NCBI GenBank assembly: GCA_001600175.1
Contig: BCJC01000005.1
Location: 848,471-912,470, forward strand
Length of the DNA: 64,000 nt
Reading direction: 5' to 3'
Source: Erythrobasidium yunnanense
Lineage: Eukaryota > Basidiomycota > Cystobasidiomycetes > Erythrobasidiales > Erythrobasidiaceae
Shown here piece by piece: positions 1 through 64,000 of this stretch. Below the pieces are notes generated by a model. It was not told the origin of the DNA. It searched no databases and worked only from the letters and a program-made list of their open reading frames with translations. How positions within the stretch are numbered: position 1 is the stretch's first letter; each line of letters starts with the position of its first letter. Both the position numbers and the translations under genes were made by a program.

Positions 1-3000
1 TGCCTGCTGGTCGAGATACCTCTTGAGGATTGCCATACTCATCAAGGACCAGCTCGACGTATTTGAGAGGGTCTGAAGGAGGCTGAGGTCCGCTTGGATT
101 GAGCTCGGTAGCTGTCTTCCATGCTCGTCGCAGCGCTTGTCTGTAGAGATCTGGGAAATCGTAGACGTAGGTGGTACCCGTGACGTGAGCCTTGTATCGC
201 TTAGGCTGCAGCCATTCCTTGGTGGTGTAAGGAAGGTTGACTGGCTGCAAGTGCTTGGCACCCTGAGCGCCGATAGACTTGAGGATTGTCTGACCCTTCT
301 CTCCCTTTACTTCTCTGTAAGCCTCGTACTTGACTACGAAGCCTGACACGTTCTCGATGACTGCTCGTATGGGCTGCATGTGACCTTGCTCGTCCTCCAA
401 CACGAAACGGATCTCGGAGCTAGTGACTCTGAGTCTCCATAGTCGCTTGCCGTGTCTCTCGATGAAGCCGGCTAGAGCTTGTTGAATCTCATCAAAGCTG
501 ACTTGCAGCGAGTAGACGAAGTTGATGAAAACAGAGTTGACATCGGCGGATCGGTAGTTTGCGCTGGCAATCTCCAGAGCATTGAGGATGTCGGTGACGA
601 GTCGGTCTGTCTCCGAGATGAGGTAGTCGGTAACTTTCATGCTTCCACGCAGTCTTCCAGGACGCAATAAAGCGCGAACGAAGAATCGGCAGTCTTGAGG
701 ATTCTCCTTGCCAGTTGCATAGTAGACGTGTACTTGCCTGTTTTCGGCGAAGCATGGAGTGATGTTGAAGTTGGAGAGACGAGATAGCTCGAGCTGGAAG
801 GCAAGTGCAGGCTCTATGTTTCGGATCTGAGACAATTCTTGCCAGCGGTTCTCGCTCTTGCGCATGGTGAAGTATGAGGGATACTGCCCCTGTCTGCACA
901 CCATAAAGGTGACTCTGCGCATGTTGCGCTTCTCGAGCTCGTCGGCGAATTTGCCAGTGATATTAGCGAAGGTGTCGTGCCATTCTGAATCGCCCATATC
1001 TGGCGCATCTTTGCTGAGAACGAGGGCGGCATTGATGATGTTCTTGCGGTCATTGCGCTCTCTCGATTGGCGATCATCGGCATCGGAAGAAGGAATGAGC
1101 TTCAAGACGTTTGGGAGATCTCGCTCAATCTCCTCGAGGGAGTTTGCAGCGAACATGGCACCGTATCTGAGCGGCTCATGCTGGATCTTCGAGGTCTCCA
1201 GAGCGAAGGTAAGGTCGGAGAAGGAAGCTACTCGCTGCTTGTTGGTAAGTCCCGCAGCTGGAGTGCGAGGAGTTGGCGGGGGAGATGAAGTAGATTGAAC
1301 GCGGAAGGACCAGAAGATAGCCAGGGGCTCGTCATCTGTCAAATCCTCCTCTTGATAGTCGATGCTTAGCACGCTGTATGCCTTGTAGGCACGTCGAACG
1401 TATACATCCATGGCAGCCAGTGAAAGCCAGTGGTCTTTGCCCTTGAAGAAGGCTGGAAGAACATCGTAAACGGTGTAGCGGGAGTCGACTAGCTCCTTCA
1501 GCACATCTGGGTCTGGGAGACGGCTGGATGGAGCGCTTTCGCCATATCTTGTCATCTGCACGGAGTTCTTCAGGATTTGCTCCATCTGGACCTCTCTTTC
1601 GTGGAGAGATGGCAGCTGGCATCGGATGAGTACCTCTCTAGCTTTAAGGGCTACCTTCTGAGTTCCCTTGCTGTCGAGATCTGCGAGCTTCTGCAGTACT
1701 GCCGCGAAGTTCGCTTCTACAGCTGACAGAGAGGCGTTCTCCGTGACAACATCCAATATTGCCGAGATAAGGTTACTCTTGTATGCAGCCTTGGAGTGCG
1801 AAAGCACGATAACAGCAACCTTGTCAAGGTTGTCTCGGTTCTGGTCTCGTAGCTCGAGCACGACATCCGCTTCTTTGCCTGAGAAGATCGACTCTGTCTC
1901 ATAATAGCTAGACATCATGCCAGCAAGAGTCGCCCATTCGTGGGCTTTGAGGCCGTGCATATACCTTTGCACAATGCTGGTGAAAGATGCAATAGCTGCA
2001 CGGAAGGCGGTAGCCTCGGCAGAGCGAAGGTTCTCCGCAGCGTAATTCTCGATGGCTCGGTTGAGCTTGGAGGATGGGAACTCAGTGCCGACTTTGCCAT
2101 GTTGCGTTTCGAGGATAGTTCGGACGTTGCTTTCTAGCTTGAGTGGCATTCTTCCGTGAAGAGTGGAAAGAACGGCGAAAGCTTCGGTGTAAGGCAGCTC
2201 TGGGTCTCGTAGGACTTGCATGAGCTCCTTCAGAGTAGACTGCATCTGGCTTTGGTTGTCGTAACCATCCAGAATATCGCGGAGAATGGAGGTATAGTGT
2301 GCGAAGCGTTGATTTGGCTTGTTACCTACTGCATTTGGCAAGCCCATAGGTGGAAGCTGTCCAGAGAACGGTTTGGCGTGCTGGACTTTGCTGGGATCGT
2401 CGAGGGAGAGAATACCGATAATATCGCCGGCTTCAAGAGTGGTTCCAGGCTGCTTGACGAACTGAGGTACACCGGCCTCTGTAGCGATCAAACTCATGAT
2501 CATTTTCATGACCTGCATAGATGCATTAGCAATGCAGCTTCGGAGACAATCCTAGCAGATACTTACCTCGATTTCTGCATAGGCTTCGCCAGCTTGCACA
2601 TGCTCTCCGCTCTCGACAATGTATCGCACGAGTTTACCAGGCGAAGGCGATCTCAGCTGAGTAGGATCGCTCTCTTGCTCGATCAAACATGTCTTGTTGT
2701 CAATCATAACACGGAGAGTGCCGACTTCCTCCCTCCAGTAAACGGCATGAGACTTGCCATCCAGAAGGATGAGCAGACCACCGTCTGCAAGAGGAAGTGC
2801 GCCAACAGACGTCTTGCCACCGTTCAGGTAAAGAGTCCAAGTGGTAGAGGAGGAGCGAGTGACCATAGTCGAGTACTTGTCGCCCTCGTAGATGAAGTCT
2901 TCACAACCATTAGTCAACTGTTCACAGATGGGCAACACAAGGACTCACCAATGCTGAAGACTGTCTTGAGCATCTCCTTGGAAGGTACCTGACCCTTCTG

Positions 3001-5322
3001 GAGAACAGCCTTGAACTCGCTAACGCAGCTATCGAATTGCAATTGAGCCTTCGTAATAGCACCGCAAATGACAGCGAGCGTCGTGTCTGGTCGTTCGGCA
3101 GTGAGTCTCTCCGTGATGAGAGTATCGAGCCATCCCGTGGTGATGGTATTCTCCTCGAAAGCCTTGAATTCGAGCAGCTTGATGAGGTATTCGGTAGTTG
3201 TTCTGAAGTCTCCTCTGATGCTCAACTCCTTTAGCGCTACTACCATGTTCTTTCTCGCTTCGTTTCTATCCTGTCCATAAGCGAAGATATGACCGAACTG
3301 CGAGTCCGCAAACTCATGCAGACCTCCTGCAGCTGCTACTGAGAAGTAACCCCACACGTTTGTGGAGGAGCGGAAGTTCAGTTCTTGCAATGTACCGGAT
3401 GAAGGCTTGAACCCTGCATCTGGATTCTCGGCTGTGATTCGGACAGCTACTACATGTCCTTTTGGTGAGGGTTTGCGTTGAAGAGCTGAGGAAGCGGGGT
3501 CGGTGAAGTCGAAGTCGATCTTGGTGACTTCGTGAGGGGAGCAGCCGTAAAGCGATCGGATGTCTCGGACGCTGTACAGGGGCAGACCCATAGCGACTTG
3601 CAGCTGAGCAGCTGGAAGATTGACACCAGAAACCATCTCGGTTGTAGGGTGCTCGACTTGAAGACGAGGGTTGAGTTCGAGGAAATAGTAGTTGTCGTCT
3701 GCTGGCGAGTAGAGGTACTCGACGGTACCCGCAGAGACGTATCCGACCAGCTTGGCGAGGCGGACAGCAGACTGTGCCATATGCTCGAAGGTGTCTGGAC
3801 GAGCGATCGTGACGGGTGCTTCTTCAATGATCTTTTGATGTCTTCGTTGAACGGAACAGTCACGTCCGAAGAGCGAGATAGCGTTGCCATACTGATCTGC
3901 AAGGACTTGCACTTCCAAGTGACGAGCACTGCCAGCTAGCTTCATGATAAAGATGGGTGATCCTGCGCAAATGAGGTTGCTTAGCATACGTCTATCTTCC
4001 TTGAATGCCAAGCATGTATCGCACCTGGTACCTCAGCTTCGACAGCCTTGAATGCTTGAGCAAATGCTCCCTCCGAATCTACTTTTCGAATACCCTTTCC
4101 ACCACCTCCTTCTGATGCTTTGATCATGACAGGGAATCCAATAGTCTTTGCGCTTTCCAAACCTTGCGCAGCAGATGTAACGCATGCTCTCATGTATGCC
4201 TCCTCCGGCACTTCAACAAAGCCTTGAGGGCTCATCTGGGTATCGGTGATGCCGGTTCCTGACCAGGCCATACAAGGTACTTGAGCATGCTGCGCTACAA
4301 CTGTTGATGAGATTTTGTCTCCTAATGAGCGCATAGCTGAGCCTGGAGGACCGATGAAGACGATCTTTTGCTTTGATGCTGCTAGCGATTCTGGCAGGCG
4401 AGGGTTTTCGGAAGCGTGTCCCCTGCATCAGAATATATTCAGCCCTAGTCTTTCCTTGACTTGTCCTATGCGACGCACCATCCTGCCCACACAGCGTGTA
4501 CTCCGGATCTTTCAGCAACGTCCACGATAACATCGACGTTGGCGTAGTCTAGGCATGAAAGCTCAGCGGGGAAGCGATTCACGATATATCAAAGTCGACT
4601 GACTGTTGTTGTTGGTGCCTCCTGGGACTTCCACGTATTGGTCTGCCATTCTGATGTAGTCGGCATTGACTTTCAGATCTTCTGGCGTCGCCATGACCGT
4701 GAATTGGATAGCTCGCTCATCTCCGAATGTCTCGTATGCCCACTTCCTCACAGATCGGATCTCTTTGACGCTGTCGTTACAAGCGGAGTTCAAGTCAGCT
4801 TCTCATCGCGGGGCTAATGAGGACAAGCTATCACTCGCGCAGCGATACCGTTGTTTGCGATGAGGACCTGCGAATAAGCAGATCAGCAGGAATGATACAG
4901 TATCCTTCCAGAAAGAGCACACCTTGGTGATGACAGTGTGACCGCCTTTACTTCGGACAAAGTCTGCGACTTTTCCTGGGCTTGCCGAGTTTAAGGAATT
5001 GCCTCCTGCATCACACAATAGATAGCATGTGTCAGTATCCGTTCCCTTGCGCTGCTGCAATCTCCATTGCGATTCTCTGCATGATCGAGGTCCCTCAATC
5101 TCGCGCGCTAGGTTGGGGTTGCATCTCTCGACAAGAAGACCCCAAGATTTGGCGTTGAGAATGTGATATAGATGACATGTGTAGATTGTAGTATCTCGTA
5201 TAGCTTGAAGTTCCAAACTAACCGATAAAATGCTGAACCTTTGCATGCTCAGCTGCAAACGAGTTGCTGGCGTCGCCGTTCGCAGCCCCATTTGGCTGGG
5301 ATGTCCCGTTTGTGAAAGGCAT
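1..5322 (-). CDS. ACC1: acetyl-CoA carboxylase, 5' part (3' end beyond the window)
   Basis: Cytosolic multidomain carboxylase making malonyl-CoA for fatty-acid synthesis. My exons are 5322-5223, 5005-4923, 4867-4839 (29 nt), 4770-4604, 4548-4479, 4422-4025, 3962-2949, 2898-2567 and 2512 to 1. Joined, they give the eukaryotic order: N-terminal [15 protein letters not shown], the ATP-grasp loop [13 protein letters not shown], the biotin-carboxylase site [11 protein letters not shown], and the biotin-carrier site VMKMIMSL with its lysine codon at 2506-2504. The central domain follows, then the start of the carboxyltransferase region ([21 protein letters not shown]) before the window ends. The start at 5322 opens a short Asn/Ser-rich leader that runs in frame into exon 2. 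The intron after exon 3 appears to be GC-AG (donor GCGAGT). Only the identity of the first few residues is uncertain. Confidence 0.96.
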
Positions 5323-6338
5323 TGAAAGCCGCCGACGAGCTTGCGCGCTTCAAAAGAGCTTTTCGAGATATCTTGCAGAGAGATGGAGAGAAAAGACCAG
5401 GCGATAGGGGTAGGCTGTTGAGACTGGCCGTAAGCGGAGACTCAAGACACTTCAGAAGCTTCAAAGTCTACCTCTACGTTGATTGTTGAAATCACTTTGC
5501 GACCTTGAAAGTCAAGCGAAAAGAAAGGCTTCAAGGTCGCCGGTAAGTGGCGCTCCTTGGCCTGGCTCGTTGAGGATGGGGAGAAGGTCATAGAGCAGCG
5601 ATGTCGAGCAGATGAACAAGATCTTGATTGTTTCAGGGAGCAGTACACGCAAAGTAAAGTACATCTAGCTTCATGCAGCTACAAAGACTTGAGGTGCCTG
5701 TCAAGTTGCATCGGCATACACTATTTGTCATCCGAGTATTCCGCTTCGGACTTGACTGATACTTGCTAAGTCACTCCATCTCAGTTGACGCACACATCTG
5801 TATCCGGAGATGAGCAGGCGTCAGCTCGATCTTGCTCTGACGAGAACAGGCTACTATACGTTTGACGAGATACCAAGATCAGATCGGGTGTATCCGCTCT
5901 TGTGTATAGCCTTGCCCATAGCTTCAAATACGTAGGAATCCTCAGCGCTGCCTCAACGCCAACAAACGTGAAAAATCGATGTGAGAACAGGGGAGATGAT
6001 GACATATACTGGAAGAGGCTCGTGAAGAGTGTGCTTGCAGCGTGCATGGGCTGATGTGAAAAGGAAAGGTTTTACAATTCAGACGGTCTGGTGCGTCGAA
6101 GCTTATGCCGAATGTGTTCCGTGTCTGGCACAACGAGAGGGGGTGTTATTGGTCAAGCTGGCAGCACTGATAGAACGTCAACTTGAACACAGGAAAGGCA
6201 GATTGTAGAAGAGCCTGTCTAGGGCAAATTTTAAAGAAGAATGAGGATGGAAGATAGCGGAAACAGGAAAATACGATACGAGCTGCTCCTTAGGCAAGGA
6301 GCTTTCTCGACGCAGACTTCCCTCCGGGTTCGGGCCAG
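5323..6338. other. gene-free stretch upstream of ACC1
   Basis: About 1 kb with only short overlapping ORFs in unrelated frames and no recognisable domain. It must hold the ACC1 promoter and 5' leader. I see no convincing TATA box, operator or repeat. Confidence 0.5.
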
Positions 6339-6707
6339 TCACTGTGTTCCGGGATAGTAAGGCTCGCCAATCGTTTCTCGATAAGAGCAGACTGCGCAGA
6401 GGACCACGGGCACCACGGGGAAGCCGTGGACGGTATTGTAGGCGTATCTGTTATCCGTCACTGTGGTATTTACCAGCGGATGATTGTATGTAGGATTGTA
6501 ATGTGAGGATCGTCTTTCACAGAAATAATTTGAGGCTCTTGAGTGTTTCCTGGGATTGAGGTTACATCGCCATCGATATCTAGGTGGTTGTGTCTCTGAC
6601 GATATGTTGACCAAAGTCATCCTGCCGTTACACGTCGTGGAGGGACAGGGCTTTGCTGGTGCTTCTGTGATGCCGATACCGTATGCCCCGGCTGCTGAAC
6701 CCTCCAT
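6339..6707 (-). CDS. small Cys-rich protein, unrecognised (paralog of the ORF at 7830)
   Basis: A 122-residue ORF. Its C-terminal half carries a spaced cysteine pattern: CP..TC, then RWRC, YFCERR, a His, and LCAVCSYRE near the end. The ORF at 7830-8132 has the same order (CP, HWQC, YFCGR, H, LCTVCLHKE), so the two look like diverged copies on the same strand about 1.4 kb apart. The pattern would suit a small zinc-binding fold, which is inference. There is no clear signal peptide. An upstream exon in 6708-6980 cannot be excluded, because another minus-strand frame stays open there. Confidence 0.4.
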   Translation of the reverse strand: MEGSAAGAYGIGITEAPAKPCPSTTCNGRMTLVNISSETQPPRYRWRCNLNPRKHSRASNYFCERRSSHYNPTYNHPLVNTTVTDNRYAYNTVHGFPVVPVVLCAVCSYRETIGEPYYPGTQ

Positions 6708-7829
6708 ATTGTTCGAGTCTGTCTTTATAAGCTTGACGTATGGAGCAGGAGATTGCTGAGGTGCTGCTGGTTCGAGATGGAAAGAAGAGAAGAGACAGCA
6801 GCAGGATCAGCGAGCTTTTTGTGCGGGGACTGCCCCTATGTGCTCCAAAAACATGGATCTCAACCGATGCACCAGTAGTTTCCCTTTTCTTCCTCCTTTC
6901 AGAGAAAGTACCCTTGTAGCTATAAGACTCGCCGAGCTCTTGGCAGGATCCTTGCCCTTCATAGATGCTTTCGGTCAAGTTTTGAGCTTACTGACAGAGA
7001 AGGCTGTGCAGTTGCCTCTTGACTCTGCTTCAACGTCAAGTCGATCAACCTCGTGTCGCCAAATATCTTGAGGGCGGATGCGACGGATACCTCGTCCCGT
7101 TTCTGGATGTCGAGCGCGATTCGGCGACGGCCTCTAGCTCCGACTCTGCCAGCACCAGGAGGTCTGACCTGTTGAGGGTTTCGAGGCCGGCAAGGATGGT
7201 GGGAGAGCCTATTGGGATCTGTTTGTGGTATTACGCGTCGACGATGATCTACTTGCAGCTCAGACTGCATTAGGCGGATCCTGCGTTCTGCATGCCAGTA
7301 GGCGTGGATAGCAAGAGAGATGTCCGAATCGAAGGCGAGAAGTGACACTTCATGCAGATCGCCGGAAGAGCGAGAAGGCAGAGTCAGCGAGTCCTTGGGT
7401 TATGTGGAGGATCTATCAGAAGGAAACCACAGACCTATGTCTTCTGGGTGTCAGGAACTGGCCCCATTGACCCACTGGGTTCTTGCATGCGTAAACGTTC
7501 CTTTGGCGATGCTAAATCTTGCGGCGCTCAAAGTCGATCTGGACTTCCGAAAGATTGCCTAATAGGTCCAAGGTCAGGTACAGTCCGTCAGCAGCCGACT
7601 TTACATCTGTATCACAACCTTGAGCGAGTCTGCGTTATTGATGTTGGAGGAACGACTAAGAGTAGATTGCAAATGAGCCCGTTTCAAGGCATTTCTTAGG
7701 TTAGGGAACGATACAGAGGAAAACATAGCAAGACATGAAGGAGGTGTGTCTAGAGTTGAGGGTCTGTCTGCAGCGGTAGCCTTGCTTGCCGTGAACTCAT
7801 TTCAAGGCCCAGGAAGAGCAATAGTAAGA
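6708..7829. other. gene-poor stretch between the two Cys-rich ORFs
   Basis: Holds several 60-130 codon ORFs in both directions. Around 7060-7350 a minus-strand stretch looks mildly protein-like in two frames (one contains AIHAYWHAERRIRL, another TILAGLETLNRSDLL), which could be exons of a small gene. I could not build a model with a start and stop. Confidence 0.35.
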
Positions 7830-8132
7830 TTATTCATCGCGCTCTTTGTGGAGACAGACTGTGCAGAGGAGCCATGACTTGTAGGGCACACAAGGATGCT
7901 CGTCCCTGCCGCAGAAGTAGCGAGCGGGCCGTTTGTGCCCGCCTCTCTCCGAGCACTGCCAGTGATCGCTTCTGCTGCGAGAGCCTTTCGTGTACGTCAT
8001 TGCGCCAGGACATCGTTCGACGTAACCTTCGCTATCTGTGATCTCAAAGTCGCAATACTGACGGGCAGGTGTTGCGTTTATGCCGCGTTTCTCGGTAGCG
8101 GAAGTGGGGAGGCGATATCGAGGTCTATGCAT
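7830..8132 (-). CDS. small Cys-rich protein, unrecognised (paralog of the ORF at 6339)
   Basis: About 100 residues from an internal Met at 8132; the frame stays open upstream to 8435. The C-terminal motif is HWQC, YFCGRDEH, LLCTVCLHKERDE, matching the Cys/His order in the ORF at 6339-6707. Two CxxC-like pairs and a conserved Trp-x-Cys suggest a metal-binding or disulfide-rich fold. I recognise no family. The shared motif across two diverged ORFs is the main reason to call it coding; there is no splice evidence. The start is uncertain by about 100 codons. Confidence 0.4.
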   Translation of the reverse strand: MHRPRYRLPTSATEKRGINATPARQYCDFEITDSEGYVERCPGAMTYTKGSRSRSDHWQCSERGGHKRPARYFCGRDEHPCVPYKSWLLCTVCLHKERDE

Positions 8133-9577
8133 CTTGACAAAGTTTTTCTGAGCGGGAGGTGTGTCCGAGTCTGATGGACGAAGATCCGCTGACGCTATCG
8201 TTAAATCAAGAGGTGACCAGGAACTTGGTAGCGAATTAGCTTTTATGGAGCATCTCCTAGTTTGCTCAAAGGTAAGCAGAAGACCATTGTAGTGTATCTG
8301 TCCCCTTTCACTACCTCGGATAGCCGAGCCCTTCTGTTCTTCCGGTTTTATGATCTTGATCCATTCCTTGTAAACGTCTACACTTTGCCTACTCAGCGAG
8401 CATGTACGCTGAATGTGAGCGGGACCAACCTTCACATTCGCACTTGATCCGCTCTACATGCGGGAGCCTTTGATGAGCAGAGCCTTTGTAGAAGCTGTGC
8501 TGTTGTGAGCGTAGAGGTAGTGACCCTACCACTCTGCTGTTTGCCTATCATCCACCACATACACAACAAGCACACTTAGTATATTCAATGACTACAGTTT
8601 GCCTTGTGAAGGCGATGTGAGAGCAAGTACCTCTTACACTGAGAGTTGTGCAGCGACCTCTTGGCTTTGTTTCGGCCCCAATAGGAAATGATCTGCTTGA
8701 CGAAGTATGCTGTCTGTTCGGCGGGCAGAAAGCTGCTTGCATCGCCCCTCTGGTCCAAGCGTCGTACATGAAGCATCGATGGCTACAGTTCCCGCAACTA
8801 CATCAAGCCTCCGTTGTCGAGATAGAGACGCCAGGCAGTACAGCTGAGCCCAAGGTATTTAGCAGAAGTGATAACCGGGTCGTCTGCGGAAGGTGCTAAG
8901 GGCAGCAGCAATTGCGAATGGAAAAGGGAGCTGCGCCATTATATCTCTGACACAACGCAGAATATAAAGGAGTTTGGCTTCGCTCGCTTTCGTCTTCGTA
9001 CGGTAAAATCTGGATGATTTCGGCTTGCTCTTCAAGTGACTTGACTAGCAGGACGTATAAACAGCAAAGTCGACATAGAGGATGAAGAGCGAAAAGTGGT
9101 CAGAATGTTCAAGCTGAGCTTTCGCAGATCTAAGCGGATCAGCCAGTCATGCACTCATGCATGAACGAGATGGATTTGAGCGGAGAAGAAGGAGCAGAGC
9201 AGCCGAGATTTCGCACAGACTGTCAGCGCGCATCAGCAATCATCAGCATCTATCATCAGCGAACATGTCACATCAGCTGCTCCCTTCCAATTGTTTCATT
9301 CCAACCAGCAAACAGCGACAAACACTGACGATCAGGATGAGGGGACGGATCCACGCCCAGCCGGCCCAAACGCGCACTTGCTGACGATTAGCATGCGCTT
9401 GGATCCCTTTTCCTTTTGGCCACTCGCGCAGTCTACTTCCCTCCCCTTTTTCCCTTTCCAACCTCACCAACTCTGGAGTTGTCCCCTGTCGACCAATTCT
9501 TTGCAACTTCGCTCACATTCACTCTCTTTCTGACCAATTTCATCCATCAACCTCGATCCATCTCCTGTAGTTCAACG
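8133..9577. other. gene-free stretch upstream of the GPI-protein gene
   Basis: Only short conflicting ORFs. 9400-9575 is pyrimidine-rich (runs of C and T) directly before the ATG at 9578, typical of a fungal promoter or 5' leader. Nothing else is recognisable. Confidence 0.45.
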
Positions 9578-10627
9578 ATGCCCTCGTTCATCCTCACCGC
9601 TGCATCCCTCCTCGCTGCCGCAAGCGCCGCTCTCGCACTCAAGATTGAGTCGCCCCCATCGTGAGTGGCCGTCGCCGTCAATCTATCACTCTTACAGCGC
9701 GTATTGATGCTCTGTTGTCGCTGCCAGGATCATCCAAGGCCAAGTAAGCTTCGAGCGAGCCAGCGAGGAGGGGAGGTCGGTGCGCGTCCGCTGACTTTGA
9801 TTGGAATTGCAGCCCGTACAGATTGCCTGGTCTGAAGGAGCAGCTGGCGACATCTTCCTATCTGTCATTCCAGGTGGAGACCCATCTGCAGCAGCCGTAA
9901 GTCCAGCCACTCTCGCTGTTGTCGTAGACCACGCTCAGTCCTCCTTTGTTTCGGTCACCAGCTCGTATCGTTCCCTACTCAGAATGGCGCATCTGGTACC
10001 TTCACCTGGTTAGTCGACAGATATCAGTATTTTGACTACATGCTAATTCTTGGTGTTTGTCCAGGACCCCCGAGCTCGACCCCGGTACTTCCATCACCCT
10101 CAAGGCCGTAGACAGCACTGTGCGCATACTCCCACTCACTCTTCATACCATATCACTAATTCGCTTCATTCGGACAGGGTGTAAACGCCTACTCATCCCC
10201 CGTCACCATCCAAGCTGGAGCAGGAGGTGCTGCACCCGCCCCTGGTGGAAGCAGCTCTGCTGCCTCTTCCGCCGCAACTAGTGCTTCGTCAGCCGCTTCT
10301 TCAGCTGCTTCAGGGGCCACTTCGACCGTCTCTAGCGCCGCTTCGTCCGCTTCGTCAGCCGCTACCAACAGAGTCAGCAGCGCGTGAGTCCCTTCTCCCC
10401 TTCTCCCACTCCTCTTCTTATGAAACACATACTGACTCGATTGTGCGATTCACAGCGTATCCGGTGCCAGCTCAGTCGCTTCATCTCTCGGATCAGCCAT
10501 CACAAGCGCTGGCGGAGCAGCTACCTCAGCAGTTGGAAACGCCGGAAACAACGGTGCTGGATACGTCAACCAAGTCGCTTTCTCGGCCGTACTCGGTGTC
10601 GCTGGGCTGGCTGTCTTGCTCGCTTAG
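9578..10627 (+). CDS. secreted GPI-anchored Ser/Ala-rich protein with Kre9/Knh1-type domain
   Basis: Probably a cell-surface or wall protein. Exons are 9578-9660, 9728-9743 (16 nt), 9813-9896, 9962-10008, 10065-10119, 10178-10383 and 10456-10627. The product begins with a signal peptide (MPSFILTAASLLAAASAALA). An Ig-like Kre9/Knh1 N-terminal domain follows (IESPPSIIQGQPVQIAW, GDIFLSVIPGG, GASGTFTWTPELDPGTSITL). After that comes a long Ser/Ala/Thr-rich stalk and a hydrophobic tail (VAFSAVLGVAGLAVLLA) ending at the stop, as expected for GPI addition. All exon joins keep frame, and both sides of the 16-nt exon complete the domain. Members of this family are widespread in fungi and often abundant at the surface. 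Which exact wall role it has cannot be said. Confidence 0.9.
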
Positions 10628-11831
10628 ATGGACGAATCTACAAAGATCGGGATGGGCAAGTCACCGACTCATCTGTCCTTATCAACAGATCTCGCGCATA
10701 TAGAGACTAGATCATCGTTCTATTCGTACTCGTCAGCACCATTTCTCGCTGTATAGCTTCTTCTCGCGTAGAACCTCTATAGCTTTCGACGATTCCCACA
10801 CACACACACACACAACTAGACCACCCCCTCCACTTCGTTTCCTCACGAGCCCTCGTTACTTAGTGTTCTGTCTACATCTGCGCACGCCGTCGTTATTTTC
10901 ATCTTCTTCTTTTCTTCGGAAATGCCAAATGGACTGTCTTCGATAATATCGGCTACGAGATCTGTCTCACGCTGTTACGTTCCTCAATACACTTGGCGCA
11001 CTGATGTCTGAAGGTTGACCAAGCCTGCAGCGCAAAGCCTGCATGACCTGACTGATCGAGACTCTTCCGAGACAGCGATGTGCGCAATACGAAGGAGCAA
11101 CAAAGCAACAAGCTACTGTACTGCAAAGTGATCTCCTTTGTGTCTATGCAGTCAAGCGTCGCTCGGTAATGCTTTGCCGTTCTCGTACTGGCTTTGCTGC
11201 TCGCGTATTTGTGTACATTCCCATACCTGCTCCATATCTACAAAGCTCATGATCGATCCTATTACTTTTGATCAACCACCATCTAAAGGAAGGCTACGTC
11301 TAAAGAGAAGTCGCAAAGTAGCTGCATTTGGACAGCCCTACCTGCCGGAATGAAAGTCGAAAGAGGCGAAATAGACGGGACCTAAAGCTTATAGGATTAT
11401 AGGCTAGCGATGATGATGGAATAGACAGACTTTGGATTGTGTTTGGCGTTATGGTTCTGGCGGAGTATCGAAATAGGGTCCGTGGGAAAAGGTCAACGGC
11501 GAGGGATGGGAAAATCGGTGGAAAGGATCGCGTAAGGTGCTATGTCCATGCTTTTTAGAAATGTACCCGAAAGTTCGAAAGTGGATCTCGACACCCATAG
11601 CCATGCGATATTGCCAGCGTATTCCAGGACAAGTAAAGTAGAAGTTGCGATAGTGGTGATGGTAAGGCCCCAATGACTCCGAGGACGTATGTGAATGCCG
11701 CTTGTCCGTCATAGGGAGACAGAAGCGACGAGGTAAGAAAAGGGTCGAACATTGACTTTGAAGAGGAGAGTCAGGCGATGAGCGTCTGGCATCATCGAAA
11801 CCTTCCACCTATGCCGTGTAACAGATGACTT
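10628..11831. other. gene-free stretch with 3' regions of flanking genes
   Basis: Convergent 3' ends of the GPI-protein gene (plus) and the small basic-protein gene (minus). It holds a CA microsatellite at 10797-10814. A minus-strand ORF at 11449-11808 has no homology I recognise. Confidence 0.45.
10797..10814. repeat. (CA)9 microsatellite
   Basis: Nine uninterrupted CA units about 170 bp after the stop of the GPI-protein gene, probably in or near its 3' UTR. Confidence 0.95.
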
Positions 11832-12372
11832 TCACTCGTCGAGCTGGATTCTTGACTCTCCCGCCTTTGCTCTATCGCTCTTGACCTTCCTCACTAAGCG
11901 AGGCGGTACCTTGTACTTGCCCGATCCAGGCAACGACGACGACGACGAAGAAGTCTTTATAGTAGCCGTAGAAGCATTTGATGCATTACTGTTTCCTCGG
12001 ATGTGATTTGTGTAGTTTTTGAGAACCTCTCGCTGAGCGATTCGAGGGGAGGATTTGTGTGAAGATAGTGTTGAAAATTGGCTCGTAGATTGAGTGACGG
12101 GAGTGTTTGATGCTCCCGCGTAACCAGCCACACTCGCTTGTCGAGTGCGAGAATTCGCGACAGTGGACGAGGAGGAAGGAACGCGCTTGTGTCCAGAAGC
12201 ACTATACTCTTTGTAAGGATAGGCGCTCTTGTAGTGAGGTATGACTGCGCCATTCGTGGTGGCGAAGCGCTCATGACTGTACTTGGCTCGATGAGTCTCG
12301 GAAAAGGGAGGATTCGTAGTATTTGAGCGAGCCGATAGGCGGAGGAGTAGGATGAACGCCCATCTCGTACAT
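11832..12372 (-). CDS. small Ser-rich basic protein, unrecognised
   Basis: Two exons, 12372-12283 and 12227-11832, join in frame across a 55-nt GT-AG intron (branch-like CTCAC). The product is about 160 residues. The N-terminus is GVHPTPPPIGSLKYYESSLF. A Tyr-rich then Ser/Thr/Asn-rich middle follows, and a basic tail contains KYKVPPRLVRKVKSDRAKAG before the stop. No domain is recognised. The low-complexity middle suggests disorder; the basic C-terminal block is the part most likely to be conserved. It lies downstream of the RING/RRM gene on the same strand, with a 28-bp inverted repeat between them. It could be a 3' part of that gene, but the upstream gene has its own stop at 12690. Confidence 0.5.
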
Positions 12373-12575
12373 CGTTGCCGTGACTTGTTTCGTTATGATA
12401 AGATGATGCGTACGGTCTAGAGAAATGGGTTCGCGCAGCTGGAGAAGGTAGATTCGATATATTCTGAGATAGGTGAATGTTCAGGCAGTTTCAGGAGAGC
12501 AGAACAGAAGGAGGACAATGCATCAGCTCATAAGCTCCAAGCTTGTTGCAAGCCAAAACAAAAACCCATAAAAAT

Positions 12576-12683
12576 ACGAGGAGACGCAAGCGAGAGACAT
12601 GCCTATTCTTTTCTTATCGCTATTCTGGATAGCTCGTGTTATTTCTGTTGGTAGTGGCATGTCCCTCGCTTGCGTCTCCTCGT
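12576..12683. repeat. 28-bp inverted repeat around a 52-nt spacer
   Basis: The left arm 12576-12603 and right arm 12656-12683 are reverse complements at 27 of 28 positions (one A/G difference), separated by 52 nt. It begins 7 nt past the stop codon of the minus-strand gene ending at 12690, so it would form a strong hairpin in that transcript's 3' UTR. I see no target-site duplication beside it. Confidence 0.9.
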
Positions 12684-12689
12684 TCAGCC

Positions 12690-15600
12690 TTACGAAGAAT
12701 GCAAAAAATAGAATGAAAGTATAGCTACCATATCAGCGATGCTCTTCCAAGCGTATTCCAATTCCAGTTGTTGCGTATCTGTGAAGCCTGCATTTTGAAC
12801 AAGGTGCATATAAATTAGCTAACATATTGCGTTGCGCGGAAGGAGGGAAGAGGCGTACCGGTACAGCCCCGACCGGCTTTGATGAGCCCTTCGCAGATAT
12901 CGCGTGCGTGATGCAGACCTTCTGTTCCGTTTGCAATGCAGGTGATAGCGTCTATGAACGCATACCAGAAGGAAGGCAAAAGGGAGAAAAGAACGTATGA
13001 TCAGCAATTGTCCCAAAGGCATGTAATCACATCGCCGATGCGGAGGCACTCACTGCACAAAGAGTCGTACAATCTATCCAGCGTAGCTCGATTCAAGAGA
13101 TCAGCTTTATGGACCGGTAATTTCGTCATTAGACTCGTTAGACGTGCGAAAGGTCTTTCTCGCGGATAGATATTGAAGCGGCGTCTCGTGCCTGTACCAT
13201 TGACATCTTCTGCTTCTTCTTTCTTAATAGCCGCGAAATCAACAGCTTCGCCTGAAGCTGGCGCAGTCTCTCGCTGTACCGATGATGCTGTTGGTGAAGA
13301 GGGATACGGCTCAAACATCTCCTCCAAAAGTCCTCTATCTTCTTCCTCGAAGAACGGCAGATGATCTTTTCTCGAGTCCAACTTATGCATATACCCAATC
13401 GGCCTTGTACTTCCTTCATATTTCAGAAAGTTCGACCATAGATCACTGGCTAGATCCTTCTGCGTAGAAGCTCTCATATGTACGTTTCTTCCCGCCAGAG
13501 TGGGGAGTTTCCCTTCGCTCGAAAGTGAGAGAAGAGATAGTGCGCTTGAAGTGGAGGAGCACTCGATATATGCGTGTGGAAGTGTCTTGTTGCGGAACGA
13601 AGGGTCGGGAGAATAGAAGTCTGTGAAGATGTGGATCGGCTGGACATTTTCTGAAGGCGGAGGAAGTGTGTCCGGCGGAAGGAAGGCAATAACATCTGCT
13701 ATTGTCGTGTGATAGGATATGCTGCAGATCTGTCGAAGGAATATGACAAATCAGCTCGGCCCTGTTTGATTGAAGGAGTACGCGATGCTTACCTTCACCA
13801 CAGGCCAGCTGTAGGTTTTGACACAATTCTGAACATGCACATCCTGCGTTACTACTCCTTTATCTGGAGCGTGGGTACTTCCGCGATCTTTCCATGGATC
13901 TAGACCCCAACTTGCTTTCGCCAGCTCTTCATAAGGCACATAGTGAGTAGGTGTCGAAGTACATGTACTGATGACTGATGGCACGGAAGAGGCTGACGGC
14001 CTTCTTGACTTTGGTGAATTTCCAGCATAAGACGAGGTTGAGAGCTGTCGAGAACGATCTTGACTTTGATTGTGGTTCTGCGGATCAGTCTGTCGTATAT
14101 GAGGCTGTTTCATAGACGGGTCCTGCTTGGATAAAGAGTGAAGTGGAAGCCTCTGTGATGATGCCTGATTGGTAGGAGAATAGGAAGAAATGGACGGTCG
14201 TCGTTTATTCAGCGAACTGAAAGAGGAGCTATACGCTTTTGGTGATCTGTTATGATGATGCATCGTGGGCTCCATCCTACCCGTAATCAAAGTTGACGAG
14301 TCTGAGATTGTTTGAGGATGACTTTGGGCACCGGCGAGAGGAGGAGGAGCTTCTTGAGGAGGAGCTTCTTCTGCTGACAGTATGGGCTGTGAAGCCTGAG
14401 GAGCATGTCTTGCGGCGTTGGAAGTTGGACTAGGATCAAAAGTCTCTGCTTGCGGATCTTGCTGTACGTTCTCTTGCTGCAGAGGGGATGCGGTACCAGC
14501 TGTGGTCGCGGTACCATCAGGTGCGGAGGAGGAAGCAGACGACCCTTCTTCTCTTCTCTTTCCCAGCTGCACTACTATCGACTCATATAGTGCCGCTGAA
14601 GCTTCTTCTTCGGGGTGCTGCTTAGCTTGATCTGCATGAGGTATCTCCATTTCCTCGAGTTGCGAAGTCGCTTTTCCAAGCTCTTGTTCTTCACCGTCAT
14701 GAACAGCTTTAGCTGGTATTTCCTCTTACATACCAGACGATGTGTCTGTCTGTCTCTGTAGCGTGTGAGAAGTGCTACTTTCTATTCCAGGTGAGATAGG
14801 CTGCAAAATGTGCTGCAGTACTTCAGAGGCAGTATCGGTACTGCTCTTCATGTTTTGTACAATTCCAGTCCTCTTGTTCAGACCGTCTGCCCGCCCCACT
14901 TCATCCTTCCTTCCAGCGGCTTCGTCACCTACTTGTTGTGCACGAGCACCTCTTCCTATTCCACTTGTTACTGCAGTAGCATGCGAATCTTGGACCTCCT
15001 CAACCTTCTCATACGAGTTTGCAGGAAGTCCAGAAAGGCCAAGTCCGAGCACCGCTATTCTCTCTTCCTGTTTGATCACCGGAGAGGGAGTTTGAATAGC
15101 GTTCGGCTGAGCATTGGCTACAGCTGCGTATGATTGCAGTCTCTCATGCTGCTGCTGCTGCTGGGAAGGCTGGAAAAGTGAAGACGTAGATTGATGAGAG
15201 GAAGAAGTAGACAAATAGGAAGTGATTCTGTTTCTATCCTCTCTCTCGCCTTGGCTTCGATCGATGCTTCGCTTGTCGTGTCTGTCTCGCAGAGAAGGAT
15301 AAGTGATAGCTTGAATTACCGGGAGAGCAGGAGGGAGAATAGATTCAGGTCTCTGCATCTGCTGCATAGGAGGACTAGGAAGATGATGCATCTGTTGTGA
15401 TCGTTGCTGATGTCCCATCTGCTGCGGAAGAGGAGGATAGTCTCTGTGATGCTGGAACGGAGCTTGTTCCTTCTTCTGATTCAGATGTGGAGACAAGTAG
15501 GGCGTAGCGTACTGATTCATTCGATTATGATTATGATTGTGCTGAGGAGGATAGAAGGGTAGCTCTGGAGATGGAGTAGCTGAACTCGACGCTATCGACG

Positions 15601-16000
15601 ACATGCTTAGATCCGGGGTGTTCTGTACCTACGATGGCGTAGCAGTATGTGACCCAGGATGATGACTATACTGATTCTGTCGACTGTTGTTCGACAGCGC
15701 ACTCTTGAAGTCCCTGAACGTGTTATTGACCTGCAGATCCAGCGGTCCAAACTGGTCCGCTCTCATACTGCATCCTACGCAAGTATAGTTCTTATCTGTG
15801 ATTACTCTTGAGATGCAATTGCGGCACAGTGAACAGCCGCAGGGTAGGAGTTTTGCCCATGCTAGTGGTAAGGGATGAGTTGGGGATGCGGTTATTGTGA
15901 TGCAGGAAGTGGATTGGCAGCAGTGGATGGGGAGGGAGCGTTGAGTGATGTCTACTACTTCGTAGGGTAGTGGGCGGTGGTGATGCTGAGGAGCGTTCAT
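12690..16000 (-). CDS. large protein with N-terminal RING-like and C-terminal RRM-like regions
   Basis: My exons are 16000-15633, 15584-14734, 14688-13793, 13729-13054, 12951-12859 and 12787-12690, giving about 1,000 residues. Near residues 25-85 there is a RING-like Cys cluster (HCCQSTSC, LLPCGCSLCRNC, TCVGC). A long Gln/Ser/Pro-rich, probably disordered region follows (QQMHHLPSPPMQQMQ and similar). A folded region then begins VVKICSISYHTTIADVIAF and continues through PHAYIECSSTSSALSLLSL, resembling RNP2- and RNP1-like strands of an RRM. A charged C-terminal region follows (FNIYPRERPFARLTSLM). RING plus RRM recalls NOT4, but the spacing and the rest differ, so I do not assign that name. The first two introns (48 and 45 nt) are the shortest and least certain. 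Confidence 0.62.
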
Positions 16001-16821
16001 GGTTTTTCAGAATAGCAGCTCCAGTTGTGAGCGAAGGTGTTAAACGAAGGGAAGTAGACAGGGGAAGACTTGCTAGAGTATAAGTTCACTGATGGGGATG
16101 AAGGTATGAGAGCAAAGGCAAGAGGCAGCCGTGCAATCCAACTCTGCTCTGGAAATTTCAACAATGCAAACCAGTCGCGTCGTACTTGCCAAAGAACGCG
16201 TTAGTGGAGAGCTGCAAGAAGCTATTGGGCTTAAGGACAACCTCAACATCACAGCGAGGCTGTTGTCCTCTTCTTCGGCTAAACTCAGTCGTGCCTGGTT
16301 CAGCGTGCCTGGGAGCCCATCCTCGTCGTCCGCCAATCAGAGTGAGCCCAGCATGTAAGCATCAAATGCGATGCACAGATCCATCGCTATCTGTGTCCGA
16401 TCCCTTCCAGCTCTGCGCATCTCCTCTCCCGCAAGTCCCAACCGAATTGTCTTTCTTTCGATACTGCAATGCGGCTTTCTTTCTTTGCTAGTTTCACGTA
16501 CTTGTTCCCCTTATTCTGTGCATATGTAGTATGCCCTTTGTCTGCGCCTTCCTTTGCTTTCGGTTTCTCTCGGTCCTCACCCGCACGGGCTCAGAATTAC
16601 GTCGAGCAGAAGCCCCGCTTGCTGGCTTGCTTTTGCTTTTGCAGAGATTGGAAGTCAAGGTTCAAGCATTAGACAGCAGTCTTGAAGCACATCCATAAAA
16701 GCATCTACAACACACCTCAACAAGCTTCAACTACCCTCAACGGCGAGAGAATAGAGTCCGCCTTCCCTTTCACTTTGTTCCGAGTCCAAGATCTGACATC
16801 AAGGCTTCTAGATACGACACG
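16001..16821. promoter_or_regulatory. divergent promoter region, RING/RRM gene and glycogen synthase
   Basis: 820 bp between start codons on opposite strands. It contains C/T-rich tracts (around 16390-16560) upstream of the glycogen synthase ATG. Small ORFs here show no conservation I can recognise. No specific operator is identified. Confidence 0.5.
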
Positions 16822-19800
16822 ATGGCAGCAGCGGGGACCAGAGACGTCAGGAATCACCTCCTGTTTGAAGTAGCATGGGGTGGGTAGACTCGCTGGTCAA
16901 GTGAGCCGGGCGAGAGAGAGCTGATGGATCGTCTATGCTTTCAACAGAGGTCGCAAACAAGGGTGAGCAGCATCGTATACATCTACAATACATACTGTAT
17001 ACTAAGTGGTACTCTCCCACGCAGTCGGAGGAAGTGAGTAGCTGCCCCGCTCATGGCAGACAAACCGGCGTCATCGCTCGTTCGCATGCCTCCATTGAAG
17101 GCACATAAACTGACTGGAATGCTACTACTTCTCTTCTATCACTACTCTGTTCTCCCTCCTCCCAGTCTACACCGTCATCAAGGTGAGTCCCGGGTTGGCT
17201 GATCCTCCAACTCCGACCTGTATTAACTACATTCCCCTGCAGACCAAAGCACCCGTGACATGTCAAGAGTATGGTTCCCGCTATACTTTGATCGGTCCAC
17301 TATCCTACAAGTCTGCGCCCATGGAAGTCGAAGCTCTCACTCCCTCAGATCCGTACCTTAAAGCGACGTTAGACAACATGGCGTCGCAAGGTGTAAAATA
17401 CCTCTATGGACGCTGGCTCATTGAAGGTGGTCCAAGAGTAGTACTCTTCGATACGGGTAGCATGATGCACAAATTGGACGAGTGGAAGGCAGACCTGTGG
17501 AATTTGGCGGGAATACCTACGCCGCCTAATGATAGTGAGACTAACGAGACCGTCATATTCGGTTACCTCGTAGCTTGGTTCCTGGGAGAGGTGGGCTCGC
17601 TTCTTTCCATTGTGTTTCGGTGTGCCTGGCTTGCTGACATTGAAAGTACCGCTTGCTTGTCACAGTACGCAAATCACGAAAAGAGCAAGGCTATCGTAGC
17701 GCACTTCCACGAATGGCTTGCTGGGTTGGCCATCCCACTGTGCGTCCTATCTTTCTTTGTTCTTCCACATGTCCAGAGACCCCAGGCTGACCACTCTATT
17801 CCGTTGCTTCTAGCTGCCGCAAGCGTCACATCGACGTGACTACAGTCTTCACTACGCACGCCACGCTTCTCGGCCGTTATCTCTGCGCTGGCTCGGTGGA
17901 TTTCTACAACAACCTCCAATACTTTGACGTCGACCACGAAGCGGGCAAGAGAGGTATTTACCACAGATACTGCATTGAAAGATCCGCTACACACTGTGCG
18001 GATGTATTCACTACCGTATCGCACATCACCGCGTACGAGAGCGAGCATCTGCTGAAGCGCAAGCCGGGTGCGTTCTCTCTTCCTTTACCTATATCCACAA
18101 TGCTGAGTGATATATAATGGTGCAGACGGCGTACTGCCCAACGGACTCAATGTCGTCAAGTTTTCAGCGATGCACGAGTTCCAAAACCTGCACGCGATGA
18201 GCAAGCAGAAGATCAATGATTTCGTACGAGGTCACTTTTACGGCCACTTCGACTTCGATCTCGAGAATACACTCTACTTCTTCACCGCTGGAAGATACGA
18301 GTATAGAAATAAGGGTGTAGATATGTTTATCGAGTCGCTGGCGCGTGAGTGCACTTCTTCATTGCAGGATGAAGGGAATGAAAGAAGATGGATGGATGAC
18401 TGATGTGGAATACGTACAGGCCTCAACTACCAGCTCCAGTCGAGCGGCTCCAAAATGACAGTCGTAGCATTCATTATCATGCCCGCTGCGACTTCTTCAT
18501 ACACCATCGAAGCTCTCAAAGGTCAAGCCGTCACTAAACAGTTGCAAGACACCGTCACTGAGATCCAGAATCGCGTCGGTGCGCGTCTATTCGAGAAGAC
18601 TGCCCGCTACTCTGGCGAACAAGGCACCGAAGTTCCCGACCTGACTAAACTCTTCAGCGACGAAGACAAGATCCTCCTGAAGAGAAGAGTGTTGGCATTG
18701 AAGAGGAACTCACTCCCTCCGGTAGTAACGCACAACATGGCAGATGACGCAAACGACCCTATCCTTAACCAGATCAGAAGAGTACAGCTCTTTAATAGAA
18801 AGTCGGATAGAGTAAAGGTCATCTTCCATCCGGAATTCTTGAATTCCAATAACCCGATCCTGGGTATGGACTATGAGGAGTTCGTGAGAGGATGCCATTT
18901 GGGAGTATTCGCAAGTTATTACGAGCCATGGGGTTACACGCCGTGGGTCCTGCTTTACATATATTTGGGAGGAGCTTGGCTAATGCGCTTCGATATGAAC
19001 AGAGCCGAATGTACCGTCATGGGTATTCCGAGCGTTACGACCAACTTATCTGGATTCGGGGTGGGTGCAATATGCAAAAATGCAGAAGAGGAGGAAAAGC
19101 TGATGTGTATGTGTGCGCAGTGCTGGCTCGACGAGCTGATCGACAACAGCGAAGACTATGGCATCTACATCACCGACCGCCGCACCAAGTCCGTCGAAGA
19201 TTCTATCCAGCAACTTACGGACCAGATGTTCAGCTTCACTTCGAAAACACGTCGTCAGCGCATCAACCAGCGCAACCGCACCGAGCGTCTTTCCGAGCTA
19301 CTCGACTGGAAGCGCCTTGGATTGGAGTATTCTAAAGCTAGACAGCTGGCGCTCAGAAGAGCATACCCCGATTCATTCGATGAAGATGAATTTGATTTCG
19401 CAAGCGGAACGGGTAGACTACCACCTCCTTCGGCACCGGGATCGCCGAGACTTAGATCAGGAATGATGACTCCTGGTGATATCGGAACTCTGTGAGTGTT
19501 TGCTGTTCGATGAGTGAGGAGGATAGTGTACTGAGAATCTGACGACGCAAAGCACTGAGGAGATGCAAGGTCTTGGAACATCAGACTATATGGGCTCAGC
19601 TCACTGGCAGTCCGCCGCACAAGCCACCGAAGATCCCGACGATGCTTACCCATTCGTGCGTTGTCATTTCCTGCATCTTCAGTTTCTTTGCTAACATTTG
19701 TGACTTCTATGTCTTATTCTGCAGCCCCTCGTCCTGAAGAAACGAGGAAACAGCATCTCGTCAGGCATGGCTAGTGGACAGACTACGCCTGGTGGAGGAC

Positions 19801-19898
19801 CGAATGGAACGACTACTGCAGGTCGACAGAAGACTCTAAGCGAGGGAGACCTCGCTAGAGCAGATGAGGCTCTGAGAACCGCTCATAACGGGCAGTAA
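16822..19898 (+). CDS. GSY1: glycogen [starch] synthase
   Basis: Cytosolic GT3 enzyme adding glucose from UDP-glucose to glycogen. Exons are 16822-16879, 16948-16962 (15 nt), 17025-17033 (9 nt), 17166-17182 (17 nt), 17243-17590, 17666-17739, 17815-18067, 18126-18344, 18420-18942, 19003-19060, 19121-19491, 19553-19655 and 19725-19898. The joins recreate WEVANKVGGIYTVIK, the UDP-glucose loop, across four tiny exons. Further family motifs are [15 protein letters not shown], the catalytic [16 protein letters not shown], and the Arg-rich allosteric helix [22 protein letters not shown]-terminal Ser/Pro tail ([14 protein letters not shown]) is the region phosphorylated in other fungi. Introns 18943-19002 and 19061-19120 are both 60 nt and stop-free, so retention would keep frame. 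Confidence 0.97.
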
Positions 19899-20624
19899 AG
19901 CGACTCTGCGGGTAGAGACCAATGCGGTAGCGCACATACGTGCCTGCCTGCCTGAAACGATAGAAAACGGCAAGAGATGCTGCAAGCGGATACTCTCAAA
20001 ATACAGACGATGGCTACAACAGCTGTTTGTCTTTTCCTTAACGAACTTTCTCTCTGCTATACTGCTCTGTGAACATCTATACCTGTCATCCGTTCTTATC
20101 CTTTCCAAGTTCCTCTCCCACTCTCTCCTGCTGTCAAGCGGCTTTCGCCCAGACTTCCGTCATACATCTCCCTACTACCTCTCCTAGCCCTTAGCTCTAC
20201 ATCTGGTAATCGTTCGTGCATCATACTGTGTGCCCGGCGTACAGCGTGTGAAGTCTCACGAAATAAACAAAAAGAAAGCGATAAACCAAAAATGAAAACC
20301 TTGTAATCAGGTGTAATTCAATGAGCTTGTCAAGTAACATCGGCTTTCTCTTATCACCAGGGCTACTTCCTCCAGCTACTCAAAATCAGTAGAGGTTGCG
20401 TGGCTCGAAGCTGACCATTGGCCTTAAGTCTCCGATGATATTTTCACTAGCTGCAGGTCCGAAAAGCTCGTATCTCAGTGCACATGCCACCAGAATGGGC
20501 TTTTCAAGATCGCTCACATCCGATAGCTACAGACAAAGTCACTACAAATTCATAGAAGCCTTGGATACAGAAATACAGTACGAAATGCAAGGCCTAGCCC
20601 TAGAAGGAGTGCTAACAGCGATCT
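19899..20624. other. gene-free stretch after glycogen synthase
   Basis: 3' region of glycogen synthase (plus) and of the small precursor gene at 20625-20889 (minus). No ORF or repeat is worth naming. Confidence 0.5.
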
Positions 20625-20889
20625 TTATGCGATGATACACTGCGGAAGAGGGCCGATTGCTCTTCAGCTTCCAAAGTCGCTTCCCAAGTACGAGACAACG
20701 ACCTACGAAACAATCGACAGTCTTATCCTCGCACTCTCTGTTGTGGTGCACGGCGTGTGCTGCTAAATCTCGCTCAATAGGCGCTGATCGTCTCTTAATG
20801 CCGGATGCAGGCTGAGCGTTGGGCAAGGCATTGACTGCTGATGCTACCACCAAAGTAGCGACAGCGATGAGCAGAGGTGTGGGCTTCAT
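20625..20889 (-). CDS. small secreted precursor, possible divergent member of the peptide cluster
   Basis: The product starts MKPTPLLIAVATLVVASAVNA, a clear signal peptide, and contains a dibasic IKRR site and a two-Cys end (NRECEDKTVDCF). It shares strand, size, the MKP start and a Cys pair before a possible donor with the two genes at 21192 and 22069. Two readings are possible. Unspliced, the ORF continues to 20542 and includes LGKR followed by LWKLKSNRPSS. Spliced (20889-20707 joined to 20639-20625, with a pyrimidine-rich acceptor), it ends CIIA, which happens to look like a CaaX box. A CaaX end and a signal peptide rarely occur together, so the similarity to basidiomycete pheromones may be chance. 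Confidence 0.45.
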
Positions 20890-21191
20890 TAAGTATGTTG
20901 GATGGGTAAATAATGTGTCTGAATTGAGCAGGAACAAGCTGCATGGTCATTTCTATCTGAAAGTCAATATGCAAATCGGTCCCGGTCTCGGTCTACCTTC
21001 AAGCGCTGCAGAAATAGCAATCAGGGTACGGTCTGCTCAGCAACTTGACGAACGAGGGTCAGCTCGGTGCTTGGGCCACGGGAGAGCTCGGTCGCTGCAG
21101 AAGTGGAGGGAGTTATATGAGGCAGAAGTCAATGCAAAAGTGGTCTAGTATCGGACTGAGGAGAACAACAGTCCAATGCAGCATGGCTAGT

Positions 21192-21445
21192 TCAATGGTC
21201 CCAGCAGCGGATACTGCTTCCCCGCTTCTCTAGCGGAGTATCGTCAATCTAGCACGACATTCAGTAATGGTCCCGTCACTCTAAAGCACCCCGAAACAGC
21301 TTACCGGGCAGGGGTCTTGATTGCATTTGACGACTTTCTTAACTGAACTATCGCCAGATAATTCGATGTCTCTAGGTACAGCAGCAGCGTCCGTTGATGC
21401 AGCTAGGACGGCAGCGGCAGTGATTATGATAGCTCCAGGCTTCAT
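21192..21445 (-). CDS. secreted Kex2-type peptide precursor, copy 1
   Basis: Exons 21445-21305 and 21248-21192 join in phase 0 across a 56-nt GT-AG intron, giving 65 residues. In order: signal peptide MKPGAIIITAAAVLAAS, a short acidic pro-region, a two-Cys segment CNQDPCP, then DDTPLEKR and a nine-residue tail GSSIRCWDH. Kex2-type proteases cut after KR, so the tail is the likely released product. The neighbour at 22069-22336 has the same exon layout and motifs. The first exon read alone runs on into the intron and gives a wrong C-terminus. The function is unknown: peptide signal, RiPP-like core or effector are all possible. No modifying-enzyme gene is evident nearby. Confidence 0.72.
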
Positions 21446-22068
21446 GTCGATGTAGTGGCAGCTATAAGTGGAAGTTGTTTGTGATGAAGGATAAAGAAAG
21501 CAGACGGGCCCAGATGACATCGAGTGACCCATGCCAGAATAGATTGACGGCATCTCCCCATAGATTAATCGGAAGTCATGAGATGCCTATTATACCAGCA
21601 ATTCCCTGGCAGAAGTTGGTGACCAGCTGTGATACGAATAGCAGCCGGAAGAGCAGAGAGCAGGTCAGCTTCCGATCGTTATCGGACAAGACACGCAAAG
21701 GTTGTTATTGTTGTCGGAGCACATGCATATTTTCAAGAGGACTGAGGCATAAGTATGTGTTTGCTCAGACATGTCGTTACCTGCGAAGAGAAGAACCCAT
21801 CTTCACGTTGCAGTTTTAGCAGGGCTACCATTCAGAGAGGCTACTTGACGGAGACCCACGAATCTTAGCAATGTGTGATCCTGGAGTGTGGATCTGAACC
21901 GACTTCAGTTGGCATAAGACTCTGGCCGCTGGAACCACCACTGGGTAAGAGACAGCTCCATTGGGTACGGGGCCTAAACGAGGTGGAGATTGAGTCTGTA
22001 AGCAGAAGATACACGAGACATACTAGTTTCAGGCTCAGGAGAACAGCAACCCAGTGAATCGGCCTAGC

Positions 22069-22336
22069 TCAAGCGTTCCAGCAGCGTATGCCACCTCCGC
22101 CTCTTCGCTTCTCGAGCGGGATATCGTCCATCTGTTAAGGGAAGGTTCAGTAACGTACTCCAAGCGATCATCTCGGTGAGACATACTGGGCAGGGGTCCT
22201 GAATACAGTTGATAACGGGATCTCTCTTTACAAGGGCATCGGCTGACAATCCAAGGTCTTGAGGAACAGCAGCGGCATTCGCTGGGGATGCAGCTAGGAC
22301 AGCAGCTGCAGTAACGATGATAGCTCCAGGCTTCAT
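22069..22336 (-). CDS. secreted Kex2-type peptide precursor, copy 2
   Basis: Exons 22336-22187 and 22131-22069 join in phase 0 across a 55-nt GT-AG intron, giving 70 residues. Signal peptide MKPGAIIVTAAAVLAASPANA is followed by a pro-region with a dibasic site (LVKR) and the two-Cys segment CIQDPCP. MDDIPLEKR and the tail RGGGGIRCWNA close the protein. Compared with copy 1, the signal peptide, DPCP, DD.PLEKR and IRCW are conserved, while the residues around IRCW differ. That pattern fits a conserved leader with a diversifying core peptide. The middle segment could also be released, since it lies between two KR sites. Function unknown. Confidence 0.74.
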
Positions 22337-22884
22337 GTTGGCTTGTAGATTGGCGAATGGGGCTTGGGTACTTGGCTTTGTGGGAATTGACGTGAGCTAA
22401 GAGCATGAGAGCGTTGGCCAGTGAATTAGCAAGATCAAGGCTGAAGGGCGCTTGCCAAGGCTGATGACAGCCGGAGCGGGTTCATTCCTTTTCCTGGCTG
22501 AAAGGGAGATGAAGGAGCTATTGCGAGCCTGGTCAGTGCCATCATCGGAGGAATCGCCTTGTACCCAGCAAATTTCGCGAGGTTGCCGTCGAGTTGTCAG
22601 ACAGCGCGCCTTTGCTGAGATTAGCATCTGACAATGTTAAAGAAAAGCTGAGTCGCAGAACGTAGTATATCTCGGAATCATGAATCCGCGTGCTTTTCTT
22701 TGATTGTGCTTCGTCTTGATCAGCCTGCTTTAGTCGATTTCCCACTGTGTGAAGGAAGCAGCTCTGGAGACTTAGAGATTGGAGCTTAAGACCGTCGTGG
22801 AAGGATGGAGTTGATGGCAATAAGTAGGAGGATGTTGGGATGATGTCTAGAGCAAGGTGATGCTACAGATATTTATGGATTTCT

Positions 22885-23254
22885 CTAGTCTTTCTTTCCG
22901 AGTCCAACGGCGTCCCTGTATCATTGTGTCAGCCAGTACTAGTAAGGAGGAGTAAAGCAGTCTCACTTGATCTTATCGGTGGTAGACGCTCCACCTGATG
23001 AGTTGTCTGATGATTTATTGTTTCCGAGCTTCTCGTCAATAACCTTCTTGGCATCGCCGTGTCCGCCAGGTGTGAGACCGGGATCGGTGACCTGACAATG
23101 CAGTCAGCTACCGGTCCTCCATCTCGCGCGACAACAGCCTTGAAGAACCTACATGATCCTGCTTGCCCGATGTCTTCGCCTCACCCGTAAGGCCTGACGA
23201 AGCCCACCCATCTCCTAATCCTGTGCCTACTGTTCCTGTTGGTCTGTCGTCCAT
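22885..23254 (-). CDS. small hydrophilic Gly/Lys-rich protein
   Basis: Exons 23254-23153, 23091-22967 and 22915-22885 give about 85 residues. The product starts MDDRPTGTVGTGLGDGWASS, has a charged centre (GGHGDAKKVIDEKLG), a Ser-rich stretch, and ends TTDKIKDAVGLGKKD. The last exon adds only nine residues. Small, Gly-rich, hydrophilic fungal proteins of this kind are often stress-induced, and the KIKDAVG end recalls CsbD-like helices, but I make no firm assignment. Without the last exon a stop follows the second donor immediately; the spliced version restores a longer conserved-looking end. Confidence 0.6.
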
Positions 23255-24756
23255 TATGTATTGTTGGTGAGAGTTATTGGAACAGAAGAAAGCCAGGAAA
23301 ACGGAGAAGAAGCGCGAAATTGGTCATCTCAGCGCATTGCGTCAGAGCGGGGATCCAGGCACGTGACAGGTAGGAATGCTTGGAGTGCTACAAACGCCTG
23401 CTCTGACCTACACGAGTAAGCAGGATAGCAGCTTTTTCAAAGATTGATCCGTTCAAGCGATTCGCCAATTTGAACATGCATAAACCGACTTCGCTACTCT
23501 GGATCCGTTGTGAAGCGCAAGTAGATATACAGCACACCGAAGCCAGTCAACAGCTTAACAGCGCTATCGCGAAGCAGTATATTTGCGGAAACGCCCCGAT
23601 CGAGAATATCGCTCCCCAGGGCTCAGCGAGCCAGCAACGATGTAGGTATAATGACATATGCATAGCCAATGTTGACAAGAGGCACTCCATATGCCATACG
23701 AGACGAGAATCCGTCGCCATAGCCGTCCCGCCGAGCAGGCAGCCTCGCAAGAGGTGGAATAGCCGATCTTCTGGTCGCTGGCGCTCTGTCGATCGTCACG
23801 TAGGACAAGTTGTTTTGGACATGAAGCCTGTGCAGTCTTGGAATCATAGCTGTTTCCTTCCCAGGGCTCGATAAGGTGTCGGTTTAGATCTCGATACGAT
23901 GGAAGACTAGGCTTTTGAAGTCCATTGCAGAAGCCTTGAGAAGCCTTGAAATCGCCGTAAGAGAGCTGGCTATACAGCCGATACAGACAACAGCGTTATA
24001 CAGACTAAAGGAACCCTATACCACAGAAATATTTCAGCTAGACCGTCTTGTCCAGATATTAGGCAAACTCACATGCGAGTACATGTATCAGGCAGTTTGC
24101 AAACGACGAGGGTATCTTCTTCAATGCAACAGTCTTGCGGACATGATCTTGCCCATAAATTACTCTGACCCGACCTTGACCATGACCTCGCCTGAAAGGC
24201 CTTGCCGGACAGCGTCTCTCCCTTCATACCAATCTCCTCCTCTTGTTCGTATTAAGAGCATTTCGCCAAGTCCTACGCCTTTAGCGCCTCTGACCCTCCT
24301 CCCGCGAACCAGTCTTGAAAGCTCATCCTTGTCGACAAATGTCGGCCGTGAGGGCTTGCTGACACTATCTAGCTTTCCTATGACTGATCTATCGCCTCTG
24401 TACTTCAAGTTGGCAATGATCATTCTCGCTGGAACGGGAGCATCGTGAAAAGCTGCAGGATGGGGTATTTGGGAAGAGCCGAGAGTCATGGAGGAAATAT
24501 AGCCATGCGCTAGAAGTAAGGATAGGATGGAAACGTTTTGCTTGCTGTATTGGATGTACGTTTGGGGATGAAGCGCCTATCGAAGTCCACAATCTTTCAG
24601 CTTTCGCTCTTGTCGGTCTGCGATGTTGCGCCTACCCTGCAGGCATTGCGGAGTGTTGTAAGTGTTGCATGTGGATGCGACATTGCTGTCTTGAAAGTAT
24701 AAAGGAATCAGTCAAGTGTAAAGCGTAAAGTCAACCTTTCGCCAAATCCTGGCAAA
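23255..24756. other. gene-free or unresolved stretch
   Basis: 1.5 kb between the small hydrophilic protein (minus) and the aminopeptidase (plus). At 23915-24448 (plus) and 24160-24489 (minus) two ORFs of 177 and 109 codons overlap on opposite strands. Neither has a recognised motif, so I do not call either. The last 100 bp should hold the aminopeptidase promoter. Confidence 0.4.
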
Positions 24757-26667
24757 ATGCTTCGAGCGGCAGGAAGCTTGACCGCGTTACTTCTGCTATC
24801 CTCGTCATACCTGGCTGCCTCCTCATCTAGCCAGAACATCCTCTTTGTGCCATCTGCTCTTTCGGACTCGACGCGCTTCGGAGCTCTATCTAGCTGCAGC
24901 CCTACCTACCATGGAACATACGAAGGCACCGCTGTGTACAAGATTGCCAGCAACAATGATTGCGTATCGCAAATGTCTGGCGACTCCGAATGGACTTCTG
25001 TGCGGTCCGATGAAGCCGGAGTGATCATGCACGTACAGCAAGCAGCCCTAGCTGAGGACGCAGGAAACTCCCTTCGCTGGCTAGACAGAGTGGAAAGACA
25101 TATGGATAGTCTGTTTGAGCCAGACCTGCAACAGACATCGCAGCGTGTCTTCAACTCCGCAATACTGCGTTTGTCGCAAGAGACGAGACCAACCATCCTG
25201 CACACTCCTTCGTCAAGAGACATCTTCTATAGTCTCCCTACTTGTCTAGTCGGTATCGCAGACCAGCTCTTTCCGACAGATGCGGTCCTAGTCGGCATCC
25301 CATCTTACCCTCTTCCGCTAGCTGCATCATCGTCGAGCACGAACAGCAGTGCACCTGAATGGCTGAATCAGGCCTTGGCCAAGCTACACTACTCTAATTT
25401 GGTCGATGCGTTGATAACCGACGTAGACCCGGAACAGATACAGCGGGACGTGCGACATCTGACGAATGAAGATGGAAAGGCGACATGGATGACTAGGCAT
25501 AGCTTCACAACGGGCGCAAGACAAGCTGCCGCCTGGATCAAGCGTAAGCAGGCTCGTTATAAGAGGGGAATATAAGTATATGAAGCTAATCATGTACTTC
25601 AATAAAGACACCATGGAGACTGAAGGTGGTGCATCATGTATATATCACGAACACGACTACGGCTTCTCGCCCAACGTCGTCTGGTGAGCTAGTCAACCCG
25701 GCTCTTTACTATCGACCGGTCTTTGTGCTGACTGAAATCTACCTCAGCACATACAAAGGAACCGAGTTTCCCGACGAGTATGTTGTTATGGGAGCTCACT
25801 ACGATTCGCGAGGGACTTTCGGCCATGTTCGAGCGCCTGGCGAGTCTATGAACACGAAAGCTAGTTATAGTAGCTGACTTAGCATATTCACAGGCGGAGA
25901 CGATGATGCGTCCGGTACATCAGCTCTCCTCTCCATAGCGCGCCTGATCAAGGACTATCATATCGAATTTAAGCGGACTGTACATTTCGTATGGTTTTCT
26001 GGCGAAGAACAAGGCCTATGGGGTTCACGAGCACTTGCTAAACAGATGAAAGACGAAGACCAAAATGTCCGAATGATGCTACAGGCGGATATGCTTGGGT
26101 ACCGCAAAGAAGGCGAGCCAATGCAGCTTGCCCTGCCGGACAAATACGACACTATAGAAGCTGTAAGCCAAGACTGAGCGGTTTTACATGCTCCAGCATA
26201 TTCTTGAGTCATGTATGTGCGCTGATAGTAGCCTTCTTTTGCTCTAGCGATGGCTCTTGGGCAACCTTTCGACCCTCTATACTCCTGAGCTGTCCATTGG
26301 TACGACGCCAGCTTGCTGCTCGGACCATATGTCGTATTTCTCGCAGGGGTACGTATCTACGTGGGTGTTCGAGCGAGGCGGGGAAATGTGAGAGGAGACT
26401 TTCGGAATTTTAGCTCAATACTTAGCCTAAATTTACAGCGCGGATCCAAAGTACCACAATTCAGAAGATCTAAGTGACAGAGAAGGCTACGACTTCGAGC
26501 AGATAGCTGCAATAGCACGGGTGATGGTGAGTCGCCCACTCCTGGTCAAGCGCTCTCGACTAACGCTGTCAACGCAGTTCGCGACGGTCCTAGAGGTTGC
26601 TGGCTTCGATCTCTACAGTATACCGCATGTACCGCTGGCTACGCCTGTGTACCTCCACCAAGTCTAG
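24757..26667 (+). CDS. secreted M28-family metallo-aminopeptidase
   Basis: Zinc exopeptidase of the M28 leucine-aminopeptidase type, entering the secretory pathway. Exons are 24757-25543, 25626-25683, 25748-25839, 25894-26162, 26248-26348, 26439-26526 and 26578-26667. A signal peptide (MLRAAGSLTALLLLSSSYLAA) and a long N-terminal region precede the catalytic domain. Metal and active-site motifs appear in order: MGAHYDSR (His, Asp), GGDDDASGTSA (bridging Asp), FSGEEQGLWGS (general-base Glu and metal Glu), MLQADMLGY (Asp) and CCSDHMSF (His). All expected ligands are present, so it looks active. The intron after 25839 uses a GC donor (GCGAGT). The C-terminus ends soon after the domain. Confidence 0.93.
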
Positions 26668-26987
26668 CGGACACCAAACATGATGACGATCCACTGACCG
26701 TCGGGTTAGGCAACCGATTGTCAGAAGTATCCCGCCAAAGCTCACACTGGAATACGGAGCCTAGGCGCATGTGACCAAACGTCCTCCGCCCGTCTTCCAG
26801 CGTTCCATCCTGTTGACCAAAGGACTCCCTATACTGACCAAACATACTCATAATAGGGGTTACAAGTGCTTATACTATGGATCATCTCAGTCTTCAGCTG
26901 CCCTTCACTCTATTCTACGCCGCCATCGGGATCTACCGCTATTCGAAAGCAGAAACTCCCTTGAAAAAACGCTTCGCACAAACCACC

Positions 26988-28481
26988 ATGGATATCATCT
27001 ACCCTCTCAGTTGCTGCGATGACACCTACACGAACATGCGCTTCTCGCTACTCATTGGCCTAGAATTCGACCGTCCATTATGCCCCCAGACTCTTGAAGC
27101 TTCTTTGTATAAACTCCTGACCGCGGACGAGAACTGGCTGAAGCTTACTGGAAGACTTCGGAGAAATAAGGTCAGTGTATACAAATATGAAAACAGCTTG
27201 TAAGCTGACGATGTGGTGACTTACAGGACAAGCAGCTGGAAATTCGCGTCCCGCGTAACTTCTCCGCTGCGCAGCCCGCTACGCGCTTCTCTGCTCACAC
27301 CTACCTCTATCCGCTGGCTCAGCACCCCCTGGCTAGATAATTGCCGCGCTCAAGCGACAAGATCAACGTCTTTACAGAAGACGAAAAGTGCCGACCTCTG
27401 TACGAAGCAGCCGGCTCGCCCAAGAGTTTGCGAACCTACCTGAACAACGATATTCCCATCTTGACGGTCCATGTTACCCGCTTCTCCGATGCCACCTTTA
27501 TTGGAGTCCTCCTTCCGCATGTCGTTGCAGACGCCGTCAGCATCGGCCTCCTCTTCAAAGCTTGGGCAGACGTTTTGAGCGGAAAACCGGCTCCTCCAAT
27601 CGTCTCATATAAGGAGGATAGGCTTGCCCAAGTGATCTCGGAAACCAGTCTGCAAAATGATGCTGGCATCGTCGCAAGCTTTGCTGTCGACTGGTGGCAG
27701 GAGCTAGTCTACATTTTCTGGATCTGATCGGCATTCTCCTCCACTTTCAACTCGTGTCGTGTACAGTCTACGTACCGGCTGAAGCTATCCGTAAATGGAG
27801 GGACGAGTCTTTAACCGAATTGCCTGATACTTGGATCAGCGAAGGCGATGTTTTGGCCGCTTGGCTGATCAAGGTGGGCTGTCTTTACAGTGCTATCGCA
27901 ATGTGACCCACTGACGCCCTTCGCAGCAACGTCTACCGGATCTGCGCAACGACGTGACAGCTTGGATTGTAGCTGATGTCCGTCAGAGGCTTCCACAAGT
28001 GTCAGCGAACTACTTTGGGAACGCTGCGCTGCCGTTGATCTGCCCAGTTCTGGATCGACAGAATCTTTCGGTCGCTCGGGTTGCAGGAGAGGTCAGGAAT
28101 TCAATCACGGCTCAAGGAACAGCTGAGCAGCTCGCCAAAGAGCTCAAGTATACCACAGAGTACCGACAGAGCACCGGGAGAGATGGCATGCTCGCCATCA
28201 AGGGGGCAGAGCCACTCGTAATATCTAATCGGACCAGGGCCGGGCTTATGCAGGTCGACTTCAGAGGAGCTCTGGCAGGTCCCAAGAAGGATTGGACTGG
28301 CTTCGAGGAGAAGGGCGTCTTTCCCAAGTCTGCTACTCAGCTTAGCCATGCCTTCCTGCTCCCAACGCGCTTTTTCGTACGGATCGTAGGCAAAGATAAA
28401 GAGGGTGGATATATAGTACAGTGTCAAGTGCCGAAATCTCACTTCAACAGCTTTGAGAGGGCTGTACAGTCATCTTTTTAG
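26988..28481 (+). pseudogene. BAHD-like acyltransferase, copy 1, broken
   Basis: First of three tandem copies of a plant/fungal transferase-family (PF02458-like) acyltransferase. Exons matching the other copies are 26988-27170, 27227-27873 and 27927-28481. It retains the start MDIIYPL, the TADENWLKLTGRLRRNK segment before the first intron, and the catalytic HxxxD as PHVVADAVS. It has an in-frame TAA at 27338-27340, where copies 2 and 3 read through. Near 27720 the frame shifts by one base after the YIFWI segment before resuming at VYVPAEAIRKW. The third exon is intact. Unless assembly errors explain both defects, this copy makes no full enzyme. A 37-residue upstream open segment in the first frame is probably not used. 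Confidence 0.75.
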
Positions 28482-28935
28482 CAGTGCAACCATGAACAGG
28501 CGAGTCTGCAAAGCGAAAGGTGGATATAGGATAGGCTTGAATATAATTATAATATAGCATAACAGTTTCTGAGAAGTAGTGTACGCGTAGACTACTTTCG
28601 CTTACATGAGCGAATCCGTCTCTTTTGTTCCTTGGCCTGGCTTCGTCTCTTGCGCACCATGAGCAACGCGTACGATATCTCCCGAGAGGTGTACATCGAC
28701 TGACAAGCATGTAGCCTGGATGCATACTTACGGCCTCGGCTATGCAACTGCCATTCGCCCATCCAAACATGAGTCGCTTTCGGGAATGAGACCGCAAACA
28801 TGCGCGGAATCCTCAGACTGCCTACGCTGCTCTCCTTCCATCCTTTCTAGCGTGTGCTCTATCTGCTAGCCCCTCGCTCTCTCCGCTGTCCGAAAGCGAC
28901 TGCTTCTAAGGCATCGATTCTGAGTGCCATCCACC

Positions 28936-30476
28936 ATGGATACCGTCTATCCTGTGCACTCCTTTGATAGCGCCATGTTCAATCGACAATTCAGAGTACT
29001 AATAGGCCTTCAATTTGCGAACGCGCTCGACCCCGAGCGCTTGGAGAGCTCGCTGAACAAGCTTCTCACCGCCGATGAAGACTGGCTGAAATTAACCGGA
29101 AGGCTCAGAATGAACAAAGTAAGTACTCCTACTCCGGCAGGTAGAGCGCCGTTGACAAGTTGTTCAATTGCAGGACAAGACGCTGGAGCTCCACATTCCC
29201 AGCAGCTTCTCGGTCGCAAGACCTGCCGTACGATTCTCACTGGAGACGCATCCCTATCCACTGGCAGAGAGTCCCCTAGCCGAGTTCCTGCCAGAGCCAA
29301 GCGAAGAAATCCGAGTTACTGTCGACCCGGAAAGATATCGACCCCTGTACCAGAGCAAGGATATTCCCCAAAGCTTTCAAGCTTACCTCGAAGGCGATGT
29401 TCCTGTTCTCACAGTGCATCTGACATGCTTCACGGATGCCACTTTCATTGGCGTCTTATTGCCTCACGTCATTGCGGATGCAGCTAGCTTCGGTCTCTTC
29501 TTTCAAGCTTGGGCAGATGTTCTCAACGGGAAACCAGCGCCAAAGCTTGTATCTTACAAGGAAGACAGGATGGCTCAATCTGCGATAGTAGTCAAGAAGG
29601 GAGATACTCCTGCTATAGTTGAGAAATTCGCCTTGCCTTGGCTACAGGAGATGATCTTCATCTTCTGGGTACTTGTCAACATTATCCGCCAGTGGCATAT
29701 CAAGATCGTCGATATATACATACCTGCTAAGGCTATCCGCAAATGGAGGGAGGAATGCATGGCTGAACTCGGAGGAGCATGGGTTAGCGAAGGAGATGTG
29801 CTTACTGCTTGGCTGATCCAGGTGCATCGTTTTAACGGGACTATAGTACGGCACAACTAACTATTTGTGGCCTGTAGCGCCGCATGCCGAATCTCCGCAA
29901 GGATATATCAGCCTGGATCATAGCTGACGTCCGAGGAAGACTTCCTCTGGTCCCGAAGAACTACTTCGGAAACGCTGTGCTGCCCACCATAGCATATCTG
30001 AAGGAACGCCAAAGCGTCGCACAGATCGCGCGCGCAATCCGGAACACTATAGTAACTCAGACGAGCCCTGAAGAGCTTGGGAAAGCAATTAATTTCGCAA
30101 ACCGCTATAGAAAGGCTAGGGGAAGAGACGGTGTGATTGCTGTGGCTGGTACAGGTAAGTTCGGATGCTTTAAACTGCTCATTCGAACGATATTGAGGTG
30201 TTCTTTGATCTCGTAGAACCGTATGTCTTGACCAACTGGGTCAGAGCATCTTTGCTATCAGCGGACTTCAGAGGAGCTCTACCCGACGAAGTCCGTAACA
30301 ATTCTGGAGCTGTTCTCCCAGTCGGGGCACACAGGCTGGGCTTTGCCGCCATTCCTGTGCGAAACATGGGTTGGATCATGTATAAGGACCGGAAGGGAGG
30401 CTACCTGATCCAATGTCAAGTGCCTGCATCGGATTTCGACAGGTTTCAGGCGGATGTGATGGCGTCGGGCAAATAG
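28936..30476 (+). CDS. BAHD-like acyltransferase, copy 2
   Basis: CoA-dependent acyltransferase of the family that includes BAHD enzymes and trichothecene acetyltransferase. Exons are 28936-29118, 29174-29821, 29878-30154 and 30217-30476. The product is about 455 residues. Motifs are MDTVYPVHSFD at the start, TADEDWLKLTGRLR, the catalytic PHVIADAAS (HxxxD), and near the C-terminus LTNWVRASLLSADFRGAL in the place where BAHD enzymes carry DFGWG. The shared structural block YIPAKAIRKWREE is intact. The acyl acceptor cannot be inferred. The intron at 30155-30216 is absent from copies 1 and 3. No polyketide or peptide synthetase lies nearby. Confidence 0.85.
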
Positions 30477-30809
30477 GTCTCCAGAAGGCCCGGCGACAGA
30501 CATGATGCAGAGAAAGAGATTCAGAGCAGAGCAGAGGGAAGGGATGGAAAAGAACAACAGGAGTGGGGCTTGATCTTCGTTTGTAGCTAGGCGCCCTTTG
30601 ACGGGTATCCATCTTCGCAATCGGAAAGCAGAATTCGGAAGTATGAGCGGACTTTCCAACACGATCTTGCTCCAGCGGCGCTAGGGAGTCTTTGACAAAG
30701 GTCTTCGGCGCTGCTATTTCTTGACGGAGTTTTGGGCACCCAAAGCTGTCCAAAGCCAGGCTCTTTGCTCGACAGAACAGCTTCTGCCTTCGTCCAACAA
30801 GTCGCCAGC

Positions 30810-32389
30810 ATGGACGTCATCTATCCTATACACAGCTTTGACGGGACGAGTGTATTAGCCAAATTCGGTGTACTCTGCGCGCTCGAATTCGCAGAGGCCT
30901 TGGATTCTGCACGTCTGGAGGCAGCTCTCAACAAGCTCCTGACTTCGGATGAGGACTGGCTCAAGTGGACCGGAAGGCTTCGAAGGAACAAGGTAAGCAT
31001 ACTCGAAGATGTATGAAGACGAACGTGAAAATAGGAGTCAGGTACTAAGAGCAATATCTTGCATATTGACAGGATAACACGCTTGAGCTGCACATTCCAC
31101 GTGAATTTACGGCTGCAAGACGTCCTGCTCGGTTCTCCGTTGCAGACTATCCTTACTCGCTGGCTGAGCATTCCGTAGCCAAACTACTACCACGCCAGAC
31201 CGAGAAGATCAGCGTCTACGAAGACCCTGAGAAGTACAGATTCTTATATCAAGATCAAGCGACACCGCAGCGCTTTAAAGCCTACCTCGATATCGAGCGC
31301 GATGAGCCCGTCCTTGCGGTACATGTCACGCGTTTCTCCGATGCAACATTCATTGGCGTGTCATTTCCTCATGTTATGGCAGATGCACCAGGAATATCGC
31401 TTCTGCTCAATGCCTGGGCAGACGTTCTGGCCGATAAGCCAATCCCGAAGCTTATCTCGTACAAAGAAGACAGAATGGCTCAAGTTTCGTTCGATAGTAA
31501 GGATAGAAACGCAGTGGGTATAGTAGAGAGCTTCGCCTTGTCCTGGTGGAGGGAGATGGTCTTCATCTTCTGGATGATCGTGTCGATTCTGCTCCAGTAC
31601 AATGTCGAGACGGTCAACATATATGTACCTGCGAAGGTTATACGCAAGTGGAGAGAGGATGCGATTGAAGAGATGTCTGGAGAATGGCTGAGCGAAAGCG
31701 ACGTGATCACGGCTTGGCTGATCCAGGTAAGCCTTGCAATCCGAAGAGATCGCGTTCAGACGGCTGACGTACATGCCATGCTGCAGCATCGTATGTCGAA
31801 TCTCAAGCGAGATGTATCGGCTTGGATCGTGGTCGATGTCCGCAAGAGGCTTCCTCAGGTGCCAGCCAACTACTCCGGTAACGCAACAATGCCTTTGGTG
31901 GTGCCCATTCTCAACAGGGACACGATGTCTATAGCGCAGGCCGCACACCAGATTCGAAAGAGCATAATCGCCCAAAGTACTCCGGAGGAACTTGTCAAAG
32001 AGATCAACTTCACCCAGAGATCCAGAAAAGCGAGAGGCAGAGACAGTGTCATTGCAGTGCCGGGGTCAGATTTCTACATAGTGACGAACTGGATTAGGCG
32101 AGTGCGATGCAGATCAAATGCACTTCTCCCCAGTACTGATCATTCGCCGAATACGTGTAGAGCCGGCCTCTTTTCTATCGATTTCAAAGGTGCTCTTCCT
32201 GGACCTCGACAGGAGCCTGTCTTTCCGATTTCAGGGTCTCCCATGGGGTTCGCAGAGCTTCCCGTCAGGAATGTTATGGTAATCGGGGGGAAGGACGTGC
32301 AGAGCGGCGGGTATCTGTTGCATTGTCAGGTCCCTCGTGCACAGTTGGAGAAGTTCAAAGCGGCCATACTCGCATCCGGTGAGATGTGA
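30810..32389 (+). CDS. BAHD-like acyltransferase, copy 3
   Basis: Exons are 30810-30992, 31073-31726, 31787-32097 and 32161-32389, about 458 residues. The layout matches copy 2: MDVIYPIHSFDG, TSDEDWLKWTGRLRRNK, catalytic PHVMADAPG (HxxxD), YVPAKVIRKWRED, then TNWIRAGLFSIDFKGALPGP. The last intron (32098-32160) has a GC donor (GCGAGT). It is 63 nt and stop-free, so retention would insert 21 residues without breaking frame. Splicing restores TNWIRAGL, aligned with copies 1 and 2, which supports removal. It is a tandem duplicate of the two preceding copies on the same strand. Confidence 0.85.
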
Positions 32390-32818
32390 TAGGCTTCAGT
32401 ATGTCTGTTGAGCGCCAATAGCCTATGGGAGTTCGCAATGCTTTGGTAGTGAGCCAGATCGAGTTTGATGTTTAGACCTTTTAGACCGGCGATATCTGTG
32501 TGTTCTTCCTATTATTAGCATGTATGTGTACGGATCAGCTCAGTTCACTCGCATCTGTTAGCCAGATGCGTCTAATTCAAGCTGGCGTGAGACGACCTAG
32601 GCGATACTTGCGAAACAGCAGCTAAGTATACATAAGATACAGGTAAACCTGGAAGGCGTACTAGAGATGGAAAAGTGCATCGCGCGCAGCGGGCTTGCAG
32701 GAGAAGGCGCACTGGGAACTTGGTAGGCGCGTAGCCGTGTCTGCATATAGGAGGAATGGGAGATAGAGAGTGGAGGTAGGAACTGGGTTGCACAAAATAC
32801 ATTCGGGTGAGGTTTTGC

Positions 32819-33453
32819 CTAGATATCATCGACCTCATCGTCGTCGAACTCGATGTCTGCCTCGTCATCGTTTCCAACAGTATCCGTCTCGTTGATCTTG
32901 GCCGTCTCTGGCAGTTCTCCGTATGCTTTCAGATTTCTTGCCTCGTCCGAAGTGTACTTTTGGATGACATCTGCCTTGTCGTCCTGGAAGTCTCGCAAGG
33001 ACAGAAGAATGATGTCTCCCTGATTGATCCAGACCTTCTTGCGCATCTTGCCTCTGATGTGCGCCAGTCTTTTCTCGCCGTCAAAGCACATTGCCTCGAG
33101 GCGTCCATTCCCGAGCATCTTTACGACTTGGGCGTATTCTGGCGGCAAGCGTAGATGAGTCAGCTAGCGCATTCAGCATAACTGACAGTACCGCCTACCT
33201 TGCCCCTCCTCCTTGAAGACGAGTTCACGCTTTTCATCGTCGTTTTCGTTCTTTCCACGCCGTCTGTTCTTGCCTCCCTGTTAATCGGACATACATCAGA
33301 ATCTATGCCATTTGATGCAGTCTATCCAACAGCAGAAGCTCACCTTTCCCTTGTTCTGTAGGGTTTGCGCAACAATGGGGGCGAAATATCCAAGTCAGAA
33401 CGACGTCGCTCGTTTTCGCTCGCTAGGCTTCTCGCTGAGCTGACCTTTGGCAT
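32819..33453 (-). CDS. TIF11: translation initiation factor eIF1A
   Basis: Small OB-fold factor binding the 40S A site during scanning and start selection. Exons are 33453-33445 (9 nt coding), 33355-33344 (12 nt), 33277-33199 and 33138-32819. Joined, they give [19 protein letters not shown], the near-invariant basic N-terminal tail. It continues with [20 protein letters not shown], the OB-fold ([36 protein letters not shown]) and the acidic C-terminal tail ending DEVDDI. Length and all motifs match the family. The basic tail is encoded by a 9-nt first coding piece and a 12-nt internal exon, which simple gene finders may miss. Confidence 0.97.
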
Positions 33454-33811
33454 GTTGGTTTACTCGTTCGTATAAAGCTGATGCGGTCGCTGTTTCTTCC
33501 TTGAAGTGTTGGCAGCTGCAAAACGTCAAGTTGGCCTTTCCATTCACGCCGAACGACAACACCTACTAACCAAAGCATCTAAGCCTGTCCTCCCGCGACA
33601 ACGCCAGCAACATGTCACACTTGTAGATCGCTCCTAACCGCCTATGACCGCGTACGAAGCTCGGGCTTGTCAAATAGCTGGATTCCGCACCTATCGCTGT
33701 TTAGCCGAAGACCCTATGTATGGTTCGCGCGCAGTAATTATTCTCTCCTACCATCTAACATATGCAATGCCCTCAGCTAAGACCACCTGTCAACGCACTC
33801 GTCACCTTGCG
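33454..33811. promoter_or_regulatory. divergent promoter region, eIF1A and arrestin-like A
   Basis: 358 bp between start codons on opposite strands. An in-frame upstream ATG at 33644 could extend arrestin-like A by 56 residues, but that extension has no counterpart in copy B. No specific site is recognised. Confidence 0.45.
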
Positions 33812-35422
33812 ATGATTAGTCGCTGGCTTTCTACTAAGAACAACATAACATGGGAGGTCATCTTCGATGTGGACCCTCCTCTATTTATTACATATCCACA
33901 TGCGAAGCTGCCAGGCAGCTCAGCCCCCAAGTTCACTACGATATCAGGGCATTTCAAGGTCACCTTGAAGAAGCCTGAACATTTCGTCGCAATGGTAGCA
34001 AAGCTTGTACCAAAGTACCAATGTAAATTTAAGGGTAGGTAGAATATACCCTATCGTTTAGCAAACCAGCTGCAACCCCTTCGCAGATCTAGAAGACAAG
34101 GGCGAACTGTCCAGTTTGGCTTGCAAGATTGACATCCAAGGAAAGGAGTACCCTGGTGGCATATATGAGTGAGCCAAGAGTGTCCTGCTAGAGAAACGAT
34201 CTAAGACGCCGCTTCAACAGCTTTCCCTTCGTTTTTCAACTCCCATGCGAAGCGTGGCCATGCAGACACGTAACAGTAGAGGAGAACGAAGGCGTTTCTA
34301 TACCCTTTGATTGGACGGTCAACCACTGGTATGCCTTACAGGTAAATAATGCCTGCGATTCATTCTTCAAAAGATCAAGAGTCTGACGCAACATGGAAAG
34401 CTCCACATTGTTAAGCATGGCGCGGACGGTCTGTCACATACGTGGACGGATGAGGTTCCTAAGGTCTTGAAACGGCCGTATAAAGAGGCAGACTACGACG
34501 TGTTGCATAGCTTCTATATCGACAAGTTCTTCACTCTCGCTGGCTCTCCTGTCGATCCTGGAGAACTGCCTCCTCCTCTTCAGTACGTGGAGTCTTCAGC
34601 ACATGAAGCCGGTCAGAAGTGGGCTTACTCGCCTAAGCAGGCGTGTCATCGAAGAATTCGCGCCGCAGACAGGCCCGATGACCGTCATATTGTCAGCACG
34701 CTGCATGAATATTGGCGCAATGTGAGCAGAATGTCCCATCGCTTCTTGGCCGAGTACTAAAACGTTCCTCGCGCCACAGCTTGAACCTGTCATTCTCGCT
34801 GCCAGCTGTCCCTAGCGGTTCCACCATCACGCAGATCCAGGGCATCCTTGTGACGCATTCAAAATGGATATCACCGAAGAGAGACGGCCCCACTTGGCCA
34901 CACCCTGATTACAAAACCACCTTCTTCAAGCTAAAGTCACCGTTTGGCATTGAAGCTTCTGGTGATGGCCAAACATACGGGCTTTCGGCTTCCACTAGCG
35001 CCAGACTACCTAACGACAGAGAGACTATGCCGTCTTCCCTGAAACACACCCTTTCACCGCTATGGGTTTCGCATAGTCTCATCATCGAATTCGAGGTGCG
35101 GGAGTCTCCAACTCGGAAGCATACGATCAAGCTCACCGAGCCTATCACATTGGCCAGCGTAAGTCCCTGTATATGGGACCGTCACAGAGATGCTGACCTT
35201 TGCCTTAAGTGTCGACTCATCTCGGAGTGGGTCAACGTACCTAATTACTACGAGACACCCCCGACACGGGCAGACTTTCAGCCTACAAGACCCGATCAGC
35301 GCGTTGCTTGTAGTTGCGGTTTTTCTATCTCGCAACTGCTAGCTCGCGAAGAGGAGGGAATCGCCAAAGTCGAAATATACGAGCCACCTGTGATCAAGCC
35401 CCGCAGCGAAAGAGATTCCTAG
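33812..35422 (+). CDS. arrestin-like protein, copy A
   Basis: Exons are 33812-34034, 34087-34168, 34221-34341, 34400-34582, 34641-34721, 34780-35158 and 35210-35422, about 427 residues. The arrangement suits an arrestin fold. The N-lobe has ITWEVIFDVDPPLFITYPHA, then SGHFKVTLKKP and DFPFVFQLPCEAWP. The C-lobe has ITQIQGILVTHSKW, MPSSLKHTLSPLWVSHSLII and EFEVRES, then a Cys-rich CRLISEWVNVPNYYETP. The ending is EIYEPPVIKPRSERDS. Fungal alpha-arrestins link ubiquitin ligases to membrane transporters through PPxY motifs; I see none here, so that role is not claimed. Copy B, 2.5 kb downstream, has the same seven-exon structure. The start was chosen to match copy B. Confidence 0.75.
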
Positions 35423-36304
35423 GCCGTAAGACTTGCTGGAAACTGCAAATCACCTCTTGTCAGCCAGCGGCTAGTGCGGCGATGAGGCAGCCTCTAGCCA
35501 AGATCACAGGATTATGGGCAGGTCGTCAGCCTCTACATCGTCGTCTCCGTCAAGAGAAGGTCTTGTACACCATCAGCCGAGAAGCCGCACTTCCCAAAAA
35601 CGCTTCATTTAGATGCTGCTGATCAAGTCAATTACCGCGCGAGCCAGACAATGAGCGGGTCGAGGCGATCTACCTCATGCCAAATACTTCGACATGCGCC
35701 TTCTATATCGATATCGTCTCTGGACAAACACTGCATGCGGGCGGAATGTCTCTTGATCCTGCAGAAGCCCGAGGGCCTTGCAGCTGCGCGACGATAGAGA
35801 GTATATGACCAAGGTGTAGACTTAGAAGTGGCTCGTCACACTACGTCTCCCGAGTATTCGAGAGCGACACGACATGTCGGACGAGGCTGCATGATGCCTC
35901 TTGACAATAGACTCGTTCACGGCTGCTTCAGCCGGCCACACTTGCTTGCGTGCAAAAGAGTCTGCTGGCTTGAACTCGACGGTCGCTATACATCAGTTCA
36001 CAACTCGGAAGAAGCTGCGGGCCCGCCGAGCTGGTACTCCTCTGTAGCAAGGCGACAAGAGTCTCGCTTCAGAAGGAACGACCTACATAATACATCAACG
36101 CTACCTTGAAGACCACAAAGAAGCGCTGGTTTTTGATGCCCTTCCAATTGTGACGCGAGTTGCTGCAGGCTCACGCAGCCGGACCGCCTACGTACGCAGT
36201 GTGAAGTCTTTCACCACTCATAAGCATCCTGACAATCCGTGATCATTCCTACAGCTCCACCAACTCGCAAACGATACCGTACTATACTGCTCTAAGCTCT
36301 CGCC
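35423..36304. other. gene-free stretch between the arrestin-like copies
   Basis: 880 bp without a supported ORF. I looked for a third, decayed arrestin-like copy and saw none. Confidence 0.4.
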
Positions 36305-37913
36305 ATGCTCACGCGATGGTTCTCCTCGTCTAAGAGCCACATCACCTGGGAGATAGTATTCGATGTGGATCCACCTCTCTTCATTGCATATCCTCATGCG
36401 AAAGTCCCAGGAAGCTCAGCGCCGAAGTTTACAACGATATCCGGGCATTTCAAGATTACGCTCAAGAAGCCGGATTGCTTCGTAGAAATGGTTTCGAAGC
36501 TGACTCCCAAGTACCAATGCCATTACCTAGGTGAGGCCGGAGATCGTCGGATTTTGAGCTTTCGAGCTGACTGGCACACTTGTCTCTCTGCTAGACAACG
36601 AGGATATGGGCGAATTGCCTGGCTTGGCCTGTAGGATCGAGATTCCCTGCAAGGAGTTGCCTGCTGGTACACATGAGTGCGTGAATTGAAACGATTTTTC
36701 CCTATCTGATTTGACCATAGACTTTATAGCTTTCCTTTCGTCTTTGATCTGCCTTGCGACGCTTGGCCTCGCGGTCATGTTACAGTAGACAAGGATGACA
36801 GCGAAAGTCCCTTCCAATGGCGCGTCAGCCAATGGTATGTGCTGCAAGTGAGTAGCCTGCTTTAAGCAGGTATGCTGCTGTTGACCAGCGATTCGATAGC
36901 TGTCTATCGTTAGACATGGCTCAGATAGTATCCCGCACACCTGGATAGACGAAATTCCAAGGGTACGGAGTCAACACCACACTCCGGCCGAAAGCGATGC
37001 GCTCCATCAATTCTATATCAGCAAATATTTTACGCTCATCTGCTCTCCTGTCGATCCTGGCGAAATGCCCCTACCTCTTCAGTACGTAGCGGCATGGATC
37101 TGTAGATGGGGCTTTACTGATAGTGCCGCAGGCGGGTGATAGAGGAATTTGCACCCCAGACTGGTCCAATGACCGTAATAGTCACGGCGCGATGCTTGAC
37201 CATCAGCGCGGTGTAAGTAGCACGCACTTCCTAATGATCTTTGCTGATACAAAGTCGGACTGTTCGTACAGGACCAATATCTCGGTCTCTCTTCCAGCTG
37301 TCCCAGCTCGGTCCAAAATCACACAAATTCGAGGCGCTCTGGTCATACATACGAAATATGTCTCTCCTAAGAAGGATGGCCCTACTTGGAATAATCCTGA
37401 TCAAAAGACGACGTTCTTCCTCGAGAAAGGGCCATTCGAAATAGAGCCTTCGAAGGATGGCCAGACATACAGTCTATCAGCTTCAATCACCGCAAGACTA
37501 CCCAACGATAGAGAGACTATGCCTTCTACCTTGAAGCATACTGTCTCTCCGCTGCGCATCTCGCATAGTCTGGTCATCGAATTTGAGGTTCGCGAGTCTG
37601 AAACGCGCAAGCACATAATCAAGCTTTCAGAGCCGATCTCTCTGGCAAGCGTAAGTGCAGCATTCCATGTGTGCTTGTGACGATGCTGAGTTTTACACAG
37701 TGTCGACTCATATCAGAATGGGTCAACGTACCCAACTATTGGGAAACGCCTATGGCTCGGGAAGACTTTCAACCCACAAGACCGGATCAGCGCGTCGCGT
37801 GTGCCTGCGGCTTCAGCCTAGCGCAATTACTGCAAAGAGAAAACGAAGGTATCGTTGAAAATGAAGAGTACGAGCCTCCCTTCATCAAGCCGTCTAGCGA
37901 AAGGCTCTCATAG
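36305..37913 (+). CDS. arrestin-like protein, copy B
   Basis: Exons are 36305-36530, 36595-36676, 36721-36847, 36900-37081, 37132-37212, 37272-37650 and 37701-37913. Introns sit at the same positions and phases as in copy A, so the duplication came after those introns. Shared blocks include ITWEIVFDVDPPLFIAYPHA, SFPFVFDLPCDAWP, RVIEEFAPQTGPMTVI, RLPNDRETMPSTLKHTVSPL and CRLISEWVNVPNYWETP. The C-terminus is YEPPFIKPSSERLS. No PPxY is visible. The last codons lie in a 24-25 bp minisatellite that repeats the gene's own end, stop codon included. Confidence 0.75.
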
Positions 37914-37979
37914 AGCCCTAGCGAAAGGCTCTCATAGGAGCCCTAGCGAAAGGCTCTCATAGGAGCCATAGCGAAAGAT
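37895..37979. repeat. 24-25 bp minisatellite overlapping a stop codon
   Basis: Three near-identical units of 24, 25 and 25 bp (core GCGAAAGGCTCTCATAG) plus a partial fourth. The first unit is the end of arrestin-like copy B, encoding SERLS and the stop. Confidence 0.95.
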
Positions 37980-38366
37980 CCTCCATCAGATTACTATCTA
38001 CACACCGGCACCGCTACGTCTGGTCAGCTTCAGCTCGCTAGCCGTCCGAACAACGTCAGGTCGGACAGAGCAGCTGAGACATGAGAGCTCGTTTGCTTCC
38101 GGACGGCCTAAGCCGGATAGTATGTCTGAAGCAACCAACGAAAACAAAGTGCAGCGTGGGTCGCGCTAAATATACTGAATCGGACATTCGTGTAGAAGAT
38201 CGGAACATGCGCTTCAGCAAAGACTGCTTGTCTTTGGCAGTACAGAGTCTAAGCGGAATTGTAGCATACTGTAATATCGATGCGCTTCTTCCTCAAATCG
38301 GCGTGACCTTGCCCTGATGATGCTGATAATTAAGGTCTCTCGCATCCCAACCCTTCATCAGCTTGC

Positions 38367-40275
38367 ATGGCGCTCGCGCGACCCTTATGCTTCTCTGCTA
38401 CTCACCTTGCTCGATCTACGCAACGCCAGCTGGAGCCATGCTGTAGGGCCGCCTTGCGAACGCGCTACAAATCGACAAGTATCAAACATCATGCAAGCAA
38501 AATCCAAGGTCCCCACCCTGCCATGTCTCAAGAATACCTTCTGCCTTTGCTTACAGACCTATCACTACAGTCCTGCCTTTTGACAAGTCGTTTGAACTGG
38601 CTCGAAGCCAAGTGGAATACTTTCTGAGGTTCAAGCTGTCTTCTGAGAACGGCAGTGTAAGGCCAGGATGGTTTCTCTGGCAGGTGAGATTGAGACTCGA
38701 GATGCCTAGCTCGTCGCCAACGTATCAAGCTAACCCTAGAATCTAGAAACTACGGCAGCTGTTCGGACTGTCAAACGATATCCCACAATTGACAATGGTA
38801 CAATGGAAGGTGTGCGGACTTTTCACTTTCGCTCTGCTCACAGCGCTCACCTGCTTTGATCTGACAAGCCCTTGTATCTTCCTGTCTGGCTGTGCGACTA
38901 CGTCAGCATCGTCCACGCACGGTTGGACGGTGTAGACCATGATTTGGACGTATCTACATTTGACATGATACTTCCTGGCACGCAAGTCCCACCACTGAAC
39001 GGTGTCGCGATCAAGACGCCTCAAGGGGAAGCTTTAGCGGAGTTTTTAGAAGACTACGAACCCTCCGAACATCTCGAGCTACCCGAGGACATGCGATCGG
39101 AGCAGGATACTCCTGGCATAGTTCCTGTGGCTTTCTCGCTCTTTCCCTCTGGCTTACCGCAAAGCATATCTCGCGCCTTCTCAGCTATCCGGGACGATGA
39201 TGTTCGGATACCGAGTGACGCAAACACCGTCTTGTTCGCTGCATATCCTATCTACTTGCCATACTATCTTATAGACTACATGGATGCAAATCCGCAGGCT
39301 GGCCCAGGCGGACGCAAAGTGAGTTTATCATCGGATTGGTTGGCCATAATCAGCAAGCTGAGTTCAAGGTTTGATAGGTCACAACATGCGTACAAGGTCG
39401 CGCCCTAAAGAGTATGTCAGTGCCAGAAGCTCTGAGGTCCTACTCATACCCCCAGTGGTGGTATGCGGAAAACCAAGCTTGGGTACCGGATCTGGGATAC
39501 AAGCAATCCTTCGATGTCCAAGGGTATCGAAAGAACCGACCTGCCCAAATACAAGATGATTCTGCAGAGAAGTCTGACTTCAGCTCAATGTCTCCGATCA
39601 AGTCAGCGCAGGCTGCAGCTCGATCTGGGTCATACCGGGGCAGCGGAGTAGGGCCGGAAGCGGCGGCAGAAACCGTTAGCTCGCTGAGGAGGAAGGCGGA
39701 ACATGCAGGTCAGCTCATGATAGAAGCTATGAGGGACGTCCTTCAGCCTCTTCGGACCACTAGCACGTCTGGCCAGGTGCCTGCAGACTTCAGCGAGATT
39801 CTCCAAAAACTCGACAGAACCGATAACTTCATGGAGTATATGCCTCACGCACAGCTCAACCGACAATATGTGGAGAAGGTGAACGCGATGAGGATAGCGC
39901 AGGAAAGTCTCAAGGTCAGAGACACACTGTTCGTGCAAGCATCGCATTAGCTGACCTTTGTGGTACGATGCAGCACGCAAACGCCATGCCGATTGTTGCG
40001 GAAGGGGAAACGGCAAAGACAATCGTCATTGAGCCATCAGATTCCATGATCAAGAGAAAGGTACATCGACTCTTTGCAAGTACGCATGCGATGTAAGCTG
40101 AACTTTGGCTGCCTTGCCGTAGATTTCTGTCAAGATGCTCAATCGTGAAGAGCTAAAGACGTACAAAGAGAAGATCATCAAGGAACAGAAGCGCAGACTG
40201 CAAGAAGCCATTGACGAAGCTGAGAAAGCCAAGCCTGGCTGGCTCGATAGCCGAAACATGCAGAATCAGCCATAG
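38367..40275 (+). CDS. probable mitochondrial protein of unknown function
   Basis: Exons are 38367-38478, 38571-38683, 38747-38809, 38869-39318, 39378-39913, 39974-40060 and 40123-40275, about 505 residues. The N-terminus (MALARPLCFSATHLARSTQR, then RAALRTRYKST) is rich in Arg, Ser and Ala and lacks acids, like a mitochondrial presequence. The middle has aromatic blocks (ALARPL aside, KPLYLPVWLCDYVSIVHARL and YPIYLPYYLIDYM), which suggest membrane association or a hydrophobic core. The last third is helical and charged, with a likely coiled coil (KTYKEKIIKEQKRRLQEAI) and the end WLDSRNMQNQP. I do not recognise the family. The first intron was chosen because it restores ILPFDKSFELARSQVEYFL in frame. 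Confidence 0.7.
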
Positions 40276-40689
40276 TCGTTAGTCTTGCATCCTGTCGCAC
40301 ATCCGACTGCAAAAGGGAGCTATCGCTCGGAAGCTGTAAAGTGGTCGAGCAGCTCGCACGTATCGAGATGACCTCTGCAAATGACCTTGCTTCTGGATTC
40401 TTTTGGAACTCAGAGGCGTCTTGCCATCTTCATCAGGAAATTTAGCACGACCTTGAACGCCTATGTAGCTCAGCAAGCGTCTTCCATTATGACTAAATAA
40501 GCTCGATTACACGTCTCTTGGATTCTAGTAGCGTAGCGAGAAGAAGCAGCAGGGAGGGGGACGAAAGGCTAAAGGGTTCAAGAGTGAGAGGGAGGCGCGA
40601 AGAAGGATGGTGGGTAGTTGCAGGACGGCCTAGAGAGCTATTATTACTGTACCAGGGCGCCTGGCGGACTAGGAGTTTGAAGACGACGT

Positions 40690-41788
<1,099 letters not shown>

Positions 41789-41877
41789 GGCTTATAAACT
41801 TTGATTTCAAGTCGAAGGTGTCGAAACAGAGCCAGAATTGACAATTCAAAGGTTGACTTGAAACGTATACTCCAAAC
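41789..41877. promoter_or_regulatory. compact divergent promoter, calmodulin and RRM protein
   Basis: Only 89 bp separate the start codons of calmodulin (minus) and the RRM gene (plus), so both 5' leaders and core promoters must share or overlap in this stretch. Confidence 0.7.
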
Positions 41878-42553
41878 ATGCAAGCAGCACGGTCAGCAGC
41901 AGCAGCTGGAGATCAGAAGAATACGCTTTACGTCGGTACGCTCTTACGACATCCATGCACCTTTTTCAGGCCAAAAAAGCACGAGCTGACATCTATCTAC
42001 AGGCGGTTTCTCGCAAGAAACAGACTCGCAAGCTCTATATGCTTCATTCATCACCTTTGGCGAAATCATAGATGTCAACATCCCTCCAGATCCCGCTGAC
42101 CGTACGCTGGCTCTCCCTCTGAAGACTTCCTATAGAGTATCAGAGCTAACACATCATGTGCTTCTAGGCAACGGGACAAAGCACAGAGGGTTCGGCTTCG
42201 TAACTTTCCAGAACAACGACGATGCGCTCGATGCTATCGATAATATGCACCTGAACGAGCTGAGCGGGAGAGTGAGCCGCTAGAACAGCCAGATCTATAA
42301 CGCATCAAGCTGATTATATACCATAGGTGCTCAAGGTGAATATGGCCAAGCCTATGCGAGGCCAGCAAAATCTGGGTACCAATAGAGCCAGTATGCCTTC
42401 ATTTTGTTCAGCAAGCTTTCCGAGCATGTGGCTTATTTGAGCTTTTCTGCTACAGTCTGGGAAGACGAAGAGTGGATACGACAGCATAACAAGCCTTTGG
42501 GAGAGTCTGCAGCGGCAGACCGGCAGCCGGTACAAGAAGCGGAAGAGGCGTAG
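41878..42553 (+). CDS. RRM protein resembling the RNA-binding part of PPIE/Cyp33
   Basis: Exons are 41878-41935, 42003-42101, 42168-42271, 42327-42390 and 42456-42553, about 140 residues. One RRM covers most of the protein: NTLYVGGFSQETDSQALYAS (RNP2), then KHRGFGFVTFQ (RNP1), DNMHLNELSGRVLKVNMAKP and, just after, IWEDEEWIRQH. The last motif and VNMAKPMR closely resemble the segment that follows the RRM in spliceosome-associated cyclophilin PPIE. No cyclophilin domain follows here; the protein stops after a short Ala/Glu-rich tail. It may therefore be a stand-alone RRM subunit. The gene shares an 89-bp divergent promoter with calmodulin. Confidence 0.88.
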
Positions 42554-42686
42554 ACATACCAATGTAGCGGTGTTATATTTCGTCATTTACTATCATGTTG
42601 TGTGTAGCATCAGCCTCTGAAGCAGGCAAATCAATGCACAAGTCGACTTCGGTCTCCTTTGCTTCACGCGCTCAAAGATCGTCGAC

Positions 42687-43491
42687 ATGGCTCCTTCGTA
42701 CCCTCCACAGACTGCGCATCCTCCTCCATCAAGTTCCAGCTCGAATGATCCTGCAGACTTGCTACTCGAGCACTTCCCATCGTCCTCAAAGCTGACGTGC
42801 GTCCGAACTATCCAAACCCCCGGCGTTGGCTGATTTAACGCTCTCAAACCATCTTTCTTTTTATGCTATGATGCTACAGACGTGAAGATCTGGAGGAAAT
42901 GCTTCGTTCGCCCGAGTATTTCGATAGCTTCTTTGGGACGCAACCACAAGTCGAGGCGTTGTACAAGGAGCATCAAGAGCTGCTTCAAGCTAACCAAGAA
43001 GTCACAGGTGAGGCATCCTTAATGGCTCTCTAGGCATAATGGCTGATAATTTATGTTCTGTCGGGTACCACGATCAGCCAAGAACATGGCTATGAAAGAA
43101 GCGCACGAAGAGCTGAAGTCGCAGACTTCTCAAGCTTTTGAGGATGCAAGAAGGCTACAAGAGCGGTGGCATGCGCATACCGAGCCTATGCAGGCCGATG
43201 CGTACAAGGTAAGCTCCATGACACCATCCTCTCGCTATCTTAGAGTCCACAAGCAATAGACTAAATAATTATGCTACACAGCGCTTCACCCCTCAAGTCC
43301 AGCTGTCTCGTCTTCGACAAGCTCTAGGCGATCAAGACCGATTAAGCGAGAGTCTCATCTCTTCGCTGATGGAAGGCACACTGGAGCCAGACGACTTTGC
43401 GAAACAGTTCAAAGAGATCCGAAAGCTGTACTACAGACGAGGGGCGCAGACTGAGAAATGGTTGAATGGACAAGTCGAATGGAGGACATGA
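42687..43491 (+). CDS. VPS37: ESCRT-I subunit VPS37 (Mod(r) domain)
   Basis: Part of ESCRT-I, which sorts ubiquitinated membrane proteins into multivesicular bodies. Exons are 42687-42796, 42880-43007, 43079-43208 and 43282-43491, about 192 residues. A short Pro/Ser-rich leader precedes a Mod(r) helical hairpin: LTREDLEEMLRSPEYFDSFF, VEALYKEHQELLQANQEVT, KNMAMKEAHEELKSQ, LQERWHAHTEPMQADAYKRF and the final PDDFAKQFKEIRKLYYRRG with EKW. Length and motif order match the family. The assignment rests on the Mod(r) pattern; low-identity fungal VPS37 proteins often look like this. Confidence 0.82.
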
Positions 43492-43904
43492 GAAGACATA
43501 TGTTCAGATTCCTACCAAAATCAGCAGGCGGCAGACGTCAGCAGGTAGCGGAAGGTCATAGTTGCGTACCGCGAGGCAAGGTAGACGGCATGAAGCAGCC
43601 GAGCTTCAGGATCATCGGTGCTGCTCCACCTCGTCACGCCAGCTTGGCCTGACAATACCGCGCCTCCGACAGAGAAGAACACATACTCCTACATCAGCAG
43701 ATACAATCAGGTACCGCGTGCCGAGGGGTCTGCCAGAGTAAGGCTACCGAATATGAAGCTCACGCTGCATAGGATAGGAGTGGACAGTAGCAGCTATAGC
43801 ACAACGAGGTCAGACCGTTACAACATTAGATCGTAAATCATAACAAAGCCAGTGATGAGGCATATTACGAAAGTGGTCTTTATCGTTATTTACTCGCTCT
43901 CCAA

Positions 43905-45819
43905 ATGGAAGCTGCCCCCGACAGCAAGCCAGGCGATGAGCCTGTGTCCATCACGGTTGACGATGGTCTCGTTGGCGGTCCCAGCACGGCCGACCTTGCA
44001 TCTCAGCAGAAATGGGCAGAAGACCGGATTCGGCGCAGATTGCTGAACGAGTATGAGCGAGCTGGGCGGGCATTGAGTGACATGGTCAGTCCGTTTCGCT
44101 AGATGTACATGATTTGAAAGCTGAGATTGTATTGTTGGATTCGTAAGGTTACAGACAACCTCAAGACACCTTTGCGCCTGAATGCTGTTCGCATAATTGG
44201 AGCATCCCATACCCGTACTGGATTCTTAGCTGGCGTAGTAGCACCTTATCTACAAGAAAGCGACAATGAAAGTACCACTCAGACTCTGCGCAATGTCCTG
44301 GAGAAGACACGAGACATCACTGATCATCTAGAGAGATTCGACATCTTCTCCCAAGTCGAGGCTGGCTTGGAAAGCTCGTCAAGCGTATTTGCGGATGAAC
44401 AGGATGTGGATCTCATTGTCAAAGTCAAAGAAGCTAGCCGGTACTTCCTGAAAACGGCTACAGACGTAGGAGACGGTGAAGGAAGTGCGGTAAGTACGCA
44501 AGCTTCCCGAGTCTGTATCTGTAGCTGACTACATGCTCACAAGACTGCGACTGCACGGATACGAAATGCTTTCGGTGGAGCCGAGACACTGGAAGGCAAC
44601 GCTTCTTTCGGTACCCGTACAAAGTCGGCGTTCCAGGTGCGACCGCTCTCTATTGTTACTCAAGAACATCACTAAAGATTCTATAGGTCCGGCTTTCATC
44701 ACCGGTTCTTGCGAACCCCGATCTTATCCTAGCACTAAACGCTTTCGCGATCGAAAGAGACCTTTCCTACTTTGCTAGCTGTAAAGAGCGAGTCAGAGGA
44801 GGAAAGCTTAGCTTAAGGGTAGGCAGGTCTCACTGCAACGCCGAAATAGTAATCTAATCTGCTTTGCCAGGCTTTGTCGCGCTTTGGCGAACACGAATTC
44901 GCATACGATGGCATGCTGAGGAATCTATGTGATGTGGGGAGCAACGCATCAATGTCGTAAGCAGAACGACGAATGCTTCAAGCATATCTGACAGAAATAT
45001 TTCTACAGCGTGCGCAATACGGCTGGACTTTCCGTCAAATCAGCTCTATCGCATACTTTCCAGCGCGATACGCGAGATGATCCATTCATCGCTACGAAAG
45101 GCAGCTACTTCCGCACAATGCAAGAATTTGCCGGCTTGGGCGGCGACGCGAACTTCCTGAAGACTGAAGCGGAGACACAGCTCTCACGGCCGATAGGCGC
45201 AGGATGCGTGCGTACTATTCACACATACATGGAGCGGTAGCTGAAAACCTCTCTTGCGCGCAGACACTGTCGTTGGCATTACGCGGCGGCCTTCTGTATC
45301 CGCTAGGGAATAAGCCGTCACATATGCTCGATCGCTTTCATCTAGGCGGGCCCACAAGCGTACGTATGTTCAACATGCATGGGTTAGGACCCAAAGATGG
45401 CAGTACGTAGCTTCTATAGCATTGCTAGCCTTATGCTGACTGTGCCACCAGACGACTTGATCGGCGGCGATCTACAATGGGCGGCTGGCCTGAGTCTCAT
45501 CACACCTATACCTAAACGTGAAGACTGGCCATTGAAGGGACACTTCTTCCTGAATGCAGGCCGTCTAGTCGGGCAACAAAAGAGTAAGAGTCGCTTGCTC
45601 ACGTTTTCCTTGATCTGCGCTCATGGTTGTCTGTCGACAGGTCTTGCGGACTCATTCGCAAAAGTCTGCACAGAGCCGGCCGTCTCAGCCGGCTTCGGTC
45701 TCATGTACAGGCATTCTATCGTGCGCCTCGAGTTCAACGTCGGCATGCCAATAGTAGCACATAAAGGGGATGGGCTCAGGAAAGGGTTCCAACTGGGTTT
45801 GGGGCTACACTTCCTGTAG
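43905..45819 (+). CDS. SAM50: mitochondrial outer-membrane beta-barrel assembly protein SAM50
   Basis: Core of the SAM complex inserting beta-barrel proteins into the mitochondrial outer membrane. Exons are 43905-44084, 44148-44489, 44544-44636, 44687-44818, 44871-44956, 45009-45206, 45264-45402, 45452-45583 and 45641-45819, about 490 residues. A short POTRA-like domain ([20 protein letters not shown]) precedes an Omp85 barrel. Blocks include [70 protein letters not shown] and the last strand [17 protein letters not shown]. The sequence ends in a C-terminal Phe-Leu beta-signal-like strand. The [12 protein letters not shown] block matches the conserved lid-loop region of the family. Confidence 0.94.
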
Positions 45820-46119
45820 ATAATGCAAAGCTCCTTGGTATCAAGCTCTCACGAAGCTAACTCTTCGCGCTGACTCTCGCATCGGAGGCGAGCTGAGCAG
45901 GATTATGACCGGATCTGACCATTGTCATCCATTCCCCTATGACCGAACAAAAGGCACAACACTCGTGACCACTACTACTGTACGGATGAGTCCCTTTCCA
46001 GCTGACCCAACTCAGTCCACCCTGGTTGACTCCGCTCTCTTCTACTCCTCAGGTAAAGCAGCTCCTCGTACCCACCTCCTCTGACGCACCTCATTCATTC
46101 ATTCATAACATAGTGCAGC

Positions 46120-46883
46120 ATGCTCACAGTCTCTAGGTCTCCCTCAACACCCGCTGGCGGGTTGTTCAGTCCTCAAGCTCGAATCGGTCAGCCATCCTCC
46201 ATCTACAACTCTGGTAATGACGACATACAGAACATCAATCGGTTCTCCTTCCCTAATGTATTATTTTCACCCTCGTATCCGTCAGCTTCCAGCATGCTTT
46301 CACCCCGGTCACCTTTCGCCGCCGCTTCGTCTCCGAGAGGCTTAAGTGGCCTACTGTCGCCTCTATCAAACTCACCAAGGTCTATCAATAACTTTGGATC
46401 CGGATCTTCTGGAAGCCCGCTTTCGTCACCTCTGCCGCCTCTCAGTCCGCGAGGCGTAAAGTTCATCTATGCGGTACGATCTGGAGAGAAGCAGAACAAG
46501 TTTCGAATGATTGAGAAGCGCCGCAAGGCTAGTGATGCAACAGCTAGCATCATGAGAAATGAGTAGGTGCACAATATCTATCTAGCAATCGCGCTCGAGG
46601 TTGACCCGTTTTGGTGCACAGCACTCCCGCTGCTTCCGCACCCGCAATCGTCCTGCCCTCCGGTCATAACCGTAAAGTCTCCTTCAAGCTATTTGGCGAA
46701 TGCACAAATCTGCCTGGCGTTTCTCTCCCTGCCTCTCTTCCGTCGTCTGCTGGGGCTACAGTCGGCTCGACAAGTAATTCTAGCAATGGCTCGCCCGTAG
46801 AGATCCGCCTTTCCAGCTCAGAGGACATTCTACGTGAAACAGACAGCCTGCCTACATCACCTTTCATCGACTCAAGTCCTTGA
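46120..46883 (+). CDS. Ser/Pro-rich protein, unrecognised
   Basis: Exons 46120-46562 and 46622-46883 join in frame across a 59-nt intron, about 234 residues. The first 110 residues are Ser/Pro/Gly-rich with many SP sites (LLSPLSNSPRS, SPLPPLSPRG), which could be targets of proline-directed kinases. A short charged block, FIYAVRSGEKQNKFRMIEKR, lies in the middle. A second part contains GHNRKVSFKLFGECTNLPG and a Ser-rich acidic end (EIRLSSSEDILRETDSLPT). There is no recognised domain and it is likely largely disordered. An additional upstream exon is possible. Confidence 0.6.
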
Positions 46884-47354
46884 TAGCATCAGCATACATT
46901 TGTAAATCGTCCGCGATCCGGGTTGCAGAGCATGTATATCAGTCAATATTCCTTGCATTGTTGTGCTCGTAGCTGTCGTCAGCGCCTCCTTGGTTCAAGA
47001 GAGGAATATTCGAAATCATTGTTGATTGGACAGCTTCAGCAAGAAAAGTCTAAGCACGCAACGGTGATGGGTTTAGGGTTTGAAATAATGCAATGAGACC
47101 ACCTAACCAGCTGCAACCCTGGCTCGGCAGTCTACATCGCTAGGCTTCGTTGCAGAGAGGCTATCATGACAGGGGGTTGAGTAAGGGTATATAGGTGAAG
47201 AGGTGAAGAGGTTTAGGATGGAATAGAGGCTATGCGAAGAGACTACTGGAGAGAGGAAATCAAGTAGCTCTTCACTAGATCAAGCCGAGGTGGAGGCCAT
47301 GCTATGCCTTAGGAGGTTGCAAATGTCCGTGTATACTGCTGCTGCGGGATCCCT
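46884..47354. other. gene-free stretch, convergent 3' ends
   Basis: 470 bp between the stops of the Ser/Pro-rich gene (plus) and the CPL1-like gene (minus). Nothing recognised. Confidence 0.5.
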
Positions 47355-48423
47355 TTAGTTGGCAACGCACTCCATCTTATTGGAGTCTAGCCAGTATCCC
47401 TCGCCGCAGCTGCCAATAACGCATTTGCCATGGACGCATCCGACCTTGTCCACACCCCTGATGATCGTGCAGTCTTCGCCTTCACCGAGGCTTAGGCATC
47501 CACCGCAAGACTCGCTAATAGATACAAAGAAGACGAAGTCAGTCGCATGGTCAATCTATGTCAGTAATGGAGACGCCTTACAGGGTAGCAGCCGTGTTGA
47601 TGCAGTCCCAACCTGACAGACCGTTCTCAAGAGGGCAGGCGGTAATCTCTGCACCGGGGATCTGAACGTTGATGCCGCAGACAGATGCGGCGGCTGGTCC
47701 GTACAAGGCGAAAGAGCTGTGGTCGTGAGGCAGACGCGCCCGAGCGGAGGCAGAAGGCCAGTTGGATGGCTTGCCGTCACCTCCGCTTGGAGCTGTGGTG
47801 TCGTCTCCGCCGCCGTTGGTCCCATCGCCGGGCTGCGAGCCGCCATTGTTTCCGCCGTCTGAGCCATCGTCACCACCCGTAGAGGGACTGTCTGGGTCGC
47901 TGGAGCCATGATCTCCCTTCTGAGGGTGCGAGGTTGGCTTCTCGCCGTGGTTCATCTGAGATGGACCCCAGGTCTTGCTAGGACCATGGTGCCATTGAGA
48001 AGGGCCGTGTGATGGACCATGAGATGGTCCATGTGGGTGAGGAGAAGGTAAGTTATGAGGAGGATTGTTGGGAGGGTGATCGCCCTTCTGGGGAGGCTGA
48101 GAAGGGTCGTTCGGGCCCTTGTGCCAGGGCGACGGGCTGGGCTTGCTGTGGTCGTTGTTGCGCTTCTCGTTGAGATGCTCATGGGGGTTCCACTGGTGAA
48201 GAAGGTGAGGAACTGTAAACAAAACCAGGCACATAATGTTTTGCATCAGTGAACGCGTTCAATATTGATAAGCATTCTGTTGACGCTTCAACTTCTCACC
48301 TTCAGTCTCGTTGGCAGCTGAAGTGGGCAGAACATCCCTACCCATCAAATTGCCTTGCAGGACGACCGAAGCGGAAGCGAATGCTGCATTGGCTGCTAGG
48401 AAAGCGATGCCGGAAATCTTCAT
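47355..48423 (-). CDS. secreted CPL1/PriA-like Cys-rich protein with Gly/Pro/His-rich linker
   Basis: Exons 48423-48300, 48212-47582 and 47514-47355 give about 304 residues. A signal peptide (MKISGIAFLAANAAFASASV) is followed by a long low-complexity linker. The linker is rich in Pro, His, Ser, Gly and Asp, including GPSHGPSHGPSQWHHGPS. The C-terminal region has the spaced Cys pattern of PriA/CPL1-like basidiomycete proteins (CPLENGLSGWDCINTA, LESCGGCLSLGEGEDCT, then GCVHGKCVIGSCGEGYW). CPL1 is a secreted virulence-linked protein in Cryptococcus and PriA is developmentally regulated in mushrooms. Those roles are family knowledge, not evidence for this gene. Splicing at 47582/47514 is needed to complete the Cys domain. 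Confidence 0.85.
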
Positions 48424-49567
48424 GTTGATGTGATACTGCTGTTGGTGTTGGAAATTGCGTCGAGATTGCTGTGTTTGTTTAGGGATATGCTCGTCGGTAG
48501 TGAGCGGACTATGTTGTGTGTTGAGGTAGGTGAAATGAGTGTGTTGTGCCGTGTGGGCGTGGGGGTGTCAACAAATGTATCTGTTGCGATTAGTGCTGAT
48601 AAAGAGTGTCGAGTGCCGTAGAGGCTGTATAGGGTTAGACCTGAGAGGAGAGGAGGAGGGGAGTTGCTGAAGGATTGAGGAGGAAGAGGTTGTCCAGCGA
48701 CTAGAGGGACGATGGGGAAAAGCGAATATTGATAGAGAAGAGGGAAAGGAAGTCAGTCAAGCGCAGCGCCAGCAGGACGGCCAAAACAAGTGCAGAGCCC
48801 TTATGATTTTCGGGCAGGCAGGCATGAGACTCGACGAACCTTGAGATCGCGTCAAGCTTAAGTGAAACGAGCATTCCTTACTCGATCTTATTGTTCGAAA
48901 AATAAACAACAAACAAAGACAGGCACGGGCGACTGTCATGATTGGATATAGCAGCCCCTGAGGTATGCGCTATGCAGCTAGTGAAACTGTCAATTTCCAT
49001 GTAAATCCTGAGCTTGTCCTCCAGGCTTCCGAGTGGTGCTTGTTCGGCGGGAGGATGAGGCATGCTGGCACCTTGACGCGTAAACATACGAGGTCCAGGG
49101 CGAGCATACGTTGGCGGAGGTAGAGCTATCTCTTCTGTTATTTGCGTGATGTTTCTGCGACAGCACGTCTGGGGAGCGGAAGACCTGCTGTATCAGCTTG
49201 GCCTGCATGCTGTTCGAATGGATCTGAAGGCTGCCGCTGTGAGGTAAACTGGCAAAGTCGTAGATGCAAAGGCTGTACAGCGGAAGTCGACGGCAGCGAC
49301 AACGATTGTCGATGGTAGATGGGAAGAGCGACTTTGGCCGTTGAATTCGCGAAAGAGCTTCGGCGCGTTGAGACAAGCTCGTTACATGGAGCCTGTCACT
49401 GACAAACTGCGTTCCTTACTCTGACACATGAATGTACACAGCAGTACGATACATCAATTGTTTTGCGTGGATGACAGCTGAACGATGAGGCCATGTCTAG
49501 ACGATTTACAAACCCGTGCGCTGAGCTAATGCTACAAATGATGACAGAGGTCCTGAACATGATGACT
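48424..49567. other. gene-free stretch upstream of the CPL1-like gene
   Basis: 1.1 kb. The first 300 bp, just before the CPL1-like start, are GT-rich on the plus strand. Short ORFs in 48990-49376 lack any recognised motif. The far end is the 3' region of elongin C. Confidence 0.45.
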
Positions 49568-50303
49568 TTACGCTGTCAACGTCAAATCGTCAACCGCCTG
49601 ACTCAGATCTAGACTGACGAGAAACTTGCCTTCCAGGTAATCCGCTGCCATGAGTCTGGCAAGAATGCTCTCAGCACTACGCGGATGAATAGCATTAAGC
49701 AAATAGCGTCTTACAATTCTAGCGCACTCTCCGGAGGTATACGAGCCTGGAAAGAAGACAAAGTCAATTCGCGTAAAGAGCTTCTTCAGACACGGGCAAT
49801 GTACCTGGAAGTTGGGCACCTGAGAGCCTGTAGGAGCGTTATCTGCAGTGTATTTCTCTTTGTAGATGAGGTATTCGGTCTGTGTTGAATATGTCAGGTC
49901 GGTCGAAGAAATGTGGTCATTCGCAATCCCGGCGCACAACCAGCTCGAGGATGGGAGTTGAGATGGTAGGAAGCTCAATGATACCAGTCTTTGATTCTTG
50001 CCAATCAGGATCATCTAGTAAAGGCATTCGCTTCTTCAGCATTCTGGACATTCGAGCATCGTGGCCATTTACCCAGAATCGCGCGCATGAACTTGGATCC
50101 AAACGCAGCAGAACGCGGTAGAAGTATCTTGAAGCCTGCTATACGCGTCAGGAGTGAGCAGCGACTCCGGCCGGGTAAGCTGACCTTCTTGCGAAAGGAG
50201 TGTTATGTAGGTCGATGTCGCGCCATTCGCCGACGTGCTTGCTTCCGCCTAATAGAAAAGCATCAGTATGATAAGACAGCCTTGAACAAGCCATCTTCAC
50301 CAT
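49568..50303 (-). CDS. ELC1: elongin C
   Basis: SKP1/BTB-fold adaptor of elongin-type ubiquitin ligases and transcription elongation complexes. Exons are 50303-50301 (the ATG alone), 50248-50185, 50135-50073, 50014-49938, 49879-49805, 49746-49715 and 49655-49568. Joined blocks align end to end with elongin C: TYITLLSQEGFKILLPRSAA, FGSKFMRAILDDPDW, GIIELPTISTPILELVTEYL, IYKEKYT, then IPPESALELLMAADYLEG. The family normally stops soon after that last motif. Here about 20 further residues follow (KFLVSLDLSQAVDDLTLTA). The start model, in which exon 1 ends exactly after ATG, is inferred from the acceptor at 50248 opening in frame with AEASTSANG. Confidence 0.88.
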
Positions 50304-50467
50304 GCTTGTCGTGGGATGAAGCAAAGAAAGATGCGACACAATGCCGAAACGCGCAGGAGACGATGATGTAAGAGAATCGAGCGTCCACATGTTGCAGCTC
50401 ATGAGAAGGCCCGTACAACAACACAGCATCGAGACTACACAGAATGCGCGGCCTTCCCATCACGACT

Positions 50468-52356
50468 TTATCCAAGCTTCCCAAACCCAAAGGCCTTTCC
50501 CCCTCTTGCAGCCTGTGCAGGCATCTTTGCCTTAGGCCGTCCAGTTGGCAGAGCACTGACTACCGTATCATCTTCATCATCGTCTTGCATATCAAGCAGT
50601 TTCTTCTTCTGAGCAGGGCCACCCAATGAAATAGAGGTCGCGGATGCCGCTGAAGGAGCAATCGATACACTCGTCGCATCCGGTCTGACTGTAGACCCAG
50701 AAGCTATGAAGTTAATGCCCTTCGGAGCGCGCCTCGTGTTGGTTGAAGAAGCTGCGGTAGGTAGTTCGTAAGGCGAATCAGTAGGCTCTTCCGGACGCCT
50801 GAAGTAGTCATTCCGTTCATGCTTCGCTGGTATAGTCGGCGCATCAGTCGAGCCAGCTAGTAAGGGATGCAGGCCAGGTGCTGTCGAAGGCTTCCATCTA
50901 GATGCCACTGGCAGGGTACTCGTTGCCGGCATCGCTGCACTATCTCCAGTGAAGGTCGAAGCGAGACTAGACGAAGAAGTGAAGCGAGGTGCAGCCTTGC
51001 TAGGAAGGGCTGTCGACGGAGTGGGAGGAGCGGGTCCATCAGGCATAGGAGGCGGAGGAGGCAGAGATGATGGCGGAGGTGGTAAAGGCGCATTCGCTGA
51101 GGGTAATGGCGGTCCACTGGCTGGTGTACTGCTCGAGACTTTGAAGAAACCGCCTTTCTTCTTTTCCACCGCAGGCGGTGTCGATGCAGCTGGTGCCGCG
51201 CTGTCTGCAGTTGTCTTCGGTTGTACGCTCGTAGAAGGTCCAGCACCTCTAGGGAACGCACTGCCACTCCCGCCGGCAGCTTTGAGCATTCTTTCCAGTT
51301 CTTTCTGCTCTCTTCGCTTCTCCTTCTCCCTCCGCTTATCCACTTCTGCCTGACTGTTCATAGCCTGCTTGTTCTGTAGGGCTATCTCCTTCTTCCGCTT
51401 AGCGTGATTATGGCCATAGCTTTGCAAGTGTTCTTCCCATTCGCCGACTTTCTTGTAGCCCTTGTTGCAGATATCGCAGAAGAACTTGCTCAGAGTCTCT
51501 TGGATGATTGTAGATCGCGTAGCCTTGTCCGCGACTGCAGTCTGCGGAATCACGCTGGATTAGCTGACACCCTCCAACCGGCTTTCGCCAATACCCACCT
51601 CTCTAGCCAGCCGCTGCTCATCTGTCTCTGTAGCGATACGTTGGGACTCGAGTACTTTCGGTCGCTTCGTGAGCAGGTCTTCCAGCATGCGAGTCTCGAT
51701 GTTGGCTCGTCCCAAGCCCATGCTGTCCATCTTGTCAGGCAACGGGATTGGCTCTGTTCGGCCTGGTGATATCATCACACATACGAACTCAGTTAGAAAC
51801 CCTTGTAGAGCTATGGACAGCGGGCGCACCGGTCCCTTGGGCACCGAGTCCACCGCCCGACCATCCCATCAAGCGTAGCATTCGCATGCCGACATTGTTA
51901 TCATTGAGAGGAGTCTCGCTAGTTATAGCTTCTGGAGTGACTCCTCTCTCCTTTGTGCCTCCATTTTGCCGGGATTTGTACTCGACTCTGAGCCGTCGCT
52001 TCTCATCAGCTCGCTCCTTCTCGTCTTTCGATAGCCAGTTGGAAGCTGCTTCATCTAACTCGCTCCAATCGCTTTCGCTATCACTGCCAGAGCCGGAGGA
52101 TGAGCTGGAGCTGGCATTTTGGGGTGACCGAGCACGCTGCGGAGGGGACCAGAGGCAGCGCAGGCTCGCTGTTTCAATATTGCCAGTAGCTATACCTTGT
52201 TCGAGAGTGTGCGGAAGGAGCTGCTGGGGTCGACCTGCATCGCGAGCGGGTATCGGTGTTAGCGAGAAGAAGGACAAGACAAAGATGGTTTGCATGCAGC
52301 CTAAAAGACTGCTAGTATTACTCGTTATGATCGTCTACAAACGGAGGCCGGCTCAT
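50468..52356 (-). CDS. G-patch and C2H2 zinc-finger protein (GPATCH8-like)
   Basis: Likely nuclear RNA-processing factor. My exons are 52356-52339, 52234-52196, 52136-51830, 51762-51599 and 51541-50468. A Ser/Asp-rich N-terminal region precedes a G-patch (NNVGMRMLRLMGWSGGGLGA, GTGRTEPIPLPDKM). A helical linker follows (EDLLTKRPKVLESQR), then one C2H2 finger, FFCDICNKGYKKVGEWEEHL with SYGHNH, then a long basic/Ala region. Pro-rich stretches and the end GGKAFGFGKLG close the protein. The G-patch followed by a single C2H2 finger is the GPATCH8 arrangement. The first exon is the weakest part: its donor (GTAGAC) is poor and an alternative donor nearby would change the reading. Confidence 0.8.
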
Positions 52357-52387
52357 CTAAAAGTACAGACACGAACGACGACTGCCC

Positions 52388-54205
52388 TTACTCGCCAACA
52401 GGCGCAATCATCGCGCTCGACTGCCCTTTCTTCTGATTCGTACGCAGCTGGTAGTCCGAATGCTGCGTGATATACCTCACCCAGGGTAATGCTTGATAGC
52501 CAGACTTCTCTTGAATCTTCAGGTAGCGAACCTGAATACCCGAAACGGTGAAGTAGGGAATTTCGAACATGACAGTGATGGGTGCTCGCTTATCCACCTC
52601 TTCGCCCTTGACGGATGGTAAACCGAAATGCGCTCGCATCAGGTATTCACGACCGCCCCCAAGCGACTTGATCTTCCAAACGAAAGCCGACTTTTCGGGG
52701 ACGTAATGGACAGTGCCGACTGCGGCCTGGGTAAGCGACACGGTCAGTAAGTTATATAACATATCCATTGTGTTTCTGCTTACCCTGAACTTCGGCGAAT
52801 CGGCATCCTCTGGCACGGGCACGTATATCTCTACATTGTTTGCTGTCGACCGCCTCTTGAATTGCGCCTTGACCTGTATTTTCCAATACTCTCTTCAGCT
52901 ACCGCTCGTTTGGCTCATTTGAGCGAACGCACCTTGACCACATATTCCACCCTGCTCCCTGAGTGCTGCTCAATACTCGCTTCCGCCCAGATCAGCGGCT
53001 TCACTTGTGTGTTCAGGCGGTAGGACATAAGTTCGAACTCTCCGTCTGGAGGAATGAACGATATTGTTCTGTCGTTCTCGAAGCGTGATAGACGGACGCA
53101 TTGGTGGAATTTGACGTCTTCCATTTCGATAGCTTTGCCTCGAGACGCTGTACACATTCATCAATCAGCTACTGCTCGTGATTACGCTCGAATGTTACGC
53201 ACTCCGCCCTGTCGATTCAAACATAACCTTGTCGTTCAGGCCTAACCGCAGCTCCGGCATACCGCTTAAATAGCACTTCATCTTGATGGCACCCAGTATC
53301 TCACTTCGCACAACACTTCCATTCGAGTTGACCTGTGCGAAATCAGGTCAGAGCCTCTCAAGACAGCTTGCGACTTTGACAAACTCACCAGCAGATTGAC
53401 ACTTTCAACGACATCCAAGAACACCTCGTTCTTCCTATATCTGATGCCTTCGCTTCTCCAACTGACAGCATTTGTGACTGCCATCGGCGGGCGCACTTGT
53501 ACTTCAAGCTTGTACGATTCTTGGGTGATATATTCCTGCAAGATCTTGCTCTCTGTTGTTTGCGGGTAGCCAAAGTCCATCATCTCGTCCAGTAGCTCGT
53601 ATACAATAACGAAATTGTCGCGTATCGACTCTTCTTCCAGCTCTTTAAAGTATTCAGTCAGGACCTGACGAGTTCACACCGTGTCAGTCTGGTTCGCAGG
53701 TAGGCCAGCACAAGTCTATATACTTCTGCTAGTTTATGTAGGAAAGTGAGGATCTCGATGGCGTTCGAGTTCTTTTTGGATAGAGCAAGGACTGTATGCG
53801 GTAGATGCGATCAGCGACCGCGTTTAAAGGCGTTCAGGCTTCGAAGCTGGCGCGCGCGTACGGTATAGATTGTTGTATTTGATGTACATGTAGTTGATGC
53901 CGCCGTGTGTCACGCAGGGTGTGAGCGTTTGGCCCTCCTCCTCGAGCTCGAGAAGTAGCGGCAGGAACCTCTCGACTTGGAGCGCCGGTATGTCATCGCG
54001 GTCTGGCGTATCGAATTGTTCGTTCAGATTGCAGTCAGTCCTCGCTGTGTTTGCTGTCTTGATCTCTCGGATCCAGGCGACTTACAGCTCCTCTGTATGA
54101 GGGACTGTTATCCAGGTTAATCAGCTGTTTACCTCTTGTTAATCTCTCTTTCAAGCAGGTCTTACCTTTCCCTTCAGATCCAGAATGCTCACTATACTCG
54201 CCATG
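52388..54205 (-). CDS. APM1: AP-1 clathrin adaptor, mu subunit
   Basis: Medium chain of AP-1, which recruits clathrin and binds sorting signals at the trans-Golgi and endosomes. Exons are 54205-54166, 54104-54086 (19 nt), 54002-53862, 53791-53724, 53664-53389, 53332-53203, 53148-52933, 52873-52784 and 52726-52388. Blocks include [115 protein letters not shown] and the cargo-binding C-terminal domain to [18 protein letters not shown]. All match AP-1 mu better than AP-2 mu. The 19-nt exon carries SLIQRS of the N-terminal longin fold. Divergent from the gene at 54584. Confidence 0.96.
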
Positions 54206-54583
54206 CTGAGATGTGAGAGGTCGAGCAGACGCGAACCGCAAGATTACAGGTTGGCTTTTACCATTTCGCAGGAGCCTTTAAAGAGAATACAACAGCTGAA
54301 CACTCGTATGAAGACCTAGTCCATGCTATACTAGCCCGAATGAACGACGAAACGGCCGCAACTTTCCTTGCTATCCTGGTCGAGTTGGCCGTAATCCTTT
54401 GCATCCCCAGCAGCTTCAGAAGGGCTAAGCAAGTCGCAAGTCTCTGCTGTATGATTTGCAATGCCGCCCGTTGTTCAAAGTCGATGCGGTGCTGTCTGTC
54501 CCTTCAAGCTTCAGCTGCCTGGCTCCTCCCTGCTTTTGCTCAGTAACAAGAGCCTACTTGCAGTCGCACTCCACACAGCCAGC
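54206..54583. promoter_or_regulatory. divergent promoter region, AP-1 mu and tandem family copy 1
   Basis: 378 bp between opposite start codons. An in-frame upstream ATG at 54461 would add 41 residues to copy 1; I prefer 54584 because the extension has no counterpart in copies 2 and 3. Confidence 0.4.
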
Positions 54584-55291
54584 ATGAACTCGTCGAAGCA
54601 ACCTGTCGACCCTGATCGCGATGTCCCCTTCCTCCGCTCTGTCGCCTACCAGAACTTTGCGACCAACACCGCTAGCGCTGGATCGGAAAAGGTGCTCTGC
54701 GTATGGGCAGCTCCCAGAGATACTCAACGAATACACAAGCCTCAGCGATTTGACCTGTATGACCTGGCCAAGAACAGCGAGATCGGAATCAACTTCTACC
54801 ACAATGTCGTCTTCAGATTACAAGCACTCGAGCAGGCTAGTAAGGAACACACCAAGGCAATCATGGACGGTGTAAGCGATCCTGGAGGCTCTCGTTCGCC
54901 AAAATTTCAGGTCGACGTCAGAAGAGACGCACTCAGCTACTACATCCGAGGCTGGAGCATCCGGCCGGAAGTAAGCAAGATCTTCTCTGCTGATCCTATA
55001 TCTGGGCAAAGAAGACCTATCAGCACTTACAGAATGGTCCTCGTGCCATCGATTCCATACCTTCTCACTTACAGCAAGAACTTCGAGGAGGAGCATGGCA
55101 TCGCAACACCTCCATATGATTTGAGTAGACGCGCTCATAGTCCAAAGCCGCTGTCTGAGAGCCCATCGCCAGTGGCATCTCGCAAAACCTCAATCAAGTC
55201 TCGAAATCCGTCAGTAGGTTCGCATGCATCCTCAGGTCGCAGGAAATCATCCTCTGGAGGAAGTACGCCCTCCAATACAGTTCTATCTTAA
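54584..55291 (+). CDS. tandem intronless family, copy 1, unrecognised
   Basis: A single open frame of 235 residues. It shares three blocks with the next two genes. The first is an N-terminal strand, VLCVWAAPRDTQRI. The second is FDLYDLAKNSEIGINFYHNV, followed by a helix. The third is YYIRGWSIRPEVSKIF with RPISTYRMVLVP. The C-terminal 70 residues are Ser/Arg/Lys-rich and probably disordered (SRKTSIKSRNPSVGSHASSG). No signal peptide, membrane segment or known domain is seen. Its lack of introns stands out beside neighbours with five to nine. Confidence 0.75.
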   Translation: MNSSKQPVDPDRDVPFLRSVAYQNFATNTASAGSEKVLCVWAAPRDTQRIHKPQRFDLYDLAKNSEIGINFYHNVVFRLQALEQASKEHTKAIMDGVSDPGGSRSPKFQVDVRRDALSYYIRGWSIRPEVSKIFSADPISGQRRPISTYRMVLVPSIPYLLTYSKNFEEEHGIATPPYDLSRRAHSPKPLSESPSPVASRKTSIKSRNPSVGSHASSGRRKSSSGGSTPSNTVLS

Positions 55292-55619
55292 ACAGGGATT
55301 CTGCTGCAGATGCGAAGGGTATGATGATCGGAGGTGGTCAGTAGTTTCCGTTTGACGTGCGACCAAGCTGCTGATCTTCCATCGCAATCAGATCGCTGTA
55401 TACCACTATATTCTCCAAAGCGCTGTGACGGTCTATGCTTCCTGCTTGGACTCTGTACTTGAGCCGGGTGCACACACCAATAAAAGGGATTCGACGCCTT
55501 TGAGCTGAGGACGCCTTTCTTCCGGGCCTCTGAGCATGATCAAGCGTAGTGCAGCAGCGCTGTTTCTATCTCTGACCACCCAAACGCAAGTATCAACAAG
55601 ATTCTAAAGGTAATTCACC

Positions 55620-56249
55620 ATGACGAGCAATAACTCACAGCATCCTGTCCTCTATTCTACCGACAGCATCATGATATATAAGGCAGCCTTCGAAGAGATA
55701 ACCTTACGCAGCAAGAGACCAGAGAGTTGGCGTTCAGCTCAAGTTCTGTTCGTATCTGTTCATGATGCCACTGCGCGGGACAAAGGGCTGCCATCTGACA
55801 AGTACGACCTCTTCGAGCTCGCCAAACGAAGTTCCTGCGGTGTCGCCCTATACTATGCAGTAGTAGCCAAGCTACAGGACATCAAGGACGCATGGGACGA
55901 CGCTGGCCAGCACGCCCGCTACAACAGACACTCGGAATACGAGGTCCGAAGCAACGACTACAGCACCAATAAGCAAGAATTCGACAAATGGATAAGGAGA
56001 TGGGGCATTCAAACCTCCTTCGTGAAGCACATGCCTGTCGGCGGCGCCATCTGCAGCACGGAGACTGTCATCACGCCTAGAGACGACACCGTCATGGCAA
56101 CCTTGCAGCCGTACCGCACACCCTCCAAGCCGGACAGACGAAGTAGCAGCGTCTCACAGAAGTCAGCCGCAGGGAATGAACGTCGCAGAAGCTCCGCTGT
56201 CAGCACTCAGTCAAACAGGAGGGGCAGTGAAGGGGGAGTGCTCCTGTAA
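55620..56249 (+). CDS. tandem intronless family, copy 2, unrecognised
   Basis: A single open frame of 209 residues. Conserved blocks: VLFVSVHDATARDKG, YDLFELAKRSSCGVALYYAV, then FDKWIRRWGIQTSF with STETVITPRDDTVMATLQPY. The tail is again short, basic and Ser-rich (RRSSSVSQKSAAGNERRRSS). Similarity to copies 1 and 3 is limited to the blocks, so the copies have diverged strongly although they lie only a few hundred base pairs apart. Function unknown. It begins 328 bp after copy 1's stop, so separate transcription is likely. Confidence 0.75.
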   Translation: MTSNNSQHPVLYSTDSIMIYKAAFEEITLRSKRPESWRSAQVLFVSVHDATARDKGLPSDKYDLFELAKRSSCGVALYYAVVAKLQDIKDAWDDAGQHARYNRHSEYEVRSNDYSTNKQEFDKWIRRWGIQTSFVKHMPVGGAICSTETVITPRDDTVMATLQPYRTPSKPDRRSSSVSQKSAAGNERRRSSAVSTQSNRRGSEGGVLL

Positions 56250-56535
56250 TACCCCTGTCAGAAAGATGCTCGACTGCCGACTGACTGATGAATGCACTGT
56301 TACCCTCTGACGCACTTTCGCACCTACTCCTAAATCGCTACTGCATACTGATCTGACCTCCTTTGACCAGTGACGTCGGACCTTTACCACTTTCAGGACA
56401 GAGCCTTTGTTCACTGACCTCGTTGCATCTCCAGGCTACCTCGAGCTTGTGTTGTTGTCTTTCGGACCTCGCCAGCACAAGTGCATAGAGAAGTACCAAG
56501 ATAAAGCACAATCAAATCGATCAGAAGGCTTCGCA

Positions 56536-57114
56536 ATGAGCAAGACCAGTGCAAGAATTGTGAGAGCAGGGAGTGAAGTAGAAAAGGTTGCATCTGGCCG
56601 CAACGCAACTCTGAAGTACTACGTCTGGATCTCGGCTAAAGAAGCTGAGGCAAAGGGCTTCGTAGCAAGGAGATTTGAATTATGGACTACCGCTGAGCGA
56701 AGTCCATGCGGCACGGCATTCTACAACACGGTGCTGGACAAGCTCCGAGCTATGGACGAGACCAAGTTTCCCCTCACATCTGATGAACGAAAACAAACGG
56801 CAGTCAGTCGCCGCAACATGGGAAAGGAATTCTCCGAATGGCTGGGCCGGTGGGCGATTGAGCAGACAGTCACCATTGCCAATGGCCAGCCTAGTCTCAA
56901 GCGCGAGACAGTGATCATCGCACGCAATCCGGAGGCCATGGCGACCCTTATCAAGTACCGCCGACGAAGCTCAGTAGTGGCACAACTTGTCAGCAGGAGA
57001 ATATCTTCGTCAGGGTCGAGTAATGCCCCCATTGGCAATCAGCCTACAGCGCCTCCGGCTTTCAAGGTCAAGCGTGCCAGCGTTGTGAGACTACCCGTGG
57101 CAGTTAGATCATAA
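56536..57114 (+). CDS. tandem intronless family, copy 3, unrecognised
   Basis: A single open frame; I start it at the internal Met at 56536 (MSKTSARIVRAG), giving 192 residues, because the upstream part from 56407 has no match in the other copies. Blocks: YYVWISAKEAEAKG, FELWTTAERSPCGTAFYNTV, then FSEWLGRWAIEQTV and RETVIIARNPEAMATLIKYR, followed by RRRSS. The last block aligns with copy 2 (ETVI, then MAT, then a Tyr-Arg pair). The tail is Ser/Pro-rich. Function unknown; the conserved G/R-W pair (RGW, RRW, GRW) is the best family signature. Confidence 0.75.
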   Translation: MSKTSARIVRAGSEVEKVASGRNATLKYYVWISAKEAEAKGFVARRFELWTTAERSPCGTAFYNTVLDKLRAMDETKFPLTSDERKQTAVSRRNMGKEFSEWLGRWAIEQTVTIANGQPSLKRETVIIARNPEAMATLIKYRRRSSVVAQLVSRRISSSGSSNAPIGNQPTAPPAFKVKRASVVRLPVAVRS

Positions 57115-57272
57115 GGTGCGCTTCAAAGCGAACCGCTATTATGTTCGCAGCTGGGTACGCCCTTGTAATCCTAGAAGACGGCCTTTATATCCTACGATTG
57201 TCTGTTCTGTTATACATGATGTAAGTACCTGCTTATCCGCTAGCAAATTTCACACTCGACCTGCAAAAAGCC

Positions 57273-58473
57273 TTAGGTTCTATTTACGATCTTGAAGAGA
57301 GGAGTCGCCGACCGTGGTTCATCGAGGGAAGGCATGGAGGCAGCGTCGGGCAATTCCTGTACCATCGTCTTGTCGGAGCTGAAAGACCCTTGTGCTCTTC
57401 TGAAGAATGAAGGCTTCGACGCGCTTGTCCGGGAATTGTCGCTATGCAGTGGGAGGCTGTCCGATGTGAGTTTCACGTTTCGAGCGATGTCTCCCTTCAG
57501 ACTCAGGGCCAATCGCGAGATGAAGATGCTTGAGAAAACGGTACAGAGCAGGCCACCATTGCTGGGAACAGTTGGCATCCCGAGATGCTTGGTTGCTCTG
57601 ATGAGGGAAAAGGATCAGACCCGTGTCCAGTATTGGCAAGAGAGCCTTAACTCACGTCACCATGAAGCCGAGATTGATAGCATTCGCAGCTGTAGTACCG
57701 AAGATGTAGTAGGTGCCGTGTCGCAAGAAGATATCGATAAGCGGTGAACGGCTTGGGAGATCTGCAAGCTCTTTGCGGAGCTTATGGACTTTGTACACGC
57801 AAAGAAAGCTTGTGGTAAAATCGTAGGTGATGGGCATGATCTGGACAGGAACCTGTCAGTGAAGCATGAAACGGATCTACGATGGCCTCACGCAGTAGAT
57901 GTCCATCAAAGCATGAGGTGCAAAGGTCATGCACGGTCCACCATCAGAGAAGGGTAATGCCTGGACCTGAGTAGCCGCCAGTACGATGCTTCCGCCAAGT
58001 TGGATGGCCAACATCGGGGTGAGCAGATACAACACCCAGCGTTTGCGGCCCCACTGTCCATGAAAGTATTAGCGCTACACAGTTGGAAGGCTCGCAGACC
58101 TACGATAGCCCAGGTTCGTAGCAGCAACAAGGTCCCTCCGGCAGCCGAAATGCCGACGGGGATGAAAGTCTGCCATGGGATGAAGTATTTCTCGCACTTG
58201 TCTTGTGACCAATGAAGTCTGAAGCCAACCAGCACGAAGATGGATTCCAGTAGCATAAGATACCGATTGAAGAAGAAGGCAGCGTTGACGATCGACCACT
58301 TGGCCTGCCAGAAACGCCGGTACTCCTTGGGCAGGGTGATGAAGTAGTCGTAGTACAGGACGCTGTACAGCCTGTACATTGCGGACTCAGTGCCAAGTTC
58401 AAGCCATGAATGGTCCGACTTACATCAGGTAGTACGTAAGCATAAAACGCCTGTGTTCTTCGACGGACACCAT
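57273..58473 (-). CDS. multi-pass membrane protein, DUF6533 family
   Basis: Exons are 58473-58424, 58371-58104, 58053-57892, 57852-57656 and 57561-57273, about 320 residues. The N-terminal domain (LYSVLYYDYFITLPKEYRRF, then FFFNRYLMLLESIFVLVGF) matches the DUF6533 pattern of a Tyr-Asp-Tyr-rich helix followed by a Trp/Lys loop. Several more hydrophobic helices follow (TFIPVGISAAGGTLLLLRTW, RWVLYLLTPMLAIQLGGSIV), then LLCTVFSSIFISRLALSLKG, and a polar cytoplasmic tail. The family is expanded in basidiomycetes and has no established function. A plus-strand ORF overlapping 57292-57747 is its antisense shadow. Confidence 0.85.
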
Positions 58474-59810
58474 GATAGATCTCTTAGGTAGGTTGTGTGA
58501 TCGAGAAGGAGCAGAATGTATAGAAGCAGAGGAGAAGAAGGAGAGGCCAAGGTGGGCCTTTTGTAGGCAGATTGGCGTCAGCTCACGCTAGCTAGGTCCG
58601 CATCGTAGGCTTTAAAGCATCACTAGACGAAGCACTAGCTAGACCAAGCACTACTGCTGGCTGACAGTGTACGCTCTCTAAGCCTGTCGACCGAGTGGCT
58701 GTCTTTGGCTTTTGACAGCTGTCGTCGGACTGTTCGGCAAAAGCCAAGATGATCCGGCAGGGACATCTTGTGTTCATAAAGGGGAAACTTGTCTTCATCA
58801 TAGACGGTCACCCTTAGGGGTCTGCTTCGCTGCCTCTACGCTCTGTAGATCTGCTAAGCCAGGGTTGAGAACAGGAAATTCACTTCGACAGCAGGACCTT
58901 GCTCCATCGCCATGTGTACAAGAGGTCTTGACGCATCGCAGCATGTCAGCTGTCAGCCTACGTTAGTCTGCACCCTTGGCTGCGCCATCGCCTGCGAGGA
59001 AGCTAGAAGCTGTCATGTATACTTCACCAGCGCGAAGCTAGATGCAAGCCATAGTGTGGAAGCGAAGCTGCCTGCAGGGTCTACACAACTGCTGTGTACA
59101 GGTAGGCTGCCCTTTCGCGGTTTGGTTTAGAGACTGGACGGTCTTTTACGCTCGAAGGGTTTCCGCGGGCATCTAGGCGCTCGTGCGCTGATAGAAATCC
59201 ATTGTACTGCATTATTTCTTGTTGGTGTCGTTCGCCTTCATCCCTTGGCTAAGCTCGAGGCCATTTCTTGCCCACAGACTGACCTCTGTTTCGGCCAACT
59301 CGAAGAACAGGGCTGCACTTCAAGATACATTAGGTTCTACATTGACGACTCTGCTCTTGCGATGGCTGCTGGATCCACCGAATCTTCGACAAACTGGCCG
59401 CCGAGTTTGAAGGCCTTCGTGAACGAGACGTTCACAAAAGTAAGGCAGCGACGCCAGCAACCGGCGACGCAGGCTATCCATCCCGTACGATGCTGAGAGA
59501 GCTTGCTGCAGTGTACTGACGCCAATCGGAGTGCTGTCGAGGCTGAACTCAAGAAGGTCGGCCAGATTGTCCACCGCCAAAGGGATTCAGACTGATTCGC
59601 AATCCAGAAAATATTCGATGCCTTCAGTAGCAAGACGCTGTGGAGTATTGACTGGAGTACTCAGACGCTAGATAGGTAGGTAGCGCCCGTCATTTGTCTA
59701 TGTCGATTGCTGCTTAGCGACATCCGTTTACGTATCTCTAGCCTTAAGCCGGCGAAACGCAAGAAGTAAGCTTTGTACAGGTGGAGTGCCCTTGACAGCC
59801 CTGACTGCCA
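58474..59810. other. gene-free stretch between DUF6533 and SAC3/GANP genes
   Basis: 1.3 kb. Small ORFs on both strands around 59219-59633 overlap each other and show no motif. No repeat or RNA gene is recognised. Confidence 0.45.
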
Positions 59811-61337
59811 ATGTCTAGGAATGCCATTCCCCTGATACCGAGTGCACACCTCAGTGCTGCCCAAGCAAGTACATCTGGAGCTGGGATGCTAATCAATCCA
59901 AACTCAACTGCTCAAGAAGAGCTCGATATGCGGCAGAAGCGACAGAAGCGTTTCGAGAGCGGCGGACAGTCAGGAGCGTTAAGCATGGGACCGGTAGCCG
60001 TTCTCAAGAAGCAGAAGAATGGCAAAGGAAAGGCGATACAAGGAGGGCTGGAAGGTCTGACTCTAAGAGAGCAGCGATACATGTCGGGGACGCCCGATCC
60101 CGTCTTTAACCCAGACGTTATAGACTGGGATGACCAAACGATCGTTGGCACTTCGAAGCAGCTGGAGAAGCCGTATTTACGGTTGACTTCAGCTCCTGAT
60201 CCAAGAGAAGTGCGTCCGCTGCCTGTTCTGAAACAGACTCTGGAGCACCTCAAGCGGAAATGGAGAGATGAAGGGAACTATGCCTGGGTCTGCGATCAGT
60301 TCAAGAGCCTACGGCAAGATCTGACAGTAAGCGAGAAGCGCCGTCATATTGAACATGGTGTCTGACGTTCGTATCAGGTACAACGGATAAAGAACGATTT
60401 CACGGTTATGGCTTACGAAATACACGCTCGCATTGCCCTGGAAAAGGTATCAACGCACTCTCTGTTCTTCCTAGACTAGACTGACAATGTTCGTCTGCTC
60501 ACTAGGGAGACCTTGGCGAGTATAACCAATGCCAGTCGCAACTGCGCGAACTCTATAAGCACGGTCTGCAAGGTCACCCGATGGAGTTCCTCGCTTATCG
60601 TATTCTCTATCTTGTTCACACACGAAATCGAAGCGGTAGGCTCCCTTGCTTCCGCCACTCTAGCTTACTAGATACTGATTGACCGTTTCATACAGATTTC
60701 AATGCTCTTCTAGCCAACCTAACACCAGAACAGCGCGACGACGAATCGGTCAAGCACGCGCTTGCGGTTCGCACTGCGGCGGCTACCTCCAACTATCACA
60801 AGTTCTTCAAACTCTTTCAGACTGCGCCGAAGATGGGGCCGTACCTAATGGACCACTTCCTCGAGCGAGAGCGAGTGACAGCCCTCGTCACTATCACGAA
60901 GGCGTAAGTTAAGACTACCTTCCATTGGACCGTCACTGGCTGAACCGAGTCAACAGCTATATGCGAATTCCCCTTACATATATTACTGATGAATTAGCTT
61001 TTGACGACTGTACAGCAACCCACGAATTCCTAAGCAAGTGGCAAGCAGCAATCTATGTCCCCGAACCCGCTCCTCAACCCATCACAGCCAAACCCATTTC
61101 TATATCTCTAAGCGCACTTCCGAAAATCGCTAGACCCTCCAATGGAGCGGACAAGAAGGACGAGATGGATATCGACAAGGAGAAAGACCAAGACAAGCGA
61201 ATCTTCGACTGCAAAGCTGCCCATCCTTATCTTTCTGCAGCAAGTCAGACCTTCACGAAGGTTGACATCAAGGTGCGTTTCGTTTCTTAGACACAGAAAG
61301 CGGCTTGCTAATCAGGTGTGCGCAGGGACAAATTTAA
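59811..61337 (+). CDS. SAC3/GANP domain protein (THP3/LENG8-like)
   Basis: mRNA-processing/export scaffold of the SAC3/GANP superfamily. Exons are 59811-60326, 60378-60446, 60506-60635, 60696-60903, 60957-61272 and 61326-61337. The N-terminal part is charged and contains VLKKQKNGKGK. The domain reads LPVLKQTLEHLKRKW, YAWVCDQFKSLRQDLTVQRI, FTVMAYEIHARIALEKGDLG, EYNQCQSQLRELYKHGLQGH and EFLAYRILYLVHTRNRSDFN, and ends in VDIKGQI. These match THP3/LENG8-type members rather than SAC3 proper. The last exon encodes only Gly-Gln-Ile before the stop; the conserved end supports it. Confidence 0.92.
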
Positions 61338-61696
61338 GCATCCATCCTGACTTTCTCGCATGCCACACAAGTACGCTGCAGTGCTCTTCCGCCTCACGCC
61401 GCCGGCTATGCTCAAGGCCCACACTTTCGGACCTTCTTTCAGCTAATTTATTATCTAGTCCTGTTGTAAGATAGTATGTGCTGACGTCAGATGCAAGCAT
61501 CTAGCTGAGCTTGCACCTCGGGGCAACCGTTGTGTCTCTGATCCTGCACTCTGGACCCAACAAGACCAGCTTTTCTGATGACCAGTTCGCAGCTTGGCTA
61601 ATTTTTGTGGAGTCCTCTAGCCTGTGCCATTTTCCGCCTTGCGCATTAAGATGTGGAAGGACGCGCTCGGAAGGCGCATATGCCGACTCCGATGAT
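61338..61696. other. gene-free stretch, convergent 3' ends
   Basis: 360 bp between the stops of the SAC3/GANP gene (plus) and SEN2 (minus). Nothing recognised. Confidence 0.5.
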
Positions 61697-63263
61697 CTAG
61701 TCTCGCATTCTGGTCGGAATGAAACGTTTGATCGAGACTTCCTTGATGCTGTACCGGGCTAGGCAATTCGGCTCAATGAGGTCGAAATACTCCCCTCTGC
61801 TACGTCCACAGTGGGATCCCTCGAGCGAAGGGACCGTCACGAAGGCCAAGATGACAGTCTAGAGCAATCGTCAGCAACCTGACTTCCGCACCAAAGATCG
61901 TTGGGCGACCATGCTCACTTTCTTCACGCCCGAATTGACACGATTGACCGTGTTAAGCCAGCGCCAGTCTAGCTTCGCGTTATAGGCAGAGTTTGCTAAT
62001 CCATCAGACTCGTTCTCATACGTCGGTATGATGACTACTGAGAATCTACCATATAAGAGCATCAGCAGCTGTAACCACGGGTGTCAGTTCAGTTCAAACG
62101 AATTCACTCAGCATGCCCTCCAACGGGTCCAGCGCCTCCTCGCATATTCTTGGTGCCGTCGCTACCTTTGTACAGAACCCAGTCGACGCAGAACTTGACT
62201 CCATTTCTGACTACCCAGCCAAGAGATCGATAATGATGATAGACCACATACGATAGGATGAAAGGGTTGTCGGGGCGCACAAGGATCCGGTCTTCCGCAT
62301 ACGGATTGTGACGAGGTAGGCTCGAATGCTGGAACAACTGCCAGACTTGTTTAAGGGACAGCGGTCGAGCCGGGTTGTCGGCATCCTTGGAGTATATCTC
62401 AAGCACGCCTAACGCGAAGACCAGGAAGAAGGCTTCTTCGCGCTGTAATTGCATATGCTCTAGATTCTGCACTTGCAACCCGCTTTCCTGCAGCTGCCGC
62501 TGCTGTTCTTTCGCAGAGACGCCCGTGAACTTCGATGTCTTTGGTTTGCTTGCTGCTGTAACGGGCTGCATGTCCTCTGCGACTTCTTCCTCCAGAGTGA
62601 TTCCTGGGGCTTGAGCAGCGATATCTTCATGTTGCTTACTGCCGAGCGCTGCCACCTGTTTCTCTCTCTCATCCGCTCGCTCTTGTGCTTTCTGTAGCTT
62701 CAGCACTTTACGCTCTTCTCTGCGCTGCCTCGTAATATCTTCCGCAGTCAGAACTGTCAGGCGTGAGAAGCGATTTGAGGAATCAGCATGTGTTGCAAAC
62801 GTAAAATACATTGGGCCTCACCATGTGCGCCTGTAACACGATTCTTCTCGCGCTGAAACCAGGTCGGCTCGCTTCGCGACAAGCTGCCTTTACCGAAGAA
62901 TCCTCTTGTCCAGAGCAGGTTCATCCAAGCTGTGGTATCACGCTGTGGCTCTTTGCCTTTCCTGCTGATCGGCTGCACCCATACGCTCTTTGTTGCATCA
63001 TCCCAGACCCCGACGAGTTTCTCGTCTAGATAGGCAGACCTGTCTATAGGATTTCTTGGAGCTCTTCCAAGCAAGCTTCTTGCAGACACAGAGATAGTCC
63101 AGGCTAGCGCAAAGATGGCAGAAGCTGCTTCGTCGTGGACATACAGAGGCAGAGGGTTTGCATAAATCGAGGCTTTCGAGGTGGATGCATTGGCTCGTTT
63201 CGCTGACGAATGACTCGCTGGCTGTCTCGTCGCTACAGCTGGACGCTGCTTCTGCGACTCCAT
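61697..63263 (-). CDS. SEN2: tRNA-splicing endonuclease catalytic subunit SEN2
   Basis: Cuts pre-tRNA at the 5' exon-intron junction. Exons are 63263-62822, 62753-62108, 62046-61919 and 61858-61697, about 458 residues. The N-terminal region carries [20 protein letters not shown], typical of SEN2. A charged coiled linker follows ([20 protein letters not shown]). The nuclease fold then has [35 protein letters not shown] and [16 protein letters not shown] with the catalytic His. [19 protein letters not shown] carries the likely catalytic Lys, and the end is [12 protein letters not shown]. Tyr, His and Lys of the family triad are all present, so the enzyme looks intact. Confidence 0.94.
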
Positions 63264-63390
63264 CAGCGTATAATGTGTTCTTGCTTGATGAGGAATCGGG
63301 TCTCGGCAAAGTCACGTTGACCTTTTCGCGAACAAGAACATATCTCAAGACTTTCTGAAGTCCATATCATCCCTGGAATCTCCCTATACC
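63264..63390. promoter_or_regulatory. short divergent promoter, SEN2 and membrane-protein gene
   Basis: 127 bp between opposite start codons. No individual site is recognised. Confidence 0.5.
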
Positions 63391-64000
63391 ATGGGCAAAC
63401 GCGGCGAAGCTGCCTTCCTGTTTGCGTTCTCGGCAGTAGCGTATGTCACGTTGCATGGGTATTGTAAGACTCTTCTCGCGTCTGGGTAGCACAACTTCTG
63501 TCGTACTGACATTCTGTCTGACATTCTGTTGTAGCGCAGACTACTCTGGTTCCAGCTCTGAAGATACAGGCTCGCTTGCCGCCATTTCATGGCGCCGAAT
63601 GTCTTGCTATTCCTCCAGGGTCGCATTATTCCTACCTCCCTCCCTTCCTAGACCGTCTTCTGTGCTTCTACAACCGCGTCTTCCAACTCATACAACAATC
63701 CGAGCCAGCAGCAATCGTGGGCTCCCAGTTTGCCCGGGCGTATCTGATTATTACGGCCATCGTAGCCTGCGAGTCCTTCAAGCAGCGCAGTTTCTTGGCT
63801 AGAAGAGGACTCGTCATCTTGCTTATTGGGCAAGTCGCGACTGGCGGTGGGACCTTGCCGCTATACTTCGGGCTTGTCACATTGTCGCGATGGACGCACA
63901 GTAGACCTACAGTAACCGCAGTAGAGGTGTGGTCGGTCTTCATTGCGATGCTCGTCGGATATTGCTTGCCTTCGTACTATGTCGGCAAGACCGGATGGTC
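63391..64000 (+). CDS. putative multi-pass membrane protein, 5' part (continues beyond the window)
   Basis: Exon 1 63391-63463 and exon 2 from 63535 to the window edge, still open. The join (donor GTAAGA, phase 1) gives MGKRGEAAFLFAFSAVAYVT then LHGYSQTTLVPALKIQARLP. Hydrophobic stretches follow (AYLIITAIVACE, GLVILLIGQVATGGGTLPLY, WSVFIAMLVGYCLPSYYVG), so at least three or four membrane segments are present. It resembles integral-membrane proteins near the terpene-cyclase-like fold, but I do not assign a family from this part alone. Confidence 0.6.

Follow-up and report, generated by a model that had tools for sequence, protein, structure and literature searches.

A tandem pair of putative secreted peptide precursors with IRCW tails in Erythrobasidium yunnanense and their comparison with Kex2-matured fungal peptides

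In basidiomycetes, peptides that derive from Kex2-processed repeat proteins (KEPs) have reportedly been identified by mass spectrometry (PMC9769878). The KEPs, among which Rep1 of Ustilago maydis is cited, are defined in the available text of two sources by the presence of at least three repeats between processing sites (PMC7329392, PMC6339444), one of which specifies repeats of at least 8 residues and dibasic sites (PMC7329392). The 2019 survey, in the portion of it that is available, left the C-terminal fragment out of its first step and examined it only afterwards; the same portion reports alpha-type-pheromone-like KEPs in Basidiomycota, with one reported peptide ending in PCW, and describes the cores of the ascomycete alpha-type pheromone precursors as mostly repeated, their number ranging from one to 16 (PMC6339444). 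For Qsp1 of Cryptococcus, the accessible pages of its source describe extracellular maturation by the serine protease Pqp1 and uptake by Opt1 (PMC7537855), and the h-type hybrid pheromone precursor HPP1 is described, in the text at hand, as carrying three copies of a motif, one of which forms a C-terminal CaaX (PMC3068285). Since the two fungal surveys of Kex2 peptides, as set out in the available parts of these sources, require at least three repeats, they would overlook single-core precursors in which the core is encoded by a tiny last exon. Two adjacent genes of Erythrobasidium yunnanense, each with one candidate core in a short second exon, are described here and compared with these systems.

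The two genes, hereafter A and B, lie in tandem on the minus strand of the window, a term used here for the whole stretch of 64,000 nucleotides that was analysed and to which the positions refer unless a contig is named. Gene A extends over 22336-22069 and gene B over 21445-21192, with 623 bases between the end of A at 22069 and the start of B at 21445. Exon 1 of gene A (22187..22336), which reads MKPGAIIVTAAAVLAASPANAAAVPQDLGLSADALVKRDPVINCIQDPCP, encodes a predicted signal peptide, a propeptide and a Cys pair; it is followed by a phase 0 intron of 55 nt (22132..22186, GTATGT..AACAG) and by exon 2 (22069..22131), reading MDDIPLEKRRGGGGIRCWNA, which codes for MDDIPLEKR, the tail RGGGGIRCWNA and a stop. 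Gene B consists of exon 1 (21305..21445, MKPGAIIITAAAVLAASTDAAAVPRDIELSGDSSVKKVVKCNQDPCP), a phase 0 intron of 56 nt (21249..21304, GTAAGC..GCTAG) and exon 2 (21192..21248, IDDTPLEKRGSSIRCWDH) coding for IDDTPLEKR, the tail GSSIRCWDH and a stop. Common to both are a signal-peptide-like start, in which a charged beginning, a hydrophobic run and an A-x-A site can be read, a CxxxxC segment ending in DPCP, the DDxPLEKR segment and the short tail, and each precursor contains three Cys residues.

Splicing was assessed by scoring 55 models of A against 49 models of B, that is 2,695 pairs, each model being either unspliced or carrying a GT-AG intron of 40-120 nt. The proposed intron pair obtained the top score (214) among all the pairs, compared with 199 for the runner-up, 112 for the unspliced pair and a median of 84. 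Codon scores in frame for exon 1 amount to 11.1 bits in A and 12.3 bits in B, both above those of the other frames, and codon-usage scoring of the short second exons of A and B did not favour the coding frame. In the glycogen synthase gene located nearby, seven of the eight boundaries tried could be resolved, with introns of 58-75 nt and GTG donors throughout; the A and B introns are slightly shorter than these seven and have GTA instead of GTG donors, and the match in intron style is a fair one and not exact. Comparison of the sequences supports introns at the proposed sites, and the coordinates, introns and translations given in the preliminary description of the locus hold as they stood, its introns being those of the best-scoring splice pair.

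The spliced A and B proteins are 71% identical. Matches as a fraction of the alignment length are 0.74 and 0.73 in the two exons (0.50 and 0.50 after shuffling), 0.54 in the introns (shuffled 0.49), 0.57 in the 100 nt of 5' flank and 0.63 in the 100 nt of 3' flank (shuffled 0.51 for both), the likeness thus extending to part of the 3' flank. Between the genes, exon 1 differs by 9 nt and exon 2 by 6 nt in length, in each case a multiple of three, and the reading frame is kept. For the whole spliced pair, with 65 codons compared, dS is 0.88 and dN 0.17, giving a ratio of 0.19 (Fisher p ~1.5e-6 on fractional counts). Examined by part, the ratio is 0.12-0.14 in the signal, the propeptide and the part of exon 2 that runs to KR (0.12 in the last of these); the tails have a dN of 0.28 and a ratio of 0.27 on only 5.3 synonymous sites, too few to establish constraint on the tail alone, and IRCW carries zero nonsynonymous differences, likewise on few sites. 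Given the 71% identity and the dN/dS of 0.19, A and B look like tandem duplicates under purifying selection, both of them maintained as coding genes. As the two are copies of common descent within one genome, the conservation of KR and IRCW amounts to a single comparison. Each precursor has two dibasic places, VKR and EKR in A and VKK and EKR in B, the additional KR of A (VKRDP) corresponding to KK in B. Since the site at the tail of A reads KRR, the N-terminus of its peptide could be RGGGG or GGGG; the predicted monoisotopic masses of the free tails, as computed, are 1145.55 or 989.45 for A and 1059.46 for B.

KEPs depend on a Kex2 protease, and the genome has a Kex2-type open frame at about 1649304 on contig C7, read over part of the gene, in which a P_proprotein domain occurs together with the C-terminal end of a Peptidase_S8 domain. 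The reading preferred here, to which a probability of about 0.6 is assigned, is that A and B arose by tandem duplication and encode single-core prepropeptides, each of which would yield one C-terminal peptide of 9-11 residues. The signal peptide would take the precursor into the ER, the propeptide with its two Cys residues would probably fold or be held by a disulphide, and a Kex2-type protease would cut in the Golgi after LEKR, which we take to resemble a strong Kex2-type site. As the tail is the end of the protein, a second cut would not be needed, and the products for secretion would be RGGGGIRCWNA (or GGGGIRCWNA) from A and GSSIRCWDH from B. The distance from IRCW to the C-terminus is fixed in the two proteins while the linker after KR differs in length, so that a receptor or target would probably engage the conserved end; the invariant IRCW would be the likely active element, and the free Cys beside Trp may pair, dimerise or be modified. 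As for function, an extracellular peptide signal or a small fungal effector is the likeliest. The locus had already been interpreted as encoding pro-peptides for a Kex2-type enzyme, and the layout on which that interpretation was built is strengthened by the splice score and the purifying selection, and the genome has the Kex2-type frame; the release of the tail is a step that we infer. Should the tails indeed be released, the two genes provide a concrete pair of peptides to be sought by mass, and the combination of signal peptide, phase-0 intron, LEKR and short tail can serve as a search template for other genomes.

Retention of the tail is an unlikely but not negligible alternative, under which A and B would be small secreted three-Cys proteins with the larger part as the functional unit, and LEKR an exposed dibasic stretch or an unused one. 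The three Cys residues of each precursor are in keeping with it, as is the conservation of DPCP, the upstream Cys and DDxPLEKR to about the same extent as that of IRCW; the likeness of LEKR to a strong Kex2-type site and its preservation in the same position of both proteins ahead of variable linkers, together with the presence of the Kex2-type frame in the genome, argues instead for cleavage.

Comparison of the proposed prepropeptide genes with the described systems reveals likeness to several of them. A signal-peptide-like start, Kex2-type dibasic sites and, as predicted, short products are shared with KEPs, but a single IRCW core at the C-terminus takes the place of three or more repeats, and assignment to the KEPs was rejected on the ground of one core per precursor. 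The alpha-pheromone-like KEPs, so far as the available descriptions go, are likewise basidiomycete and secreted and have dibasic sites; their cores are repeated and some bear an STE13 signature, whereas in A and B the core is single and the residues after KR do not form an XA or XP start. As proposed for A and B, Qsp1 is one short peptide released from a secreted propeptide in a basidiomycete, and is set apart by its other maturing protease, a distinction drawn from the accessible description and not from sequence. Ascomycete alpha-type pheromone precursors resemble A and B in being secreted prepropeptides with KR sites; a search of the genome for STE2, the receptor partner in this comparison, gave no match, the search having had no positive control. 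The HPP1 precursors share Kex2 sites and a Cys at -4, and A and B differ from them in having one core and ends, CWNA and CWDH, that lack an aliphatic a2. In view of these differences, and of a search for UstYa that gave no match and had no positive control, the pair is regarded as similar to Kex2-matured peptides and is filed under none of these families.

Relatives of the pair were sought in several collections. Protein searches with spliced A (4 candidates) and with an alignment of A, B and a neighbouring putative gene C (321 candidates) returned none at E<=10 by a method that rests on common 5-residue words and that distant relatives could thus escape. In a check of fungal content, a glycogen synthase exon matched 3,842 of the 7,999 entries scored at E<=1e-30, and the 120 matches listed include Tilletia horrida (67%) and, equally close, the agaricomycete Cubamyces menziesii (67%), with identities of up to 75%; an affinity to Ustilaginomycotina would thus be guesswork. 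There were 0 matches for A in a PDB search and no Pfam match at E<=0.1 for A or C; a sub-threshold match of B with PF21302 (E 0.053; 14 bits, the cut-off being 27) was taken as chance. Against its own genome, exon 1 of A matched only A and B, and exon 2 of A matched itself and missed B, which indicates that the search is insensitive to such short exons. No family of this design was named in the literature, as judged mostly by titles and the beginnings of abstracts, and among the papers listed for the letters IRCW these occurred chiefly in circular-RNA names, which are uninformative on novelty. The earlier remark that no family with this tail had been described agrees with these limited searches of proteins, PDB, Pfam and literature, and A and B look like peptides of a kind already familiar in general terms, the pair itself being apparently unstudied.

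The rarity of the tail was examined with a pattern of IRCW, two residues and a stop, which in addition tolerates Ser in place of Arg and TGG in place of the stop. Two matches were present in the window against 0.05 expected, which speaks for the preferred reading, and 11 in the 20.9-Mb genome against 2 in the reversed control. True IRCW followed by two residues and a stop was found in six of these 11 (A, B, L016, L017, L018 and L019), and [KR]R or KK occurs within 10 residues upstream in frame in five (A, B, L015, L016 and L019). The MKPGAII exon precedes only A and B among the 11, the hydrophobic ATG starts upstream of L016 being unrelated to it; the three unrelated matches with a dibasic pair close upstream count against the preferred reading. 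DPCP followed by GTR occurs 7 times in the genome (4 times in the control); A and B are two of these, and by eye the other 5 have no signal-like exon upstream. One of the 5, at window position 57618, has ATGAAGCC shortly downstream, which on reading was taken for chance.

Putative gene C, a neighbour of A and B with a similar layout, is located at 20889-20625 on the minus strand. Its exon 1 (20707..20889, MKPTPLLIAVATLVVASAVNALPNAQPASGIKRRSAPIERDLAAHAVHHNRECEDKTVDCF) starts with ATG, MKP and a hydrophobic run and is followed by an intron of 67 nt (20706-20640, GTAGGT..CCGCAG) and by exon 2 (20639-20625), which codes for CIIA and a stop; a KRR site and a CxxxxxxC segment precede this end. The codon score is 12.0 bits in frame for exon 1 and -2.2 past the GTAGGT donor. 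Among 70 models of C ranked by summed score against A and B, the CIIA model is fifth, and the CIIA end occurs in five of the six best-scoring. On this predicted splice model, gene C may end in a canonical CaaX box. The whole of exon 1 gives z 3.17 (p 0.0045) against A and z 1.63 (p 0.065) against B, values that fall to z 1.48 and -0.03, respectively, when the signal part is left out; C resembles A somewhat and B weakly, and not clearly either of them once the signal part is removed. Against its own genome, exon 1 of C matched itself and, weakly (E 0.31), one other locus, L021, which was set aside after reading in three frames. A broader proposal, in which A and B are lineage-specific single-core secreted IRCW signal peptides and their neighbour C joins Kex2-type with prenyl-type maturation, is put forward as a rather improbable one; if true, it would mean that a family with IRCW in a small last exon has been missed by repeat-based and ORF-based surveys.

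It is very unlikely that the tails represent RiPP cores carrying modifications on Cys and Trp. The two residues are adjacent in the tail, and a conserved leader is combined with a partly variable core, as would suit such a product, but each precursor has a single core without repeats. Dikaritin-type RiPP precursors are encoded together with a UstYa protein (DUF3328, PF11807), and a genome search for UstYa gave 0 matches, as it did in the control genomes. In 17 window frames, Pfam recognised as enzymes a biotin carboxylase, glycogen synthase and, lying close together on the plus strand, two PF02458 acyltransferase frames (29156-29860 and 31070-32389), with no modifying enzyme recognised beyond the last two. 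The RiPP-like core, offered as one option in the preliminary description, is thus left without support by a UstYa search that had no positive control and by the 17 window frames.

The possibility that A and B are hybrid pheromone-like precursors, secreted, cut by Kex2 and ending in a CaaX-like box, is slighter still. In A and B, as in the CIIA model of C, a Cys stands at -4, the end CIIA prevails among the best-scoring models of C, and precursors combining Kex2 sites and CaaX exist in the Hypocreales, as described in the available text of PMC3068285. The ends of A and B, in which the a2 residue is not aliphatic, place them outside the basidiomycete CaaX pheromone precursors. The CaaX rule calls for C-aliphatic-aliphatic-X, and the farnesyltransferase, being cytosolic, would not be encountered by a precursor that enters the ER. 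Homology of C with A and B is not supported beyond the signal part, and the STE3 matches found in the genome sit on another contig. Sites like the pheromone response element of smuts, with one mismatch allowed, are not in excess in the window (13 against 11.6 expected), and none falls in 17-25 kb. That A and B are chance open frames or decaying duplicates without a product is highly improbable, for although no homologue was found in the searches made, the dN/dS of 0.19, the top rank of their splice pair among 2,695 and exon 1 codon scores of 11.1 (A) and 12.3 (B) bits above the other frames all oppose it.

The STE3 matches, together with the negative STE2 search, which had no positive control, point to a basidiomycete. 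They occur twice on their contig (C10, 57,881 bp), at 9109-9981 on the minus strand and 47901-48773 on the plus strand, in inverted symmetry about the centre. No palindrome is formed by the roughly 1 kb that flanks the centre on either hand (244 of 1,059 positions alike), and the symmetry may reflect an inverted duplication close to the contig ends or else an effect of assembly.

Elsewhere in the window, a signal-peptide-like start with KR is seen at 48423 on the minus strand and, beyond it on the same strand, a frame rich in HGPS repeats (47578-48258), the two perhaps belonging to one secreted repetitive protein. Three consecutive frames on the plus strand (54455-57114, with starts at 54455, 55614 and 56374) are alike by eye and are perhaps tandem paralogues, the first of them being without a Pfam match. 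Frames similar in appearance to the PF02458 acyltransferase pair start near 26877 and 28936.
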